DNA of 64,000 nucleotides from Brasilonema angustatum HA4187-MV1. GTDB lineage: Bacteria; Cyanobacteriota; Cyanobacteriia; Cyanobacteriales; Nostocaceae. Location: the NCBI GenBank assembly GCA_019359695.1, contig JAHHGV010000002.1, positions 124,001 to 188,000 of the forward strand, given 5' to 3'. The notes below the pieces were generated by a model. The model made no database searches, was not told where the DNA came from, and saw only the letters and a list, made by a program, of their open reading frames with translations. This document shows positions 1 through 64,000 of the stretch, one piece after another (the first letter of the stretch is position 1; every line of letters starts with the position of its first letter). Both the position numbers and the translations under genes were made by a program.

Positions 1-1706
1 CTCAGAATTGTTCGCATCGGTTGTCTGAGTGGCTCCAACGGCAAATTAATGTCCAAACTCATAAAATGCTTAGAAAAAACTTCATCAAATCGCAAACCCC
101 ACAAATCTTCTGCTTTGCGGTTCCAGATTACGACATGCAAGTCGGGACTTAGAACAACCACGCCAACACGTAAACTAGTCAGGATAGATTCTAAAAAACC
201 GTTGACTGTATTGAGTTCTTGGCTACGTTGGCGCAATTGTTCGTTGATAGTCTGCAATTCTTCGTTGGTAGATTGCAGTTCTTCGTTCATAGTTTCTAAT
301 TCTTCGTTGGTGGATTGTAGTTCTTCGTTTGTGGTTTCCAGCTCCTCCACTGTCGATTGAAGTTCTTCGTTGGTAGTCTCTAATTCTTCGTTTGTGGATT
401 GGACTTCTTCATAAGCTGTTTCTAATTCTTGATTGGCGTTTACGAGTTCCTGTTGCAGATTTTTAAATCGAGTCACATCTATGAAGATAATCTTTGTACC
501 CAAGATTTCGTCGGTGTTGTCACCTACTAAGGGTATTATCTGTACGTCGAGAGATTTCATTTCGCGGTCTGTAGTGGACCACTCAATATCTTTTAAGATG
601 ATGGAGCGACGAGTGGAGCGAACATGGTCAATGCGCGATCGCAACTCCACAGGTCGATAAGAAAGCTCTAAATCTTGTAACGGACGACCCAAATCTTTAG
701 AATTGAGATTAAACAAATTACGAGTTTCAGCATTAGCCAATATAACAATACTGTTGATATCCACGACTAATTGAGCGACCGGATCAATCTCAAAGGCTGC
801 TTCATGAACGCGGATTTGGTCAACAATTTCTGGTACCGCTTGCTGTGTAGAAGAATTAGACATACTTAACAGCATATCTCGAATATTGCCGTTAGCAACT
901 TTGGTAAATACCCGTCGCCGTAAATCTAGAGGGGTAAACGAGTGACTGCGAGTAAACAACATTTCTGCTTTCCCCAAAAACAAAAAACCATTATCATTCA
1001 GAGCAAAGTGAAAGCGATCAAGAATTTTTGCTTGGGTTTCGGTATTAAAATACATCAAAGTATTACGGCACACCAGTAGATCAATCCTGGAGATGGGTGC
1101 ATCTTGTACCAAGTTATGGCGACCAAATATGACACCGCGACGCAATTCTTTTTGAACTATGTAGCGATCGTTAACTCGCTCAAAGTATTTTTGCTGTAGA
1201 TTTGCGGGAACGCTTTCAATATCTTTTGGATTGTAACTTGCTTGGCGAGCGAGATTAAGAGCTTCCACGTCTACATCCGTGGCAAACACTTTCACCCGTG
1301 TTGTGTACTGTTCCATACCCATTGCTTCAGCAAGCAAAATCGCTATGCTGTAGGTTTCTTCCCCAGAAGCGCATCCTGCACTCCATACTCGGATTGGTTT
1401 AGTTGTATGTTTTTTTGCAACTATTTTAGAAATGATTTCACTAGCTATGTAGTCCCAAGCTTGTGGCTCACGGAAGAAAGCTGTCACATTGATCAAAATA
1501 GTGTTGAACAGCTCAGCAAACTCGTCTGGGTGTACCTCTAGATAGTCTAAATAATCATTAAAATTTTCTACACCAATAGTTTGCATACGTTTAAAAATTC
1601 GACGGCTTAAGCTTGTGCGCTTATAACCACTAAAATCAAAGCCTCGATTGCGTTTAATGTACTCTAATAAATTTTCTAATTCCGGATTTACTTCTTGGTT
1701 ATTCAT
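1..1706 (-). CDS. CheR-type protein methyltransferase with coiled coil and PAS (3' end outside window)
   Basis: Reading from ATG at 1706 (MNNQEVNPEL) the frame stays open to the left edge, so the C-terminus is missing. Residues ~5-270 are a CheR SAM-dependent glutamate methyltransferase: FFREP, VWSAGCASGEETYSIA (SAM site), FATDVD, and LLVCRNTLMYF are all visible. A PAS-like segment follows, then a glutamate-rich coiled coil (~residues 428-490) made of repeated STNEELET/MNEELQ units, then a second PAS start (WNRKAEDLWGL). This layout matches the CheB-CheR-PAS receptors of cyanobacteria that feed histidine kinase domains. The cheB gene lies directly upstream on the same strand, 209 bp away. It probably methylates glutamates on a chemoreceptor or a partner kinase. 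Fusion to a kinase beyond the edge is possible but not visible. Confidence 0.88.
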   Translation of the reverse strand, partial: MNNQEVNPELENLLEYIKRNRGFDFSGYKRTSLSRRIFKRMQTIGVENFNDYLDYLEVHPDEFAELFNTILINVTAFFREPQAWDYIASEIISKIVAKKHTTKPIRVWSAGCASGEETYSIAILLAEAMGMEQYTTRVKVFATDVDVEALNLARQASYNPKDIESVPANLQQKYFERVNDRYIVQKELRRGVIFGRHNLVQDAPISRIDLLVCRNTLMYFNTETQAKILDRFHFALNDNGFLFLGKAEMLFTRSHSFTPLDLRRRVFTKVANGNIRDMLLSMSNSSTQQAVPEIVDQIRVHEAAFEIDPVAQLVVDINSIVILANAETRNLFNLNSKDLGRPLQDLELSYRPVELRSRIDHVRSTRRSIILKDIEWSTTDREMKSLDVQIIPLVGDNTDEILGTKIIFIDVTRFKNLQQELVNANQELETAYEEVQSTNEELETTNEELQSTVEELETTNEELQSTNEELETMNEELQSTNEELQTINEQLRQRSQELNTVNGFLESILTSLRVGVVVLSPDLHVVIWNRKAEDLWGLRFDEVFSKHFMSLDINLPLEPLRQPMRTIL

Positions 1707-1915
1707 GTCTTTTTTATACTAAACTTTAGTATTATATGTAATTGTTATCAAACTACAGCCTCCCAGGCATAATTAGTACCTCAACAAGAGATGTTTTTGC
1801 TCCAAACAGTTATTGTAAAACACTATCTGGAACGGTATAAGTTACCCTTCCACGAGACTTCCAAGCCTTTTCCCTGTTAAGCGTTCCCTGTTAAGCGTTC
1901 CCTGCTATACAAAGT

Positions 1916-2965
1916 TCACAAGATATTAGTTGGTTCTTCATTTGGTGCAACTTCAGTGTTGTTCCCCTGTACTGGTGTAGGGTTATCCTTGAGCAGGATA
2001 TCCCGAATAACCCCAGCACGTTTTAGAGCATCCTTCACTTGCTCTTCCAGTCGTTGTGCTGATAAAGTTTGGTTGTGATCGCGCATCCGTTTCGCCATCC
2101 GACCTGATAAAGATGCTTTCTCTTCCAATGCCCTGAGGGCAAACCACAACGCATCTTCCAAAGCATCAGATTGCTTTGCCAACAGAGTTTCTGCTGAATA
2201 AGCGTGACCTGTACGGCATCGAAACCGCAATAACTTTCCGTCTGAAAGATCCCACAAAGTACCACCACAGTCTGGACAGCCGTAAGTAGAAGGTTTGCCT
2301 GGTCTTTCTTCGTTGTTAAGTACGTTCATATCCAACTGCACCAACCCAGATTCAAATTCAATCTCTTCAGGCACAGGATCTTCTTCGCCTTCCACGGGCG
2401 TGTTAGCTAGATTTACCAACATATCTGGAATATCCGACAGAGGCAAAATATAGTCAATATCATCTACGTTCTCGATCGCGCTGCGCGGCATTCCAGGATG
2501 CATTGCATCTTCGGGGTTTTGAACAACTGCAACACCATTGCGCATTTTCACTGCCTTTAGTCCTGCCGTACCGTCGTCAAGAACACCCGTTAGCACCACA
2601 GCAACCACTCGTCGCCCATAAGCTCGCGCTGCAGTGCGAAACAGTGGGTCAATAGCTGGACGATGGCTGTTTTCTGTAGATCCCCGTGTCAGATGTATAT
2701 ATCCTGGTTTTACCAGTAGGTGATAGTTTGGCGGGGCAATATAAATCCTTCCCAATTCAATGACTTCGCCATCTTTTGCATGAGATGCGGGCAATTTTCC
2801 AGCACGGGTAAGGATGCGTGGCATAACACTTGTACCGTAGCTTGGTACATGAAGCACAATCATCACAGCAGCATTTAGGTCTGGCGGTAACTTTTTGACT
2901 AAGTAAGAAAGTGCTTGAACTCCCCCTGCCGATGCTCCGACAACGATGAGATCGTGTCCGGGCAT
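1916..2965 (-). CDS. CheB-type protein-glutamate methylesterase without receiver domain
   Basis: 349 aa. The N-terminal ~190 residues are a CheB methylesterase: GASAGGVQAL holds the catalytic Ser, HVPSYG the His and GVLDDGTAG the Asp. There is no receiver domain, so it is a stand-alone esterase rather than E. coli-type CheB. The C-terminal part has a CPDCGG...RCRTGH motif that looks metal-binding, then a helical stretch, as in other stand-alone CheB proteins. A strong ribosome site (AGGAGG) sits 8 bases before ATG 2965. It is followed on the same strand by the CheR-PAS gene, which suggests a methylation/demethylation pair in a non-canonical chemosensory or two-component pathway. Confidence 0.9.
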   Translation of the reverse strand: MPGHDLIVVGASAGGVQALSYLVKKLPPDLNAAVMIVLHVPSYGTSVMPRILTRAGKLPASHAKDGEVIELGRIYIAPPNYHLLVKPGYIHLTRGSTENSHRPAIDPLFRTAARAYGRRVVAVVLTGVLDDGTAGLKAVKMRNGVAVVQNPEDAMHPGMPRSAIENVDDIDYILPLSDIPDMLVNLANTPVEGEEDPVPEEIEFESGLVQLDMNVLNNEERPGKPSTYGCPDCGGTLWDLSDGKLLRFRCRTGHAYSAETLLAKQSDALEDALWFALRALEEKASLSGRMAKRMRDHNQTLSAQRLEEQVKDALKRAGVIRDILLKDNPTPVQGNNTEVAPNEEPTNIL

Positions 2966-3048
2966 TTTTGTTATTCCTCCTAATTGCAGCGGAGCTAGGC
3001 ATATCGCACTGCTAACATCACGCTAGCAGAATCAGGTAAGAGATTTAC

Positions 3049-3165
3049 TTAACTTTGAGCTGATTTATCAAATTGTTGTAATTTTTTTTGTTTCAAAAAC
3101 AGAGCTTGAGCCTTAACAAAATTAGCCTGAGCTTTAGTGTATCTAGCTTTAGCTTCAGCATGCAT
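3049..3165 (-). CDS. possible 38-aa lysine/alanine-rich small ORF
   Basis: ATG at 3165 opens a 38-codon frame (MHAEAKARYTKAQ...) rich in A, K and Q, predicted helical. It starts 29 bp after the stop of the small putative regulator on the same strand, so the two could be co-transcribed. No recognisable domain and no clear ribosome site; coding status is uncertain. Confidence 0.25.
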   Translation of the reverse strand: MHAEAKARYTKAQANFVKAQALFLKQKKLQQFDKSAQS

Positions 3166-3194
3166 AATAGCTAAAGCACGCTTTTGATTTTTTT

Positions 3195-3428
3195 TTATTC
3201 ATCAAAGTCATTTTCCTTCTCATCGCTTTGAGAACTCATAACAAGAGCTACTTGTTTATCTGACTCTGTGACCAAGGTATTAATTAAAGGCTTTTCACCA
3301 TTATCTATTTTTCTCGCTAGTTCCAGTAGAGCATCAGCTAAGACTATCGGCACTCTGATAGCACGGGTTCTACCAAGCTTCCATGAAGGGGCTGGACCTC
3401 GCTTGCCACGTTGGGGAGTATTTAACAT
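3195..3428 (-). CDS. small basic putative DNA-binding regulator (antitoxin/ribbon-helix-helix-like)
   Basis: 77 aa, basic N-terminus (RGKRGPAPSWKLGRTRAIRVP) followed by a helix-forming LADALLELARKID segment and an acidic tail (SDEKENDFDE). The TRAIRVP strand followed by two helices resembles ribbon-helix-helix regulators, but I cannot assign a family from motifs alone. Three palindromes with a TGTACA core lie immediately upstream of its start (3434-3493), which is the arrangement expected of an autoregulated repressor. Possible partner: the 38-aa frame just downstream. The function is inferred from context only. Confidence 0.55.
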   Translation of the reverse strand: MLNTPQRGKRGPAPSWKLGRTRAIRVPIVLADALLELARKIDNGEKPLINTLVTESDKQVALVMSSQSDEKENDFDE

Positions 3429-3433
3429 AAGTT

Positions 3434-3493
3434 ACTTGTACAAGTATTATATTTACAATCATAAACTTGTACAAGTTTTCAAAACCTGTACAG
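3434..3493. promoter_or_regulatory. three TGTACA-core palindromes, putative operator
   Basis: ACTTGTACAAGT is a perfect 12-bp palindrome at 3434-3445. The same palindrome, extended to AACTTGTACAAGTT, recurs at 3464-3477 (centres 31 bp, about three helical turns, apart). A shorter CTGTACAG follows at 3486-3493. All lie within 70 bp upstream of the start of the small regulator at 3428, so autorepression is the simplest reading. Confidence 0.6.
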
Positions 3494-3799
3494 ATTTAGT
3501 GTAAACTAATGGATAATCAAAAATCAAAAAACAACACGTCTAACGCCGTACATATAAGTGCTAAATGTGTGATTTTCTCTAGGACTTAGGCACTATACAA
3601 ATTGATCATCATGTGTCAAGCGTAATTCTGTCGTTTTAGGCTGTTGAGGACAACTCAACAACAAGTAGCGATATCGCTTGCAAAACATGAAAAAATCAAA
3701 CTTCAAGTGCTGAAAAATCCTACCCTATATTTGATTGTTTCTATCAATTTTTGAAGATCAACTATTTGAACAGTTAAATTCATTTAAGATTTATTTTTT

Positions 3800-4174
3800 A
3801 TGGTGTTTTCCACTAAGCAGCGAATTTTAGTTGTGGATGATGTTCCTAACAATATATATTTGCTTCAAACAATTTTAGAAGCAGAGGAATTTGAGGTTGA
3901 TACTGCTTTGAATGGTCTTTTAGCCTTAACTAAGATTCAAGCATCACCACCTGATTTAGTCCTGCTAGATGTGATGATGCCAGTAATGAATGGCTTTGAA
4001 GTGACCAAAAGTATCCGTCAAAATGATAAACTCCGCTTCCTTCCGATTTTACTAATAACAGCTGGTAATGACAGTGATGGGATAGAAGGATTAAAAATAG
4101 GGGCAAATGACTTTATGCGTAAACCTATCAAATTTGACATATTAATGGCAAAAATCTTAAATATTTTGAGATGA
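3800..4174 (+). CDS. stand-alone response regulator receiver protein
   Basis: 124 aa, a single CheY-like receiver domain. VVDDVPNNIYLL supplies the acidic pocket, LLDVMMPVMNGFEV the phospho-acceptor Asp, and MRKPIKFDIL the conserved Lys. The loop before beta-4 reads LITAGND, so Thr of the usual T/S-A switch is kept. There is no output domain, so it probably acts as a phosphorelay intermediate or by protein contact. It is isolated: no kinase is adjacent, and the nearest signalling genes are CheB/CheR on the other strand. A hairpin with a T-run follows at 4206-4261. Confidence 0.9.
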   Translation: MVFSTKQRILVVDDVPNNIYLLQTILEAEEFEVDTALNGLLALTKIQASPPDLVLLDVMMPVMNGFEVTKSIRQNDKLRFLPILLITAGNDSDGIEGLKIGANDFMRKPIKFDILMAKILNILR

Positions 4175-4205
4175 AGTACAAACCTATTTGAAAGAAAATA
4201 GATAT

Positions 4206-4261
4206 AAAAAAACTGTCAGTGTGAAAATTTCTAAAAAAATCGAAATCTGACAGCTTTTTTC
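4206..4261 (+). terminator. intrinsic terminator after the receiver gene
   Basis: CTGTCAG (4213-4219) pairs with CTGACAG (4247-4253), flanked by an A-run on the left and six T on the right. It lies 32 bp after the stop of the receiver gene. Confidence 0.6.
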
Positions 4262-4417
4262 AGTACATTGAACCACAGATTATCGTAGGGGGTACGGCAA
4301 GATCAGCCTCTACCCCCTGGTTTATTTACTTGAAAACCGCGCTTCAGCAAAATTCGATTTCATCTAGATGAAAATGTGAGTCTACATCGAGCGCTTATTA
4401 TTCAAGGTTTTTCACTA

Positions 4418-5194
4418 TTAGTTTGAAGTAATTGGACGCTCACCATCAATGTCCTGGGTGTCTGTTATGTCAAAATCACTCTTAGCAACGGGACGTTCAC
4501 CGTCTATGTTGACAGTATGCCCAACGTTCATATCACCTGGATCAATTGGACGCTTGCCATCTACAGCAAGCATGTCATGATTCTTAAAAGCACTCTTGCC
4601 AATTGGACGGTTACCATCTACATTTAAGGTTCTAGAAACCTCAAAATTACCCTTGGCGAGAGGACGTTCACCATCGATGTTGAGAGTACCCCGAACTTGC
4701 ATGTTATTTGGGTCGATTGGACGGTGACCATCTACATCAAGTGTTTTAGAAATTTGTGTGGGTTCGTTAGATGATGGGCTACTACCTGTTGTATTTTGAG
4801 CGGAATTTTTGGCAGTGATATCAATTTTGTCAGTCTTATTTGAAGTGATTGGACGTTCACCATCTATGTTTTGGGTGTCTGTTATGTAAAAATCACTCTT
4901 AGCAACGGGACGTTCACCATCTATGTTGACAGTCTCCCTAACTTTAAAACTACTTGGGTCAATTGGACGCTTACCATCTACTGCAAGCATGTCATGATTC
5001 TTAAAAGCACTCTTGCCAATCGGACGGTGACCATCTACATCTAAGGTTTTAGAACGGTCAAATTCACTTTTGGCGATTGGACGCTCACCATCTATGTCAA
5101 CAGTTTCTTCAACTTCAATATCAGCGGGGTCAATTGGACGGTGACCATCTACATTAAGTGTTTTAGAAATTTGTGTGGGTTCGTTGTTATCCAT
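4418..5194 (-). CDS. protein of twelve 19-residue 'DGxRPI' repeats
   Basis: 258 aa, ATG at 5194. Almost the whole protein is a 19-residue repeat of the form T-L-x-V/I-D-G-H/E-R-P-I-x-x-S-x-F plus four variable residues. I count twelve copies in two blocks of six, joined by a linker of ~30 residues. The linker ends in NEPTQISKTL, a copy of the protein's own N-terminus (NNEPTQISKTLNVDGHRPI), so the gene arose by duplication of a six-repeat unit. Within a block the repeats alternate between VDGHRPID and IDGERPIAKS types, and KNHDMLAVDGKRPIDP is identical in both blocks. There is no signal peptide or membrane segment. I do not recognise the family; a scaffold or binding role is only a guess. Confidence 0.75.
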   Translation of the reverse strand: MDNNEPTQISKTLNVDGHRPIDPADIEVEETVDIDGERPIAKSEFDRSKTLDVDGHRPIGKSAFKNHDMLAVDGKRPIDPSSFKVRETVNIDGERPVAKSDFYITDTQNIDGERPITSNKTDKIDITAKNSAQNTTGSSPSSNEPTQISKTLDVDGHRPIDPNNMQVRGTLNIDGERPLAKGNFEVSRTLNVDGNRPIGKSAFKNHDMLAVDGKRPIDPGDMNVGHTVNIDGERPVAKSDFDITDTQDIDGERPITSN

Positions 5195-5393
5195 ACTTCG
5201 GCTTGTTCTTCCTTCTTATGGTTGTTTGTGCTCAAATAGCATAATCCCAAGAGTTCTCTATCCAGAACGTTACCACTTGTGGGCTATGCAAAAAACTCTT
5301 TATTATTCACTAATTAACATACTTAAACACAGACAAAAAATCATCTGCCACAGCATAGAATCTACCTCTGACTTGAGAGGGATTTTTGACACT

Positions 5394-5445
5394 CCCCACG
5401 GCTGTGTAAATTTCGCTGCGCTCCATTCACACAAAAAGCCGGGGG
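5394..5445. mobile_element. IS200/IS605-type right-end hairpin, loop enlarged by a short repeat
   Basis: CCCCACGGCT (5394-5403) pairs with AGCCGGGGG (5437-5445) just beyond the tnpB stop. This is the typical palindromic end of IS605/IS1341 elements in cyanobacteria. The loop here is 33 nt and itself begins GTGTAAA and ends TTCACAC, which looks like a dispersed repeat inserted in the hairpin. No tnpA is present nearby. Confidence 0.5.
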
Positions 5446-5454
5446 ATTCTTGGC

Positions 5455-6659
5455 TCATTGACGTTTCTTGCCTCTACAGGTCTTGCGACCAATAGAAGTA
5501 GAGGAAACATTTCCCCAAGCGTTACTTCCCGGATGCCCTCCGGTAGACTTTGCTTTACACAAAATATTCATAGCTGCGTTCACATCTCGTTGCAATACTG
5601 TCCCACAGTGTGGACAGTTATGAGTTCTTGTAGATAGTCCTTTTTTGACAGTCTCTCCACAATTACTGCATTTCTGGCTTGTGTAATGAGGTGGAACAGC
5701 TACAACTTTAGTATCAAATTTCAAAGCAAAGTATTCAATCCAACGACGAAAAGAAGTCCAAGCAACATCACTGATTGACTTCGCTAAATGGCGATTTTTT
5801 ACCAGCCCTTTCACATTTAAATCTAGCCTGCGGCAAGCCGCTTCGCGTCTACATAGGCGACAAAGCTGTTAAGCTTGCACACGCAACGTGCCAGTCTCTT
5901 GGCATGTTCTTCACGTTGCCTACTTACTCTTAAATGCTTCCGAGCGTACCGCCCTCTAGCTTTTCGTCTGTTATTTTTACCTTTTTCTTTAGTGTAAATC
6001 CGGCGTTGAGCGTGCTTGATGGCTTTCTCTGCTTTACGGAGAAATCTTGGATTTTCCTCGTGATGTCCGTTTGAATCAGAGTAAAAATACTCTAATCCGA
6101 CATCCAAACCGACTTCACCATCTCCGGTTCTCGCTTCGGACGCAGTATCTACTTTAATGCAGAATTGAACGTAATAACCATCGGCTTTGCGTACAATCCG
6201 AACACGCTTGATTAGCTCAACTGAGTAAGTATGGATGTCCCATTTACCTAACAACTTGACTTCACCAATACCTTTGTTGTCTAAAAAGGTAATTCGGCGT
6301 TTTGTCGAGTGTAGCTTCCACCCAGATTGTTTGTACTCAACACAGCGACAATCTTTTTTAAACCTCGGATAACCTTTCAATCCTTGCTTGTTTTTCTTGC
6401 AGTTATCAAAAAACCGCAAAATAGCACGTTCTACATTTTCTACCGAGGCTTGACACGCATGACTGTTTAAGTCTTTAACAAACTCGAATTCTGCACGCAA
6501 TTGAGTGTTGTACTGATACAGTTCTTTTTTACCAACACCACGGTTATCCATCCAATATCTAAGCACTTTGTTACGTACAAACTGACTTGTACGAATTGCT
6601 TCGTTTATGGCTTGTGATTGAGTCTTCTTAACTATTGCTTTGTATTCCAGTACCAACAC
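5455..6659 (-). pseudogene. tnpB: tnpB (IS605/IS1341 family RNA-guided nuclease), split by a 26-bp insertion
   Basis: The gene begins with GTG at 6659, behind GGAGGTGA, and reads a normal TnpB N-terminus and RuvC-I (GLDVGLEYF). It then hits a stop at 5823 after FVAYVDAKRLAAG. The rest (KGLVKNRHLAKSISD...) continues in another frame, with zinc ribbon CSNCG/CPHCG and RuvC-III RDVNAAMN, to 5455. Removing 26 bp (5826-5851) restores one frame of 392 aa. The restored junction reads VAYVDLNVKG, where the family usually has a catalytic Glu (YEDL), so the RuvC-II acid also seems lost. There is no tnpA. The element is a dead stand-alone tnpB relative. Confidence 0.85.
5826..5851. repeat. 26-bp dispersed repeat inserted in tnpB
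   Basis: On the minus strand the insert runs TAGACGCGAAGCGGCTTGCC plus GCAGGC and is followed by TAGATT, so TAG(A) is duplicated at its edges. The length is not a multiple of three, which explains the frameshift. A near copy (TAGACGCGCAGCGGCTTCCC...) lies at 61911-61938. Confidence 0.75.
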
Positions 6660-6718
6660 TCTTGAATCACCTCCTTTTATTTGTTAACCTAATATTAGTA
6701 TATACGGCATAACTAAAA

Positions 6719-6919
6719 ATGACAACAAAGAAAGGACAAAAAAGATTAAAGAATATACCGATACTGCATGAAGAAGTTAAAACAAAAAGAACAGTAGTAC
6801 TAACCCCATTTGCATGGGAAAATATCAAGAATGAAGCAATATCTCGTGGGATAAGTGCTAGCGAGTTAATAGAAGAATTTGGACGGGGACTAAAGTCCCC
6901 TACGGGCTTATCCCCATAA
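6719..6919 (+). CDS. small IS605-associated basic protein, RHH-like
   Basis: 66 aa. Basic N-terminus (TTKKGQKRLKNIP) then VVLTPFAWENIKNEAISRGISASELIEEFGRG, a strand-helix-helix pattern close to ribbon-helix-helix DNA-binding proteins. It is divergent from tnpB, with 59 bp between starts, the usual position of such small genes in cyanobacterial IS605-like elements. The C-terminus runs into a hairpin region (6885-6941), so the last ~10 residues are encoded by the element's palindrome. Role in the element is not established. Confidence 0.6.
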   Translation: MTTKKGQKRLKNIPILHEEVKTKRTVVLTPFAWENIKNEAISRGISASELIEEFGRGLKSPTGLSP

Positions 6920-6941
6920 ATGAAATTTAGGGGATAAGCCC
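6885..6941. repeat. two consecutive perfect hairpins at the end of the IS-like element
   Basis: GGGGAC (6885-6890) / GTCCCC (6895-6900) with a TAAA loop is followed by GGGCTTATCCCC (6904-6915) / GGGGATAAGCCC (6930-6941), a perfect 12-bp stem. Paired palindromes of this kind mark IS200/IS605 ends and can also terminate transcription of the small gene they overlap. Confidence 0.55.
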
Positions 6942-7012
6942 TCTAGTTTTCGGTCAGTTGAGTGCGGCTACAAAATCCTCTGCGATCATAAGGTATGTTA
7001 CCAACCCGCCTC

Positions 7013-8899
7013 TTACAACGCCCTAATTTGCCGTTGTCGCACCCGTTCAGCGCTTCCAGTAGGAATTGAGGCGATGAGTTTTTGGGTGTATTCCTGTTTG
7101 GGTTCGCGGTAAATACTCTCTGCTGTCCCTTGTTCGACGATTTCACCGCGATTCATTACCAAGATGCGATCGCTCATAAATTTCACCACACTCAAGTCGT
7201 GAGAAATGAAGATATAAGTCAACCCAAACTCAGCTTGCAATTCTTTGAGCAGATTTAGCACCTGTGCTTGCACAGATACATCCAGCGCTGAAACCGATTC
7301 ATCACAGATAATAAACTTAGGATTTAATGCCAAAGAACGGGCAATACAAACCCGCTGACGTTGACCACCAGAAAACTGATGCGGATAGCGGTTCATCGCG
7401 TCTGCATTCAAACCCACCCGTTCTAAGAGGTAAGCGACACGTTCTCGCCTTTGTTGCTTTGTGTTACCAATCGAGTGAATCACCAAAGGTTCCATAATTG
7501 CTTCCCCAACCTTGAAGCGTGGATCAAGCGAGCTAAAGGGGTTTTGGAAGACAATCTGCATTTCTCGTCGCAACTTCTGCAACGTTTTGCCTTTGAGGGT
7601 TATGATATCTTGCCCTTCAAAAATAATTTGACCACTCATTGGTTCAATTAATCGCAGCAAGGTTCTGCCAAGGGTGGTTTTACCGCAACCAGATTCTCCC
7701 ACCAATCCCAACGTTTCTCCCTTTTTGACATCAAAGGAAACGCTATTGACTGCCATAAAATAGCGTTTTGTGCCACCAAACGCCCCCCGTATAGGAAAAC
7801 CAACCTTCAAATCACGAATTTCCAAAAGAGATTGCTGGTGTTCTAAGCTTTGCAACCTTTGATTTATTTCTTCAGTTGTGACTTCCACAGGTTGTTGAGG
7901 TTGCTTTTCTTGAATGATCAAATCTCCTGTTGGCGTTTCCTCCACATTCATGTAGTCAGAAACTGTCAGCAGTTTTTGCGGACGACGGTTGAGTGTGGGG
8001 CGACAAGCTACTAAGCCTTTCGTGTATGGATGCTGCGGATTTGAAAAAATTTGTGCCGCCGAATCGTATTCTACAATTTTGCCTCTATACATCACCGCAA
8101 CTTTATCAGCGACTTCTGAAATGAGTCCTAAGTCGTGGGTGATGAAAATTAATGCCATTTCACGGCGCTGCTGCAATTCTCGCAGCAACTCAAGGATAGT
8201 TGCTTGTACCGTCACATCCAATGCTGTGGTTGGTTCATCAGCAATCAGCAGCAGTGGGTTGCACGAAATTGCCATTGCAATCATCACCCGTTGCAACTGT
8301 CCCCCAGAAAGTTGATGCGGGTAACGTTCTAGGATAGCTTCTTTGTGCTGCTTTACCAACTGTGCTATCTTTTGCTCGTCTGGGGTTGGTGAATCGAAGG
8401 AAGTTTGTTTCCAAGTTTCGATATACTGTACCTTGAGAGCTTCATCGCTAGGAAGGAGTTTGACCTCTTGCAAACCGGCGATCGCAATTCGTCGTGCTTC
8501 AGATGCCGAAACATTCTGGTGTCGTAAAATAGCTTCCGTTATCTGAAACCCAATCGTGTAAACCGGATTGAGCGAACTCATCGGTTCTTGGAAAATCATG
8601 GCAATGTCGCCGCCTCTGTGGATCTGTATTTGCTCCCTAGGCAATTCCACTAAATTGATCGGTGCGCCATTCTCTTGAGGGTGAAACCAAATTTCACCGC
8701 CACTAATCCTACCAGGATTTTGAACCAACCCCATAACTGCCAGCGATGTGACTGATTTTCCGCTTCCCGACTCTCCGACTATTCCTAGAGTTTCTCCTCG
8801 ATGTAGTTCAAAAGATATCCCATCTACTGCTTTGACACTTTTACTCTCACCCGAAAACTCAACTTGTAAATTGCGAACGTCTAGGATAGTTTCTCTCAT
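7013..8899 (-). CDS. oligopeptide/dipeptide ABC transporter, two fused ATPase domains
   Basis: 628 aa. It holds two complete ABC ATPases in tandem. The first (~1-320) has GESGSGKS (Walker A), LSGGQLQRV (signature) and [12 protein letters not shown] (Walker B). The second (~360-628) has [17 protein letters not shown] and [12 protein letters not shown]. Each ends in the oligopeptide-transporter extension (PYTKGL, EYTQKL). This corresponds to a DppD-DppF fusion as in GsiA-type proteins. In the second Walker B the usual DEP is DES, a common change in this family. No permease or binding-protein gene is adjacent, so substrate is unknown; peptides are the likely cargo. Confidence 0.92.
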
Positions 8900-9234
8900 A
8901 AAAGTCAGGGGCTTAATTCTAGCTTATAAATTATTTGGATTTTAACAGCGACTTTGATTTTTTTTATTGATCGCAATCTTATGTGCGAGGATATTTTTCC
9001 GATTTTGACAGCTTTCGTATTAAATTTGGCATTAAAAATTACAAAAAATAACTTAAGCTGTCGCAAATATAGCAGATTTCCATTGAGTGCCATATTGGAA
9101 AAACGCTAGGGACGTACCATTGCTGCACTCCTACCCGTGGTGTACGTAACACAGAACAGGTATATACGATTCCTCCGCAGATTTTTGCGAAGCTTCGTTA
9201 GCGTGTATGTGAAGTCCCAACTCCGGTGCTCCGG

Positions 9235-9292
9235 TGCTCCCTTCTCCCTATTCCCTGTTGCCTATTCCCTGTTGCCTGTTCCCTATTCACGA
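9235..9292. repeat. heptamer short tandem repeat (CCCTATT/CCCTGTT type)
   Basis: Alternating TTCCCTG/TTGCCTA heptamers fill this stretch between the ABC gene and the COP23 gene. The open frame they create upstream of ATG 9378 is an artefact of the repeat. The rest of the 478-bp gap (8900-9377) shows no gene. Confidence 0.7.
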
Positions 9293-9377
9293 AATTGAAG
9301 AATCAAAATCACAAGATTCTTCGTCACTGGAATTATTAACTCTCAACGTCAAATTCACGAGCTTTTTAGATCTGTCT

Positions 9378-10175
9378 ATGCTATCTCAACCTGTGAAACT
9401 TCTTTTTTTGAGTGCTGTGAGTTTATCCTTTGTTCTAGGTCCTGCAGCAGCATTTGCCCAAGTTCGTGGAGGTGGTGATATTGTTGTACCAACAGAACCA
9501 GCAGGCGGTGGCTCAACAACAACTAGAACAAGAACAATAGAAACAGGTAGATCCTCCACTACAACCAGAACAAATACCTCATCACCTATTAGTAGCAGAA
9601 ATCGATTTTTCTGTCAGTCTTACAATGGTCAGTACACCGTGATGTACCAGCCAGAAAGTCAACCAGGTCAATACTTCCCTTGGGCGAGTCCTAGAACTTT
9701 GGGTGGCGGATGGGATTCACAACAGCGTTGCCAAGCAATTGCCGAACGCTTGGAAACATATCGCCCAGATGGCTTAGTGGAACTGAAGACAGCTATAGAG
9801 AACAGACAGAATATTCTCTGCGTCACCACAGAAGCTAATCCTTACTGTCGCATTGTGCTGACAGTACCCCCCGAAAAAGATCCTTATGTTGTCCGTAATA
9901 GCGTTTTCCAAAACTTAGCATCTGCTGATAGCGGACAGCAAACTTTTGGCGTTAACACTTATACAAGTGGTGGTAACGAGCTCTCCAATTTGGGGCAAAA
10001 TATTTTTGGTGGTAAAAAAGCTTCTGCTTCTTCTAAAGACCCCATCAATCTCAAACCTTTCTTAGATCGTGCTGATCGCGGTACCGGAGAAAAACTGCGT
10101 AATGGTGTGTCGCTGGGTTCGCAGCAGTCTCAACCTCAAACTGGTAATCGTCTAAATCCCAACAAATTCCGCTAA
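9378..10175 (+). CDS. secreted COP23-domain protein
   Basis: 265 aa from ATG 9378 (MLSQPVKLLFLSAVSLSF). I chose this start because a signal peptide ending AAAFAQ follows at once, while the upstream frame is a tandem repeat. A low-complexity T/S/R linker (~35-75) precedes the COP23 domain (~80-190), with RFFCQSYNGQYTVMYQP, WASPRTLGGGWDSQQRCQAIAERLE, LCVTTEANPYCRIVLTVPP, and four conserved Cys that could form two disulfides. COP23 was named after a circadian oscillating membrane protein of cyanobacteria; its biochemical role is unknown. The C-terminal ~70 residues are Gly/Ser-rich. Probably periplasmic. It is convergent with the Pit gene. Confidence 0.85.
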   Translation: MLSQPVKLLFLSAVSLSFVLGPAAAFAQVRGGGDIVVPTEPAGGGSTTTRTRTIETGRSSTTTRTNTSSPISSRNRFFCQSYNGQYTVMYQPESQPGQYFPWASPRTLGGGWDSQQRCQAIAERLETYRPDGLVELKTAIENRQNILCVTTEANPYCRIVLTVPPEKDPYVVRNSVFQNLASADSGQQTFGVNTYTSGGNELSNLGQNIFGGKKASASSKDPINLKPFLDRADRGTGEKLRNGVSLGSQQSQPQTGNRLNPNKFR

Positions 10176-10252
10176 ATGTAGTTTTTTCCTCTTTCCAGTA
10201 TTTGGTTAATGTCGGATTATCCGGTGATTTCAGTAGTATTTGTTACAAAAAC

Positions 10253-10285
10253 ACAATAAGCGTTCACCAAATGAACGCTTATTGT
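10253..10285. terminator. 14-bp perfect hairpin between convergent genes
   Basis: ACAATAAGCGTTCA (10253-10266) and TGAACGCTTATTGT (10272-10285) form a perfect stem with a 5-nt loop, between the COP23 stop and the Pit stop. T-runs are weak on both sides. A bidirectional terminator is the likely role. Confidence 0.6.
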
Positions 10286-10327
10286 GCGGATGGAATGTTG
10301 CCATAATTTTTGGTCTTGTTTTAAGTA

Positions 10328-11812
10328 TCAATTCAAACCAAATACATTGAAGACCAAGAACAAGCCCCCTGCGAATGTCAATGCGCCCAGAAAAATGCAA
10401 GCAGGTAACGTTAGCACCCAAGCGATTAAGAGATTCCTGACTGTTTCCTTCTGAATTCCAGATCCATTGGCTGTCATCGCGCCTGCTATCCCAGAAGATA
10501 AAACGTGTGTTGTGCTCACAGGCAAACCAAAGTGGTCTGCAGCCGCAATTGTAGACATGGCAACTAATTCAGCTGAGGCACCTTGGGCGTAGTTGAGGTG
10601 ATCTTTGCCAATCTTTTCACCGACTGTGACCACAATCCGCTCCCATCCAATCATCGTGCCCAGTCCCAGCGAGAAAGCAACAGCAAACTTAACCCAATTG
10701 GGAATAAACTCCGTGACTTTATCTAAATTCTTTTTGTAGTCTACCAGAGACTTCTCATCAGCTTTTTCTGTAAATATATTTTTCTTATCGAGCTTGTTAA
10801 TTGTCTTACTAACTAAATAGATGTCACTTCTTAAAGCGCGGCGATCAGCTTTGGAAATGTCTTTAATGCTGGTTTTACCAGATAGCTTGTCTGAAATCTG
10901 GCGATTTTTGGTAGCCAAAGCAGCAAACGTCTTGTCACCGGCGTTATCTAATTTGAGGAACCTAGACAGTTCGGCGTCTGCGTCCTTACCCTGTAGAGAC
11001 ACCCCAGGGGGAACGCGTTTGTCAAGAATCACAATCGCAGCTTTCGACTCTTGAGATAACTGAGTGAATGTTGAGCGATCAATATTTAAATCTAACGCAT
11101 AGATACCCGGCAGAATGCCAATCAGAATCAGCATAACCAACCCCATCCCTTTTTGCCCGTCATTCGAGCCATGGGCGAAGCTGACTCCTGTACAGGTTAG
11201 TATCAGCAAACCTCGAATCCACGGGGGAGGAGGAGACTTCCCTTCCGGTGCCCGATATAATTGTGGCTCTTTGATCAGTGCCTTAGCAGCAAGGAGGAGC
11301 AGTGCTGCTGCAGTAAAGCCTACCAATGGTGAGAGTAACAGTGATTTTAAAACATCAGATGCTTTTTCCCAGTTCACGCCTTCGCCAAAATGACCATTTG
11401 TCAAAAGGGAGTTGGCTAAACCGACTCCGATGATAGAACCAATAAGCGTGTGTGAACTGGATGCAGGTAGCCCTAAATACCAGGTGCCAAGGTTCCAAAT
11501 GATAGCTGAAATTAAGAGCGCAAATACCATCGCAAATCCTGCGCCAGAACCCGCGTTGATCACCAACTCAACAGGTAAAAGTGAGATAATCCCAAACGCT
11601 ACCGCCCCTGAGGAGGTTAACACTCCCAATAAATTCATACAACCCGACCAGATAACGGCGTGGTTTGGCTTGAGTGTATGAGTGTAGATTACGGTAGCAA
11701 CCGCATTTGCAGTATCATGAAATCCATTGACAAATTCAAAGCCAAATGCAAGTAACAAGGCTAGTATTAGGAACAAGCCACTGACTAGAGTTAAGTCTTG
11801 GAAGAAATCCAT
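10328..11812 (-). CDS. pit: PiT-family inorganic phosphate transporter
   Basis: 494 aa from ATG 11812; a TTG six codons earlier is less likely. Two PHO-4 signature halves frame the protein: GFEFVNGFHDTANAVATVIYT near the N-terminus and AAADHFGLPVSTTHVLSSGIAGA near the C-terminus, each with many hydrophobic segments. A soluble insert of ~130 residues (about 250-375, rich in K, D, S) lies between the halves. It is a low-affinity phosphate symporter of the inner membrane. It lies downstream of the cox operon on the same strand but is separated from it by a terminator. Confidence 0.93.
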   Translation of the reverse strand: MDFFQDLTLVSGLFLILALLLAFGFEFVNGFHDTANAVATVIYTHTLKPNHAVIWSGCMNLLGVLTSSGAVAFGIISLLPVELVINAGSGAGFAMVFALLISAIIWNLGTWYLGLPASSSHTLIGSIIGVGLANSLLTNGHFGEGVNWEKASDVLKSLLLSPLVGFTAAALLLLAAKALIKEPQLYRAPEGKSPPPPWIRGLLILTCTGVSFAHGSNDGQKGMGLVMLILIGILPGIYALDLNIDRSTFTQLSQESKAAIVILDKRVPPGVSLQGKDADAELSRFLKLDNAGDKTFAALATKNRQISDKLSGKTSIKDISKADRRALRSDIYLVSKTINKLDKKNIFTEKADEKSLVDYKKNLDKVTEFIPNWVKFAVAFSLGLGTMIGWERIVVTVGEKIGKDHLNYAQGASAELVAMSTIAAADHFGLPVSTTHVLSSGIAGAMTANGSGIQKETVRNLLIAWVLTLPACIFLGALTFAGGLFLVFNVFGLN

Positions 11813-11913
11813 GCTGGTAAAATAACCCAATCACAACTGAGCATAGGATTTAAGAGTTAAGATTCCAATAAGCTGAAGTTAAAATTTGATGAATATTATT
11901 TATTCAAAAATAA

Positions 11914-11931
11914 AACCCCCTAGAGGGGGTT
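11914..11931 (-). terminator. intrinsic terminator of the cox operon
   Basis: AACCCCC (11914-11920) pairs with GGGGGTT (11925-11931) and on the minus strand is followed by TTTTATTTTTG. It lies 42 bp after the coxC stop. Confidence 0.8.
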
Positions 11932-11972
11932 GGTTAGTATATTGAGTCAAGTGACAAACTCATCACCAATAC

Positions 11973-12596
11973 TCAAAGCAGATACAGCAATAAGAAGAGG
12001 ATAATCCAAATCACGTCAACGAAGTGCCAGTAGATTTCGGCGGCTTCTATACCAAAGTGATGTTCATTGCTGTAGTGACCTTTACTGCGCGATCGCCACA
12101 ATACAGCAAGAATTGCTACAACTCCCAAAGTCACGTGCAAACCGTGGAAGCCAGTCAATACATAAAATGCGCTCGCGAACAAGTTAGTCGTCAAGCCAAA
12201 TTCTAGGTGGGTGTACTCATACACCTGCCCCACCAAGAAAAGAATACCCATTGCAGCAGTAATCCCGAACCAGAGTTGCATTCCCGGGAGATCATTCTTT
12301 TTGATGGCAGTATCAGCATTGTGGATAATAAAACTGCTAGCAATTAGATTGATGGTGTTGACTCCGGGTAGCAATAGTTCTAATTCTGGGGTACCTTCTG
12401 GGGGCCAAACAGGTACTGTAGAACGCATTGCCAGATATGCTCCGAACAACCCCATGAAAATCATTCCTTCTGCCACCAGGAACATAACCAGTCCAAAAAG
12501 GCGATGGTCTGGATGTTCTTCGTGATGAGCATCTGCGGTAGCAGTGTGATGATGGTTAAGGGCTGTCTTTGCTGGGTCAATTGTTTGACTTTGCAT
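11973..12596 (-). CDS. coxC: cytochrome c oxidase subunit III
   Basis: 207 aa, five or more hydrophobic helices. Family hallmarks are HRLFGLVMFLVAEGMIF near the N-terminus, VLTGFHGLHVTLG in the middle and EAAEIYWHFVDVIWIILFLLLYLL at the end. It is the short, cyanobacterial type. Last gene of coxB-coxA-coxC, 73 bp after coxA. Works in the aa3-type terminal oxidase of respiratory (plasma/thylakoid) membranes. Confidence 0.96.
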   Translation of the reverse strand: MQSQTIDPAKTALNHHHTATADAHHEEHPDHRLFGLVMFLVAEGMIFMGLFGAYLAMRSTVPVWPPEGTPELELLLPGVNTINLIASSFIIHNADTAIKKNDLPGMQLWFGITAAMGILFLVGQVYEYTHLEFGLTTNLFASAFYVLTGFHGLHVTLGVVAILAVLWRSRSKGHYSNEHHFGIEAAEIYWHFVDVIWIILFLLLYLL

Positions 12597-12669
12597 GAAT
12601 TTTCCGTTGAATTTATGAATTACTAATTATGAATGATGAAATCTTTTAGCATTCATCATTCATAATCTA

Positions 12670-14412
12670 TCAGCGTTCTTCTTTCTCGGCAGTGATAGCG
12701 GGATATGGCTCGTCAGGTTCGGCGCGTAACACTGAGTTAACACCGGCAGACAAGACTGGATCGGGATCAGATAAAGGTACACCCTTTGCAGTGTTCTCCA
12801 AACCATAATCGTATGGTCCAGTCGCTAAAACTGGTGGTTTATCAAAATTCTCGATCGCTGGTGGTGAGGTTGTCATCCACTCTAGGGTGAGTGCATTCCA
12901 GGGATTATTACCTGCTTTGGGTCCGTACATCCAACTCCAAATCGCATTGATAATGAAGGGAAATGTCGAAACCGCTAGTATATAAGCACCATAGGTACAA
13001 ATTTCATTCAAAAACGTAAATTTGGGGTCGTACTGAGCAATACGACGGTTCATACCCATCATTCCCAGCTTGTGCATGGGCAAGAAGGTCATGTTTAAAC
13101 CGACAATTGTCAGAGTAAAGTGAACCTTGCCCCAAAATTCGTTCAGCATCCGCCCTGTCATTTTGGGGAACCAGTGATAGATTGCCGCATAAATGCCCAG
13201 AACGCTACCACCAAATAGGACGTAGTGCAAGTGTGCTACGACAAAATATGTGTCGTGAACGTGAATATCGAACGGAACCGCCGCCAACATCACGCCACTG
13301 ATCCCACCAATAACGAAGGTGCCAACAAAACCTATGGCGAACAGCATCGCACTGTTGAGGCGAATTTTGCCACCCCACATTGTTGCCAACCAGCTAAAGA
13401 TTTTGATCCCAGTCGGTACAGCGATGATCATGGTAGTGATCATGAAGAACATCCGCAGCCAACCAGGAACACCGCTGGTAAACATATGGTGTGCCCAGAC
13501 GATCAGTCCTAGGAAGCTGATTGCCAGACTTGAGTAGGCGATCGCCTTGTATCCAAAAATTGGCTTACGGGAATGAACCGGAATCACCTCAGAAATTGCC
13601 CCAAAGAAGGGCAAAATCATGATGTAAACCGCAGGGTGGGAGTAAAACCAGAACATATGCTGGTAAACAACCGGATCGCCACCGCCAGTCGGATTAAAAA
13701 ATGTTGTTCCTGCAAGTAAGTCAAAGGAGAGCAGAATTAAACCGGCTGCTAGCACCGGCGTAGAGACCAAAGTCAGCGCTGAGGTTGCCAACATTGCCCA
13801 GCAAAACAAAGGCAATTGAAAGAAATCCATGCCTGGAGTACGCATCTTAAGCATAGTCACCAGGAAATTAATTGCCCCCAGAATCGAAGACGTACCTAGC
13901 AATAGAACGCTCAGAATCCAGATACCTTCACCCACTTGACCTGTGACCAAGCTTAAGGGAGGGTAGGAAGTCCAACCTGCATCTGGTGCATCACCCACCA
14001 CTAAACTGGCGATCAGCAACAAACCAGCAGGAGGAATCATCCAAAAGGCAACAGCATTCAGGCGTGGAAAAGCCATATCCTTTGCCCCAATCATCAAGGG
14101 GATGAGGAAGTTAGCAAATCCTGCGCCTGCGGGCACAATCCACAAAAAAATCATGATTGTGGCGTGCAGTGTAAACAAACTGTTGTACACCTCAGGGGTG
14201 ACAAAATCCACGTCTGGGGTTCGCAGTTCGGTGCGAACCAAGTCAGCCAAAACGCCGCCAATACAGTAAAAAATGAACGTGGTGACCAGATATTGAATCG
14301 CAATCACCTTATGGTCAGTGTTGAAGGTAAAGTAGTCTCGCCAATGTCTGATCTCTGGTTCTTCAGCCAGAGCAGGGATATTGGCTTTTTCTTGTACCTG
14401 TGCTTGTGTCAT
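12670..14412 (-). CDS. coxA: cytochrome c oxidase subunit I
   Basis: 580 aa. Heme-copper oxidase core: LFTLHATIMIFLW holds a heme a ligand His, FWFYSHPAVYIMILPFFG carries the CuB His and cross-linked Tyr, WAHHMFTSG the two further CuB His, and HDTYFVVAHLHYVLFGG the heme a3 and heme a His pair. The YSHP motif with E-V (AISEVIPVHSRKP) places it in the A-type family. It reduces O2 using electrons from cytochrome c6/plastocyanin. ATG at 14412; 49 bp after coxB. Confidence 0.97.
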   Translation of the reverse strand: MTQAQVQEKANIPALAEEPEIRHWRDYFTFNTDHKVIAIQYLVTTFIFYCIGGVLADLVRTELRTPDVDFVTPEVYNSLFTLHATIMIFLWIVPAGAGFANFLIPLMIGAKDMAFPRLNAVAFWMIPPAGLLLIASLVVGDAPDAGWTSYPPLSLVTGQVGEGIWILSVLLLGTSSILGAINFLVTMLKMRTPGMDFFQLPLFCWAMLATSALTLVSTPVLAAGLILLSFDLLAGTTFFNPTGGGDPVVYQHMFWFYSHPAVYIMILPFFGAISEVIPVHSRKPIFGYKAIAYSSLAISFLGLIVWAHHMFTSGVPGWLRMFFMITTMIIAVPTGIKIFSWLATMWGGKIRLNSAMLFAIGFVGTFVIGGISGVMLAAVPFDIHVHDTYFVVAHLHYVLFGGSVLGIYAAIYHWFPKMTGRMLNEFWGKVHFTLTIVGLNMTFLPMHKLGMMGMNRRIAQYDPKFTFLNEICTYGAYILAVSTFPFIINAIWSWMYGPKAGNNPWNALTLEWMTTSPPAIENFDKPPVLATGPYDYGLENTAKGVPLSDPDPVLSAGVNSVLRAEPDEPYPAITAEKEER

Positions 14413-14461
14413 AAAAATTTCAGAACTCAGGAGTCAGGAGTCAATTGCTAATTACTAATGA

Positions 14462-15544
14462 CTAATGGTGAATTTGATGTAGCATTTCTGGATGAATTCC
14501 CATATGGCTGGTATGAGGAGCGAGAAATTCATCTGGTGTTAAATCCGCAGGATTAAGAGCAACTGCTTGCTTGAGTTCTTCAGCGCTAGCAACTTCCTGT
14601 TCTTTGATCCACTGTTCAAATTCTTCTGGTTTTTGAACAACAACTTGTGTCCTCATCGCACCGTGGTAAGGACCACACAGTTCGGCACAGATGAGCGTAT
14701 AGTCACCTTCTTTGTTGGGCGTAAAACGAATCTCACTTTGCCGACCGGGGATCACATCTTGCTTCAAACGAAACTCTGGTACCCAGAAGGCATGGATCAC
14801 ATCGTTGGCTGTCATATTCAATTGCACTTCCCGCCCGATGGGAACGTGCAGTTCTCCAGAAGTGACTTCAGTGTCAGGGTAGGTAAAAATCCAGGCGTAC
14901 TGCAAACCTGTGACGTTTACCACAAATGCAGGTGGTTTTCCTTCATTTTCAGGTGTAGGTCCAAGGCTAGGAGCAACACTTCCTACACCAGGAGCATTCC
15001 GCTTTTGGGGAATTTGGTCAGCATTGCGGACTGCTGCTGTCGCAGGGTCTTGCATTGCCTCATCAGATTTTTCCTGATTTTCGTTAGGTTCTGTGCTGGG
15101 GGGAGTATCGCTTAAAGTTGCGGCGATCGCAGCCCCAGGCATGTTCATGACTTGTGACGTCATTGGGGCTTCATGAATGTCATGGGGACTAAAGCCGCCC
15201 ATATCGTTGTAAACGTCGAAGCTGTAAACAGAAATACCGATAACGATAACAGTTGGGATTGCTGTCCAAAGGATTTCTAATGGTACGTTGCCATGTACTG
15301 GCGGACCATCTGCATTGTCACCTGCACGGCGACGGTATTTTATAGCAGAGTAAATTAAGATACCTTCTACGAGCACAAATATACCAGTGGAGACGGTCAT
15401 CATTGCGTTGAACAAACCGTCTACTAACGGGGCTTCGTCAGAAGCTGCTGTTGGTAGTAGACCATGATTTTGACCGTACCAGAGACTGACTAGGGTCAGC
15501 CCGATGCCAATTAGTAATGTCCAGATGGAACTTGGGATTTTCAC
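14462..15544 (-). CDS. coxB: cytochrome c oxidase subunit II
   Basis: 360 aa, GTG start at 15544. Two N-terminal membrane helices (IWTLLIGIGLTLVSLWYG; MMTVSTGIFVLVEGILIYSAI) are followed by a cupredoxin domain. The CuA site is seen in HAFWVPEFRL and CAELCGPYHGAM (two Cys, His, Met, Glu). There is a low-complexity insertion of ~65 residues (about 135-205, rich in P, N, E) before the cupredoxin domain. First gene of the oxidase operon, divergent from ctaA. Proximity to ctaA/ctaB suggests this is the general (cox1-type) oxidase rather than a heterocyst-specific copy. Confidence 0.96.
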   Translation of the reverse strand: MKIPSSIWTLLIGIGLTLVSLWYGQNHGLLPTAASDEAPLVDGLFNAMMTVSTGIFVLVEGILIYSAIKYRRRAGDNADGPPVHGNVPLEILWTAIPTVIVIGISVYSFDVYNDMGGFSPHDIHEAPMTSQVMNMPGAAIAATLSDTPPSTEPNENQEKSDEAMQDPATAAVRNADQIPQKRNAPGVGSVAPSLGPTPENEGKPPAFVVNVTGLQYAWIFTYPDTEVTSGELHVPIGREVQLNMTANDVIHAFWVPEFRLKQDVIPGRQSEIRFTPNKEGDYTLICAELCGPYHGAMRTQVVVQKPEEFEQWIKEQEVASAEELKQAVALNPADLTPDEFLAPHTSHMGIHPEMLHQIHH

Positions 15545-15748
15545 GGTTTTTTTGAGTTAACGGCTTTACTATATCCGACTGAGCAGTTTACTCACTTACT
15601 ACACTAGTCCAGCCTAAGAGATATCTTGGAGTCACGCATGAAAATTTTATTAATTTTTCGGCTGATTTTTTGGATCTTGAACAGAATCTGTTTCTCGGAT
15701 GTGTCTAGTGGTGGATGTCAATTAGGGAAAAATTTTTCTAACTGGTTA

Positions 15749-15808
15749 GGAACAGGGAACAGGGAACAGGGAATAGGGAATAGGGAACAGGAAACAGGAA
15801 ACAGGGGG
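15749..15808. repeat. heptamer tandem repeat (GGGAACA/GGGAATA)
   Basis: About eight heptamers of GGGAACA, GGGAATA and GGAAACA type in the 488-bp gap between coxB and ctaA. It is the inverse complement of the repeat at 9235. The remaining gap must hold the two divergent promoters, but no clear box stood out. Confidence 0.7.
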
Positions 15809-16032
15809 ATAATGTTTATTAAGGTTGTTGCTAGAAATTAAGAGCGCACGAGTTTAAGGCTCACAACTTAAAAATTCCCTAAAGCTTCAGGCAAAAAGTG
15901 GCTATGGTGATTCACAGTATAGTGAGAGCCAGTCTCGAACCTTAGTTGTACGCTAGGGTGGGAGATGGATCGGTACTGATAAATGTTTAGAACGTAGACA
16001 GAATCAAAAAGAGCGGCAAAAGGTGTCTTTAG

Positions 16033-16998
16033 ATGAGCGAATTTGTCCTAGAACAACAAAACATAACCACTGCGCCGCCGCAGGCTCCACAAGAACGAAT
16101 TCGTCGCTTGGTGTGGAGAATGTGTATAGCCACTTTGATTTTGATGGCAATAGGCAGTGCCACCCGTGTGATGAATGCTGGACTTGCTTGTCCTGATTGG
16201 CCTTTGTGTTACGGAGAACTGGTGCCAACCAAGCAAATGAATTTCCAGGTTTTTTTGGAGTGGTTTCACAGGTTGGATGCGGCATTAATTGGTGTCAGCG
16301 CGATCGCACTCGTTGGAATGTCCTGGTGGTCTCGTCGCTCTTTACCCAGATGGCTACCTTGGGCATCCACATTCGCGCTATTTTTAATCGTTTTCCAAGG
16401 AGTCTTGGGCGGACTCACGGTAACTGAACTTTTGCGGTTTGATATTGTAACAGCTCACTTAGGAACAGCGCTGTTATTTTTCATGACCTTACTAGTCATT
16501 GGCACTGCACTTACCCCTTACCAGCCAACCGGAAACGTAGGTAACTTGCCTTGGGTTGGTTTAACAGCAGCTGTTTTGGTTTATCTACAAAGTTTACTAG
16601 GTGCTTTGGTCGGGTCTCGTTGGGCGCTACACCAATGCTTTGGCATATCCCAACTTTGTACTGTGATGTATAGTCATATTGCTGGCGTAGTGCCTCCAAC
16701 AGTGGCAACATTGGCAGTCGTATTTCTTTCATGGCGGACACCAGCATTGCATCCTGCATTACGACGACTAGCAAATATCGCTGGTGGATTACTTATTGTA
16801 CAACTCCTGGTAGGAGTTGCCACTTTTCGGTTACATCTTCAAGTCGAGCCACTTACTGTCTCTCACCAAGCTGTAGGAGCAGCTTTGCTTGGTACTTTAG
16901 TGGGTTTCACAGTTCTTGCACTGCGCGACTGGGTTCACAGCCGTGGGATCAACGCTAACAGCGTGATTATCAACGCAAATACCATAAGTGAACAGTGA
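16033..16998 (+). CDS. ctaA: heme A synthase (COX15/CtaA)
   Basis: 321 aa, eight hydrophobic helices. The first half has the conserved GSATRVMNAGLACPDWPLCYGELVP loop and WFHRLDAALIG with a heme-ligand His; further His occur in TAHLGTALLFF, YSHIAGVVPP and SHQAVGAALLG. It oxidises the C8 methyl of heme O to heme A for the aa3 oxidase encoded next door. It is divergent from coxB and 39 bp upstream of ctaB, so ctaA-ctaB form an operon. Confidence 0.95.
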   Translation: MSEFVLEQQNITTAPPQAPQERIRRLVWRMCIATLILMAIGSATRVMNAGLACPDWPLCYGELVPTKQMNFQVFLEWFHRLDAALIGVSAIALVGMSWWSRRSLPRWLPWASTFALFLIVFQGVLGGLTVTELLRFDIVTAHLGTALLFFMTLLVIGTALTPYQPTGNVGNLPWVGLTAAVLVYLQSLLGALVGSRWALHQCFGISQLCTVMYSHIAGVVPPTVATLAVVFLSWRTPALHPALRRLANIAGGLLIVQLLVGVATFRLHLQVEPLTVSHQAVGAALLGTLVGFTVLALRDWVHSRGINANSVIINANTISEQ

Positions 16999-17037
16999 AC
17001 AGTTATCTAGGTTTGAAAAAAAGGAAATAGTGCCAAA

Positions 17038-17994
17038 ATGATTGAGACTAATGTCTCTCGCCACCATCAAACATTTCTACAGGTTGTTCAAAGCTACTAC
17101 CAGCTTACAAAGCCGAGAATCATCCCTTTGCTACTTATTACCACTGCTGGAAGTATGTGGATTGCAGCTAAGGGAGAAGTAGACCCATTGTTGTTACTCG
17201 TCACACTTACTGGTGGTACAATGGCCGCTGCAAGCGCCCAGACGATTAACTGTGTCTACGACCGAGATATCGATTATGAAATGGAGCGCACACGTCATCG
17301 CCCTCTACCTTCAGGTAGAATACAGTCGCGCGATGCTTTGATTTTCGCTAGTGCTTTAGCTGTCATTTCTTTTACGTTGCTTTACGTATTTGCCAACTTA
17401 CTAGCTGCACTGCTAGCAATGTCAGGTATTTTATTTTATGTGCTAATTTATACGCATTTACTTAAGCGACATAGCACTCAAAATATCGTTATTGGTGGAG
17501 CAGCAGGAGCAGTTCCAGCATTAGTTGGTTGGGCTGCTGTTACTGGTACCTTAAGCTGGGCAGCATGGGTAGTATTTGCTATTGTCTTTTTGTGGACACC
17601 GCCTCATTTCTGGTCTCTTGCTTTGATGATTAGGGATGATTACGCAAAAGTTGGTATACCAATGTTACCAGTAATTGCAGGAACTACGCCGACGGTGCGG
17701 CAGATTTGGTTATACACCCTAGTTACAGTAGCAGCAACATTTTCATTAATTTACCCTTTGCACGTCAGTGGAGTAATCTACGGAGTCCTTGCTGTCAGCT
17801 TAGGGGCAGTTTTTATTTACAAAGCTTGGCAACTACTGCACAATCCAGAAGACCGCAATTTTGCTAAAGGATTATTTCTGTATTCCATTTCATACATGAT
17901 GTTGTTGTGTGTAGGCATGGTTGTTGATAGCCTTCCCTTCACTCATCATGTGCTTAACGTTGTGGTAGATAAGGCGCATTCGTTGATGGGATAG
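17038..17994 (+). CDS. ctaB: heme O synthase (protoheme IX farnesyltransferase)
   Basis: 318 aa UbiA-family prenyltransferase. The first Asp-rich motif is NCVYDRDIDYEMERTRHRPLP, and the second conserved loop is YTHLLKRHSTQNIVIGGAAGAVPALVGWAA, followed by WTPPHFWSLALMIRDDY. Nine hydrophobic helices. It transfers farnesyl to heme B, giving heme O, the substrate of the preceding ctaA. ATG at 17038. Confidence 0.96.
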   Translation: MIETNVSRHHQTFLQVVQSYYQLTKPRIIPLLLITTAGSMWIAAKGEVDPLLLLVTLTGGTMAAASAQTINCVYDRDIDYEMERTRHRPLPSGRIQSRDALIFASALAVISFTLLYVFANLLAALLAMSGILFYVLIYTHLLKRHSTQNIVIGGAAGAVPALVGWAAVTGTLSWAAWVVFAIVFLWTPPHFWSLALMIRDDYAKVGIPMLPVIAGTTPTVRQIWLYTLVTVAATFSLIYPLHVSGVIYGVLAVSLGAVFIYKAWQLLHNPEDRNFAKGLFLYSISYMMLLCVGMVVDSLPFTHHVLNVVVDKAHSLMG

Positions 17995-18136
17995 AACTTA
18001 GCTGTAGTGGAAATTTATGCGATCGCTTCTTTTGGGCGATCGCATAACTGTGTCATCCTGGGATAACGTCACAAAGGCGTTGCGGGAGTTTGGAAACTCT
18101 GCGGCTAAGCCTTTGGCACCCTACGCGAATGCAGCA

Positions 18137-18446
18137 CATCGCACGCAACTGCAACAAAAAACCTCGGCGAAACCAACCGAGGCAGGGAGGACAAGTCCAA
18201 ATGTGAATGAGTCCTGATATCGAAATCTAAAAATCTTAGCTAACGCCCAAGACAAGCGAAACTAGAGCGTTAACAAATATACATAGCTTGTTTTTTTGGT
18301 TTATTTTTTTGTATTTTTAACTTATGTAAACTAGTATAAGAATTTTGTTAAGAAAGGTCAATAAAAGTTTACATTTGAAGAACTGATAGCGTTCATAAAA
18401 TTAACTTATCAGGAATGAGCGATGATTGTGAACAGCGATGGAGTGA
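18137..18446. repeat. 310-bp direct repeat, copy A
   Basis: Aligns without gaps to 20566-20875 (constant offset 2,429 bp), with about 14 differences, i.e. roughly 95% identity. The two copies flank the lipoxygenase gene. The copy contains a minus-strand promoter and terminator described separately. The rest of 17995-18706 is non-coding, with palindromic GCGATCGC-type repeats (e.g. 18019-18043). Confidence 0.85.
18155..18326 (-). ncRNA. candidate small RNA, copy A (~170 nt)
   Basis: On the minus strand a -35 TTGACC (18356-18361) and -10 TATACT (18333-18338) are exactly 17 bp apart, which predicts a start near 18326. A strong intrinsic terminator follows: CCTCGG (18177-18182 complement) pairing with CCGAGG (18162-18167 complement), then TTTTTT. 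No open frame longer than a few codons lies between. The same unit is duplicated at 20584-20755. It does not match an sRNA family I can name. Confidence 0.55.
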
Positions 18447-18706
18447 TGGAGGCGATAGGCGTTTATGCGTCTGTTGCTCCCTTGCGATCGCTCTTTGGAA
18501 CACGCAGCGCGTACCAAAGAGCGAGGATGTTTTAGGCTTACGTGCGATACGCCGTAAGTCCTGCGGACATTGGTGACACCGAAAGCATCAACAAATCTCT
18601 AGACCTAATGCAAGACGTACTTCCCTATCAAAAGAATCAAGCATAATTCCAGATTTTTCAGCAATTAGGTCTGTTTTGGATTGCTTTATCACACAAGCTT
18701 GGTCAG

Positions 18707-20101
18707 TTAAATATTAGTGCTCATCATGATTGACTCCAAAGGTAATCCGGGCTGTATCGATTCGCGGCGTTTCCACAGGTGTTCTTTGAGGTCGGGAGAA
18801 CCAAATTCCATGATGGGGTTGTAGTATACGTTCGACAGCGTCCAAAGTAGGGTTACTTGTTTAGCGTGTTTTTGAGCCACCGCAGATGGATCATACTTAG
18901 GATTATGTTTGTCCCAAAGACCAATAGTGGCATAGTCTATGTCACCACCATCCTCATACTGTTTGTTATTTACCCACGAATGAAAGAACGAACAGTGGAA
19001 AATCATGTAGATACAAAGCTGCTTGAGATCGTTGATATTAGCGATCGCAAGTGTTCCCAATTCCGGGTTAAGGATTGAGTGGGTCACTAAATCCCGGGAC
19101 ATTCCCTCAACCTCCGACCAATAAGTCTTAATACCCGCATGGTGTGTCTCGAAGAATTTCGACACGTAATCTCTAAACGCTTCCCATACACTCTTTGCCG
19201 CAGGGTCAAAGTTGTTGTTATGCACGTAATCTTTTAACGCATAACCAGCAGGACTCCAATTACGGTAAGACAGGCGTCTAATTTCATCTTTAAGTACATT
19301 GTCTACTTCTTGGGGACTCAAAGCCGAAGCTTCAGGAATAAAACCTGTATTACCAAATATTAAGGACGCTCCTAAAGCGTTAATGTTGAGTAGACCGTCG
19401 AGGTGAGGTTCAAGCAGCAAGCGGATTGGGTTATTAACTATATTGCGATAGTACGCTATTGCATACTGACCGATATTCATATGAGTACGTGCCAGGTGAG
19501 TTTGGATTTCTTGAAAGACAAACTCAGCACTGCGGAATAATCGCTTTGACCATTCCCAGTCGGCATCACCAGGCACATGAGTCTCAGTTTCGCCGTTGAG
19601 AGTGAATTCAATCGAGTCAAGATATAAAGCTTGATCTTCGAGTTTGAATCGTGCCTCAATTAATGAAGGTAGGATACCACCTTCTTCAACTGTATACTTA
19701 GTGCAATCGTAGCGAATGATGTACTGCCAAGGCTGGTGTTTAACTCGTTTGAATTTACCTGGGTTGAAACCGTTGAGACGACGTTCGACAAAAAAATTAT
19801 CGCTGAACTTGTCAGGATGGCAGCGGGTTAAGTTAGCAGGCATCCATTGAGGGGGTGTTTGTCCTATCTTTGCCATTGCTTCGAGAACACCAGTGATGCC
19901 CGGTGCTGGTGGCACAGGTGGTGAACCTGGGGTTTGGGTTGGCATCGGAACTAGACGATGCATTGCAAGGTTTGCCACATATCGCGGCTTCGGCTGGACT
20001 CGTGCGGGTAAGGGACGTTTGGCGTCAAAGGATGGTACGTCTTGACCTGGCTGCCCAGCGTAAGTATATTCTTCTTTAGGGTTCGGCTGGCTTGCTTGCA
20101 T
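18707..20101 (-). CDS. mini-lipoxygenase (catalytic domain only)
   Basis: 464 aa. Iron ligands typical of lipoxygenases are visible: QTHLARTHMNIGQYAIA gives the H-x4-H pair, FHCSFFHSWVNNKQY the third His and the Asn site (HSWVNNKQY equals the family HaxxNfxQY), and the chain ends in ...MSTNI, the conserved C-terminal Ile. RLLLEPHLDGLLNINALG corresponds to the substrate-pocket helix. The N-terminal PLAT/beta-barrel domain of plant enzymes is absent. It is predicted to add O2 to polyunsaturated fatty acids. It stands alone, framed by two ~310-bp repeats that suggest acquisition or local duplication. The terminator in copy A lies ~525 bp after its stop. Confidence 0.88.
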   Translation of the reverse strand: MQASQPNPKEEYTYAGQPGQDVPSFDAKRPLPARVQPKPRYVANLAMHRLVPMPTQTPGSPPVPPAPGITGVLEAMAKIGQTPPQWMPANLTRCHPDKFSDNFFVERRLNGFNPGKFKRVKHQPWQYIIRYDCTKYTVEEGGILPSLIEARFKLEDQALYLDSIEFTLNGETETHVPGDADWEWSKRLFRSAEFVFQEIQTHLARTHMNIGQYAIAYYRNIVNNPIRLLLEPHLDGLLNINALGASLIFGNTGFIPEASALSPQEVDNVLKDEIRRLSYRNWSPAGYALKDYVHNNNFDPAAKSVWEAFRDYVSKFFETHHAGIKTYWSEVEGMSRDLVTHSILNPELGTLAIANINDLKQLCIYMIFHCSFFHSWVNNKQYEDGGDIDYATIGLWDKHNPKYDPSAVAQKHAKQVTLLWTLSNVYYNPIMEFGSPDLKEHLWKRRESIQPGLPLESIMMSTNI

Positions 20102-20212
20102 AGTAATATAAGCGCGAATTGTGTATTGGTAGTACTGATAGGCTATGGCTAAATTAAACTACAATCACTCACAGCGCAATTTCAGGATTATAGATAAAAT
20201 CTTTACAGGTGT

Positions 20213-20433
20213 TTTGATCAGCGTACTCCAAAAGCTAGAACCGCTGCCAGCAAAAATAGGCAGTCTACCAATATGGTACTCACAACCGCTCCACCAAAAG
20301 CGTACCTATGCCGCTGCTTTCCTGATAAAGACAAAAGTCTTACCGTTAACAAGACTATGGCGAGAACTAGCGCCCAAGCTTGTCCCCAAGGTGTTTGCAC
20401 TTGCGTCAAAGCACTTTGTAAAATCGGTGTCAC
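20213..20433 (-). pseudogene. C-terminal fragment of a DUF3120 gene
   Basis: About 70 residues (TPILQSALTQVQTPWGQAW...TILVDCLFLLAAVLAFG) match the C-terminus of the intact DUF3120 protein at 23436-24176 with few changes. The match stops abruptly on both sides. It is a partial duplicate of the gene 3 kb away. Confidence 0.8.
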
Positions 20434-20565
20434 CTCAGGTGTAGGGTGGGCATTGTAATGCCCACTCTACTTAATTCGAGGCTCTTGAGCTAATCTTTTT
20501 GAATTGAATTGTTGTCAAGCATAAAAACAAATTAGCGCGTCTCCCTTGGGGCGACTCCTTCGGAA

Positions 20566-20875
20566 CATCGCACCCAAGCACAACAAAAAACCTCGGCGAA
20601 ACCAACCGAGGCTAGGAGGAGAAGTCCAAATGTCAATGAGTCCTGATATCGAAATCTAAAAATCTTAGCTAACACCCAAGACAAGCGAAACTAGAGCGTT
20701 AACAAATATACGTAGCTTGTTTTTTTGGTTTATTTTTTTGTATTTTTAACTTATGTAAACTAGTATAAGAATTTTGTTAAGAAAGGTCAATAAAAGTTTA
20801 CATTTGAAGAACTGATAGTGTTTATAAAATTAACTTATCAGGAATGAGCGATGATTGTGAACAGCGATGGGATGA
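20566..20875. repeat. 310-bp direct repeat, copy B
   Basis: Second copy of the repeat at 18137-18446, same orientation, upstream of the lipoxygenase gene. Differences include the gatagC/T and tacA/Gtag positions. Confidence 0.85.
20584..20755 (-). ncRNA. candidate small RNA, copy B (~170 nt)
   Basis: Promoter -35 TTGACC (20785-20790), 17-bp spacer, -10 TATACT (20762-20767); terminator stem at 20591-20611 with an A-run (T-run in the RNA) at 20585-20590. Promoter and terminator are identical to copy A, so both may be expressed. Confidence 0.55.
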
Positions 20876-21581
20876 TGCAGGCGATGCAGAAGCCTTTGTG
20901 TGGCGATCGCTCATTAACACAGATTGCACATATACCTTTTTGGTATTAAGAAAAGGGGAATAGGGTATTCCCTATTCCCATTGCCATGAGCTGCAAGTAC
21001 TCCTTACAAGTACTTTGCACTTGTTCCGGCAACTTATGAGGAAGTTATTGAGAATATTTTATATTTAACTACAATTTTTTACTAGTATTTCAGGATTTTC
21101 TGAGACTTATGAGTAGTTGAGAAAGCTTATCCACCAAATTATTCCGTTGATATTTAAAATAAATATCTGAAATTTTATTCATAAACTTTCTCTATATATA
21201 AGTACTTGCTTCTCAGGCAAATTCCTAGTAAACTTCTGACAATAGTTGAGAATAACTATTAACATCTGATCTTCGCGAGGTAAATAGACGAATCCTAACC
21301 AACCAGCTAACAGTTCTAAAGAGCAAGCAATATTTCTTCCCCTGACCTCAATACCGTTCAGTTAAGACGTTTATTCGTAGAGACAGCAGAGGGGATGGTT
21401 CGCTAGTGGGAGCAGAGGAGAAAAGAGTCAATGGGCGTTAACTCTTCTTCCCCCCTGCCCCTGTGCCCCTGTGCCCCTGTGCCTGCCGAAACAGATTAAT
21501 TTCCTTAACTGAACTGTATTGCCCCTGACCTAGCCGAAAAGGTGCAACCTCACAGGATGCATCTACTCGCAACAAACCATG

Positions 21582-21614
21582 ACCGCTGTACTGTAGAACA
21601 CAGCGGTTTTTTTT
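21582..21614 (+). terminator. orphan intrinsic terminator
   Basis: ACCGCTGT (21582-21589) pairs with ACAGCGGT (21600-21607), followed by eight T. No gene precedes it on this strand within 1.3 kb; a short transcript may end here. The surrounding 20876-21779 gap holds only tandem repeats (CCCCTGTG heptamers at ~21455-21487) and no gene I can support. Confidence 0.6.
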
Positions 21615-21779
21615 GTGAATTTGAGCGGTGATACACAGCGATCAGAACCGCATTATCCAAAAAAAATGCGGACATTTTACGTTTAATTAGGTAGATCGCT
21701 ACTTAGAAACAGGAGACTTAAACCTCCAGAATTAGTTAAAAATCTAAAATTGAGTCATCCTTCAACTCCAAAACTAACC

Positions 21780-22352
21780 ATGATTAAACTCAAAACCCAA
21801 CTCACCCTCGAAGAATTCCTCGCACTTACTGAAGCAGACATCACCTATGAACTAATTGACGGAGAAGCTATTCCTAAATTCAAAAACGATGAAATGTCAC
21901 CAAATTTTTTTCATAGTTCTATAACAGGTGCGTTATTTATACTATTATCTGGATGGGCAGAAGGAAAGGGACGGGTTGTAATAGAATGGGCAATTAAGCT
22001 AACACAAAATCAACAAGACTGGGTTCCTGTACCAGATTTGACATATGTTTCTTATAACCGTCTTTCTGCCGATTGGTTGCAAGATGAGGCTTGTCCTGTT
22101 GCACCCGAATTAGTCATTGAAATTATCTCCCCTGGTCAAACTTTCGGAGAAATGACAGAAAAAGCAACAGATTATCTGAAAGCTAAAGTTCAACGCGTTT
22201 GGATTATTGACACTAGAGCAAAAACTATTACTATTTTTTATCCAGATGCTCTCCCTCAAACCAAGCGCGGTACTGATAGTTTAGAAGATTCCCTATTTGA
22301 AATGCTACAAATTACACCTCAACAAATCTTCCAACAAGCAAGAATTTCCTAA
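21780..22352 (+). CDS. Uma2-family (DUF820) restriction-endonuclease-like protein
   Basis: 190 aa from ATG 21780 (MIKLKTQLTLEEFLALTEADITYELIDGEAI); a TTG ten codons earlier is less likely. Hallmarks are YELIDGE, VPDLTYVS (catalytic PD), APELVIEIISPGQTFGEMTEKATDYLKAKVQRVWIIDTRAKTITIF, i.e. the PD-(D/E)xK-like core with E-x-I. These proteins are abundant in cyanobacteria; function unknown. A relict second Uma2 tail follows in the same frame after the stop. Confidence 0.9.
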   Translation: MIKLKTQLTLEEFLALTEADITYELIDGEAIPKFKNDEMSPNFFHSSITGALFILLSGWAEGKGRVVIEWAIKLTQNQQDWVPVPDLTYVSYNRLSADWLQDEACPVAPELVIEIISPGQTFGEMTEKATDYLKAKVQRVWIIDTRAKTITIFYPDALPQTKRGTDSLEDSLFEMLQITPQQIFQQARIS

Positions 22353-22496
22353 AGTAGAGGTGATGGAAACGGTAAACTGTATTTGACTCCTGATGAAGTT
22401 GCTCAAAGCGAACGACAGCAGAGGAAACTTGCTAACTGGAGTTTACTTGGTACTTTTTCAAAAGTCATCCTTTGGGAAGCCTTCGGCTACAACTGA
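22353..22496 (+). pseudogene. remnant of a Uma2 C-terminal tail
   Basis: Directly after the stop at 22350-22352, the same frame reads GDGNGKLYLTPDEVAQSERQQRKLAN, the typical C-terminal extension of other Uma2 proteins, to a stop at 22494-22496. There is no start codon of its own. Either a longer ancestral protein acquired a stop, or two family members recombined. Confidence 0.5.
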
Positions 22497-22525
22497 GGCG
22501 AAACGGAAGTCAGGCGGGGAGGATG

Positions 22526-23298
22526 TCAAAAGGCTTCAGGCTTATTAACCGCTGTCTCCAATCCTCGCACATCTTCCCGTTTCGTATCCTGATTCCAAGT
22601 AATGTTTGTGAGGTCTGCGCGACTGAGGTTTGCGCGACTGAGGTCTGCGCCACTGAGATCTGCGCCACTGAGGTCTGCGCGACTGAGGTTTGCGCCACTG
22701 AGGTTTGCGACACTGAGGTTTGCGCCACTGAGGTTTGCGCTTCTGAGGTTTGCGCCACTGAGGTTTGCGCCACTGAGGTTTGCGTCACTGAGGATTGCGT
22801 CACTGAGGTTTGCGCGACTGAGGTTTGCGCCACTCAGGTTTGCGCCACTGAGGTTTGCGCCACTCAGGTCTGCGCCACTGAGGTTTGCCGTTCTGAGGTT
22901 TGCGCTACTGAGGTTTGCCGTTCTGAGGTTTGCGCTACTGAGGTCTGCGCTACTGAGGTTTGCCGTTATGAGGTTTGCGCCACTGAGGTCTGCGCTACTG
23001 AGGTTTGCCGTTCTGAGGTTTGCGCCACTGAGGTCTGCGCCGCTGAGGTCTGCGCTACTGAGGTTTGCGCGACTGAGGTTTGCGCGACTGAGGTCTGCGC
23101 CACTGAGGTCTGCGCTACTGAGGTTTGCGCCACTGAGGTCTGCGCCACTGGTGCTGCTGGAACGCTTGCAAGCAAACCAAGCGCAATCATAAATTCCAAA
23201 GCAGCTTTAGAAACTTCTGCCCCAGACTCCGCCATGTCTCCAGGCGTTCCTAATTCTTGGGGGTTGATCTGTTGCCAAAACCGCTTAAGCTTGTTCAC
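22526..23298 (-). pseudogene. pentapeptide-repeat protein, frameshifted between N-terminal domain and repeat array
   Basis: From ATG 23298 an N-terminal segment (MNKLKRFWQQINPQELGTPGDMAESG...LLASVPAA) is followed by a 15-bp tandem array at ~22607-23151. In the starting frame the array reads AQTSV and stops at 22966. In the frame one base back it reads ANLSG/ADLSG pentapeptides, about 36 copies with natural variants (ANLRT, ANLIT), and continues into a typical C-terminal tail (ADLTNITWNQDTKREDVRGL...) with a stop at 22526. So the real repeat frame is the A(N/D)LxX frame, and a -1 frameshift (one base lost, or two gained) near 23150 separates it from the start codon. Such proteins form right-handed beta-helices. 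Sequencing error in the repeat is an alternative. Confidence 0.7.
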
Positions 23299-23435
23299 TG
23301 CAAAAATTCCTTTGTTGTGACGCTCTCACTGTTGATACCAGTGAAACTCTCAACTTTTAATGATAAGCTTAGCTTGCCGAACAAACCCCCAGTCAGTACG
23401 TACAATTGTGGTTATCCAAGTACATAAGCTGATCT

Positions 23436-24176
23436 TCACGCAAAAACCGCAGCCAGTAAAAATAAGCAGTCCACCAAAATAGTACTCAAAACCGCTCCAC
23501 TAAAAGCATACCAGTGTCGCTGCTTCCCAGATAAAGACAAAAGCCCCACCGTTAACAAGACTGTGGCGAGAGTTAGCGCCCAAGCTTGTCCCCAAGGCGT
23601 TTGGACTTGTGCCAAAGCACTTTGTAAAATTGGTGTTGCCTCCAATGTTGATTCTACTCGCACGATTTGCCGCCAATAAGGAATTAAATCTACCAAGTAG
23701 AAATACACATCGGTTAACACTGTACCGAGTAAAGAACCTAAATAAAACCAGTTACCGATTTTGCCCCAGTTCCGACTGAGACACCACAAGGCAAACGGTA
23801 AACCTATACACTCAACGGGTAAATGCCATAACGGTTCCCAGCGCAACCAGCCCCAGTAAACAGAACCTGCTAACCAACTCCAACTGAATCCTAAAAGCAA
23901 ATCTCCCCAAACATACGTAGAGGGACGCGACATTAATTTAAAACTCAGCCAGATCCAACCTGCTGTTAAAGCTAAACTCAACCACGGAAGCGATCGCACG
24001 AGTGGCGCTTCAATAAACACAGGCACACAAACCAAAAAGACAGCCGCCGCAAAGACTAACCATGCTGGTTGAGAGGCGACTTTCCACAATAAACCAACGT
24101 CAGCGCTTTTCGTTGGCTGAGTTCGCTGAATCGTAGTAGTAGAAGCAGTGTAAGAAGACAAAGTATTGTTAACCAA
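23436..24176 (-). CDS. DUF3120 membrane protein
   Basis: 246 aa. Several hydrophobic helices (WLVFAAAVFLVCVPVFIEAPLVRSLPWLSLALTAGWIWLSF; LLLGFSWSWLAGSVYWGWLRWEPLWHLPVECIGLPFALW). The sequence fits the cyanobacterial DUF3120 family of small integral membrane proteins of unknown function. ATG at 24176. A truncated duplicate of its last ~70 residues lies at 20213-20433. A small hairpin (AAATGCCC/GGGCATTT, 24228-24248) sits 52 bp upstream, in the gap shared with uppP. Confidence 0.8.
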   Translation of the reverse strand: MVNNTLSSYTASTTTIQRTQPTKSADVGLLWKVASQPAWLVFAAAVFLVCVPVFIEAPLVRSLPWLSLALTAGWIWLSFKLMSRPSTYVWGDLLLGFSWSWLAGSVYWGWLRWEPLWHLPVECIGLPFALWCLSRNWGKIGNWFYLGSLLGTVLTDVYFYLVDLIPYWRQIVRVESTLEATPILQSALAQVQTPWGQAWALTLATVLLTVGLLSLSGKQRHWYAFSGAVLSTILVDCLFLLAAVFA

Positions 24177-24403
24177 TGTTTTTAATATTTTTTATTTATC
24201 TTTATATTACTTAATATATTACAGTATAAATGCCCTAGGGGGGCATTTAATTTTAGCTTAATCCAAGAATTAAGAATATGTTAATGTTGTGAGCATTTCA
24301 TTTGAGATGCTTACAGTTCACGTGCCACCCGGAAAGACCAATAAAAAGAGTGTAAATTTGGATAATTCAGTACAATAACGCAGGTATATTCAGAGTTCTA
24401 GTG

Positions 24404-25354
24404 ATGACGACAATATTAGAAGTGAGTAGTACACAGTGTTACGGGTTGCTTTATGGTGTATGGGGACAACTGGCACAAGTAGGAGTAACCGAAAATCCTC
24501 CTGCTGGTGGTGAAGTCAACCTGATACAGGCACTCATTCAGGCATTTATCCTAGGGATTGTCCAAGGGATAACAGAATTTCTCCCCATCAGCAGCACTGC
24601 CCATTTGCAGGTGTTTACTAAAGCATTCGGCTGGGAACTCCTGGGACAAAAATCCTTTGTGGCGACGATTCAATTCGGCAGCGTGATTGCCGTGTTCCTA
24701 TATTTTTGGAAAGATATCACTCAAATTTTGACTGGAGGCTGGGCGGCTTTTCAGCAAAAAGACTGGCGGCGAGACGAATGGCAATTACTAGTGGGCATAG
24801 CAGTAGGAACCTTGCCAGCTTTGGTGGGGGGCTTTCTCCTGAAGAAGGCACTTAATGACGAAAACTCGGTGATTAACAGCATGACTACCATTGCCATCGA
24901 TTCAATTGTGATGGCAATTTTATTAGGTGTGGCGGAAAAAGTTGGCAGCCGCAAGCGGGACTTTCGAGACTTGAAGATTCGAGATGGACTACTGATAGGG
25001 CTGGGCCAAATGCTGGCTTTAGCGCCTGGTGTATCACGTTCTGGCTCAACTTTAACAACTGCCTTGTTTTTGGGACTCAAAAGGGAGACAGCAGCGAGAT
25101 TTTCGTTTTTGTTGGGCATTCCAACATTAACAATCGCCACTTTATATGAATTCTTCAAAGAGGCGTTAGGCAAGATTGACTTAGTGGTAGTGAGTGTCGG
25201 GGTAGTTTCAGCGTTTATATTTTCTTATATATCCATCGCCTGGTTGTTGCGATATCTTCAAACCCATAACAATTTCGTATTTGTCTGGTATCGCTTGGCA
25301 TTTGGGGCTGCAATTCTAGGTGCGATCGCAACAGGGCTATTGAATAATACTTGA
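24404..25354 (+). CDS. uppP: undecaprenyl-diphosphatase (UppP/BacA)
   Basis: 316 aa from ATG 24404 (the GTG just before is in frame too). Signature segments are LGIVQGITEFLPISSTAHLQV and LAPGVSRSGSTLTTALFLGL, holding the catalytic Glu, Ser and Arg. About eight hydrophobic helices. It dephosphorylates undecaprenyl pyrophosphate to recycle the lipid carrier of peptidoglycan synthesis. It is divergent from the DUF3120 gene. The N-terminal ~35 residues before the first helix are longer than usual. Confidence 0.95.
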   Translation: MTTILEVSSTQCYGLLYGVWGQLAQVGVTENPPAGGEVNLIQALIQAFILGIVQGITEFLPISSTAHLQVFTKAFGWELLGQKSFVATIQFGSVIAVFLYFWKDITQILTGGWAAFQQKDWRRDEWQLLVGIAVGTLPALVGGFLLKKALNDENSVINSMTTIAIDSIVMAILLGVAEKVGSRKRDFRDLKIRDGLLIGLGQMLALAPGVSRSGSTLTTALFLGLKRETAARFSFLLGIPTLTIATLYEFFKEALGKIDLVVVSVGVVSAFIFSYISIAWLLRYLQTHNNFVFVWYRLAFGAAILGAIATGLLNNT

Positions 25355-25454
25355 TGAAATTTCTGGCAATCATCAGATTCAGAACGATTTAAAACTGCAA
25401 AAATACGCATATATACGTAGACTTAATCAGTGTGCATCTGTTCATAGCCCCGAT

Positions 25455-28340
25455 TCACTCTGGCGATCGAACTAACTCCACTACACTCTCGATCACTGCA
25501 TTTGGCGAAATTGGTTTGGGAATGTGTCGTTGGAAACCCGCGTTTATCGCCTGCTGTTGATCCAATTCTCCGGCATAGGCAGTTATGGCGATCGCCGGAA
25601 CACGTCCTCCTCGTTCGGGTGGCAGCATTCGGATTTCACGCATGAGCATGTAGCCATCGATTTCTGGCATACCGATATCGCTGACCACAATATTAGGAAT
25701 CGATTGTGAAAAAGCTTCTAGGGCATCAGAACCAGAGGAGACAGCTGTGACGCTGGCGTTTTGTTGCTTTAAGACAAAAGCAATCAACTCCCGCGAGTCT
25801 GGGTCATCGTCTACGACTAAAATCTGAATGCCACTCAAATCACACGCTGGTTGTGGTAATTGCTTGATTTGGGGCATCTCAACAGACTTGGGAGCCAGAG
25901 GAATCTCTACAGTAAAGGTAGCTCCTTGTCCTTCGCCAAGACTCTCGACAAACGCCTTTCCACCATGCATCTCAACAATTTGACGCACAATCGCTAGTCC
26001 TAACCCTAAACCGCCAAATTTGCGCGTCGTGGAGCCGTCTTCTTGCTGGAAACGGTCAAATACATGCGGCAGAAACTCAGCCCGAATGCCTTTGCCCGTG
26101 TCTGTGACTTGAATTTGGGCATTGGTGCCAACGGGTGTTAAATTAACTTCAATTTGTCCACCTCGCGGGGTGAATTTAACAGCGTTGGATAAGAGATTCC
26201 ACACGATTTGCTGTAATCGAGTCGCATCGCCGATAACGCTCACCCCTGGGGTCATCTGTGTTTTCACTTGTAGGGACTTGGCATCGGCGGCTAATCGAAC
26301 GGTTTCGATCGCTCCAGAAATAACGCTACCGAGCTCGACGGGTATGGCATTTAAGACCAATTTACCGCGCAGAATCCGAGAGACATCGAGGAGATCGTCA
26401 ATCAGTTGCACCTGTAACTTGGCGTTGCGCTCGATTGTGGCGAGGGCTTCGCTGGTTTTTGCGGCGCTGAGTTTGCCATTTTGCAATAACTTCGACCAGC
26501 CAAGAATCGGATTGAGGGGGGAACGTAATTCGTGAGACAGCACGGCGAGAAATTCATCTTTAATCCGGTTCAACCGTTCGGCTTCTGATCGGGCTGCTTG
26601 TTCGCTCATGAACAATTGTTCTCGTTCTTGCTCAGTTTGTTTGCGATCAGTGATGTCGCGAGCAATGGCGTAAAGAACATTTTGTTCGGGCACGCAAACA
26701 ACGTTCCAGGAAATCCATTTATAGGAACCGTCTTTCGTCTGGAAGCGGTTTTCAAAACCAACCGTTTGCCTTCCCCGTGCCAGTTTTTGTCCTTGAGTTA
26801 GTGTTGCAGCTCGATCATCAGGATGCACAAATGCAAGATAGGGCTGTGTCGTCAGTTCCGTTTGGGTGAAACCAAGCGTTTTTTCCCAAGCTGGATTAAC
26901 CTGTGTAAAGTAGCCGTTGAAGTTGCCGATCGCCAGCATATCTAAGGACAAGTTGAACAAGCGATCGCGTTCTTGCCTAAGCTGCTTTTGTTTACTCAGA
27001 TCCAGGACAAAGGCCATGACTTCCTGGTTTATATTAAACGGTTCTTGGACTAAAGCGGCAGCAATTAAAATGGGAATTCGCCGACCATCCTTGTGCAGAT
27101 AAACTTTTTCGTAGGGTGGACAAACACCCTGTGTACTCAATTGTTCAGCTGCTTTTGCATCCAACGCTGCAAATTCTGGCGGGGTCAATTTATCCGATTG
27201 TACTTGCCCAGAGTACACCTCTTCTGGGGTGTACCCAACTAAGTTTAAGAAATAGTCATTGGCGTAATGCAGCTTACCAAAACAATCCCCAAACACGACC
27301 CCAAATAAATTTGATTCGACCAATCGCCGGAACCGCCGCTCACTTTCTCGCAAGGCGATCTCTGCTTGTTTGCGATCGGTGATGTCCATTGACATACCCA
27401 TCATGCGCAGGGGGTTTCCGGCTGAGTCATAAACCACCTGACCTCGTATTAGTACCCAGTGAGTGCTGCCATCTGTCCAGATATTGCGGTACTCCACATC
27501 GTAGTCGGTGCGGTTGACAATTGACTCCTGAATTGCCCCTTGCACCCAAGCTTGATCCTCAGGATGAATCCGCTCCATCAAAGTCTGATGCGAAAAATCA
27601 GCATCAATTGATAGCCCAAAGTTCATTTTGCACTGGTCAGAAGTAGACAAAATATTTGTCTTCAAATCGAGTTGCCAGGAACCAAGTTTACTCGTTTTTA
27701 GCGCTAGCCTCAGTTGTTGTTCCCTTTCTCGCAGCGCCGCTTCTGCTTGTTTGCGCTCAGTAATCTCAGCACACAAGATCGCAATGGCATCAGGAATCAG
27801 GTAAACGCGATTTTCAAACCAGCGATTCCACGCGGGATAGTAATACTCGAATTGCTGGCGCGTTTGTTCACTCATCGCTGGCTCAAGTCGCTGATCAAGC
27901 TCAGTCCCTACTAAGTGCAGCTCATTTTTCTGCTGCTGCACCCGGACAAATTCTGTAACATCCTCGGTTCTATGGATGATCTGCGTAATCTCACCATTTG
28001 CGTCGAAGACGGGCGAATTGACTGCAGTCCAATACCGTTCCTCAAATCCGCCGCCTTCTGATTCAAGACGGCGAATGTCATACTTCTGTACCGCCATCGT
28101 ATGAGGCTTTCGATCCTTCAGCACGCTTTCTAGTGAGGCACGCAAATTCTGCACTCCTGTCGCATCTGGATCGTCTGGATTATCAGGATAGGCATCGAAT
28201 ATCATGCGATCAAGAATCTCTTCTCGTTTTCTCATGGTTGCCTGCAAGTAAGCATCGCTCGCTGCCACAATGACAAAATCGGGTGTCAATACTAAATATA
28301 ATCCCGGTATCGCTTCAAATATCGTTTGAAAATTAAGCAT
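25455..28340 (-). CDS. multi-PAS hybrid sensor histidine kinase with C-terminal receiver
   Basis: 961 aa from ATG 28340 (MLNFQTIFEAIPGLYLVL); a TTG five codons before is less likely. Order: PAS (~5-130), a coiled segment, then three PAS/PAC units (~205-325, 330-450, 455-570) each ending in a DITDRKQ-type linker, HisKA with AVLSHELRSPLNPILG (phospho-acceptor His), HATPase_c (WNLLSNAVKFTPRGG; DTGKGI; GGLGLGLAIVRQIVE) and a receiver (VVDDDPDSRELIAF; SDIGMPEIDGY; Lys in PKPISP). There are no membrane helices, so it is a cytoplasmic sensor with unknown ligands. It stands alone. Confidence 0.93.
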   Translation of the reverse strand: MLNFQTIFEAIPGLYLVLTPDFVIVAASDAYLQATMRKREEILDRMIFDAYPDNPDDPDATGVQNLRASLESVLKDRKPHTMAVQKYDIRRLESEGGGFEERYWTAVNSPVFDANGEITQIIHRTEDVTEFVRVQQQKNELHLVGTELDQRLEPAMSEQTRQQFEYYYPAWNRWFENRVYLIPDAIAILCAEITERKQAEAALREREQQLRLALKTSKLGSWQLDLKTNILSTSDQCKMNFGLSIDADFSHQTLMERIHPEDQAWVQGAIQESIVNRTDYDVEYRNIWTDGSTHWVLIRGQVVYDSAGNPLRMMGMSMDITDRKQAEIALRESERRFRRLVESNLFGVVFGDCFGKLHYANDYFLNLVGYTPEEVYSGQVQSDKLTPPEFAALDAKAAEQLSTQGVCPPYEKVYLHKDGRRIPILIAAALVQEPFNINQEVMAFVLDLSKQKQLRQERDRLFNLSLDMLAIGNFNGYFTQVNPAWEKTLGFTQTELTTQPYLAFVHPDDRAATLTQGQKLARGRQTVGFENRFQTKDGSYKWISWNVVCVPEQNVLYAIARDITDRKQTEQEREQLFMSEQAARSEAERLNRIKDEFLAVLSHELRSPLNPILGWSKLLQNGKLSAAKTSEALATIERNAKLQVQLIDDLLDVSRILRGKLVLNAIPVELGSVISGAIETVRLAADAKSLQVKTQMTPGVSVIGDATRLQQIVWNLLSNAVKFTPRGGQIEVNLTPVGTNAQIQVTDTGKGIRAEFLPHVFDRFQQEDGSTTRKFGGLGLGLAIVRQIVEMHGGKAFVESLGEGQGATFTVEIPLAPKSVEMPQIKQLPQPACDLSGIQILVVDDDPDSRELIAFVLKQQNASVTAVSSGSDALEAFSQSIPNIVVSDIGMPEIDGYMLMREIRMLPPERGGRVPAIAITAYAGELDQQQAINAGFQRHIPKPISPNAVIESVVELVRSPE

Positions 28341-28598
28341 TAGTACCGTTGTCAACCCCTTCTTGCCAGTAAAAACCTCCTCTGACTCACATTTTTTAAA
28401 CGTGGGTCACTGTTCCCTCTTCTTTCTTTCGTGTTTCCTGTGAACTACTACAGGTCAGCGAGCTGTTTTGGTTCAAGCATTTTTCTACCCAAAACCATAA
28501 AACAAAGTGAATAACACACTTTATATAGTAATTCTATCTGAGTTATGAGAATTACTTCTAGTTTCATTGTCCAAAAATTTGACTTTTATCAGAGGTGT

Positions 28599-29498
28599 TT
28601 ACTTTTGTCGTGATAGTGCTACTTTGAGTTTTCCACAAGCTTTTTCAATCGCATCTATACTCCCAGGGTTGACAAGTCCGTAGTAGTCGAACTCGTAGAC
28701 TCGATTATTTTTCGTTGCTTGGAGTTGATTCCAAAAAGATTCTGATTTAAAAGATTTTAATAATCCAGGTAGAGGACTAACAACAATTAATACTTCTGGA
28801 TTTGCTTCCAAAACTTTCTCAGCAGAAAGCGTCACATAACCAGGTACTGAAAATTTACCTTGTAAATCTGCTGATACATTTTTCGCTTGAAATTTCTCTA
28901 ACAAATTTCCTGCCCAACTTTTTCTGCTTGGTGACAAAATTGGTTGACGGCTAACCAGCACTAATGTGGAAGGATTCTGAATCGATTTCTCAGGCAAAAA
29001 AGTTTGATAGCGGTTTAATAGCGGCGTTGGATCAGCATTAACTATTTTTGCCAAAGTTTTGGTTAAATCTTGTAATTTTTCCCAACTATCAACCTTAGTC
29101 AGTAAAGTTGTTATACCCAGTTCTTTGAGTTTGTCGGTAGTCGGATTAGAAAAACCTTCAGCGCCAATAACCAAATCCGGTTTCAGTGCTACAATTTTTT
29201 CTAAATTTGGTGGTGTTTGCTCCTGACTCACACGCGGAATATCTTTAAATCGTGAGTCATTTTTGAATAAATTGCTACCACTCATCCCGATTAATTTTGT
29301 GCTATCAAGTTGCTCAACAATATCAGATGATAGAGATGAGAGGGTTACAATTCTTTTAGCTGACTGTTGGGTTTGCTGCGATGTAGAGGTAGTACTAGTC
29401 GTTGCACTTGTACAAGCAAAAGTGACCAAACTTAACCACAGTATTAATCCAAATAGTATAACACGACGTTGCATAATTACCCGATAATTTTTATTCAT
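28599..29498 (-). CDS. iron/B12-type ABC transporter substrate-binding lipoprotein
   Basis: 299 aa from ATG 29498, whose start overlaps the stop of the ATPase gene by 8 bp (translational coupling). A lipoprotein signal (LFGLILWLSLVTFAC) gives lipid attachment at Cys. The mature part is a TroA/FecB/BtuF-like periplasmic binding fold: RIVTLSSLSSDIVEQL, KPDLVIGAEGF, LGITTLLTKVDSWEKL, LEANPEVLIVVSPL. It binds an iron chelate or cobalamin; the sequence does not tell which. Its permease is found 4.5 kb away at 34830-35828. Confidence 0.9.
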   Translation of the reverse strand: MNKNYRVIMQRRVILFGLILWLSLVTFACTSATTSTTSTSQQTQQSAKRIVTLSSLSSDIVEQLDSTKLIGMSGSNLFKNDSRFKDIPRVSQEQTPPNLEKIVALKPDLVIGAEGFSNPTTDKLKELGITTLLTKVDSWEKLQDLTKTLAKIVNADPTPLLNRYQTFLPEKSIQNPSTLVLVSRQPILSPSRKSWAGNLLEKFQAKNVSADLQGKFSVPGYVTLSAEKVLEANPEVLIVVSPLPGLLKSFKSESFWNQLQATKNNRVYEFDYYGLVNPGSIDAIEKACGKLKVALSRQK

Positions 29499-30300
29499 TA
29501 TTAGATGCGGCTTCGTATTCCTCATCAATAGCAGCCAACGAGCAAATTTGCAAACCAACTGGTGTTTCCAATACAGCAACTTCTATACCCAAAACATCAG
29601 CCAAATGTTCAGGCGTCAAAACTATCCTTGGTTCTCCTACTGCCCAAATTTTACCTTGGCACAACAATGCAATGCGAGAGCTATACCTTGCGGCTAAATT
29701 CACATCATGCAACACTGTGATAATGGATAACTTTTGTTCTTTGTTGAGTTGTTTGAGCAGTTCTAGTAACTGCAACTGGTAGCGGATATCTAAATAAGTA
29801 GTTGGTTCATCTAATAGCAAAACTTGCGGATCTTGAGCTAAGGCTAACGCCAAAAAAGCTCTTTGTCGTTCACCACCGGATAATTGTTCGACAGGGCGAT
29901 CGCACAAAGATTGCATCCTAGTTAATTCTAAAGCTTTCTCAACTTTATCTCTATCCTGTGCGTTTAATTCCCATTGCCACCAAGGTTGATGGGGTGTGCG
30001 CCCTAAAGAAACCAACTGTCGCACTGATAACCCCGCAGGTATCGTTTGCTGTTGCGGTAATAACGCCAGTTTTTGAGCGACAGCAGTAGCTTTTTGGGTG
30101 TGAATAACTTTTCCATCCAGCAGTACAGCGCCTGTTTGCGGTTTCAGCAGGCGACTCATGAGTTTTAGGAGGGTGGATTTTCCAGAACCATTCGCACCGA
30201 TTAGACTCAGCCATTCTCCGGCTTGGAGTGCGAGAGTGATTTCTTGGACAATTGGTTTATTATCGTATCCACCACTGAGATTGTTTGTTTCTAATGGCAT
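29491..30300 (-). CDS. iron/B12-type ABC transporter ATP-binding protein
   Basis: 269 aa from ATG 30300 (MPLETNNLSGGYDNKPIV). The frame extends upstream, but that extension lies in the xisI remnant and is not protein-like. GANGSGKST (Walker A), LSGGERQRAFLALALAQ (signature), VLLLDEPTTYLDI (Walker B) and HDVN (switch His) identify a FecE/BtuD-like ATPase. Followed with 8-bp overlap by the binding protein. The missing permease partner is separated by the 30.3-34.8 kb islet. Confidence 0.92.
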   Translation of the reverse strand: MPLETNNLSGGYDNKPIVQEITLALQAGEWLSLIGANGSGKSTLLKLMSRLLKPQTGAVLLDGKVIHTQKATAVAQKLALLPQQQTIPAGLSVRQLVSLGRTPHQPWWQWELNAQDRDKVEKALELTRMQSLCDRPVEQLSGGERQRAFLALALAQDPQVLLLDEPTTYLDIRYQLQLLELLKQLNKEQKLSIITVLHDVNLAARYSSRIALLCQGKIWAVGEPRIVLTPEHLADVLGIEVAVLETPVGLQICSLAAIDEEYEAASNNE

Positions 30301-30332
30301 TCTATTACGCCAATCCATTACATAAGAGCTTC

Positions 30333-30752
30333 TCACCCCACCGCAAAGTCTGTGTACTGTCGCACATGAGGTGCATGATATGCTAGCACAATGTCCTGCT
30401 TCGGAACTCCTCGCGCCACAAGCTGATCTGCGATACGCCTTTGGCGTCTGCGCTTTGCGCAATCGCATCCTCTGTTCCGTCATGCTGCACCCAAATTTTT
30501 CCATTCTTAATATCCACATGCAGCACACAACCATAGATCCGAGTGCTACTATTTTTCCAACCTACATTCACAAGCTGATAGCGTACGCCTTTGGCGTCTG
30601 CGCTTTGCGCAATCGCTCGTCGTGTCAAATATCGTCTCGCTTTCTATCGGATCATTAGGCGTTAGCGTAGCGGCTCCTCCGGAGCATCGCAGTTTTGCCC
30701 GTTGACTCAGCAACTCCTGAATATATTGACGATATAAACTTACTTTATCCAT
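30333..30752 (-). pseudogene. xisI: xisI-like gene broken by three short repeats
   Basis: The three reading frames from ATG 30752 read, in order: MDKVSLYRQYIQELLSQ and IESETIFDTT; then YQLVNVGWKNSSTRIYGCVL and DIKNGKIWVQHDGTED; then ADQLVARGVPKQDIVLAYH, PHVRQYTDFAVG and stop at 30333. This is a XisI (fdxN-element excision controlling factor) protein. It carries a 30-bp in-frame insert (CGATGCTCCGGAGG...) and two copies of a repeat (TGCGCAAAGCGCAGACGCCA...) of 28 and 29 bp. Removing all three gives 333 nt, i.e. 110 aa, the normal XisI length. Removing the last two also recreates GCGATCGC at both sites. No xisH is adjacent. Confidence 0.85.
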
Positions 30753-30808
30753 TGTGCAATCTCCTTGTTCTCTGTGTCATAGACTAAGAGGATATTTGAA
30801 AAGTATTG

Positions 30809-30925
30809 GGCGAATATAATTCGCTACTACACAAGCGAAGTCCGCCTGCGCGGACTAATGGAAAATTAAGGGTTTCAAACCCGCGTAGGCGGGTTTTGCC
30901 TGTATAGCCGCGATTTCTAATCGCC
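30809..30925. mobile_element. MITE-like inverted repeat
   Basis: Left arm 30809-30855 (GGCGAATATAATTCGCTACT...CCGCCTGCGCGG) is an imperfect inverted copy of right arm 30877-30925 (CCGCGTAGGCGGG...TAATCGCC). The centre is ~20 bp and non-coding. This is a common non-autonomous palindromic repeat form in cyanobacteria. Confidence 0.5.
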
Positions 30926-31026
30926 GGGTCTTTTTGCTATATGACGGCTGCCGAAGACAAAATAAAGGGTAAGAATGGAGTTCTAAAATTGTACTGCACA
31001 TATATCGCACTTGCGTAAAAGAACCC

Positions 31027-32118
31027 ATGAAACTAACTGGTCCGCAATACAAACAATTCACACAAGCTCTACTTGAGGCATTTCCAGAACAGCAAAGACT
31101 TGCTGAAGTCGTAAGATTCCAGTTTGAAAAAAACCTAAATGCAATCGCCATGGGCAATGACTTACAAGCAATTGTCTTTAGATTGATTCAAGCAGCAGAA
31201 GCTGAGGGATGGGTTGATAAACTGATTGCAGGTGCTCGTGAATCAAATCCTGGAAATTCAGGATTATTTGTCTTTGCCCAAGAATTCAATCTTGCGACTC
31301 CTATGCCACCACAGCTATCAGCAAGAGGCGCATTAGAGAAAATTATTAAGAAAACGAATAGTTTTCTAGACGTGAATACATGGCGAGAAAAGTTAGGCAC
31401 AATTGAAGCGCAAGTCTGCCGCATAGAAATTAGTAATAACAATAATACTAAAGAATTTGGAACAGGTTTTTTGATTGCACCAAATGTGGTAATGACCAAT
31501 TACCATGTCATCGAATCTGTGGATTCAGGACAAGCAAATGCCAGCAATGTTATTCTGTGTTTTGACTATAAACAACTAGCGGATGGCAATATTATCAACC
31601 AAGGTACAGAATATCGCTTAGTAGAGGATGACTGGCTGATTGATAAAAGTCCTTACACCAAAAATACTTTACCAACACCTGACGAATTAGATTATGCTTT
31701 GCTTCGGGTAGATGGAGTTCCTGGAGAAGAAGCGATCGCGAAAAACTCTGATCCAAATGCTCCACAGCGAGGATGGATTTCATTACCTACCCAATCTTAT
31801 GAATTTTTGCCTGAGACTCCATTATTAATAGTGCAACATCCAAAAGCCGAGCCATTAAAATTGGCGTTTGACACAGATGCTATTATTAACATCAACGAAA
31901 ATGGCACAACTGTTAAATATAAAACGAATACTCAGCCTGGTTCCTCTGGTTCTCCATGTTTTGACATTAACTGGAATTTAGTAGCGCTGCATCATAGCGG
32001 TGATCCTGACAGGAGAAATCCAACTTACAACGCGGGAACACCGTTCAGTGCTATTTGTTCACGTTTAGAGAAGCAAGGTTTATTGGCTGATTTACGAAGT
32101 GGTCAACCAATATGGTGA
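31027..32118 (+). CDS. EAD1 domain fused to trypsin-like serine protease (conflict-system effector)
   Basis: 363 aa. Residues ~1-90 (LTGPQYKQFTQALLEAFPEQ, VVRFQFEKNLNAIAMGNDLQ, VFRLIQAAEAEGWVDKLI, ARESNPGN) match the effector-associated domain EAD1, an adaptor that pairs components of bacterial NTPase-centred conflict systems. Residues ~115-355 are a trypsin-like protease: FGTGFLIAPNVVMTNYHVIES holds the His, LDYALLRVDG the Asp, and TQPGSSGSPCFD the Ser. No signal peptide, so cytoplasmic. The next gene carries a second EAD1. Known family logic suggests the protease is switched on when a partner with the same EAD senses a target. No STAND NTPase is in the window. Confidence 0.85.
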   Translation: MKLTGPQYKQFTQALLEAFPEQQRLAEVVRFQFEKNLNAIAMGNDLQAIVFRLIQAAEAEGWVDKLIAGARESNPGNSGLFVFAQEFNLATPMPPQLSARGALEKIIKKTNSFLDVNTWREKLGTIEAQVCRIEISNNNNTKEFGTGFLIAPNVVMTNYHVIESVDSGQANASNVILCFDYKQLADGNIINQGTEYRLVEDDWLIDKSPYTKNTLPTPDELDYALLRVDGVPGEEAIAKNSDPNAPQRGWISLPTQSYEFLPETPLLIVQHPKAEPLKLAFDTDAIININENGTTVKYKTNTQPGSSGSPCFDINWNLVALHHSGDPDRRNPTYNAGTPFSAICSRLEKQGLLADLRSGQPIW

Positions 32119-32149
32119 ATATTTATTTATGCTCAGATCTTGGCACAAT

Positions 32150-32500
32150 TGTCTCGTTCCTTGTCTCTGGCAAGGAATGTAGCAATGGAGGCTCTGCCTC
32201 CTGAGCTACTAGAGGCAGAGCCTAAGCGAATTTCATTCCCAAGCAAAGCGCCTGGGAACGAGAGTGACGCTTTGCATTCTCGTCCGCCTGGGATTTAAAT
32301 CCCAGTCTCATAGCAAAAGTCGTCTAAAGACGACTGTAAGTAGCTCAACCTAATTCGTGAAATGTCATTGCGAGCAAAACGCAGTGGAGCGAAGCAATCG
32401 CAAGAATCGTATTTTATGTTTTTTTATGTTGACCTACTTATAAGCTTTGAAGTCTACTTTAGTAGACTTAGGCTGTGAGCCTCGGAATTAATTCCGAGGC
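32150..32500. repeat. cluster of palindromic repeats between the two EAD1 genes
   Basis: The 441-bp gap holds an imperfect long hairpin (TCGTTCC at ~32153 to GGGAACGA at ~32261, with paired GAGGCTCTGCC/GGCAGAGCC) and four perfect palindromes: CTGGGATTTAAATCCCAG (32288-32305), AGTCGTCTAAAGACGACT (32318-32335), AAGTCTACTTTAGTAGACTT (32450-32469) and a 22-bp one starting GCCTCGGAATT (32479-32500). There is no gene. It is likely a nested set of non-autonomous repeats. Confidence 0.75.
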
Positions 32501-32559
32501 GGTCAAAATTGGCTATCAGCAGCAAAATTTTATTTTTTCTAACTATGGAGTAGCCGTTA

Positions 32560-33711
32560 ATGGGTTTGTCTGGAGAAACAATAAGGAAAATAAGAGAAGC
32601 ACTAAAATCTGCCTTTCCAAACCGCGACGAACTGGTGATGATGCTACGCATGGAACTTGATATAAGCGAATCAGAAGTTCCTAATCATTCCAACTATAAT
32701 TTAGTTGTTTTCCACTTAATACAGCAGCTTGACAGCCAAAATCGTATACCAGAATTAATTAAAGGAGCGTTGAATGAACGACGTGGTAATCCCGATTTAC
32801 AGCAAGTCGCTCAAGAAATTAACGCTATCTATTCCAACAGCAACAAATCACTTTTAAAATGGTTTGAATTTGATGTGGTAACGGTGAATGCCCAAGGTTG
32901 GAAAATCGCTCGCAAAAGATGTCGAGCACAATACTTTACGGAAGACTTAGGAAACGGAGTTACCCTAGAAATGGTTGAAATACCTGGTGGTACATTTATG
33001 ATGGGCGCACCAAAAAATGAGCAAGGTAGTAAAGATAACGAACGTCCCCAACACCAAGTCACAGTTCAACCCTTCTTCATGGGTAGATATCCGGTCACTC
33101 AAGCACAATGGAGAGCCGTAGCGGCTTTACCTCAAGTCAACAAAGAACTAGACCCAAATCCGTCTTACTTTAAAGGAGATAACCGACCAGTAGAGCGAAT
33201 TTCTTGGTATGATGCATTGGAATTTTGTGCTAGACTTAATTTTAGAATAAATTTCACAGCGGGAAGGGATTATCGGTTACCCAGCGAAGCGGAGTGGGAA
33301 TATGCTTGTCGTGCAGGTACAATGACGCCCTTTTACTTTGGTGAGACAATAACGACTGATTTAGCAAATTATGATGGTAACTACACTTACGGAAATGCTC
33401 CCAAGGGAGAATATCGGCAAGAAACGACAACCGTAGGAAGTTTTCCACCAAATGCCTTTGGTTTATACGACATGCATGGCAATGTTTTGGAATGGTGTGC
33501 TGATACTTGGCATCCGAACTATGAAGGCGCACTGAAAGATGGCAGTGAATGGATAGCTGAGAATAATAATAATCATTTGCTGCGTGGTGGTTCTTGGCAC
33601 TACGTTCCCGATCGCTGCCGTTCGGCGTCTCGCCTCAACGACGATGAGGGCGTCGGGAACATCTTCGGCTACGACGGTTTCCGCGTTGCGTGTTCCGCCG
33701 CGTGGACTTAG
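32560..33711 (+). CDS. EAD1 domain fused to FGE/sulfatase-modifying-factor (C-type-lectin fold) domain, candidate DGR target
   Basis: 383 aa. Residues ~3-88 are EAD1 (SGETIRKIREALKSAFPNRD, MMLRMELDISESEV, VFHLIQQLDSQNRIPELIKG). After a linker, residues ~130-380 are an FGE-sulfatase domain: VEIPGGTFMMGAP, HQVTVQPFFMGRYPVTQAQW, PVERISWYDALEFCARLN, YRLPSEAEWEYACRAG, FGLYDMHGNVLEWCADTW and LLRGGSW...GFRVACS. The active-site Cys pair of true FGE is not evident, so it is probably a binding domain. The last ~40 codons are GC-rich and N-N-C/T biased, as in variable repeats made by diversity-generating retroelements. Partner: the EAD1-protease just upstream. Confidence 0.87.
   Translation: MGLSGETIRKIREALKSAFPNRDELVMMLRMELDISESEVPNHSNYNLVVFHLIQQLDSQNRIPELIKGALNERRGNPDLQQVAQEINAIYSNSNKSLLKWFEFDVVTVNAQGWKIARKRCRAQYFTEDLGNGVTLEMVEIPGGTFMMGAPKNEQGSKDNERPQHQVTVQPFFMGRYPVTQAQWRAVAALPQVNKELDPNPSYFKGDNRPVERISWYDALEFCARLNFRINFTAGRDYRLPSEAEWEYACRAGTMTPFYFGETITTDLANYDGNYTYGNAPKGEYRQETTTVGSFPPNAFGLYDMHGNVLEWCADTWHPNYEGALKDGSEWIAENNNNHLLRGGSWHYVPDRCRSASRLNDDEGVGNIFGYDGFRVACSAAWT
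33586..33705 (+). other. candidate DGR variable repeat (VR) within the FGE-domain gene
   Basis: Between GGTGGTTCTTGG and GGTTTCCGCGTTGCGTGTTC, the codons are CAC TAC GTT CCC GAT CGC, TGC CGT TCG GCG TCT CGC, CTC AAC GAC GAT GAG GGC and GTC GGG AAC ATC TTC GGC TAC GAC. Constant residues (P, CRSA, R, GFRV) alternate with codons that differ from AAC/AAT mainly at the first two positions and end in C or T. That is what adenine-specific mutagenesis of an AAY-rich template produces. No template repeat or reverse transcriptase is in the window. Confidence 0.65.
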
Positions 33712-33889
33712 TAGCCCTTTATACTTTTGTCCTTTTCCCCTTTATTCTTTTTTCTTTTCTCTGTGTCAGCGGAGCGGAGCGGAGCGAGATAATTTTTTTC
33801 AGGAAATAGAGTTGCTCAAAATACAACCCACTTGAATATTCTAATTTAAAAATCTCTAAAACACAACTATTTCAATAAAAACGTCAAAG

Positions 33890-33929
33890 CTTCGGCTTCG
33901 CTCAGCTTTGATCCTGAGCGAAGCCGAAG
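33890..33929. terminator. 16-bp perfect hairpin between convergent genes
   Basis: CTTCGGCTTCGCTCAG (33890-33905) and CTGAGCGAAGCCGAAG (33914-33929) with an 8-nt loop lie between the FGE-domain gene and the SGNH gene. It could be a bidirectional terminator or simply a dispersed palindromic repeat; there is no clear T-run. Confidence 0.45.
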
Positions 33930-33952
33930 GGTCAATTGTCAAGTTTCATAAA

Positions 33953-34807
33953 TCAGCTCTGGGAAGACCACATCTTGCTGACAACATACCAAGCCAAATT
34001 TTGAATTATTGCAGCATCTATTTCGCTCAAACTCTCTAACCTAATTTTGTTTCCTTCTTGTGGAGTTCCAAATTGAGTGCTGTAGATACGACGACTCAAG
34101 CCTACTGGATTTTTTTCATAGAATTTTGCATAGAACACACACGCCGCTACATACGATCCAATCGGACTAGGGTGACTTTGATCCGGATAGTAAAGGTTCA
34201 ATTTTGGATTCTCCTCCTGAACTTTTTGCCAAGCCAGTCCAACAGGTGCAACCTCAGCTCCGAGTTCTTTAGCAATCTTCATATACGAATCGGTCAATAT
34301 CTGTTGCGTTTGGGGTCGATTCTCTCTTGCCCAAGTTAGGTAGAAAACTGTTCGGGCGTTAACTCGTTTGATTTCGGCATCAAACAAACGGGCATATTCG
34401 TACATCACCTTCGGATCGCTAATCGGTAAAGTACTCTGTTCTTGCAGCACTACATAGTCCCATCGGGAATTCTGAATTCGCTTAAGTGCTTCACCACGCT
34501 CCCAATTACTTTTCAGCGTCGCTCCACCAACTGTCACCATTTCAGTTTCCAGCCTTCTGGTTTCTCTGGCTGAAATGGACAACTGTTGCGTCAACCAGGG
34601 AAGGTCATTGACATAAGTATAACTGTTACCAATAAATAAAACTCTGAGTGGCTGCTGATGGGATACTGCTGCATCAACCTGTTTCTGGATCATCCCCATG
34701 CTAGAAACCACTGAAAATAGAATTAACCCAATCCAGTATTTTATCTTGCTTTTTTTCATTACCGCGCTCGAAGATTGTAACATAACGGCTAGTAGTCGCT
34801 GCATCAT
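33953..34807 (-). CDS. SGNH/GDSL-like hydrolase, exported
   Basis: 284 aa; the true start may be the later Met (MKKSKIKYWIGL, at 34759), which gives a clean signal peptide ending VDAA. LRVLFIGNSYTYVNDLPWL is SGNH block I, DYVVLQEQST resembles the Gly/Asn blocks, and YYPDQSHPSPIGSYVAAC is the terminal D-x-x-H block. The substrate is unknown (an ester or glycan-linked acyl group). It lies 22 bp after the ABC permease on the same strand, so it is probably in the same operon, perhaps processing a siderophore or cell-surface ester. Confidence 0.8.
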   Translation of the reverse strand: MMQRLLAVMLQSSSAVMKKSKIKYWIGLILFSVVSSMGMIQKQVDAAVSHQQPLRVLFIGNSYTYVNDLPWLTQQLSISARETRRLETEMVTVGGATLKSNWERGEALKRIQNSRWDYVVLQEQSTLPISDPKVMYEYARLFDAEIKRVNARTVFYLTWARENRPQTQQILTDSYMKIAKELGAEVAPVGLAWQKVQEENPKLNLYYPDQSHPSPIGSYVAACVFYAKFYEKNPVGLSRRIYSTQFGTPQEGNKIRLESLSEIDAAIIQNLAWYVVSKMWSSQS

Positions 34808-34829
34808 CTGTCACGACTAAAGCAGGATA

Positions 34830-35828
34830 CTAACTAAAATTTCCTTTACGTTGATACAGCAACCAAATAAACAGAGGCGATCCAAAAAGCGCCGTAACAG
34901 CACCAACTGGTAACTCCACAGCACCCAAGCGAGACAGCAAATCAGCGGCTGTCAAGACTAAAGCACCACCAACAGCACTCAATGGCAAAACAACTCGATA
35001 ATCTGTGCCAACGAACAAGCGGATACCATGAGGAACGATTAAGCCGACAAAACCAATTAATCCGGCGACACTCACAGCACCTGCAGCTAATAGTGTCGCA
35101 ATAGCACCGATAAAAATGCGCGATCGCACCAAGGAAACCCCCAACCCAACTGCCAAATCATCTCCCAAATTCAGCAAGTTGACACTTCTACCTAACAAAC
35201 TTCCTAATAATAAGGATAAACAAATATATGGTCCCGCAATTACTACAAGATTCCATCCTCTTCCATTCAAGCTGCCAATCAACCAATTTAACGCGACTTG
35301 CACTTGTCCATTATCTGTCAACAGCAACAATAGCGATTGAATTGATCCAAATAGTGAGCTAATCGCGACTCCACCCAAGATAAGGCGTTCAATTGAAATC
35401 CCATCTCCACTCTTAGCAAGCAGATAAACAAAAAGAGTTGTTAACAAACCGCCAACCCAAGCAGCCAAAGGAACCCAACTCTGTAATATTCCTAACGTGA
35501 ATATTGGCACAACGACTAAACCAGCACCAGCAGAGATACCCAATAAGAACGGATCTGCCAATCCATTGCGCAGCATTCCTTGAAGCAGTGCGCCAGACAT
35601 TCCCAAAGCCGCACCCACCAATATTGCTGCTAGAGTGCGAGGTAGTCGTAAATCCCAGAGAATTGTTTGATAGAGCGTATCACCTTGACGGAGTATTGCT
35701 TGCCACAATTGAGATGGAGTCATCCCAACCGCTCCAAATGACAGGGAAAGCCCTATCATGAAAAATAGTGCAACACTCAGTAAAAGAGTTGTCACTAGCA
35801 CACGGTTACTTGAAATTCTTTTATGCAC
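34830..35828 (-). CDS. FecCD-family ABC transporter permease (iron chelate/B12)
   Basis: 332 aa, about ten hydrophobic helices. Family segments: LWDLRLPRTLAAILVGAALGMSGALLQGMLRNGLADPFLLGISAGAGL near the N-terminus and AGLIGFVGLIVPHGIRLFVGTDYRVVLPLSAVGGALVLTAADLLSR near the C-terminus. It forms the membrane channel for the ATPase/binding-protein pair at 28.6-30.3 kb, which lies in the same orientation beyond the islet. The 5' region (35829-36611) carries IS-like hairpins rather than a recognisable metal-responsive box. Confidence 0.93.
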   Translation of the reverse strand: MHKRISSNRVLVTTLLLSVALFFMIGLSLSFGAVGMTPSQLWQAILRQGDTLYQTILWDLRLPRTLAAILVGAALGMSGALLQGMLRNGLADPFLLGISAGAGLVVVPIFTLGILQSWVPLAAWVGGLLTTLFVYLLAKSGDGISIERLILGGVAISSLFGSIQSLLLLLTDNGQVQVALNWLIGSLNGRGWNLVVIAGPYICLSLLLGSLLGRSVNLLNLGDDLAVGLGVSLVRSRIFIGAIATLLAAGAVSVAGLIGFVGLIVPHGIRLFVGTDYRVVLPLSAVGGALVLTAADLLSRLGAVELPVGAVTALFGSPLFIWLLYQRKGNFS

Positions 35829-35919
35829 TTAACTATCAATTGCTACTTTTAATACTGAAAATAACTAAATAATACAGATAGTCTATTTTCTTTGATATTA
35901 ACTTAACTTCTTCGTCGTA

Positions 35920-36465
35920 AGTCCCCCGCTATAGTGGTACTCCACTTAGCGCGGGGATATAAGACGGGCGACGACGATTGCATCTTTGACTAATTCTTGC
36001 CTCCGGCAAGAGAAGAAAAAGATGTATGTTAGCGGAGCGGCGCGTTAGCGCGAAGTTGCCAATCTTTGCGGAATGCACATAGTTAACGTTTTATACTGTT
36101 ATTGGTTGCTGACCCACCCACTCGGCTGACAACAAAGGTCACAGTAGCGGTTCGACGCTTACCACGGTAACTAGCGAGAGAAAGGGGGAAAGATTCCGGT
36201 CACTGGTTCGTATGATTACGCTCTACGGTAAAAAATAAGCCATACAGGAATGTACGGACAAACTATCTGCCTTTGGAAGAAGGGCGGCTGCGCGGGTTCC
36301 CACGAGGGATAAAGGTTGAAAAACCAGAGATGTTGTGTAAGACCATTACCGACTTGAGTGTCGGACATTTAGCAATAAGTGTACCCAACGTGGCAACGAC
36401 AAATGAGACGCGAAGCCCCCACTATACCGCTTGCGGTTAGTGGTGGGTACTTCACTACGCTAATT
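35920..36465. mobile_element. IS200/IS605-like remnant bounded by two C-rich hairpins
   Basis: CCCCCGCTATAGTGG...CCACTTAGCGCGGGG (35925-35957) and CCCCCACTATACCG...CGGTTAGTGGTGGG (36417-36448) are hairpins of the kind found at IS605-family ends. The ~460 bp between them carry no long frame. The segment lies in the 783-bp gap between the permease and the toxin-antitoxin pair. Probably a decayed or non-autonomous element. Confidence 0.4.
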
Positions 36466-36611
36466 TTCGTCCTTTCTTAAAGATGAAAGAATATTCTTAG
36501 CTCTCACACACCCAATTCAGAAGCGACTTTCCATGTAGAGGTTCTGATCTAAAGGTGAGTCGTTAGTTTGTCGAGTAAATTGAACTAAAATCAAGGCAGG
36601 AGGATCTGATT

Positions 36612-36836
36612 ATGCAAACTACTGCCCAAGAAATTTATACCCAGGTGGTTCGCAATTTGTCACCAAATGAGCGACTGCGATTGGCAACACTTATTCTGAA
36701 TGAGCTTGTTGGGCAACAGCTACCATCGGTCGATCAGAGTGATACCTGGACCCAAGAGGATCAGATCGATATTGTGAATTTTTCACTACAATACGCAGCT
36801 ACAACTTTCTCTGATATGGAGGAGGTTGAACTGTGA
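36612..36836 (+). CDS. antitoxin partner of a MazF-like toxin
   Basis: 74 aa. MQTTAQEIYTQVVRNLSPNERLRLATLILNELV is a helix typical of small cyanobacterial antitoxins; the acidic C-terminus (TFSDMEEVEL) would bind the toxin. AGGAGG lies 6 bases before ATG. The stop overlaps the toxin start as GTGA, so translation is coupled. The DNA-binding fold is not obvious. Confidence 0.75.
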   Translation: MQTTAQEIYTQVVRNLSPNERLRLATLILNELVGQQLPSVDQSDTWTQEDQIDIVNFSLQYAATTFSDMEEVEL

Positions 36837-37180
36837 CATTCTCTCCTGGAGATTTAGTTACAGTTGATTTTCCTGGTGTAACAGGAGTTAAACGCCGTCC
36901 GGCTGTAATCTTGTCATCAGAAACTTACCACTCGCTTCGACCGGATGTGATAGTTGGACTCATTACTACTCAGACAAAAGTACTAGGAATTACTGATTAC
37001 GCGCTTCAGGATTGGGGCTCAGCAGGATTACGGGCTGCTTCGATGTTTCGTTGCTTTATCGTGACCCTGCCACCCTCTGCAAATTTAGTTGTAATTGGGC
37101 ACTTATCAGAACGTGACTGGCAAGGAGTCAAGGCTTGTGTAAAAATATCGCTCACAAGTTTGGATGATACAACACCATAA
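36833..37180 (+). CDS. MazF/PemK-family mRNA interferase toxin
   Basis: 115 aa, GTG start at 36833 overlapping the antitoxin stop. Hallmarks: FSPGDLVTVDFPGVTGVKRRPAVILSSETYH, VGLITTQ, GLRAASMFRCFIVTLPPS, VIGHLSERDWQGVK. This is the SH3-like MazF barrel, with the conserved RPAVI loop and T/S near the catalytic site. Predicted to cleave single-stranded mRNA. Its stability role (islet retention) is inferred. Confidence 0.9.
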   Translation: MTFSPGDLVTVDFPGVTGVKRRPAVILSSETYHSLRPDVIVGLITTQTKVLGITDYALQDWGSAGLRAASMFRCFIVTLPPSANLVVIGHLSERDWQGVKACVKISLTSLDDTTP

Positions 37181-37209
37181 GAGCAAGTACTGTCACTCTT
37201 AACGCTCAG

Positions 37210-37362
37210 TAACGCATAACAATCCCGTTGCACACCGACCGCAGTTATTACCGTTGTAAGAATTTCTGCGTCACTCATCTGTCTACGACAATCTTCACTA
37301 TGCCCAATCGCTTTTAATAAATCGTCAATGATAGCATAGACGGTAATTATTTCATTTAACAT
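37210..37362 (-). pseudogene. N-terminal remnant of an IS982-family transposase
   Basis: MLNEIITVYAIIDDLLKAIGHSEDCRRQMSDAEILTTVITA matches the start of IS982 transposases; after ~42 residues the likeness ends and the frame runs antisense into the mazF gene. No catalytic DDE region remains. The element was probably truncated when the toxin-antitoxin pair came next to it. Confidence 0.6.
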
Positions 37363-37555
37363 CTATCCCCTCCATTTTTCTTGTTCAAGGGGATTTTATT
37401 GCATAAAGCGATTGCCTACGCCAGAGCTACGCTTAACGCTTGAATCAATAACTAGCAACTTGGGTTATTACTTTTGTGAGCCTACAGGTATGTAGACTAT
37501 TGATTATTGCATATTAACTCATAAATAGTCACTCATATGTTATCATCCAAAGCTT

Positions 37556-38890
37556 ATGACTATCTTTCGTCCCGCCCGAATATCTAAAGTCCTACCAGAT
37601 TCCATCGCTGCTGAAATTGGATTTGAACCAGGAGATGCAATTGTCAGCATCAACGGCACACATCCTCGCGATTTGATAGATTATCAATTTTTGTGCGCTG
37701 ATGAGGTACTAGAACTAGAAGTTTTAGACGCTGCTGGAAAAAGCCATTCCCTTGAAATCGAGAAAGACTATGACGAAGATTTAGGGGTAGAATTTGAAAC
37801 GGCTCTGTTTGATGGTTTGATTCAGTGTAATAACCGTTGCCCATTTTGTTTTATCGATCAGCAACCACCAGGTAAGCGCTCAAGCTTGTACCTGAAAGAC
37901 GATGATTACCGACTGAGCTTTTTGTATGGCTCCTACTTAACTCTTACCAATTTAGGTGAACGAGAATGGCAGCGAATTGAAAATATGCGGCTGTCTCCTT
38001 TGTATGTGTCTGTCCATGCGACTGAACCTGAGGTTAGAATTAAACTACTGAAAAATCCGCGTGCAGGACAAATATTGCAGCAAATCAAGTGGTTTAAAAA
38101 AAGAAGATTGCAAATTCACGCACAACTTGTCGTGTGTCCTGGTATTAATGATGGCGGTCATCTTGAACAAACACTGAGAGATTTAGCTTCTTTCCATACT
38201 GGACAAGTACCTGCCGTTGCCTCTGTGGCAGTGGTGCCAGTCGGTTTAACGCGATTTCGTCCAGAACAAGATGAACTGATACCTGTAACCAGAGAAAAAG
38301 CCCGAGAAGTCATTTCCCAAGTGCGATCGCTACAGCAAGAATTTCGCAAGAAAAAACAAAACTGTGTTTGGCTTGCTGATGAGTGGTTTTTAATTGCTGG
38401 TGAGGATTTGCCAAGTGAATCTGAATATAAAGATTATCCTCAAATAGATAACGGTGTCGGTTCTATTAATTTGTTTATAAAACAATTTACAGAAACTGCT
38501 GACAAGTTGCTACCACCAAAAGTTCAACCAAAAAAATTAACTTGGGTTGTTGGCAATGCAGTAGAGCAAGCATTTCAACCTATCTTGAAGCGATTGAATT
38601 CTGTTGAGGGGTTAGATATCAAAATGTGTGCTTTGTCAAGCGATTACTGGGGACAAAGTATTTCTGTGACGGGCTTGCTAACGGGTCATGATTTGCTTTT
38701 GAAGTTACAGGGGCAAGATTTGGGAGATGGAATTTTGCTACCAACTGTCATGCTAAAACATGGTGAATTGATATTTTTAGATGATATAAGTGTTGAGGAT
38801 GTGGCTTATAAGCTGGATGTAAAAATATTTCCAGTGGCGGGAGTTGAAGAGTTTCTTCAAACTTGTATCAAACCACTTAATGTACAATAA
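37556..38890 (+). CDS. PDZ / radical SAM / DUF512 protein (cyanobacterial type)
   Basis: 444 aa. An N-terminal PDZ-like domain (RISKVLPDSIAAEIGFEPGDAIVSINGTHPRDL, ~5-65) is followed by a radical SAM-like core with CNNRCPFCFIDQQPPGKRSSLYLKDDDYRLSFLYGSYLTLTNL (C-x3-C-x2-C cluster motif) and a DUF512 domain (~220-440). This layout is the widely conserved cyanobacterial Fe-S protein family. Substrate unknown; it is present in nearly all oxygenic phototrophs as I know the family. Single gene. Confidence 0.88.
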   Translation: MTIFRPARISKVLPDSIAAEIGFEPGDAIVSINGTHPRDLIDYQFLCADEVLELEVLDAAGKSHSLEIEKDYDEDLGVEFETALFDGLIQCNNRCPFCFIDQQPPGKRSSLYLKDDDYRLSFLYGSYLTLTNLGEREWQRIENMRLSPLYVSVHATEPEVRIKLLKNPRAGQILQQIKWFKKRRLQIHAQLVVCPGINDGGHLEQTLRDLASFHTGQVPAVASVAVVPVGLTRFRPEQDELIPVTREKAREVISQVRSLQQEFRKKKQNCVWLADEWFLIAGEDLPSESEYKDYPQIDNGVGSINLFIKQFTETADKLLPPKVQPKKLTWVVGNAVEQAFQPILKRLNSVEGLDIKMCALSSDYWGQSISVTGLLTGHDLLLKLQGQDLGDGILLPTVMLKHGELIFLDDISVEDVAYKLDVKIFPVAGVEEFLQTCIKPLNVQ

Positions 38891-39023
38891 TGAATCGTCT
38901 GTAAATTGTATTCAAAAACGAATCGCTGAGTTGCACTAATACATAGCGTGCCTGTAGGGCATACTTTGTTCTTTTAAGGGTGTCCTACGGGCATATTTTG
39001 AATTGTTAAAGTGAGAGTGTCTA

Positions 39024-41900
39024 GTGATAAATCAGAAAAGACGAGGTAAAAAGATAAAATCAAAAATTCAAAAAGTAGGATTTCTGATTCTAAATTTAAA
39101 TTTGTTAATATTTCATTTACTAAACATTCTCCCAGCCACAGCGGCAAGTTCAGAACCAGTATTGAGCATAGTCCAGAGTGAAGAAAATGCAAATCAGTGG
39201 ACAGGAATCACAAATCGCTTGCAGACGGCTGGAGTCAAGTATTGTGTGATTCCTCTATCTAGTGTGAGGAGTGCGGCAGATTGGGGCGATCGCACAGTTT
39301 TATTTTTACCAAATGTCGAATCATTAACGCCAACACAAGCCATTGCTCTGGAAGAATGGATGAGCAAAGGAGGACGCTTAATTGCAAGCGGTCCTGTAGG
39401 AAGTTTGTCAGCACCGGGAGTGCGACAGTTACTGCGAAGTATTCTGGGCGGCTATTGGGGATTCAGCCTTGATAAACCACAAAAGCTGCAACCATCACCA
39501 AAAGCAAAATTCATAGAATGGGCAAACCAAAACGGACTATTCGGTCAAGTCCGGGGTGGCGTTGTGATTGCTGATAACGCCACAACTACTGCTGCTGCTA
39601 TTTGGGGTGGCAAAGATAACCCAGCAGCAGTGGTAGCTAATGAACGTTCCACTTTATTTGGCTGGCGCTGGGGTGTAGATGCTGCTTCCCCAGCACAGCT
39701 AGATAGCGCTTGGTTACAAACTACCATTAACCGTTTTTTAAAAAGGCCTTCGAGTGCTCCAACTAAAGTAGCTGGAGGTTCTCAAACCTGCTCTACTACC
39801 GTGGCTAAAGCGCCAGCAACTCCGACGGGACAAAAAAGAGCAGGGGAGCAGGGGAGCAGGGGAGCAGGGGAGCAGAGTAGGGAGCAGGGGAGCAGGGGAG
39901 AAGGGAGCAGGGGAGAAGGGAGCAGGGGAAAAAATACCACCATCACTTCCTCATCTTCCCCATCTTCCCCATCTCCTCCATCTCCTCCATCTCCTGCACC
40001 TCCCCCCAAAATTGCCACAGGTCCTCAACCCAAACCTATTCCCAGCATCACACCTCCAAAATCAGAGGAAGCAATTGACCAACTTGAACAAGGAGTGCGG
40101 TTTGATGTTGTCCCTAACTCACAAGCACCGATTAGCCGAACTGAAGCGCTTACCTATCAGCATGAGCTAGAAAATCTTATTGGTAGAGTTGAGAGTGCCA
40201 ATTTAGCAGCACTCGCTCTTTCTGAAAATAGTAACAATCCAGCGTTAGCAAAGACGCAACAGGCACAGGTGGCATCAACAAGATCTGGGGCAACATTTCC
40301 TAGCACAGAACAAGCTTTAGATGCTGCTCGTGAAGTTGTGAAAAACTTGCCCGAATTGATTGCACAAAAAAACTACGCTCAGGCGCGTCAGCAATGGTTG
40401 ATGGCAAGAGCGAATTTATGGAACCAATTTCCTCTCAATAAGAGGTTGGCTCAACCAGAAATCAGGGCAATGTGGCTTGACCGAGGAACGATTATCCGTG
40501 CGGGAAGCGAGCAGAGACTGGCTGAGATTTTTGATCGGATGGCGCAAGCCGGAATTAATACCATATTTTTTGAAACGGTTAATGCTGGCTACACCATTTA
40601 TCCCAGCAACATTACACCCCAGCAAAACCCTTTGGTTAGCGGTTGGGATCCACTGGCATCTGCTGTTAAGTTAGCTCATGAGCGGGGGATAGAATTACAC
40701 GCTTGGGTTTGGACTTTTGCTGCTGGTAATGAACGTCACAATCGACTCCTCAATATAAATCCTAATTACCCAGGGCCAGTCCTTGCGGCTCATCCGGATT
40801 GGGCTGGCTATGATAATCGCGGTCAAATGATTCCTTCTGGACAGACGAAACCATTCTTTGATCCAGCAAATCCTCAAGTACGGCAGTATTTGCTCAGCTT
40901 GTACCAGGAAATTGTCACTCGCTATGACGTGGATGGTTTACAACTAGACTACATTCGCTATCCCTTTCAAGATCCAAGCGCTAACCGGACTTACGGTTAT
41001 GGGAAGGCGGCTAGAGAGCAATTTCAACAACTGACTGGCACAGATCCAGCGAAGATTTCTCCAAGGCAACAGCAACTATGGCAAAAATGGACAGAATTTC
41101 GTACTCAGCAAATTGATAGCTTTGTTGCTCAAGTGTCACAACAACTGCGACAAAAGCGACCTAACTTGATTTTGTCGGCTGCTGTATTTCCCCTTCCAGA
41201 ACAAGAACGCATTAAAAAGCTGCAGCAGCACTGGGAAGTTTGGGCAAGGCGCGGCGATATCGATTTAATTGTGCCTATGACTTATGCTCAGGATACTCCC
41301 CGCTTTGAGCGACTGGCACAACCTTGGATAATTACTGCTACACAACTGGGTTCTTCCCTGTTGGTACCAGGAATTCGCCTACTTTCTTTGCAAACAGTGG
41401 GAGCATTCGATCAAATTCAACTACTTAGAGACTTGCCTGTTGTTGGTTATGCTCTGTTTGCTGCACAAAATTTCACGAATGATCTCAACCAAGTCTTTAA
41501 TAATACTCAAGGTAACCCTCAACGCACACAAAAAGAACCCATTCCGCACCGCCAACCTTTTCAAACTGCTTCCGTTCGTTACACAGATCTACAACGTGAG
41601 TGGAAGTTGGCACAGCAAAATAATAAGCTGCGAATAACTTCCACTACGCTTTCAACTTTTAACTCCCAAGCGGAAGTTGTGCAAAGTGCTTTAAATCAGC
41701 TGGCTACTAACCCAGACAACATTAAATTAGCAACAGCGAGAACGTCACTTTTAAGGTTACAGTCTCAATTTAGAGAGTGGATGCGTCTACAAGCGCTCTC
41801 AAATCCATATCAAGTCAGAGTTTGGGAAAATCGTCTTGCCACGATAGAGAAGTTGTTACGTTACGGAGAACGGGTACAGTTGCGCCGCTTCCGGAGTTAA
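39024..41900 (+). CDS. family-10 glycosylhydrolase-like (GHL10/DUF187) exported protein
   Basis: 958 aa, GTG start. An N-terminal signal-like helix (VGFLILNLNLLIFHLLNILPATAA) is followed by a Rossmann-like domain (~45-235) with LFLPNVESLTPTQA. Then comes a low-complexity stretch (~270-330) of GEQGSRGA/GSRGEGSRGE and SSPSPPSPP. Last is the GHL10 barrel (~480-800): IRAMWLDRGTIIRAGSEQRLAEIFDRMAQAGINTIFFETVN, GWDPLASAVKLAHERGIELHAWVWTF, DGLQLDYIRYPF (catalytic Asp region) and DLIVPMTYAQ. Probably cleaves a periplasmic or outer-surface glycan. The low-complexity segment is an in-frame tandem repeat. Confidence 0.88.
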   Translation: MINQKRRGKKIKSKIQKVGFLILNLNLLIFHLLNILPATAASSEPVLSIVQSEENANQWTGITNRLQTAGVKYCVIPLSSVRSAADWGDRTVLFLPNVESLTPTQAIALEEWMSKGGRLIASGPVGSLSAPGVRQLLRSILGGYWGFSLDKPQKLQPSPKAKFIEWANQNGLFGQVRGGVVIADNATTTAAAIWGGKDNPAAVVANERSTLFGWRWGVDAASPAQLDSAWLQTTINRFLKRPSSAPTKVAGGSQTCSTTVAKAPATPTGQKRAGEQGSRGAGEQSREQGSRGEGSRGEGSRGKNTTITSSSSPSSPSPPSPPSPAPPPKIATGPQPKPIPSITPPKSEEAIDQLEQGVRFDVVPNSQAPISRTEALTYQHELENLIGRVESANLAALALSENSNNPALAKTQQAQVASTRSGATFPSTEQALDAAREVVKNLPELIAQKNYAQARQQWLMARANLWNQFPLNKRLAQPEIRAMWLDRGTIIRAGSEQRLAEIFDRMAQAGINTIFFETVNAGYTIYPSNITPQQNPLVSGWDPLASAVKLAHERGIELHAWVWTFAAGNERHNRLLNINPNYPGPVLAAHPDWAGYDNRGQMIPSGQTKPFFDPANPQVRQYLLSLYQEIVTRYDVDGLQLDYIRYPFQDPSANRTYGYGKAAREQFQQLTGTDPAKISPRQQQLWQKWTEFRTQQIDSFVAQVSQQLRQKRPNLILSAAVFPLPEQERIKKLQQHWEVWARRGDIDLIVPMTYAQDTPRFERLAQPWIITATQLGSSLLVPGIRLLSLQTVGAFDQIQLLRDLPVVGYALFAAQNFTNDLNQVFNNTQGNPQRTQKEPIPHRQPFQTASVRYTDLQREWKLAQQNNKLRITSTTLSTFNSQAEVVQSALNQLATNPDNIKLATARTSLLRLQSQFREWMRLQALSNPYQVRVWENRLATIEKLLRYGERVQLRRFRS
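39833..40010. repeat. tandem repeat inside the GHL10 gene
   Basis: GGGGAGCA/GGGAGAA-type units (39841-39930) and CATCTTCC/CATCTCCT units (39950-40000) are translated in frame as GSRGEGSRGE and SPSPPSPPS linkers. They resemble the intergenic heptamer repeats elsewhere in the window. Confidence 0.7.
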
Positions 41901-42824
41901 GGTGGGCATTGCAATGCTCACCTTAACTTGAAAATAAAGAGTGAAGCGCGCAGTGTTAACGTTTGCGCAGCACCCCTTTTAGGGGCTAGTAGACGCCCTG
42001 GTCGCCTTAGGCTGGGAGGGAGTGATATCAAGTTCGGCTAATTAGTTATAATTCCCGAATCTATGCATTAAGCTTAAAAACCCTTCCCCTCTGCCCCTCT
42101 GCACCTCTGCCCCCCCTGCGGTCTTAATGATAAGTCTTTAACCGAACACGATATGAGGGTTGGACAAACCCTCGCCCCTTGGGCGACGCCAAGGGCGAAC
42201 GACAAGGATGGACAACCCTTGTATTTTTGCGGCTGTATCAGGTGCGATCGTGAAATGGTATAAAAATCTCTTTTCCCCAGTACCAGATGCTCCCTGCTCA
42301 GAGCTCCCTCCCAAGAGCACTAATGATAAATCTTTAACCGAACACAATATGAAGCGTATTGGTTAATAAGCGAAGCAGTGCGCTGGCTCGTCTTTGTTAA
42401 GCGATATTGAGTGTAAAAATAGTGTAAAAAATTACTATATTACGAGATTTCACGCAAGGAAATACCGATAGACAAGGTAAAAATAAAAATACACCAGGAC
42501 TTACGCACGAACAACGTAACTATAGTCCGCAGCGACGTTCGGGAAGCATAAGCCCTATGCGCAAAGCGTGTGCGAGGACAAGTGTGTCTGTTGGAGGAGA
42601 TACACCAGAACTGGCACGAGGCAAACAAGGACTAATGCGCCCTTATTCACCGCACGGTGAGACAGCGCGCTTACTCACCGTAAGGCGTGGCGGAGCGCCA
42701 TAGGGCGCTGCCTCACTGAAGCTCCTCCTTGGGTGCACTACCTTTTTGGTGAGTTCTTTTCTGTTCAATACATAACTTAATAGATACAAAACAATTTTGT
42801 GCTACTAGATTCTTGCAAACATTT
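41901..42824. repeat. gene-free interval with direct and palindromic repeats
   Basis: A 32-bp motif (TAATGATAAGTCTTTAACCG...) occurs at 42125-42156 and 42321-42352 with few changes, 196 bp apart. Further along are GC-rich short repeats (42535-42730, e.g. GGCGGAGCGCCATAGGGCGC). No protein-like frame was found. Confidence 0.6.
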
Positions 42825-45722
42825 ATGCAGACCCTTGCTCAATTTATTTCACTGCCATCTTTAGATTCTGCAATTGACTTTTTCCCCCTAACTGTTGCAC
42901 CTGAAACACTTTTATCAGATGTCATAGCTCTGATGAAGAAGCATGAACCACAAACAAGGTGTGTGTTGATAGTTGAGAATTTGCAGATAGTAGGGTGGTT
43001 TACAGAGCATGATGCGCTACACCTTCTATTTTCAGACGTCAACCTACAGACTGCCAAAGTGTCTGAAGTCATGAGGACTTCAGTACCTACCCTAAAATAT
43101 TCTGAGATTCCTTGTGTAGTATTTATACTGTCATTTTTACGCCAACATAATTTGTTTTGTGTACCACTCATTGATGAGCAAGGTCAACTCGTTGGCTTAT
43201 GCACCTATGAAAGTATTTGTCAAGCCTTACAACAAGCAGGGGACATTATATCGAGTCCCTCTTATGGCTGCATGCTTGCCAGCAGCGAAGATATTACCGA
43301 GCAAAAAAGAATTACTGAGACCTTGCGTGAGAGTGAGGAGCAATTCTACAAACTGGCAAACGAGTTACCAATACTCATGTGGATGAGTGATGCTAATGGT
43401 TTGAATACATTTGTCAACCAATCCACCGTAGAATTTACAGGACGCCCTTTAGAAAAGTTACTAGGTGAAGGTTGGCTAGAAGGAATTCATCCTGAAGATA
43501 AACAGCACTGTATTGATACATATCTACCAGCATTCAAAAATTATCAACGTTTCCACTATGTCTATCGTTTTTTGCGTGCTGATGGAGAGTACCGTTCGCT
43601 GAGCAACATAGGCGTTCCAAGGTTTGAATCTGATGGCAGCTTTGTTGGTTACATTGGCTGCTGTATAGATATTACTGAACGTGTAGAGGCAGAATTCGCA
43701 TTACAACAGGTACAAGCAGAGCTAGAAACCCGAGTTGAGGAGCGAACAAGGGCTGTCAAACAAATGAATCGGCAGCTGATTTTTGAAATGACTGATCGTG
43801 TGTATGCAGAAGAGCAACTGCGCCAATCGCAGCAAATGTTGCAGCTGATCATGGACAACATCCCCCAAGGTATTTTCTGGAAAAATACAGCTTCTGTGTA
43901 CTTAGGTTGTAATCGCATCTTTGCCAAAATGTTTGGTCTTGAGAGAGCAGAAAATGTTGTGGGCAAGACTGACTATGATTTCGTTGTTAACGAAGAGGAG
44001 GCAGATTTCTACTGTGAATCTGACCTCAAAGTGATGCAGACTGATACGCCCAAATATCACATTATCTTTTCCCGCATCCAAAAGGATGGTAAACAAGTTT
44101 GGCTGGAGGCAAGTAAAATCCCACTTCACGATCATCAAGGCAATGTCATGGGGGTTCTTGGCACTTTTGAAGACATTACTGAGCGCAAACAAGCAGAAGA
44201 AAGTTTACAACTGCGCGATCGCGCGATCGCAGCTAGCAGTAATGGCATCATCATTGCTGATGTTACAATGCCAGACTCGCCAATCATATATGCTAACTCA
44301 GCATTGGAGCAAATCACTGGTTATTCAGTAGAGGAGGTGATTGGGAAAAATTACAGTTTTCTCCACGGCTATGATATCTATCAACCGGGTATGAGCGAGT
44401 TACACGATGCCATTGCGCAAGGAAAAAGTTGCACCGTAGTTTTACGTAACTACCGCAAAGATGGTACACTATTCTGGAATCAAGTCAGTATTTCTCCGGT
44501 TTATGACAATCATGGTCAGTTCACTCATTACATTAGTATTCAAAGTGATATCACAGAACGTAAGCAGGCAGAGGTGGCGCTCTTAGTTTCACAAGAGCGG
44601 TTGCAATATTTACTTTCTTCTAGTCCTGGTGTGATTTATAGCAGCAAAATCGAGAGTGACTATAGCATTACGTTTATGAGCGCAAACGTTATCGCCACAC
44701 TAGGGTATGAAGCACATAAATTTACTGCTGATTCCAGCTTTTGGGCTAGTTATATTCACCCAGAAGACTTACAGCAGGTGTTTGTAGCGATGTCAAAACT
44801 TCTTGAGCAAGGGCACAATAGTCACGAGTATCGCTTTTTGCACAAAAATGGCACATATCGCTGGATGTACGACCAAGCAAAGCTGGTGCGGGATGAGGCT
44901 GGTGAACCATTGGAAATTGTTGGTTACTGGCTGGACATCACAGAACGTAAGCAACTAGAAGAGGAATTAAAAGCTTCGTTGTATAAAGAAAAAGAACTGA
45001 ATGAACTGAAATCTCGCTTTGTCTCAATGACTTCCCATGAATTTCGTACGCCGCTAAGCACTATTCTTTCCTCATCAGAGTTGTTAGAACACTACCGTCA
45101 TAAATGGACTGAGGAAAAACAACTGTCTCACCTGCATCGCATTCAAACTTCTGTCAAGCGTATGACTGAGATGTTAAACAATGTCTTAGTGATTGGAAAA
45201 GTGGAGGCAGGAAAATTAGATTTTAAACCCGTGCCCTTTGATTTAGTTGAATACTGCCATTATCTAGTGGAAGAATTACAACTGAATGTTAATAATCAAC
45301 ATGCAATCAACTTTAGTAGTCAATCTGACTCCATGCCATGCTGTATGGATGAAAAATTGCTAGGGCATATTCTTGGTAATTTACTCTCAAATGCAATTAA
45401 GTATTCTCCAACTGGTACTACTGTCAGATTTACTCTAACGTTTGATGATACTCTAGCAGTCTTTAGAATTCAAGACCAAGGAATAGGTATTCCACCAGCA
45501 GACTTACCTCACCTGTTTGAGTCTTTTCACAGAGCGACAAACGTAGGTAACATCCAAGGTACGGGGTTAGGACTAGCAATTGTAAAAAACTGCGTGGAAA
45601 CCCATCATGGTGAAATTACGGTAAAAAGTGAAATTGGGCTGGGAACTCTATTTACTGTAACTCTGCCGTTAAACTATTACATTCCATTAGAGGCAAGCCA
45701 TGACCAAAATTTTAGTCATTGA
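42825..45722 (+). CDS. CBS - multi-PAS sensor histidine kinase
   Basis: 965 aa from ATG 42825 (MQTLAQFISLPSL). A CBS-domain pair (~10-135: VAPETLLSDVIALMKKHEPQTRCVLIVE; LFCVPLIDEQGQLVGLCTYESI) precedes four PAS/PAC units (~165-285, 335-455, 460-580, 590-710), each closed by DITERKQ/E linkers. Then HisKA with FVSMTSHEFRTPLSTILSSSE (His) and HATPase_c with GNLLSNAIKYSPTGT, DQGIGI and GTGLGLAIVKNCVE. No receiver. The C-terminus overlaps the next gene, a REC-EAL regulator, by 23 bp, so the two form a kinase-regulator pair. The CBS pair may sense adenine nucleotides. Cytoplasmic. Confidence 0.93.
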   Translation: MQTLAQFISLPSLDSAIDFFPLTVAPETLLSDVIALMKKHEPQTRCVLIVENLQIVGWFTEHDALHLLFSDVNLQTAKVSEVMRTSVPTLKYSEIPCVVFILSFLRQHNLFCVPLIDEQGQLVGLCTYESICQALQQAGDIISSPSYGCMLASSEDITEQKRITETLRESEEQFYKLANELPILMWMSDANGLNTFVNQSTVEFTGRPLEKLLGEGWLEGIHPEDKQHCIDTYLPAFKNYQRFHYVYRFLRADGEYRSLSNIGVPRFESDGSFVGYIGCCIDITERVEAEFALQQVQAELETRVEERTRAVKQMNRQLIFEMTDRVYAEEQLRQSQQMLQLIMDNIPQGIFWKNTASVYLGCNRIFAKMFGLERAENVVGKTDYDFVVNEEEADFYCESDLKVMQTDTPKYHIIFSRIQKDGKQVWLEASKIPLHDHQGNVMGVLGTFEDITERKQAEESLQLRDRAIAASSNGIIIADVTMPDSPIIYANSALEQITGYSVEEVIGKNYSFLHGYDIYQPGMSELHDAIAQGKSCTVVLRNYRKDGTLFWNQVSISPVYDNHGQFTHYISIQSDITERKQAEVALLVSQERLQYLLSSSPGVIYSSKIESDYSITFMSANVIATLGYEAHKFTADSSFWASYIHPEDLQQVFVAMSKLLEQGHNSHEYRFLHKNGTYRWMYDQAKLVRDEAGEPLEIVGYWLDITERKQLEEELKASLYKEKELNELKSRFVSMTSHEFRTPLSTILSSSELLEHYRHKWTEEKQLSHLHRIQTSVKRMTEMLNNVLVIGKVEAGKLDFKPVPFDLVEYCHYLVEELQLNVNNQHAINFSSQSDSMPCCMDEKLLGHILGNLLSNAIKYSPTGTTVRFTLTFDDTLAVFRIQDQGIGIPPADLPHLFESFHRATNVGNIQGTGLGLAIVKNCVETHHGEITVKSEIGLGTLFTVTLPLNYYIPLEASHDQNFSH

Positions 45723-46920
45723 AGACGAAAAACTAGTACGAGAAAACATTATAGATTTATTAGCCGCAGAAGACTTTGATACTATTGCTGCTGCCAATGG
45801 TCGCGTTGGATTAGATTTAGCAGTTTCTCAAATTCCCGATTTGATTTTATGCGACTTAATGATGCCAGAAGTGGATGGTTATGGTGTCTTGACAAGATTA
45901 CGTGAAAAACCAATCACAGCAACTATTCCATTTATTTTTCTGACAGCAAAATCTGCTAGGACTGACTTTCGTCAAGGAATGGATTTAGGTGCTGATGACT
46001 ATCTGACAAAACCATTTACTCGGACTGAACTATTAAATGCGATCACCAGCCGCTTAGCGAAGCAAGCAACTTTGGCAAAGCAAGTCTCTACCAAATTTGA
46101 CGCGCAGACTTTCTCTCCCAAACAACAGATGATAGAAATGTTTTTGCGTCGTGCTATAGAACGGGAGGAGTTTGAGCAATTTCTAATTTACTACCAACCT
46201 ATAGTCGATATTCATTCTGGTCGAATTATCGGTGCTGAAAGTTTATTACGTTGGCAGCATCCAGAATTAGGAATGGTTACTCCCACAGAATTGATTCCTT
46301 TAGCAGAATCGACTGGTTTAATTCTCCCTATTAGTGATTGGGTATTAAAAAATGTTTGTCAACAAATGAAACTCTGGCATAATCAAGGATTCACAGACTT
46401 GCGCATAGCTGTTAACATATCGGCGAATCAATTAAAGCAACCTAACTTTACTGAAAAAATAATTCATCTTTTATTGGCTAATAACTTAGTGCCAGATTGT
46501 TTAGTTTTAGAATTAACTGAAAATATAATTATGCCAGATATGAATCAGGCTATTTCTACTATGAATGAAATACATTCTTATGGAGTAAAAATTGCAATAG
46601 ATGATTTTGGAGCCGGATATACTTCTTTAATTTATTTGAAGCAATTACCCATTCACACTTTAAAAATTGATCGATACTTTATTCAATGTATTGCCAATGA
46701 TTTACAGAAAGCAATCATTACAACGGCATTGATTCAAATGGCACATAATCTTAACCTTCATATAGTTGCTGAAGGTGTAGAAACGGAACAAGAACTTGCT
46801 TTTTTACGTCAACATAAATGTGATGCAATACAAGGATTTTTATTTAGCCATCCATTACCAGCAACAGAGTTTGAAAAAATATTAGTTGCTAAAAAACGGT
46901 TGAATATGTCAATCGTTTAA
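45700..46920 (+). CDS. response regulator with EAL (c-di-GMP phosphodiesterase) output
   Basis: 406 aa. Receiver (~1-120): IEDEKLVRENI, LCDLMMPEVDGYG (Asp), LTAKSARTD, LTKPFTR (Lys). EAL domain (~150-400): YYQPIVDIHSGRIIGAESLLRWQHPE (EAL reads ESL), LELTENIIM, IAIDDFGAGYTSLIYLKQLPIHTLKIDRYFI, VAEGVETEQELAFL. Glu, Asp-Asp and Lys positions for metal and c-di-GMP hydrolysis look intact. It starts inside the kinase gene before it, its likely phosphodonor. It should lower c-di-GMP on phosphorylation, or be inhibited by it; direction is unknown. Confidence 0.93.
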   Translation: MTKILVIEDEKLVRENIIDLLAAEDFDTIAAANGRVGLDLAVSQIPDLILCDLMMPEVDGYGVLTRLREKPITATIPFIFLTAKSARTDFRQGMDLGADDYLTKPFTRTELLNAITSRLAKQATLAKQVSTKFDAQTFSPKQQMIEMFLRRAIEREEFEQFLIYYQPIVDIHSGRIIGAESLLRWQHPELGMVTPTELIPLAESTGLILPISDWVLKNVCQQMKLWHNQGFTDLRIAVNISANQLKQPNFTEKIIHLLLANNLVPDCLVLELTENIIMPDMNQAISTMNEIHSYGVKIAIDDFGAGYTSLIYLKQLPIHTLKIDRYFIQCIANDLQKAIITTALIQMAHNLNLHIVAEGVETEQELAFLRQHKCDAIQGFLFSHPLPATEFEKILVAKKRLNMSIV

Positions 46921-47127
46921 ATTTTTTAGTCAATGTAAATGACTGATTATCAATTATCAATTATCAATTGTCGCTAGAAATGATTGTTTCTCAAAAAATC
47001 ACAATTGATAATTGACAATTGATATTTTCATGATCAATGTCAAGGAACTACTAGAAAAAACGTAACTGTCATCGATAACCAATCAAATCAAAATCTAAAT
47101 TTTTTCAAGAATTAAGCTTTTTTGAAT

Positions 47128-48222
47128 ATGTATAAAATTTTGGTCATAGAAGATGAGACAAGTGTCAGACAAAATCTTTTGGAATTACTAACTTATGAGG
47201 ATTTTGATGTTATTGCTGCAGAAAATGGTCAGGTTGGTGTGAAGGTAGCTCAAAAGGAAATTCCCGACTTGATTATTTGTGACGTGATGATGCCAGAACT
47301 AGATGGTTATGGCGTTTTAAAAACATTACGTCAACAATCTACAACAGCAACGATTCCGTTGATTTTTTTAACAGCTAAAACAGAGAAAACTTACTTACGC
47401 CAAGGGATGGAATTGGGAGCTGATGACTATTTAACAAAGCCTTTTACCCGCGCAGAACTAATTGCTGCGATTTCCTCCCGATTAAAAAAACAACTTGCCA
47501 TTCGTCAGCAGTCACAAAGAAGGCTGGATGATTTGCGTAGTAGTATTACCATGTCTCTTCCTCACGAAATGAGAACACCACTAAATGGTATTTTAGGTTT
47601 TTCAGAACTTTTAATGAAAGAAGCCGATAACCTTTCTCGGCATGAAATTTTTGAGATGGCAGAAGGTCTTCATAAGTCGGGAAAACGCTTACACAGGTTA
47701 GTTCAAAATTTTTTATTGTACACAGAGCTCGAAATGATAGCAACAGATCCAAAACGAATGAAAAACTTGCAAAGCCATAAAACTGTTTTTCCTTCAATGG
47801 CGTTGCAAAAATTAATTACTGAAAAAGCTCAACAAGTGGGACGTTATACAGATTTTCAAGTCAATTTACAAAGCCCTTGTTGTGTACAAATTTGTGAAAC
47901 AAGACTTTATAAAATTATTGAAGAATTAATTGATAATGCCTTTAAGTTTTCAATATCAGGAACACAAGTTTATCTAACAAGTACTTCAGTTAGTAATCAA
48001 CTGATGATCTCACTGACCAACTACGGACGAGGCATGACAGCCGCTCAAATTGCTGAATTGGGAGCATACCGACAATTTGAGCGCCAACTCTATGAACAAC
48101 AAGGCTCGGGTTTGGGTTTAATCATTGCTAAACGTATAGTTGAGTTATATGGAGGGGAACTTTGTATTCACAGTAAGCTAGGAGAAAAAACAGTTATGCA
48201 AGTCATGCTTCCGTGTATTTAA
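47128..48222 (+). CDS. receiver-histidine kinase hybrid
   Basis: 364 aa from ATG 47128 (MYKILVIEDETSVRQNLLELL). An N-terminal receiver (~1-120, Asp in ICDVMMPELDGYG) closely resembles that of the preceding REC-EAL protein (shared FLTAKT, RQGMELGADDYLTKPFTRAEL), so the two receivers are paralogues. HisKA (~145-210) has MSLPHEMRTPLNGILGFSE, and HATPase_c has EELIDNAFKFSISGT, NYGRGM and GSGLGLIIAKRIVELYG. This receiver-first layout is that of kinases controlled by an upstream phosphorelay. 200 bp after the EAL gene, same strand; the gap holds TATCAATTATCAATT inverted repeats. Confidence 0.92.
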   Translation: MYKILVIEDETSVRQNLLELLTYEDFDVIAAENGQVGVKVAQKEIPDLIICDVMMPELDGYGVLKTLRQQSTTATIPLIFLTAKTEKTYLRQGMELGADDYLTKPFTRAELIAAISSRLKKQLAIRQQSQRRLDDLRSSITMSLPHEMRTPLNGILGFSELLMKEADNLSRHEIFEMAEGLHKSGKRLHRLVQNFLLYTELEMIATDPKRMKNLQSHKTVFPSMALQKLITEKAQQVGRYTDFQVNLQSPCCVQICETRLYKIIEELIDNAFKFSISGTQVYLTSTSVSNQLMISLTNYGRGMTAAQIAELGAYRQFERQLYEQQGSGLGLIIAKRIVELYGGELCIHSKLGEKTVMQVMLPCI

Positions 48223-48248
48223 GCTGACTCAAAGTTCTACCCTTGCTC

Positions 48249-49262
48249 CTAAAAGCGCAGCGCAATCTTACCGAAATGCGCGCCACTCTCCATGTACTCT
48301 AACGCCTGTCGCGCTTCCTCAAAGGGGAACACTCGGTCAACAATGGGTTTGATACTATGTAAAGCAATTGCCTTGTTCATTGCCTCAAACATAGCGCGAC
48401 TACCTACGTAGATGCCTTGTACAGTTATCCCTTTGTGTAGAATCGATGCTGTACTGACATCTGCACTGAGTCCAGAAAGTACTCCAATCAAACTGATATG
48501 TCCGCCGTAGCGTGCTGCACGTAGGGATTTATTGAAGGTAGCAGCACCGCCAACCTCAATAATGCGATCAATTCCCACCTGATTTGTCAGTTGCCAAACT
48601 TTTTCATCCCAGTTTGGTGTAGTTTTGTAATTAATGAGTTCAGATACCCCAAGTTGCTTCAACTTATCTAACTTCAGGTCGCTGCTAGAAGTGGCAATGA
48701 CTTGCACTCCCATTATCTTGCCAAACTGCAACGCAAATAAAGATACTCCTCCCGTACCTTGTATGAGAATAGTGTCGCCAGCTTTCAGCTTGCCATCTGT
48801 TGTTAGGGCGTTCCAAGCCGTTACCGCAGCACAAGGTAACGATGCTGCTTCCTCGTCAGAAAGATGTTCTGGGACATGAACAACGCCGTCTTCATGAAGC
48901 GTCGCGTACTCAGCCAAGATACCATCAATCGCTCCACCCAATGCTGATTTTGATTTATCTGCTGAAAATTCCCCTTCTAACCAGGTTTGCATGAAGATGC
49001 CAGCGACGCGATCGCCCACCCTAACTCTACTCACTCCCTCCCCAACAGCAACCACTTCCCCCACACCATCAGACAATGGAACAAAAGGTAGCTTTTGCTT
49101 AGAACCGTATGCGCCTTTGACTGTTAACAAATCCCGATAATTCAGCGAAGCAGCATGCATCTTTAAGAGAATCTGTCCTGCTTTTGGTTGTGGTTCTGGT
49201 TTTTCAACCAGTGTTAATGCATCTAAACCTTCTTTGGAGTGAACTTCCCAGACTTTCATCAC
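48249..49262 (-). CDS. medium-chain alcohol dehydrogenase / quinone oxidoreductase family enzyme
   Basis: 337 aa. N-terminal GroES-like domain (MKVWEVHSKEGLDALTLVEKPEPQPKAGQILLKMHAASLNYRDLLTVKGAYG, DGVGEVVAVGEGV, GDRVAGIF), then the Rossmann NAD(P) domain with ILIQGTGGVSLFALQFGKIMGVQVIATSSSDLKLD (GTGGV motif). The zinc-ligand Cys/His of true ADHs are absent in the first part (NYRD instead of CxxD), so it is a zinc-free oxidoreductase of the quinone/enoyl reductase branch. Substrate unknown. It is convergent with the REC-kinase gene. Confidence 0.88.
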   Translation of the reverse strand: MMKVWEVHSKEGLDALTLVEKPEPQPKAGQILLKMHAASLNYRDLLTVKGAYGSKQKLPFVPLSDGVGEVVAVGEGVSRVRVGDRVAGIFMQTWLEGEFSADKSKSALGGAIDGILAEYATLHEDGVVHVPEHLSDEEAASLPCAAVTAWNALTTDGKLKAGDTILIQGTGGVSLFALQFGKIMGVQVIATSSSDLKLDKLKQLGVSELINYKTTPNWDEKVWQLTNQVGIDRIIEVGGAATFNKSLRAARYGGHISLIGVLSGLSADVSTASILHKGITVQGIYVGSRAMFEAMNKAIALHSIKPIVDRVFPFEEARQALEYMESGAHFGKIALRF

Positions 49263-49817
49263 AGTTTCCCATTGCTTTTTTCTACTGCTTGCTTATCACA
49301 AATTCATCAATCAAGCAAGGTTTTTCTAGTAGCGGGCTGCAAGTCGAACAGCACAGCCTACAGTCATAATGGTCGTAAAGGTGCCGATATTGTTGACACT
49401 GATTTGTTTTTGAAATGAAAGCGCACAGCTTTGATGGGTTGTCAGAAAAACTTGATTTTTTGGGTTTATGCAACCCATTAGCTCTTTGTAATAGCAGAAA
49501 TTAAGTAGATAGGTGGAAATAAACAGAACTATGTTAAAAAATGTAAAAACCCCTCAAACCTTTACTAATGAACGGCAGGTGCTCATGGGGGAAACCCCCA
49601 AGACCGCACTGCCTCCTAATGACTAATGAACGGCAGTCGCCACAACGGGGGAAACCCCAACGCTCTTATCCTGCGACGGGAAACCCGTCTATGTCCTGCG
49701 GACACGCTAGTCCCTAAGAGGGACGCTGCGCAAATGCTATCAGCACTGGCGCAGCAAGGCGCTGCCTCCTAATGACTGCCAAAACTAGTTAACTTTATTT
49801 GTACCGACCTACTTACT
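49263..49817. repeat. 555-bp gene-free interval with GC-rich repeats
   Basis: Contains two similar units starting GAACGGCAG and ending CTGCCTCCTAATGACT (49570-49626 and 49629-49785), with inner hairpins GGGGGAAACCCCC and GGGAAACCC, and dispersed-repeat pieces (CCTGCGGACACGCTA). No gene. It must contain the htrA promoter, but no box was recognised. Confidence 0.5.
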
Positions 49818-51068
49818 ATGTCTTTGTCATCTTCTGAAGAACAACGTTTCTTGCCCGTTTTACGTCAAGTGATTAGCCATGCTTTAATCGCTGTCTTGAG
49901 TGTGGCATTAACTTTGACGATATTATGGGCTTTTCCCAACTTACCAATTCTTAAGCGATCATCTCTACAGAGTGCTGTTGCACCCATAACTTCCACAGTA
50001 GAAACAACGACTCCCTCAACAGCAGACTCCCAAGAAGTTCCTATCCGGAGTTTCGTGAGTGCTGCTGTCAATCGAGTCGGAACCGCAGTTGTGCAAATTG
50101 ATACAGACCGCAAAATCACAATGCGTGCACCTGCTCCATATTTGAGTGACCCCTTTTTCCGCGATTTTTTTGGTAATGATTTCTCTGCGATGCCTCAAGA
50201 GTATCACCAACGCGGAGAAGGTTCTGGTTTTATTATTGACCCCAATGGCATGATTCTCACTAATGCTCATGTTGTCAGTGGTGCTGATTCTGTGACTGTC
50301 ACTCTCAAGGATGGACGCAAGTTAAAAGGAGAGGTGAAAGGAGTTGATGAGCCTTCTGATTTGGCAGTTGTCAAAATTGATGGGAAAGATTTGCCAGTAG
50401 CTGCCCTTGGAAGTTCGCAAGACTTGAAAGTGGGTGATTGGGCGATCGCAGTCGGCAACCCGTTAGGATTAGATAACACGGTCACTTTGGGTATTATCAG
50501 CACGTTGAATCGCTCCAGCGCTCAAGTTGGCATCCCAGATAAACGCTTGGACTTCATCCAAACTGATGCTGCTATCAATCCTGGTAATTCTGGTGGTCCT
50601 TTGCTGAATGAACAAGGTGAAGTTATTGGCATTAATACAGCAATTCGTGCTGATGCTCAGGGAATCGGGTTTGCGATTCCGATTGACAAAGCCAAGGTGA
50701 TTAAAAATGCTTTGGTTCGTGGTGAGAAAATCCCGCATCCTTACATTGGCGTTCGGATGATGACTCTTACACCAGAATTGGCAAAACAATCAAACAGTGA
50801 CCCCAATACAGCGATAACTTTACCACAAATCAATGGTGTATTGGTGATACAAGTGATACCTAATAGTCCTGCAGCTACTGCTGGTGTGCGTCGAGGAGAT
50901 GTCATTACCCAAGTTGGTGAACAAGCGATAACGACTGCCGAACAGTTGCAAGACTTGGTAGAACTCAGTCGAATCAACCAGCCCTTGCAAATGAAGGTAC
51001 AACGGGGTGAACAAACTCAACAGTTGAGCGTGCGACCGGGTGAACTGGGGGAAGCTTCTGAGTCTTAA
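49818..51068 (+). CDS. HtrA/Deg-family periplasmic serine protease
   Basis: 416 aa. An N-terminal membrane anchor (ISHALIAVLSVALTLTILWAF) precedes the trypsin domain: GSGFIIDPNGMILTNAHVVSGAD (His), EPSDLAVVKID (Asp), FIQTDAAINPGNSGGPLLNEQGE (Ser). One PDZ domain (~310-405) has GVLVIQVIPNSPAATAGVRRGDVITQVGEQAI. One PDZ and an N-anchor fit the cyanobacterial HhoA/HhoB/HtrA trio; which of the three cannot be told. It degrades misfolded envelope or thylakoid-lumen proteins. Convergent with the amylase gene. Confidence 0.94.
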   Translation: MSLSSSEEQRFLPVLRQVISHALIAVLSVALTLTILWAFPNLPILKRSSLQSAVAPITSTVETTTPSTADSQEVPIRSFVSAAVNRVGTAVVQIDTDRKITMRAPAPYLSDPFFRDFFGNDFSAMPQEYHQRGEGSGFIIDPNGMILTNAHVVSGADSVTVTLKDGRKLKGEVKGVDEPSDLAVVKIDGKDLPVAALGSSQDLKVGDWAIAVGNPLGLDNTVTLGIISTLNRSSAQVGIPDKRLDFIQTDAAINPGNSGGPLLNEQGEVIGINTAIRADAQGIGFAIPIDKAKVIKNALVRGEKIPHPYIGVRMMTLTPELAKQSNSDPNTAITLPQINGVLVIQVIPNSPAATAGVRRGDVITQVGEQAITTAEQLQDLVELSRINQPLQMKVQRGEQTQQLSVRPGELGEASES

Positions 51069-51140
51069 ATCAGTGAACAGTTATCAGCATAATCAGCTTT
51101 CTTGATCTGATAACTGATAACTGATAACTGGTAACTCCGA

Positions 51141-52619
51141 CTAGGACTGTGGAACCCACACAGAAACGGAACCAGCAGTACATCGAAAATCAGCCCAGCC
51201 GTCATCATTTGTTGTGATGGGTTCGCTGATATGTTCGGTGATGTCAATGTAAGTGCTGTTGGGTTGCCCAACTTCCATCCACTTAGTCCCCTCTTCCCCA
51301 TTACTCAAAACAACTGCCATTCCGCCAGGATGTTCTTCATCTCCTAAGCGTGTCCAGCCCATTGTATTAGGGTGATCGAAATAATCGTATTGATCGCCAT
51401 AGGCATAGGTTTGACGAGCATGTAAAAACTTATCAATTAGCCATTGATGACTATCGAGCCAAATCTCATGCTCATTGCCATCTGTGCCCGTATCCTTGTA
51501 ATTAGCACCATAGTAATCCGCATAGAAGATACAGGGATAACCATCACTTCGCAGTAGGATCAACGCATAAGCCAACGGTTTAAACCAGCTTTCCACTACA
51601 GACTCCAACGACTGCAAGGGTTGAGAATCGTGATTCTCTACCAAGGTGACGGCTAAAGCAGGTTGCTCTTGCACCAAGGTGTTATCAAAGATCTGCCGCA
51701 TGTCGTACTCATTGCCTTGTTTGCTGGCTGCGCTAAAGTTATAGTGCAATGGCGCATCAAACAACAACACATCGCCACCCGTAACGCTAATGAAATGGTG
51801 CAGCGCTTCAATTTCATAAGACCAATACTCACCCACAGCAAAGAGATCGCGCTTCGCATGTTGACGACAGTGCTGTAACCATTCTGGGAAAAAGCCAGCC
51901 CTAACGTGTTTAACTGCATCAAAGCGAAATCCATCTACCACAGTGGTGTCTATGAACCATTCCCCCCAGCGCTTGAGTTCGTCGCGAACTTCTTGATTCT
52001 CCATATCCAGATCGCATCCCATCAAATAGTCAAAAGCGCCTTTTTCTAGATCAACCTGTTCGTCAAATTGTTTATCTTTAAACAGGTAAACTGCATTCTC
52101 ACCTTCGTTGTAAACGTTATAATCAACTGCGTCGAAGTGCCACCAGTGCCATTCCATTTCGGAGTATTTGCCTTTGCGACCTGGGAAGGTGAAGTGAGTC
52201 CACACTTTTATTGTTTGCATCTCACCGATTGGCTCGTGGCGATTGTCTGGATTGTAGGGAGTTGCTTCCACCTCTTCGGCTTCGTCTGCACCTAACTTAT
52301 GGTTGAGGACAACATCAGCATATACTCGAATACCAGCATCTCTTGCTGCTTTGACAGCAGCGATATACTCCTCTTTTGTGCCGTACTTTGTCCGAACCGA
52401 GCCTTTCTGGTCAAACTCACCTAGATCGTACATATCGTAGACGCCATAGCCGACATCGTAGCCGCCCCCTGTTCCTTTGTAAGCTGGGGGTAACCAAACA
52501 GATGTAACACCTACATCAGCTAACTCTTTGACTCTATCCTTTAACTCATTCCAAAGATTACCATCTGGAGGGATATACCAATGGAAGTACTGCATCATTA
52601 CACCATTGAGTTGAGCCAT
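51141..52619 (-). CDS. cytoplasmic alpha-amylase (GH13)
   Basis: 492 aa. GH13 conserved regions in order: VYADVVLNHKLGADEAEEVEA, VDGFRFDAVKHV (nucleophile Asp), FAVGEYW (acid/base Glu) and LVENHDSQ (transition-state Asp). The start NGVMMQYFHWYIPPDGNLWNELKDRVKELADVGVTSVWLPPAYKG and the lack of a signal peptide fit the bacterial/plant-like cytoplasmic subfamily 5 (AmyS-like). It hydrolyses alpha-1,4-glucans, probably glycogen. Confidence 0.94.
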   Translation of the reverse strand: MAQLNGVMMQYFHWYIPPDGNLWNELKDRVKELADVGVTSVWLPPAYKGTGGGYDVGYGVYDMYDLGEFDQKGSVRTKYGTKEEYIAAVKAARDAGIRVYADVVLNHKLGADEAEEVEATPYNPDNRHEPIGEMQTIKVWTHFTFPGRKGKYSEMEWHWWHFDAVDYNVYNEGENAVYLFKDKQFDEQVDLEKGAFDYLMGCDLDMENQEVRDELKRWGEWFIDTTVVDGFRFDAVKHVRAGFFPEWLQHCRQHAKRDLFAVGEYWSYEIEALHHFISVTGGDVLLFDAPLHYNFSAASKQGNEYDMRQIFDNTLVQEQPALAVTLVENHDSQPLQSLESVVESWFKPLAYALILLRSDGYPCIFYADYYGANYKDTGTDGNEHEIWLDSHQWLIDKFLHARQTYAYGDQYDYFDHPNTMGWTRLGDEEHPGGMAVVLSNGEEGTKWMEVGQPNSTYIDITEHISEPITTNDDGWADFRCTAGSVSVWVPQS

Positions 52620-52732
52620 ATGTGTCCCTGTAGTAAGATCTACGATAATTTTTTATTTTCGACACAAAGACTATACTTGAAATTTTGTTTGATATCTCTA
52701 AATAGAAATAAAAATCTACTGAAAAACTGCAA

Positions 52733-53131
52733 TTAACTATTGTTTTCTTCTACGGATGACAGTTCTTGAGCCAAGTTTTTCTGGAGTGCTTCCAATACCG
52801 CGATCGGGTCAGCAGGTTCTTGCATCAATTGGGCTTCGGAATCATGCCGATTTATCACATCAGGCAAATCAGCACGGAGTTCTTCTAATAGAGAAATAAT
52901 CTTGGCAATTTTTTGCTCGGAGAGCAAGTTAAGCTGTAGCATCAGTTGCGCCCGCTGTTCGGCAAAGTTTTCTTGGCGAGTTTGTCGCACCAGCACTCCA
53001 GTTGAAATCACTAATGCGGCTGCGTCTAAGCCGTGATTTGACCAGCTAAATGAGGGCAGGTTGAATGGTAAAAAGCGATCAAAAAAACTACCAAAAATCC
53101 ACAAAGTCAATATGAGTAGTAAAATATACAT
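52733..53131 (-). CDS. short DUF1003-like membrane protein, possibly N-truncated
   Basis: 132 aa. One hydrophobic segment (MYILLLILTLWIFGSFF), then FDRFLPFNLPSF and QTRQENFAEQRAQLMLQLNLLSEQKIAKIISLLEELRAD, which resembles the C-terminal half of DUF1003 proteins (P-F-N-L, xxRQ..AEQRAxLDLQINLL). Family members usually have ~40 more N-terminal residues. Here the start lies only 35 bp from the broken end of hsdM, so the missing part may have been lost in the same event. Confidence 0.55.
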   Translation of the reverse strand: MYILLLILTLWIFGSFFDRFLPFNLPSFSWSNHGLDAAALVISTGVLVRQTRQENFAEQRAQLMLQLNLLSEQKIAKIISLLEELRADLPDVINRHDSEAQLMQEPADPIAVLEALQKNLAQELSSVEENNS

Positions 53132-53166
53132 GAATGTTGACCGCCCAAAGAATGTAGCGATCGCTT

Positions 53167-53997
53167 CTAATATCCGCTGGTATCGGGATTGGTAAAAACA
53201 GGGTTACGCAGAGTATCCCCGCGTTCAATTACAAAATCCTCAACTCCGTGCAGCACCAGGTTCATGCGGGCTGTGGACGCTGTAGTTAAATTCTTCTCTT
53301 GTCCGTACAGCTTACCAAAAAAGGTTCTTGGATCGCCACCTTTGTCCCGCACATGAGCAACAGCCGCCAGCAACATCCCTCCTGTGCCGCACGCAGGGTC
53401 ATAAACGCTTTCGCCTTCCTGCGGGTCAAGTATATCCACCATTAACCGTACCACACTACGCGGAGTATAAAATTCACCAGCCTTGTTTTTAGTGGTATCG
53501 GCAAACTTTTTAATCAGGTACTCGTAAGCATCCCCTATGACATCGCTGGTAACGCGCTTGTTGCTGAGGTTTAGTGCCGAGAAATGCTCAATCAGGTCTT
53601 TCAGCAGTTCATCGGGTAGCCGCTCTTTATTTGTCCACTGGGCATCACCAAACACTCCGTACAGGTGCTTCTGGTTGGCGGCTTCAATACTACGCATAGC
53701 GTTTTGCAGCACCGTCCCCACATTGCTAGCTGCCTCACGCACGTCTTTCCAGTGATTGCCTTCTGGGATTTGGAAGCGGTGTTCATCAGGAAAATCGTCT
53801 CCGTATTCCTCCATCATTGCTCGGTATTCTTCATCCCAGACATCACAGATGCGCTTGAAGAACAGCAACGGCAGGATGTAGCTTTTCCAGTCAGTACGAT
53901 CCACGGGACTGCCACGCAAAATGTTTGCCGCTTCCCATAGGTGGGACTCCAGCTCTTGTAGGGTAATGGGGGCATCAAACAGTGTTCCCTGGATCAT
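53167..53997 (-). pseudogene. hsdM: truncated type I restriction-modification methyltransferase subunit HsdM
   Basis: 276 aa from ATG 53997 (MIQGTLFDAP). The N-terminal helical domain (LESHLWEAANILRGSPVDRTDWKSYILPLLFFKRICDVWDEE) and the SAM-binding motif I (GEFYTPRSVVRLMVDILDPQEGESVYDPACGTGGMLLAA) are intact. The protein ends at GDTLRNPVFTNPDTSGY, just before the catalytic NPPF motif and the C-terminal ~220 residues. No hsdS or hsdR follows. It cannot methylate DNA. It lies between the DUF1003-like gene and the XRE regulator. Confidence 0.88.
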
Positions 53998-54108
53998 GGG
54001 TTCTCGTACCAAAATAAACGAGCAGCCTTTGTTTTAATGTTACAAAGACCAAATATAGCGACGACAATTATAGGACAGAATTCTCAATTTATCTTGTTAT
54101 ATTTATAC

Positions 54109-54363
54109 TTACGCCACATCAACAATAGAAACAACCTTGCCATCACCATCATCCGGCTCATATTCCAACAGTTCCCCAGGCTGACAATTTAACGCCTTAC
54201 AAATGCCATTCAATCTTTCTGGGATTAATCGTGGCATCTCGTCAACTTTGCGAAGCCTGTACACTGAATTTTCTGTTATCCCTAACGCTTCCGCCAAGTC
54301 CTTATTTCTGACTCGCTTTCGCGCCATCACTTCATTTAATTTCCAACGAATCACTTGATTCAT
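54109..54363 (-). CDS. XRE/Cro-type transcriptional regulator
   Basis: 84 aa. A helix-turn-helix of the Cro/CI type: RWKLNEVMARKRVRNKDLAEALGITENSVYRLRKVDEMPRLIPERLNGICKALNCQPGELLEYEPDD. It faces away from the cas12k region, and its start lies by a 13-bp inverted repeat (54431-54479). Regulators next to cas12k repress type V-K systems in studied cyanobacteria (MerR-type CvkR is the best known), so this could be the regulator of the module; that is inference. Confidence 0.88.
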   Translation of the reverse strand: MNQVIRWKLNEVMARKRVRNKDLAEALGITENSVYRLRKVDEMPRLIPERLNGICKALNCQPGELLEYEPDDGDGKVVSIVDVA

Positions 54364-54430
54364 AAACTTACACTACATCACCAGTTTAGTAGCTGCTAGA
54401 CGTAGATTTATCTACTTGCCATTATTCTAC

Positions 54431-54479
54431 ATCAAGTGTAGATATAACAACGTTGAAGTTTTATAAATCTACACTTGAT
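54431..54479. promoter_or_regulatory. inverted-repeat operator candidate
   Basis: ATCAAGTGTAGAT (54431-54443) and its exact inverse ATCTACACTTGAT (54467-54479) lie between the XRE regulator and the genes leading to cas12k. Partial copies (TAGACGTAGAT at ~54397, TTCTACATTT at ~54484) surround them. Confidence 0.6.
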
Positions 54480-54520
54480 AAAATTCTACATTTAACATAG
54501 ATTAAAAATGAGACAAAAAT

Positions 54521-54560
54521 AAAGGCGATCGCCCAGTCGCCAAACCACGCGATCGCCTTT
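54521..54560. terminator. hairpin with GGCGATCGC stem
   Basis: AAAGGCGATCGC (54521-54532) pairs with GCGATCGCCTTT (54549-54560) over a 16-nt loop, with A/T runs on both sides. It could act as a terminator in either direction, or be two HIP1 sites in mirror order. Confidence 0.45.
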
Positions 54561-54620
54561 TAGGCGGGCGCTTTGCGCCATCGCCTTTTGTAAAACCCCG
54601 ATTATGAGGTCACTCACATA

Positions 54621-54932
54621 ATGACACAACGAGAGTTTGATAACCAAGCCTCGGCTCAAGCAGAGTTCGAGGAACATATCGATGAGTCTGCTGATGCAGT
54701 AGCACCAGAATTTGAAATCGACTCGATACCAGACGATTTTGGAGAACTTTATCGAGTTTGGTATGGTTCCCGGCTTCTTGGCACTTTTTATCAGAATCTT
54801 GAGGGTAAATGGATAGCGCAACCGTGTCATCGAGATAAACAACTTTGTTGTGAAACTCCTGATGCAGCGCAACTATTAATCATTGCTGTTAGTGGGTTGC
54901 TAGTAGCAGAGGTAGCCCAGCAAGTTGCATAA
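54621..54932 (+). CDS. 103-aa acidic protein of unknown function upstream of cas12k
   Basis: Starts with ATG 54621 (MTQREFDNQASAQAEFEEH). The N-terminal half is strongly acidic (EEHIDESADAVAPEFEIDSIPDDFGE), followed by LYRVWYGSRLLGTFYQNLEGKWIAQP, a compact beta-like stretch, and a hydrophobic C-terminal helix (AAQLLIIAVSGLLVAEVAQQVA). I do not recognise a family. It is 125 bp before cas12k on the same strand. An inhibitor or accessory role is speculation. Confidence 0.6.
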   Translation: MTQREFDNQASAQAEFEEHIDESADAVAPEFEIDSIPDDFGELYRVWYGSRLLGTFYQNLEGKWIAQPCHRDKQLCCETPDAAQLLIIAVSGLLVAEVAQQVA

Positions 54933-55057
54933 GTTTTTCCCTCAGCTAGAGGCGTGGTTAAATTCACGTCTCTTTCTTGCTTAGAACTTTTGGACACATT
55001 GCTGTTTGTGAAAACTTTATTAATCATTCCTTCAATGACAATCCTGCGTAAAACGAC

Positions 55058-56959
55058 ATGAGCATTATCACAATTCAATGTCGCCTGGTTGCAAGCGAAT
55101 CCGCCCGTCGCTATCTTTGGCAGATTATGTCAGAGAAAAATACACCCTTGGTTAACGAGCTTTTGAAGCAAGTAGGGAAACACTCTGATTTTGAGAAATG
55201 GTTACAAGCAGGAAAACTTCCACCCGGAGTAGTAAGATCTGTGTGTAACTTGCTTGCAAGCCAAGAGTGTTTTGCAGAGCAACCCAAAAGGTTTTATAAA
55301 TCAGCTATCGAATTAACGGAATATATCTACAAATCCTGGTTAGCTTTGCAACAGAGACGACAAAAGCAACTAGATGGAAAAACCCACTGGTTGTCCATGC
55401 TTAAAACTGATGCTGAACTGGTCGAAATCAGCGGTTGTAGTTTGGAAAATATTCGAGCTAAAGCCCTTGAAATTCTGGTGAGAATAACTACTCATCCCAG
55501 TAATCAGCCGCAGCAGAAGAAAAAGAGTAAAAAAGGTAGTAATTCCAAAGTATCTTCCAAGCTATCAACTACCTTATTTCAGGCTTACGACCAAACAGAA
55601 GATGAGCCAGAGCGCTGCGCTATCACGTACCTGCTGAAAAATAACTGCCAGGTAACAGAAGAAGAGGAAGATGCAAAAAAATTTGCTCTGCGTCGTCGCA
55701 AAAAAGAAAAAGAAATTGAACGCCTTAAAGAGCAACTAGCCAGTCGAATGCCTCATGGTAGGGACTTAACCGGAGAACAATGGTTGCAAACGTTGCTTAT
55801 TGCTAAAACAACTGTCCCTCAAAGCGAAGAAGAAGCCCGTTCTTGGCAAAGTAGTCTTCTCAAAAAACCAAGCTCTATTCCATTTCCAGTCCAATTTACA
55901 TCCAAGGAAGACTTGATTTGGTCAAAAAACCAAAACGGTCGTATCTGCATTAAGTTCAGCGGTTTGGGCGAGCATATATTTGAAGTGTATTGCGATCGCA
56001 GACAACTTCATTGGTTTCAACGCTTCTTAGAAGACCAGCAAATCAAGCGTAGCGGCAAAGACCAGTATTCCAGTGGCTTATTCACTCTATGTTCGGGTCG
56101 CTTGGCTTGGCAAGAAAACGAAGGCAGAGGCGAACCCTGGAATGTTCATTGCTTGACTCTGTACTGTTCCCTAGATACTCGTTTATGGACAATTGAGGGA
56201 ACAGAAACGGTAAGCCAAGACAAAGCTGCTGAGGTAGCCAAAGAATTAACCAAGATGCAAGACAAAGGCGACCTCAACCCAAATCAGCAAAATTACATTA
56301 AACGCCTAAGCTCAACGCTAACCAAAATCAACAATCCTTACCCACGTCCGAGCAAGCCTTTGTATCAAGGTCAAACATCAATCCTCGTCGGTGTCAGTCT
56401 TGGCTTAGAAAAACCTGCAACCGCAGCAGTTGTTGATGCTTCTACCAACACAGTGCTTGCATACCGTAGTCTTAAACAGTTACTTGACGAGAACTATAAA
56501 TTACTTAACCGTCAACGACAACAGCAACAACGAAATGCTCATGAACGCCACAAAGCCCAAAAACGCAGCACACCAAATCAACTATCGGAATCTGAATTAG
56601 GAAAACATCTAGATAATTTGCTTGCTAAGGCAATTATTACTCTGGCTCAAACTTACCAGGCAGGCAGCATTATTGTACCCAATATCAAAAATGTGCGCGA
56701 GGGTATTCACAGCGAAATTGAAGCCAAAGCCGAGAACAAATGTCCTAACTTCAAGGAGGGTCAACAAAAATATGCCAAGCAATATCGGCAAACTATTCAC
56801 CGTTGGAGTTACAACAGATTAATTGACTGCATTCACAGTCAAGCAGCTAAGGCAAAAATTCCTGTAGAACAAGCACCGCAACCAATTCGAGGTAGTCCCC
56901 AAGAAAAAGCACGTTCTATAGCGATCGCAGCTTACCATTCTCGTCAAAATAAATCTTAA
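55058..56959 (+). CDS. cas12k: Cas12k, RNA-guided target selector of a type V-K CRISPR-associated transposon
   Basis: 633 aa, the size of characterised Cas12k proteins (~640). Diagnostic stretches shared with the Scytonema hofmannii protein, as I recall it, include LVNELLKQVGKHSDFEKW, IELTEYIYKSWLALQQRRQKQLDGKT, ISRMP-like LASRMPHGRDLT, EVYCDRRQLHWFQRFLEDQQIKR, LYQGQTSILVGVSLGLEKPATAAVVD, LLNRQRQQQQRNAHERHKAQK and QPIRGSPQEKA. The RuvC-like region (GVSLGLEKPA) lacks the catalytic Asp of active Cas12 enzymes, so it binds but does not cut DNA. It recruits TnsC/TniQ/TnsB to insert DNA downstream of the target. tracrRNA, array and transposon end follow, but no tns genes are seen. Confidence 0.96.
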   Translation: MSIITIQCRLVASESARRYLWQIMSEKNTPLVNELLKQVGKHSDFEKWLQAGKLPPGVVRSVCNLLASQECFAEQPKRFYKSAIELTEYIYKSWLALQQRRQKQLDGKTHWLSMLKTDAELVEISGCSLENIRAKALEILVRITTHPSNQPQQKKKSKKGSNSKVSSKLSTTLFQAYDQTEDEPERCAITYLLKNNCQVTEEEEDAKKFALRRRKKEKEIERLKEQLASRMPHGRDLTGEQWLQTLLIAKTTVPQSEEEARSWQSSLLKKPSSIPFPVQFTSKEDLIWSKNQNGRICIKFSGLGEHIFEVYCDRRQLHWFQRFLEDQQIKRSGKDQYSSGLFTLCSGRLAWQENEGRGEPWNVHCLTLYCSLDTRLWTIEGTETVSQDKAAEVAKELTKMQDKGDLNPNQQNYIKRLSSTLTKINNPYPRPSKPLYQGQTSILVGVSLGLEKPATAAVVDASTNTVLAYRSLKQLLDENYKLLNRQRQQQQRNAHERHKAQKRSTPNQLSESELGKHLDNLLAKAIITLAQTYQAGSIIVPNIKNVREGIHSEIEAKAENKCPNFKEGQQKYAKQYRQTIHRWSYNRLIDCIHSQAAKAKIPVEQAPQPIRGSPQEKARSIAIAAYHSRQNKS

Positions 56960-56997
56960 TCTCCCGATTGAGTAAAATACCGAACCTTGAAAATAGA

Positions 56998-57225
56998 ATA
57001 AATAATAGCGCCGCAGTTCATGTTCTTAGGAACCGCTGAACTGTGAAAAATCTGGGTTAGTTTGACTATTGGAAGATAGTCTTGCTTTCTGACCCTAGTA
57101 GCTGCTCACCCCGATGCTGCTGTCTGCGGACAGGAATTAGGTGCGCTCCCAGCAAAAAGGGCGCGGATATACTGCTGTAGTGGCTACCAAATCACCCTCG
57201 ACCAAGGGGGAACCCATCCCAATCC
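56998..57225 (+). ncRNA. tracrRNA of the type V-K system
   Basis: The segment beginning AATAATAGCGCCGCAG and running through GGTTAGTTTGACT, TCTTGCTTTCTGACCCTAG, TGCTGCTGTCTGCGGACAGG and AGGTGCGCTCCCAGC matches the layout of known V-K tracrRNAs just downstream of cas12k. An anti-repeat AACCCATCC (57211-57219) is complementary to the repeat 3' part. Ends are approximate. Confidence 0.85.
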
Positions 57226-57409
57226 TTGTTTTCAGCGATTTCAAAAGAGAAAATTTTCTCAATTCATCCGCGCTTTCTTGCGCCACAAAGGTTCCAGCGT
57301 TTTGTAGTACCAAAAATTGCTTTTTTTAACGGTAATTTGGGAAGGATAAAAATATATCCGCGCTACACACCTTGAATCATTTGTATAACAAGGGTTTTAA
57401 GGGGGAGGA

Positions 57410-57661
57410 GTAACAATAACCCTCCCCGTGTAGGGCGGGTTGAAAGATCATGTTTGTACTTAAAAGATGAATGCCCCAGCGTAACAATAACCCTCCCCGT
57501 GTAGGGCGGGTTGAAAGGTTTCGCACGGTTCGCCCTCAAAAAAGAGAGCTTGCGTAACAATAACCCTCCCCGTGTAGGGCGGGTTGAAAGCTTGGATTTT
57601 ATCCTAAATGCTTCTACAGTCAAAGTAACAATAACCCTCCCCGTGTAGGGCGGGTTGAAAG
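57410..57661 (+). CRISPR. type V-K CRISPR array, four 37-nt repeats and three spacers
   Basis: Four identical 37-nt repeats (start GTAACAATAACCCTCCCCG, end GGGCGGGTTGAAAG) occur at 57410-57446, 57481-57517, 57554-57590 and 57625-57661. Spacers are 34, 36 and 34 nt. The 3' GTTGAAAG is the conserved V-K handle. No spacer has an obvious match inside this window. The array is transcribed in the direction of cas12k. Confidence 0.97.
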
Positions 57662-57728
57662 GAATTGCTGTCAAAATATTTTAGCCAAGTAGAAATATAC
57701 GAACAGGGATTTACTTATATTTCAAATT

Positions 57729-57762
57729 GGATGGGTTGAAAGGGTTCAAATCCGTCTGCTTT
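57729..57762 (+). ncRNA. delocalised homing crRNA (partial repeat plus 17-nt spacer)
   Basis: 67 bp after the last repeat, GGATGGGTTGAAAG (57729-57742) is a diverged repeat 3' end followed by GGTTCAAATCCGTCTGC (57743-57759). The spacer equals the T-arm/acceptor region of the adjacent tRNA-Thr (58031-58047, minus strand) except for one base. Short, separate crRNAs that target tRNA genes are the known homing device of V-K transposons. Confidence 0.85.
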
Positions 57763-57869
57763 GTTTGGAAGAGCTTATGTAAAGTTAAAATATTAGGCTA
57801 CGTACTAACTTTGCTTGTAGCAACTTTGCTATAGCAATCCTTGTACAGCTAAATCAAAATCAAAGTAAG

Positions 57870-57992
57870 CGACATTTAATTTGTTAACGGCTACAGAGAA
57901 TGCATATGCGACGTTAATTTGTGAAATACGACATCAATTTGTGAAATGCGACGTTAATTTGTGAACAGCGACATTTAATTTGTGAATGTACA
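57870..57992. mobile_element. right end of the type V-K transposon with TnsB-type binding sites
   Basis: CGAC-x-T-x-AATTTGTgAA motifs occur at 57870, 57909, 57929, 57949 and 57969; the last four start exactly 20 bp apart. The terminal TGTACA (57987-57992) is the conserved V-K transposon tip. The next five bases (CCTGT) would be the target-site duplication. A second TGTACA at 57995-58000 leaves the exact tip slightly open. No corresponding left end was found to the left. Confidence 0.85.
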
Positions 57993-58025
57993 CCTGTACA
58001 ACACAGCGCTATATGGGAAGTAAAA

Positions 58026-58097
58026 AGCCAGCAGTCGGATTTGAACCGACGACCTTCCGATTACAAGTCGGATGCACTACCACTGTGCTATGCTGGC
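58026..58097 (-). tRNA. trnT: tRNA-Thr (anticodon UGU)
   Basis: Minus-strand cloverleaf: acceptor GCCAGCA/TGCTGGC, D-arm GCAC..GTGC, anticodon stem TCCGA/TCGGA with loop CTTGTAA (anticodon TGT), T-arm GTCGG TTCAAAT CCGAC. 72 nt with discriminator T, no encoded CCA. The T-arm region is the protospacer of the homing crRNA, next to PAM GTC (58048-58050). Confidence 0.96.
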
Positions 58098-58132
58098 ATA
58101 TTCGGCTTTTTTGAACATCACACTAATTTGTC

Positions 58133-58161
58133 ATTGTACCATAAGCAAGCTGATTTGACAA
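58133..58161 (-). promoter_or_regulatory. sigma70-type promoter of tRNA-Thr
   Basis: -35 TTGTCA (58156-58161) and -10 TACAAT (58133-58138), both minus strand, with a 17-bp spacer. They end 35 bp before the tRNA 5' end. The remaining 58098-58453 gap holds no gene. Confidence 0.6.
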
Positions 58162-58453
58162 TATACTAGTGTGAAGAGTTATATTTGTCCAAATCGCGCT
58201 CTCAATATCTCATTTTGATCATACTGCCGATTTAGCAACCTATAAACATACTTTCAGGCGCTGTGGGTGTAATGAAAATCAAACAAATTTGTGATTCTTT
58301 TCACTGACGATATTGATAAACTAGTGATATACCAAAGCTACCTTGAAATTATGGGCTAGATATAAAATATCTGGTGCAGTTTTCAGGCAAGATTTTTTGA
58401 CACGGCTGGGTATAGGAACAGAAAGACAGAAGGTTCTTTGCAGAGCAACAAGC

Positions 58454-59380
58454 ATGGCAGCGTTGATCAAACGGGATTTATTAAGTCTGGCAGACTTTAG
58501 TCCAACAGAAGTTCTAGAACTTCTGCAAATGGCATCACAACTAAAATCACAAAAGCTGAGATTGCGGTGTCATAAAGTGTTAGGGCTGTTGTTCTCCAAG
58601 GCTTCAACTCGAACACGAGTCAGTTTTACTGTCGCAATGTACCAACTGGGTGGACAGGTGATTGATCTCAATCCTAATGTGACTCAGGTTAGTCGCGGAG
58701 AACCACTGCAGGATACAGCACGAGTTCTGGATAGATATCTCGATATTTTGGCGATTCGTACCTTTGCACAGCAGGAATTGCAAATTTTTGCTAACTATGC
58801 CAAAATTCCTGTCATTAATGCTCTGACTGATTTAGAACATCCCTGTCAAGTTCTGGCTGATTTGATGACAGTGCAAGAATGCTTTGGCACTTTTTCTGGA
58901 TTGACTTTGACTTATGTAGGGGATGGGAATAATGTTGCAAATTCCCTGTTATTGGGTTGCGCTTTGGTGGGAATGAATGTGAGAATTGCCACTCCCAATG
59001 GATTTGAACCAAATGCAGCAATTATAGAAACAGCACGTTCCATTGCAGCCAATAAAACTGAAGTCCTGTTAACTAATGATCCAGAAATTGCAACAAAAGG
59101 TTCTCATGTCATTTACACTGATGTTTGGGCAAGTATGGGGCAAGAACAAGAAGCAGACAACAGAATGCCTATTTTTCAACCTTATCAAGTGAATGAACAA
59201 CTGATGAGTCTTGCTCAAAGCTCGGCAATTGTTTTACACTGTTTACCAGCCCATCGTGGTGAAGAAATTACTGATGAGGTTATGGAAGGTCCTCAGTCAC
59301 GTATTTGGGATCAAGCTGAAAATAGGATGCATGCTCAAAAAGCTTTACTTGCAAGCATCTTAGGGGCAGAAGAATTTTAA
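58454..59380 (+). CDS. argF: ornithine carbamoyltransferase
   Basis: 308 aa from ATG 58454 (MAALIKRDLLSLADFSPTEV); the frame extends ~37 codons upstream, but the family starts at this Met. Carbamoyl-phosphate site FSKASTRTRVSF, then HPCQVLADLMTVQE, YVGDGNNVANSLLLG, and the ornithine site VLHCLPAHRGEEITDEV. It makes citrulline from ornithine and carbamoyl phosphate in arginine synthesis. A single gene, typical of cyanobacteria. It marks the return to core chromosome beyond the transposon. Confidence 0.96.
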   Translation: MAALIKRDLLSLADFSPTEVLELLQMASQLKSQKLRLRCHKVLGLLFSKASTRTRVSFTVAMYQLGGQVIDLNPNVTQVSRGEPLQDTARVLDRYLDILAIRTFAQQELQIFANYAKIPVINALTDLEHPCQVLADLMTVQECFGTFSGLTLTYVGDGNNVANSLLLGCALVGMNVRIATPNGFEPNAAIIETARSIAANKTEVLLTNDPEIATKGSHVIYTDVWASMGQEQEADNRMPIFQPYQVNEQLMSLAQSSAIVLHCLPAHRGEEITDEVMEGPQSRIWDQAENRMHAQKALLASILGAEEF

Positions 59381-59494
59381 GTTGTGAGTCAGAAATAGTT
59401 AGATTTTTACTGCATCGTTGACTCATTTATTCTCTGTCATAACTTGAATTCATCAAAATATCTAAAATAAATAGTGCGTAGGGAGGTTTTTTGT

Positions 59495-59508
59495 AGTACT
59501 AATGTTCT
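59495..59508. promoter_or_regulatory. LexA box upstream of lexA
   Basis: AGTACTAATGTTCT fits the cyanobacterial LexA consensus RGTAC-N3-DGTWCB exactly. It lies 32 bp upstream of the lexA start, indicating autorepression. Confidence 0.75.
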
Positions 59509-59540
59509 AGAAGCATTTGTATTTACCTCCCTACAAATTT

Positions 59541-60146
59541 ATGGAACGTCTGACAGAAGCTCAAAAAGAACTTTACGAATGGCTGGCGGAATATATACGA
59601 CAATACCAGCATTCACCTTCGATTCGACAAATGATGCAGGCGATGAATTTAAAATCGCCTGCACCAATTCAAAGTCGCTTGGAACATTTACGCAATAAGG
59701 GGTACATTGAATGGAGTGAAGGTAAAGCACGGACAATTAGAGTTCTACAAGCGTTAAAACAAGGTGTACCAATTTTGGGAACGATCGCCGCTGGTGGATT
59801 AATAGAACCCTTCACTGAAACAGTCGAAAATATAGATATAGCTCATTTGTCATTACCTCCCCAAGCATATGCTTTGCGGGTAACTGGCGACAGCATGATT
59901 GAAGATTCGATTGTGGAGGGAGATTTGGTATTTTTGCGTCCAGTACTAGAACCAGATCTGCTGAAAAATGGGACTATCGTCGCCGCCAGAGTAGATAGTA
60001 TTGGTACGACTTTGAAGCGGTTTTACCGAAGCGGCGATCGCATTACCCTCAAACCTGCAAACTCTAAATACAATCCAATCGAGGTAAACGCGACTCAGGT
60101 GCAGGTGCAAGGTTCGCTTGTAGCTATTTGGCGCAATTACAACTGA
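59541..60146 (+). CDS. lexA: LexA repressor
   Basis: 201 aa from ATG 59541 (MERLTEAQKELYEWLAEYI). The N-terminal winged helix has SPSIRQMMQAMNLKSPAPIQSRLEHLRNKGYIE. The C-terminal S24 domain has the cleavage loop (ILGTIAAGGLIEPF, Ala-Gly bond present), the Ser in GDSMIEDSIVEGD, and Lys in TLKRFYR. Thus self-cleavage residues are retained, unlike the LexA of some unicellular cyanobacteria. Represses SOS genes, and by the upstream box itself. Confidence 0.95.
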   Translation: MERLTEAQKELYEWLAEYIRQYQHSPSIRQMMQAMNLKSPAPIQSRLEHLRNKGYIEWSEGKARTIRVLQALKQGVPILGTIAAGGLIEPFTETVENIDIAHLSLPPQAYALRVTGDSMIEDSIVEGDLVFLRPVLEPDLLKNGTIVAARVDSIGTTLKRFYRSGDRITLKPANSKYNPIEVNATQVQVQGSLVAIWRNYN

Positions 60147-60372
60147 TAGATAGGGATGAGGAGGGAAGGAGGGATATTTTCCGGCGTTGCTGAATTTGAA
60201 TATGAATTTCAAAAATGCTACATCTTAAACTTTGATTCTTTGCGCCTTTGCGTCTATGCGTGAGGCTCATTCATATTTTCACTCAGCAACGCCTATTTTC
60301 CCACACTCCCTCCCACACTCCCTCACTTCCTCATTCTCCCCACTCACCACTTCTCTTACTATTATTTAATTT

Positions 60373-61851
60373 ATGTATTTAATAAAAAATCAAGTTAAGC
60401 AAACACCTACGTTCAAATTAAAATTACCGTTTGTAGGCGAAAGTAGAGGTGGTTATCATACACAACCATTACCAGGATGCCCTAAAATGCCACCATCTCT
60501 GCAACTGCGAGGGTATCAGCGACAAGCCGTTAATAACTGGTTTGCCAACAACGGTAGAGGTACGCTGAAAATGGCGACTGGTAGTGGGAAGACAATTACA
60601 GCGCTGGCGATCGCCACTGAATTATACAAGCAAATTAACTTGCAAGTCTTGCTCGTCGTTTGTCCCTATCGACATCTTGTCACGCAATGGGCGCGAGAAT
60701 GTGCAAAATTTAATTTGCAACCTATTTTAGCTTTTGAGAGTTTACACAATTGGCAGAGTCAACTTTCCACACAACTTTATAATGTGCGTTCTGGTTCCCA
60801 ACCGTTTCTTACAGTTATTACCAGCAACTCTACTTTAATGGGGGATGGCTTTCAATCTCAACTCAAGTATTTTCCAGAAAAAACTCTCATTATTGGAGAC
60901 GAAGCACATAACTTAGGCGCACCCAAATTGGAAGAAAGTTTACCTCGTCGTGTTGGGTTACGACTCGCTTTATCTGCTACACCCGAAAGATATTTTGACG
61001 AAAGTGGAACCCAATCTTTATTTGAATATTTTGGTTCTGTTCTCAAACCAGAGTTTACCTTAAGAGATGCTATTACTCAAGGTGCTTTAGTCCATTATCT
61101 TTATTATCCTATATTAGTAGAATTAACAGACATCGAAAGCCGTGCTTATGCTAAATTAACGCGAAAGATTGGACAGGCACTACTATATCGAGAACGGGAA
61201 AACGTTGAATTAGCAGATTTGGAAGATAACGAAGATTTGAAGCCATTATTGATGCAGCGAGCAAGGTTAATTGGTGCAGCAGAAAATAAGTTAAACGCCT
61301 TGCGCGAGTTAATGTCAACTCGCGCTGAAACAACTCATACACTTTTCTATTGTAGTGATGGTTCACAAGAAGTTGGAGAACGTTCTAGCTTACGCCAACT
61401 CAAAGCTGTCGTCAAAACTTTAGGGATAGAACTGGGTTATAAAGTCAGTACCTACACATCCCAAACATCTATAGAAGAAAGAGAAGTTTTACGTCGTCAA
61501 TTTGAAAGTGGTGAATTGCAAGGTTTAGTAGCGATTCGCTGTTTAGATGAAGGGGTAGATATTCCAGCAATTCAAACAGCGGTGATTTTGGCAAGTTCAG
61601 CTAACCCCCGCCAATTCATTCAACGGCGCGGAAGAGTTTTGCGTCCTCATCCTGGAAAGGAACGTGCCACAATTTTTGACATGATTGTTTTACCGCCTGA
61701 TTTAGATAGGAAAACTCTAGAAGTCGAACGCAATTTATTGAGAAAAGAATTACTGAGATTGGTTGAGTTTGCTGATTTAGCTGATAACGCAGGTGAAGCG
61801 AGGATAAAGTTACTCAACTTACAAAAGCGATACGGTTTGTTGGATATTTAA
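60373..61851 (+). CDS. DEAD/DEAH-box helicase, Dnd-type restriction protein
   Basis: 492 aa; a later Met at 60487 (MPPSLQLRGYQRQAV) is an alternative start. SF2 motifs: Q-like LRGYQRQAVNNW, KMATGSGKTITALA (I), IIGDEAHNLG (II, DEAH), LALSATPER (III), LVAIRCLDEGVDIPAI (V) and FIQRRGRVLRP (VI). A family of such helicases is annotated as the restriction enzyme of cyanobacterial DNA phosphorothioation systems, and the DndD-like gene 500 bp downstream supports this. Precise role is inferred. Confidence 0.8.
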   Translation: MYLIKNQVKQTPTFKLKLPFVGESRGGYHTQPLPGCPKMPPSLQLRGYQRQAVNNWFANNGRGTLKMATGSGKTITALAIATELYKQINLQVLLVVCPYRHLVTQWARECAKFNLQPILAFESLHNWQSQLSTQLYNVRSGSQPFLTVITSNSTLMGDGFQSQLKYFPEKTLIIGDEAHNLGAPKLEESLPRRVGLRLALSATPERYFDESGTQSLFEYFGSVLKPEFTLRDAITQGALVHYLYYPILVELTDIESRAYAKLTRKIGQALLYRERENVELADLEDNEDLKPLLMQRARLIGAAENKLNALRELMSTRAETTHTLFYCSDGSQEVGERSSLRQLKAVVKTLGIELGYKVSTYTSQTSIEEREVLRRQFESGELQGLVAIRCLDEGVDIPAIQTAVILASSANPRQFIQRRGRVLRPHPGKERATIFDMIVLPPDLDRKTLEVERNLLRKELLRLVEFADLADNAGEARIKLLNLQKRYGLLDI

Positions 61852-61889
61852 TTTTTCAATCTCCCGCAAAGATACATAGCAATCCTAGA

Positions 61890-62000
61890 TAAGTCGTGAA
61901 CAAAAAAACGTAGACGCGCAGCGGCTTCCCGCAGGGTACCGCGAAGAACGCTTTAGCGTAGCGTGCGCCCTTGGCGCATAGGGCGCAAAGAAAAGAAAGA
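61890..62000. repeat. dispersed short repeats between helicase and dnd genes
   Basis: TAGACGCGCAGCGGCTTCCC (61911-61930) continues into GCAGGGTA, a near copy of the 26-bp tnpB insert. It is followed by CGCTTTAGCGTAGCG and GCGCCCTTGGCGC. The 327-bp gap 61852-62178 holds no gene. Confidence 0.6.
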
Positions 62001-62178
62001 GAAGAAAAGGAGGGTGTGAACATCCTACTTAGGAAAGCTTGTTTAGTGAAATTTCCTCTTCTCTCTTCTCTTGGCGTTTTTGGCGTCTTGTTGCTAATCG
62101 ATAACTCTTATAGTGTCTTGACTGCTAATTGTGAAACCATATAGTATGAGAAGATATAAAAACTCCAATTAAAGCCAG

Positions 62179-62352
62179 ATGACAAAAGAAACTCATATTG
62201 ATTATGTTCAAGAACCAATTCTTAGTGCACCATTAGAAGTACGGCAAATAATTGATCGTGTGTGGCAGTTGGAGAAAAGTAGACTAGATAAGAAAATTAA
62301 TAGCCATATTAATGATGATATTCTGGCGATTGTGAAGGAAGCAGTGCGATGA
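62179..62352 (+). CDS. 57-aa small protein coupled to dndD
   Basis: ATG 62179: MTKETHIDYVQEPILSAPLE, then VRQIIDRVWQLEKSRLDKKI. Its TGA overlaps the dndD start as ATGA (62349-62352), so it is co-translated. Charged and helical, no known domain. Too small for DndE. Likely a conserved accessory of the cluster. Confidence 0.6.
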   Translation: MTKETHIDYVQEPILSAPLEVRQIIDRVWQLEKSRLDKKINSHINDDILAIVKEAVR

Positions 62353-64000
62353 AGCTGACTTCTATTAAGCTTTGTAATTTTCGCTCTTTTTATGGTAAAA
62401 CACCAGAAATGATTCTTGCAGGAGGAGAGACTCGCAACACAACAATCATTCACGGTAATAATGGTTCAGGAAAAACGAGTCTGTTGAATGCGTTTACTTG
62501 GGTATTGTATGAGAAATTTAGTGCAGCTTTCGCATCGACTGAACAATTAGTTAATAAACGTGCGATCGCCGAAGCGAAACCTGGACAAACTGTAGAATGT
62601 TGGGTAGAGGTAGAGTGGGAACATGACGGCAAACGCTACAATGTAAAACGCATATGCCGAGTTTATAAAAATGAAAGCGACTTCAACGTTACCAAAACAG
62701 AATTGCGTATGCAGGTAGCTGGGGATGATGGACGCTGGTATTTTCCACCTCAGCAACCAGAAGACGTGATTGGGCAAATCTTACCCATTAGTTTACATCA
62801 ATATTTCTTCTTTGATGGTGAACGGATTGAAGAGATTGTTCGTTCGGACAAGAAAGCTGAAATTGCGGAAGCCACAAAGATTTTTTTAGGCGTAGAAGTC
62901 ATTAACCGTTCCATCAATCACTTAAAGGAAGCCAAAAAAACTCTGGAAAATGAGTTAAGGATAATTGGTGATTCAGAAATTAAACAGCTTTTGAAACAGC
63001 AAAACACTCTCGAACTAGAAATTGAACGCATCACAAAGCGACAAACAGAAATTAAACAAGAGTTAGAATATCAAGAAACTTTTAAAAAAGAGACAAGCAA
63101 CCGCTTAAGAGAACTCAGTACTGCCAAGGAATTAGAAGAAAGACGAAGAGAATTAGAAAAACAAAAAGCATCTAATCAGGAAAATCTTAAAGAAAGTAGG
63201 GACGCTATTAAAAAAGCAATTTCTGGACGCGGTTATACCATATTACTTTCACAAAACACAGCACAATTTCGAGAAATTATAGATGATTTGAAGCAGCGAG
63301 GCGAGTTAACCTCTGGCATTTCACGGGAATTTGTAAATGAATTACTCGACTCTCAACGCTGTATTTGTGGTGCAGACTTACGCCAAGGAACTCACTCACA
63401 CGAAAATGTGATCAAATTATTAGATAAAGCGGGTTCTTCAATTGTGGAAGAAACAGCCATCCGCATGAGTGCTCAAGTTGATGAAATTGATAAGCAAGCA
63501 GTTAGTTTTTGGTCAGAAGTTGATAGAGAGCAAGCACGGATTAATCAGTTAAGACAAAGTATATCACAAACGGAAGGTGAGTTAGATAATATTCAAGAAC
63601 GATTGCGAAAAGATGCAAATGAAGAAATCAGCAGTTTACAAAAGCGTTTGGATGAAATTGAAGATAAAATTAGAGAGTTCATATTAGAGCAAGGTGCAAA
63701 TCAGCAACAAATTGCTAACTTGAAAACTGACTTGGAAGGTTTGAGAAAACAAATCGCCAAGCAGAAACTAAATGAAGACAGACAAGCACTGGCGCAGCGA
63801 CGCATCAGCGCGACTCAAGATGCTATTGAACGGTTAACAGAAGTTAGAAATCGTCAAGAAAAGCAGTTTCGTTGGCAATTAGAAAAGCGCGTACAAGAAA
63901 TCTTCAGCGAAATTTCGTTTACACCTTATATTCCTAAAATTAGCGATAAATATGAACTAACGCTGGTAGAGAATACAGCAGGTATCGAAATGCCAGTTGC
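62349..64000 (+). CDS. dndD: DndD-like SMC-type ATPase (3' end outside window)
   Basis: 550 codons visible. N-terminal ABC half: MKLTSIKLCNFRSFYGKTPEM, Walker A HGNNGSGKTSLLNAFTWVLY, and the DndD-like ISLHQYFFFDGERIEEIVRS. Long coiled coils (~190-290 and ~390-510) flank a CICGADL...THSHENV element like a zinc-hook region. The Walker B half lies beyond the edge. DndD acts with DndC/DndE in replacing a DNA backbone oxygen by sulfur. A related RecN/SMC-like defence ATPase is possible. Confidence 0.75.
   Translation, partial: MKLTSIKLCNFRSFYGKTPEMILAGGETRNTTIIHGNNGSGKTSLLNAFTWVLYEKFSAAFASTEQLVNKRAIAEAKPGQTVECWVEVEWEHDGKRYNVKRICRVYKNESDFNVTKTELRMQVAGDDGRWYFPPQQPEDVIGQILPISLHQYFFFDGERIEEIVRSDKKAEIAEATKIFLGVEVINRSINHLKEAKKTLENELRIIGDSEIKQLLKQQNTLELEIERITKRQTEIKQELEYQETFKKETSNRLRELSTAKELEERRRELEKQKASNQENLKESRDAIKKAISGRGYTILLSQNTAQFREIIDDLKQRGELTSGISREFVNELLDSQRCICGADLRQGTHSHENVIKLLDKAGSSIVEETAIRMSAQVDEIDKQAVSFWSEVDREQARINQLRQSISQTEGELDNIQERLRKDANEEISSLQKRLDEIEDKIREFILEQGANQQQIANLKTDLEGLRKQIAKQKLNEDRQALAQRRISATQDAIERLTEVRNRQEKQFRWQLEKRVQEIFSEISFTPYIPKISDKYELTLVENTAGIEMPV

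Follow-up and report, generated by a model that had tools for sequence, protein, structure and literature searches.

An EAD1-FGE gene of Brasilonema angustatum is a probable orphan target of cyanobacterial FGE-type DGRs

The gene at positions 32560-33711 (forward strand) of the window, that is, of the 64,000-nucleotide stretch of the Brasilonema angustatum HA4187-MV1 genome analysed here, is an ORF of 383 aa that encodes a variable protein with EAD1 and FGE domains. We consider it about 85% probable that this gene is an orphan target of cyanobacterial FGE-type DGRs, which was rewritten in the past, is now probably dormant and would have functioned as a sensor. Judged from the nucleotide sequence, the last ~40 codons are a DGR variable repeat (VR), and the gene is a genuine DGR target of a known type that stands as an orphan in the draft assembly. 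Neither the DGR reverse transcriptase (RT) nor the template (TR) was found in the assembled genome, and the target is therefore probably dormant.

A blastn match to the TR of locus L181 delimits the VR, including its fixed 5' and 3' parts, at 33578-33708 (+); the variable codons occupy 33598-33675 (+), as defined by the template adenines and by codon-position bias in three of four orthologues. The original prediction, which had located the variable stretch at about 33586-33705 and described it as GC-rich, was accurate on both counts: the G+C content is 0.58-0.63 from 33580 onward vs 0.33-0.52 in the preceding 60-base blocks. Its proposal that the variable codons are altered AAY codons is borne out by the L181 TR, which comes from a genome of another genus of the same family (G011). 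With the single 6-base gap of this alignment placed for the fewest total mismatches, the VR core is changed at 17/29 template adenines and 2/46 other bases (two-sided Fisher p 1.9e-7), and four other listed gap placements yield 17-19/29 adenines vs 2-4/46 other bases. When 12 bases of the 3' fixed part are added, the counts become 17/29 vs 4/58, and with 36 bases, 17/30 vs 12/81 (p 2.3e-5); by eye, many of the bases mismatched in this added part are common to the VRs of the genus. Indels weakened a first, gapless alignment of the VR to 22 TRs, so gapped comparisons with 21 TRs were used instead, in a template set that left out L193 (no GFR motif) and L053. L181 was chosen as the closest of the 21 by non-adenine mismatches; in one gapped comparison, L185 and L183 gave smaller p-values. 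The same TR also fits other VRs of the genus, such as that of G005:C257 (20/29 adenines vs 1/58 others), with a poorer fit in G001 (18/29 vs 10/58).

Orthologues of the window gene were found in three sister species (G003, G004 and G006) at 89% DNA identity, and G001 contains a deleted copy. Comparison with the G004 orthologue shows differences at 11/24, 11/24 and 1/24 of codon positions 1, 2 and 3, respectively, in the VR, and at 18/345, 19/345 and 47/345 in the gene upstream of it (Fisher 3.4e-6 for positions 1+2 vs 3, VR vs the remainder of the gene). The pattern is similar in the comparison with the G006 orthologue (10/26, 10/26, 4/26) and with the G001 copy (8/24, 11/24, 2/24). Change concentrated in the first two positions is thus apparent in three of the four comparisons; the exception is G003 (8/23, 13/23, 8/23), with no bias against position 3. 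The best template type for the G003 VR is L183 (20/30 adenines vs 12/78 others), which differs from that of the window VR, and this sequence comparison suggests that the G003 VR was rewritten from a different template, or else converted. Taken together, the template and orthologue patterns support the prediction that adenine-directed retrohoming has left its imprint on a domain of the FGE/C-type-lectin type that is fused to EAD1. Divergence from G003, G004 and G006 is 0.02-0.15 per site through 33519 and increases to 0.25-0.31 in the remainder of the gene, from 33520 onward, and in the 48 bases immediately 5' of the VR (33520-33567) it is already 0.27, a rise that has no DGR explanation. This segment corresponds to a loop with many Asn codons that diverges between the orthologues. 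The G006 orthologue is frameshifted and most of the G001 copy is deleted, which hints at decay of the target gene.

Searches with RVT_1 and with a DGR RT alignment found no DGR RT in the 8.5-Mb B. angustatum assembly (98 contigs, 99.7% complete). The seven RVT_1 matches, five with the catalytic core and a PQG motif by eye and two truncated, all lack the DGR-type motif, and the best score against the DGR RT alignment is 5.6e-28, for an RT located just before cas1, vs 1.2e-205 for the RT of G005. This RT, on contig C61 (L026:9437-11721), was rejected as the DGR RT, because it is group II-like, scoring barely under the cut-off of the group II model, and its gene lies immediately 5' of cas1. With the L181 TR as the query, 22 matches (E <= 0.01) were obtained across the seven genomes of the genus. 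Two of these are in the B. angustatum genome, namely, the window VR itself and a relic on contig C57, and no TR was found there by this search. The VR query likewise retrieved no near copy in this genome, the best other match being 67% identical. Thus, the AAY-rich template that was predicted to lie beside a DGR RT was found in none of the 98 contigs, and neither was the RT, so that the claim of a remote retroelement acting in trans in this genome is not sustained; the RT and template may fall in an assembly gap or have belonged to a lost replicon. Two observations had been named in advance as refuting the DGR reading, a genome devoid of an AAY-rich template and synonymous drift among homologues; the former was made, within the limits of a draft assembly, and the latter is contradicted by the homologues. 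The C57 sequence (L005, G000:C57:238433-238590) is a disrupted copy of FGE that contains a VR-like stretch, with pyrimidines running, by eye, 3' of its homing site, and is likely a DGR target relic. Separately, the FGE ends of L004 (contig C78 of B. angustatum), L164 (G002), L068 and L079, from different species, have the sequence SWNE[PS][DE]GGLRICGFR in common, as if frozen.

Loci of this type with linked FGE, RT and TR are found in relatives, which were collected by a protein search of genome contigs (the best 80 of 584 used). A motif search of 121 sequences identified six loci in which an FGE match is followed downstream by a DGR-type RT, recognized by the motif IGNLTSQ; a seventh motif match, L099, is not an RT, by eye. 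In five of the six, the TR differs from the VR at TR adenines only (best 60 bases), and in the sixth, L053, no pair was detected at the strict limit and a looser search found a weaker one. A DGR-type RT at E <= 1e-40 is present in 17/59 genomes from the same genus, family and order. Among the 20 of the 26 listed RT places that were taken for repeat analysis, 17 contain an adenine-type repeat pair, 15 with zero and two with one non-adenine mismatch (best 60 bases); no TR-VR pair was found in L195-L197, which are partial RT matches. An RT relative was detected in 66 phage records, in all cases below 60% identity.

Within the genus itself, a DGR RT was identified in only one of the seven genomes (G005), and we traced three target-template pairs with no RT between target and template. 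At L218 (G006:C166) and L219 (G002:C360), an FGE gene with a VR is followed, about 200 bases on, by an intact TR with no RT between them; the gene is caspase-FGE by Pfam in G006 and FGE by similarity in G002. The changes in the G006 VR relative to its own TR fall on 19/28 adenines and 0/97 others, and those in the G002 VR, less cleanly, on 15/28 adenines and 13/97 others. When the two VRs are compared with each other, 13/27 adenine sites and 19/94 others differ. Between the same two genomes, the TR together with the downstream sequence shows 3/279 differences, compared with 34/547 in the upstream FGE coding sequence (Fisher 3e-4) and 18/203 in the spacer (Fisher 4e-5). A third pair (L212, G005:C190), with target and template ~250 bases apart and again no RT between, has changes at 13/29 adenines vs 1/102 other bases; the only DGR RT of G005 is on a separate contig, C182. 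We read these pairs as an indication that the templates stayed useful and the targets were rewritten with no RT in the locus, and the sister genomes thus make action in trans plausible. The G002, G005 and G006 assemblies consist of 340-450 contigs each, that of G002 being 89% complete, and given this fragmentation the absence of the RT from G002 and G006 is tentative.

These pairs bear directly on the possibility that the window gene is still active and continues to be rewritten in trans, by an RT and a template that escaped assembly or are carried by a plasmid. The pairs of G006, in which a TR and a VR persist and no DGR RT was detected, and of G005 are compatible with such an arrangement, as is the VR of another template type in the G003 orthologue, and RTs of the same clade are indeed carried by cyanobacterial plasmids (6/15 plasmid records with a match). 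Against it stand the lack of a detectable DGR RT in six of the seven genomes of the genus, one of which is assembled into only 3 contigs, and the failure to find a template in the B. angustatum assembly. Ongoing rewriting accordingly seems to us unlikely, although not strongly so. Far less probable is the emergence of the variable island by rapid positive selection or by gene conversion among FGE paralogues, with no retroelement involved. The genome contains eight FGE matches, and conversion could spread VRs between loci and could also explain the different VR type of G003, but the changes sit on the adenines of a relative's real template and the third codon positions are nearly fixed in three of the four comparisons; a donor paralogue with the same VR was not found at high identity (67% for the best other match). 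We know of no reason for selection to favour template adenines.

A comparably improbable alternative is that the domain functions as a formylglycine-generating enzyme, or one like it, and that the variation tunes its specificity. The Pfam match to FGE is strong, but a variable Tyr occupies the place of the first active-site cysteine when the protein is compared, by eye, with the C2 paralogue, which contains the motif GGSFLCAPNYC, presumably the first active-site cysteine motif of formylglycine-generating enzymes. By this inspection, the protein does not have the full pair of active-site cysteines that characterizes these enzymes.

The dormant-looking target nevertheless retains a VR-type 3' end and a pyrimidine tract as in linked DGRs. 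The 3' fixed part (33676-33708, +), which we take to be the likely initiation-of-mutagenic-homing site, ends in GTGGACT and, as assigned from sequence, is of the VR type: in three (L047, L052, L075) of five VR/TR pairs examined, the VR has GGACT where the TR has GCACT. The first 26 bases of this part recur, with at most three mismatches, in six of the seven genomes of the genus and in 8/217 genomes of the family, B. angustatum included. The stop codon is followed by a pyrimidine tract (33715-33762, +; the first 60 nt past the stop have a pyrimidine fraction of 0.82) and then by a G+C-rich AGCGGAGCGGAGCG stretch and a T run (33767-33799, +), in which a stem scan detected no perfect stem (at least three G-C pairs, loop of 3-8 nt).

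In the 21 linked VRs for which this measure was taken (of 22 loci; L193, with no GFR motif, was left out), the pyrimidine fraction is 0.65-0.90 in the first 60 bases past the stop and 0.38-0.45 in the corresponding stretch behind the TR. A pyrimidine fraction of at least 0.65 was observed in 23/23 VR-pattern genes of RT loci, 44/59 VR-pattern genes of other loci, 11/22 other FGE ends and 42/1193 other ORFs of at least 150 aa, in a control set that is biased, having been fetched for FGE and RT genes, and in which related loci are not independent. At 0.75, the tract is found in 66/121 FGE-tail ORFs vs 3/1176 others; by eye, two of these three exceptions (L056 and L070) are FGE tails that the pattern missed, and the third (L083) resembles one. 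The paralogues on C11 and C89 of B. angustatum have no tract (0.53 and 0.52), and the in-frame value of the C57 relic is 0.52 because the relic reads past its tract. A perfect stem of at least 6 bp occurs in 21/67 tract-positive tails (1.4 expected) vs 0/15 tract-negative tails; in the window tail, no perfect hairpin of at least 6 bp was found. Among the titles and abstract beginnings listed by searches of open-licence papers, none describes a pyrimidine tract at FGE-DGR targets.

The tract is possibly a plain terminator. A further possible but rather doubtful reading, which we offer tentatively, joins two proposals: that the ~50-nt post-stop pyrimidine tract, behind which a G+C-rich stretch or hairpin and then a T run are often found, is an undescribed 3' homing element, and that the DGR of the genus is split, with targets on the chromosome (together with templates in three species) and no RT beside them, the RT being supplied in trans from another locus, as in G005, or from a replicon or element outside the assemblies. 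Homing of the BPP-1 DGR likewise requires a short sequence immediately 3' of the VR, as described in passages of Guo et al. 2011 (PMC3240598); according to the same passages, BPP-1 and phage DGRs carry a 7-10 bp hairpin 4-34 bp past the VR, whereas in the window the pyrimidine tract comes first and there is no perfect hairpin. Cis features, such as cruciforms and homing sites, have already been suggested to activate remote DGR targets (Vallota-Eastman et al. 2020, PMC7517822, in part). Orphan targets may be cheaply recognizable by the 3' pyrimidine tract, and the RT-less target-template loci of G002, G005 and G006 make supply in trans directly testable.

The architecture of the protein is simple: EAD1 (aa 1-87, E 9.9e-18) and FGE-sulfatase (aa 137-377, E 1.1e-58) are the only Pfam domains among its 383 aa. 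The VR sits at the C-terminal end of the C-type-lectin/FGE-fold domain. In the predicted structure, the mean pLDDT is 71, and the VR region itself (residues 328-368) is modelled with low confidence, below 50; therefore, no claim is made on the side chains of the VR. Variable protein 1 of Treponema denticola is both a sequence and a fold relative of the FGE part, ranking second in the PDB sequence search (E 1.5e-23) and third in Foldseek (PDB 2y3c); this match is devoid of EAD1, and the sequence query was the window protein without its EAD1. We take this protein, which is a DGR variable protein, to be TvpA.

Upstream of the target, at 31027-32118 (+), is a gene for a protein with EAD1 (E 1.6e-24) and Trypsin_2 (E 1.6e-17) domains by Pfam, a probable effector partner. 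The two neighbours thus share the same EAD type, as is characteristic of EAD conflict systems, and the EAD1-trypsin gene lies beside EAD1-FGE also in G003, G004 and G006 (93-96% aa identity). By domain analysis, the pair is likely a sensor and a protease of the published conflict-system kind; the sensor role is inferred from the domain architecture and from published inference. The window pair resembles the EAD-centred conflict systems of Kaur et al. 2021 (PMC8195603) in combining EAD1, FGS (FGE), trypsin effectors and homotypic EADs; in the passages of that paper concerned, EAD and FGS are linked via a STAND NTPase, unlike in the window protein. Parts of Dore et al. 2024 (PMC10907252) describe putative conflict sensors of multicellular bacteria that are diversified by DGRs, and report incomplete loci and activity in trans. 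The window protein is similar to these in joining a VR-bearing FGE/CLec domain to an EAD, with an EAD-trypsin protein nearby, but in the example given there FGE is combined with EAD8 and a STAND NTPase, whereas only EAD1 and FGE were recognized here by Pfam. The remote variable proteins of cyanobacterial DGRs, in the relevant passages of PMC7517822, are defined by identity to a DGR target of the same genome, lie more than 5 kb from the RT and are often fused to signalling domains; the window gene shares their C-terminal CLec and the position of the VR close to its 3' end, and differs from them in belonging to a genome with no detected RT or TR.

It seems likely that events followed this course. 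A DGR RT of this lineage, the action of which would be recorded in the imprint, would have copied an RNA of the TR, making errors at its adenines, and the resulting cDNA would have replaced the final ~130 bp of the FGE domain, randomising ~12 AAY codons and a few more while the scaffold codons were kept. The variable face of the FGE domain would bind an invader ligand, whereupon EAD1 may recruit the EAD1-trypsin protease encoded beside it, with cell death or inactivation as the outcome. Hypervariable conflict-sensor genes with the VR-type end and the tract persist in genomes with no detectable DGR RT and would therefore be missed by an RT-first search.

Two minor observations concern the surroundings of the EAD1-trypsin gene. 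A lone direct repeat match to Rfam CRISPR-DR28 is located at 30834-30857, and in G001 (L168) the EAD1 start of the trypsin gene continues into an FGE gene remnant, as if after a deletion.
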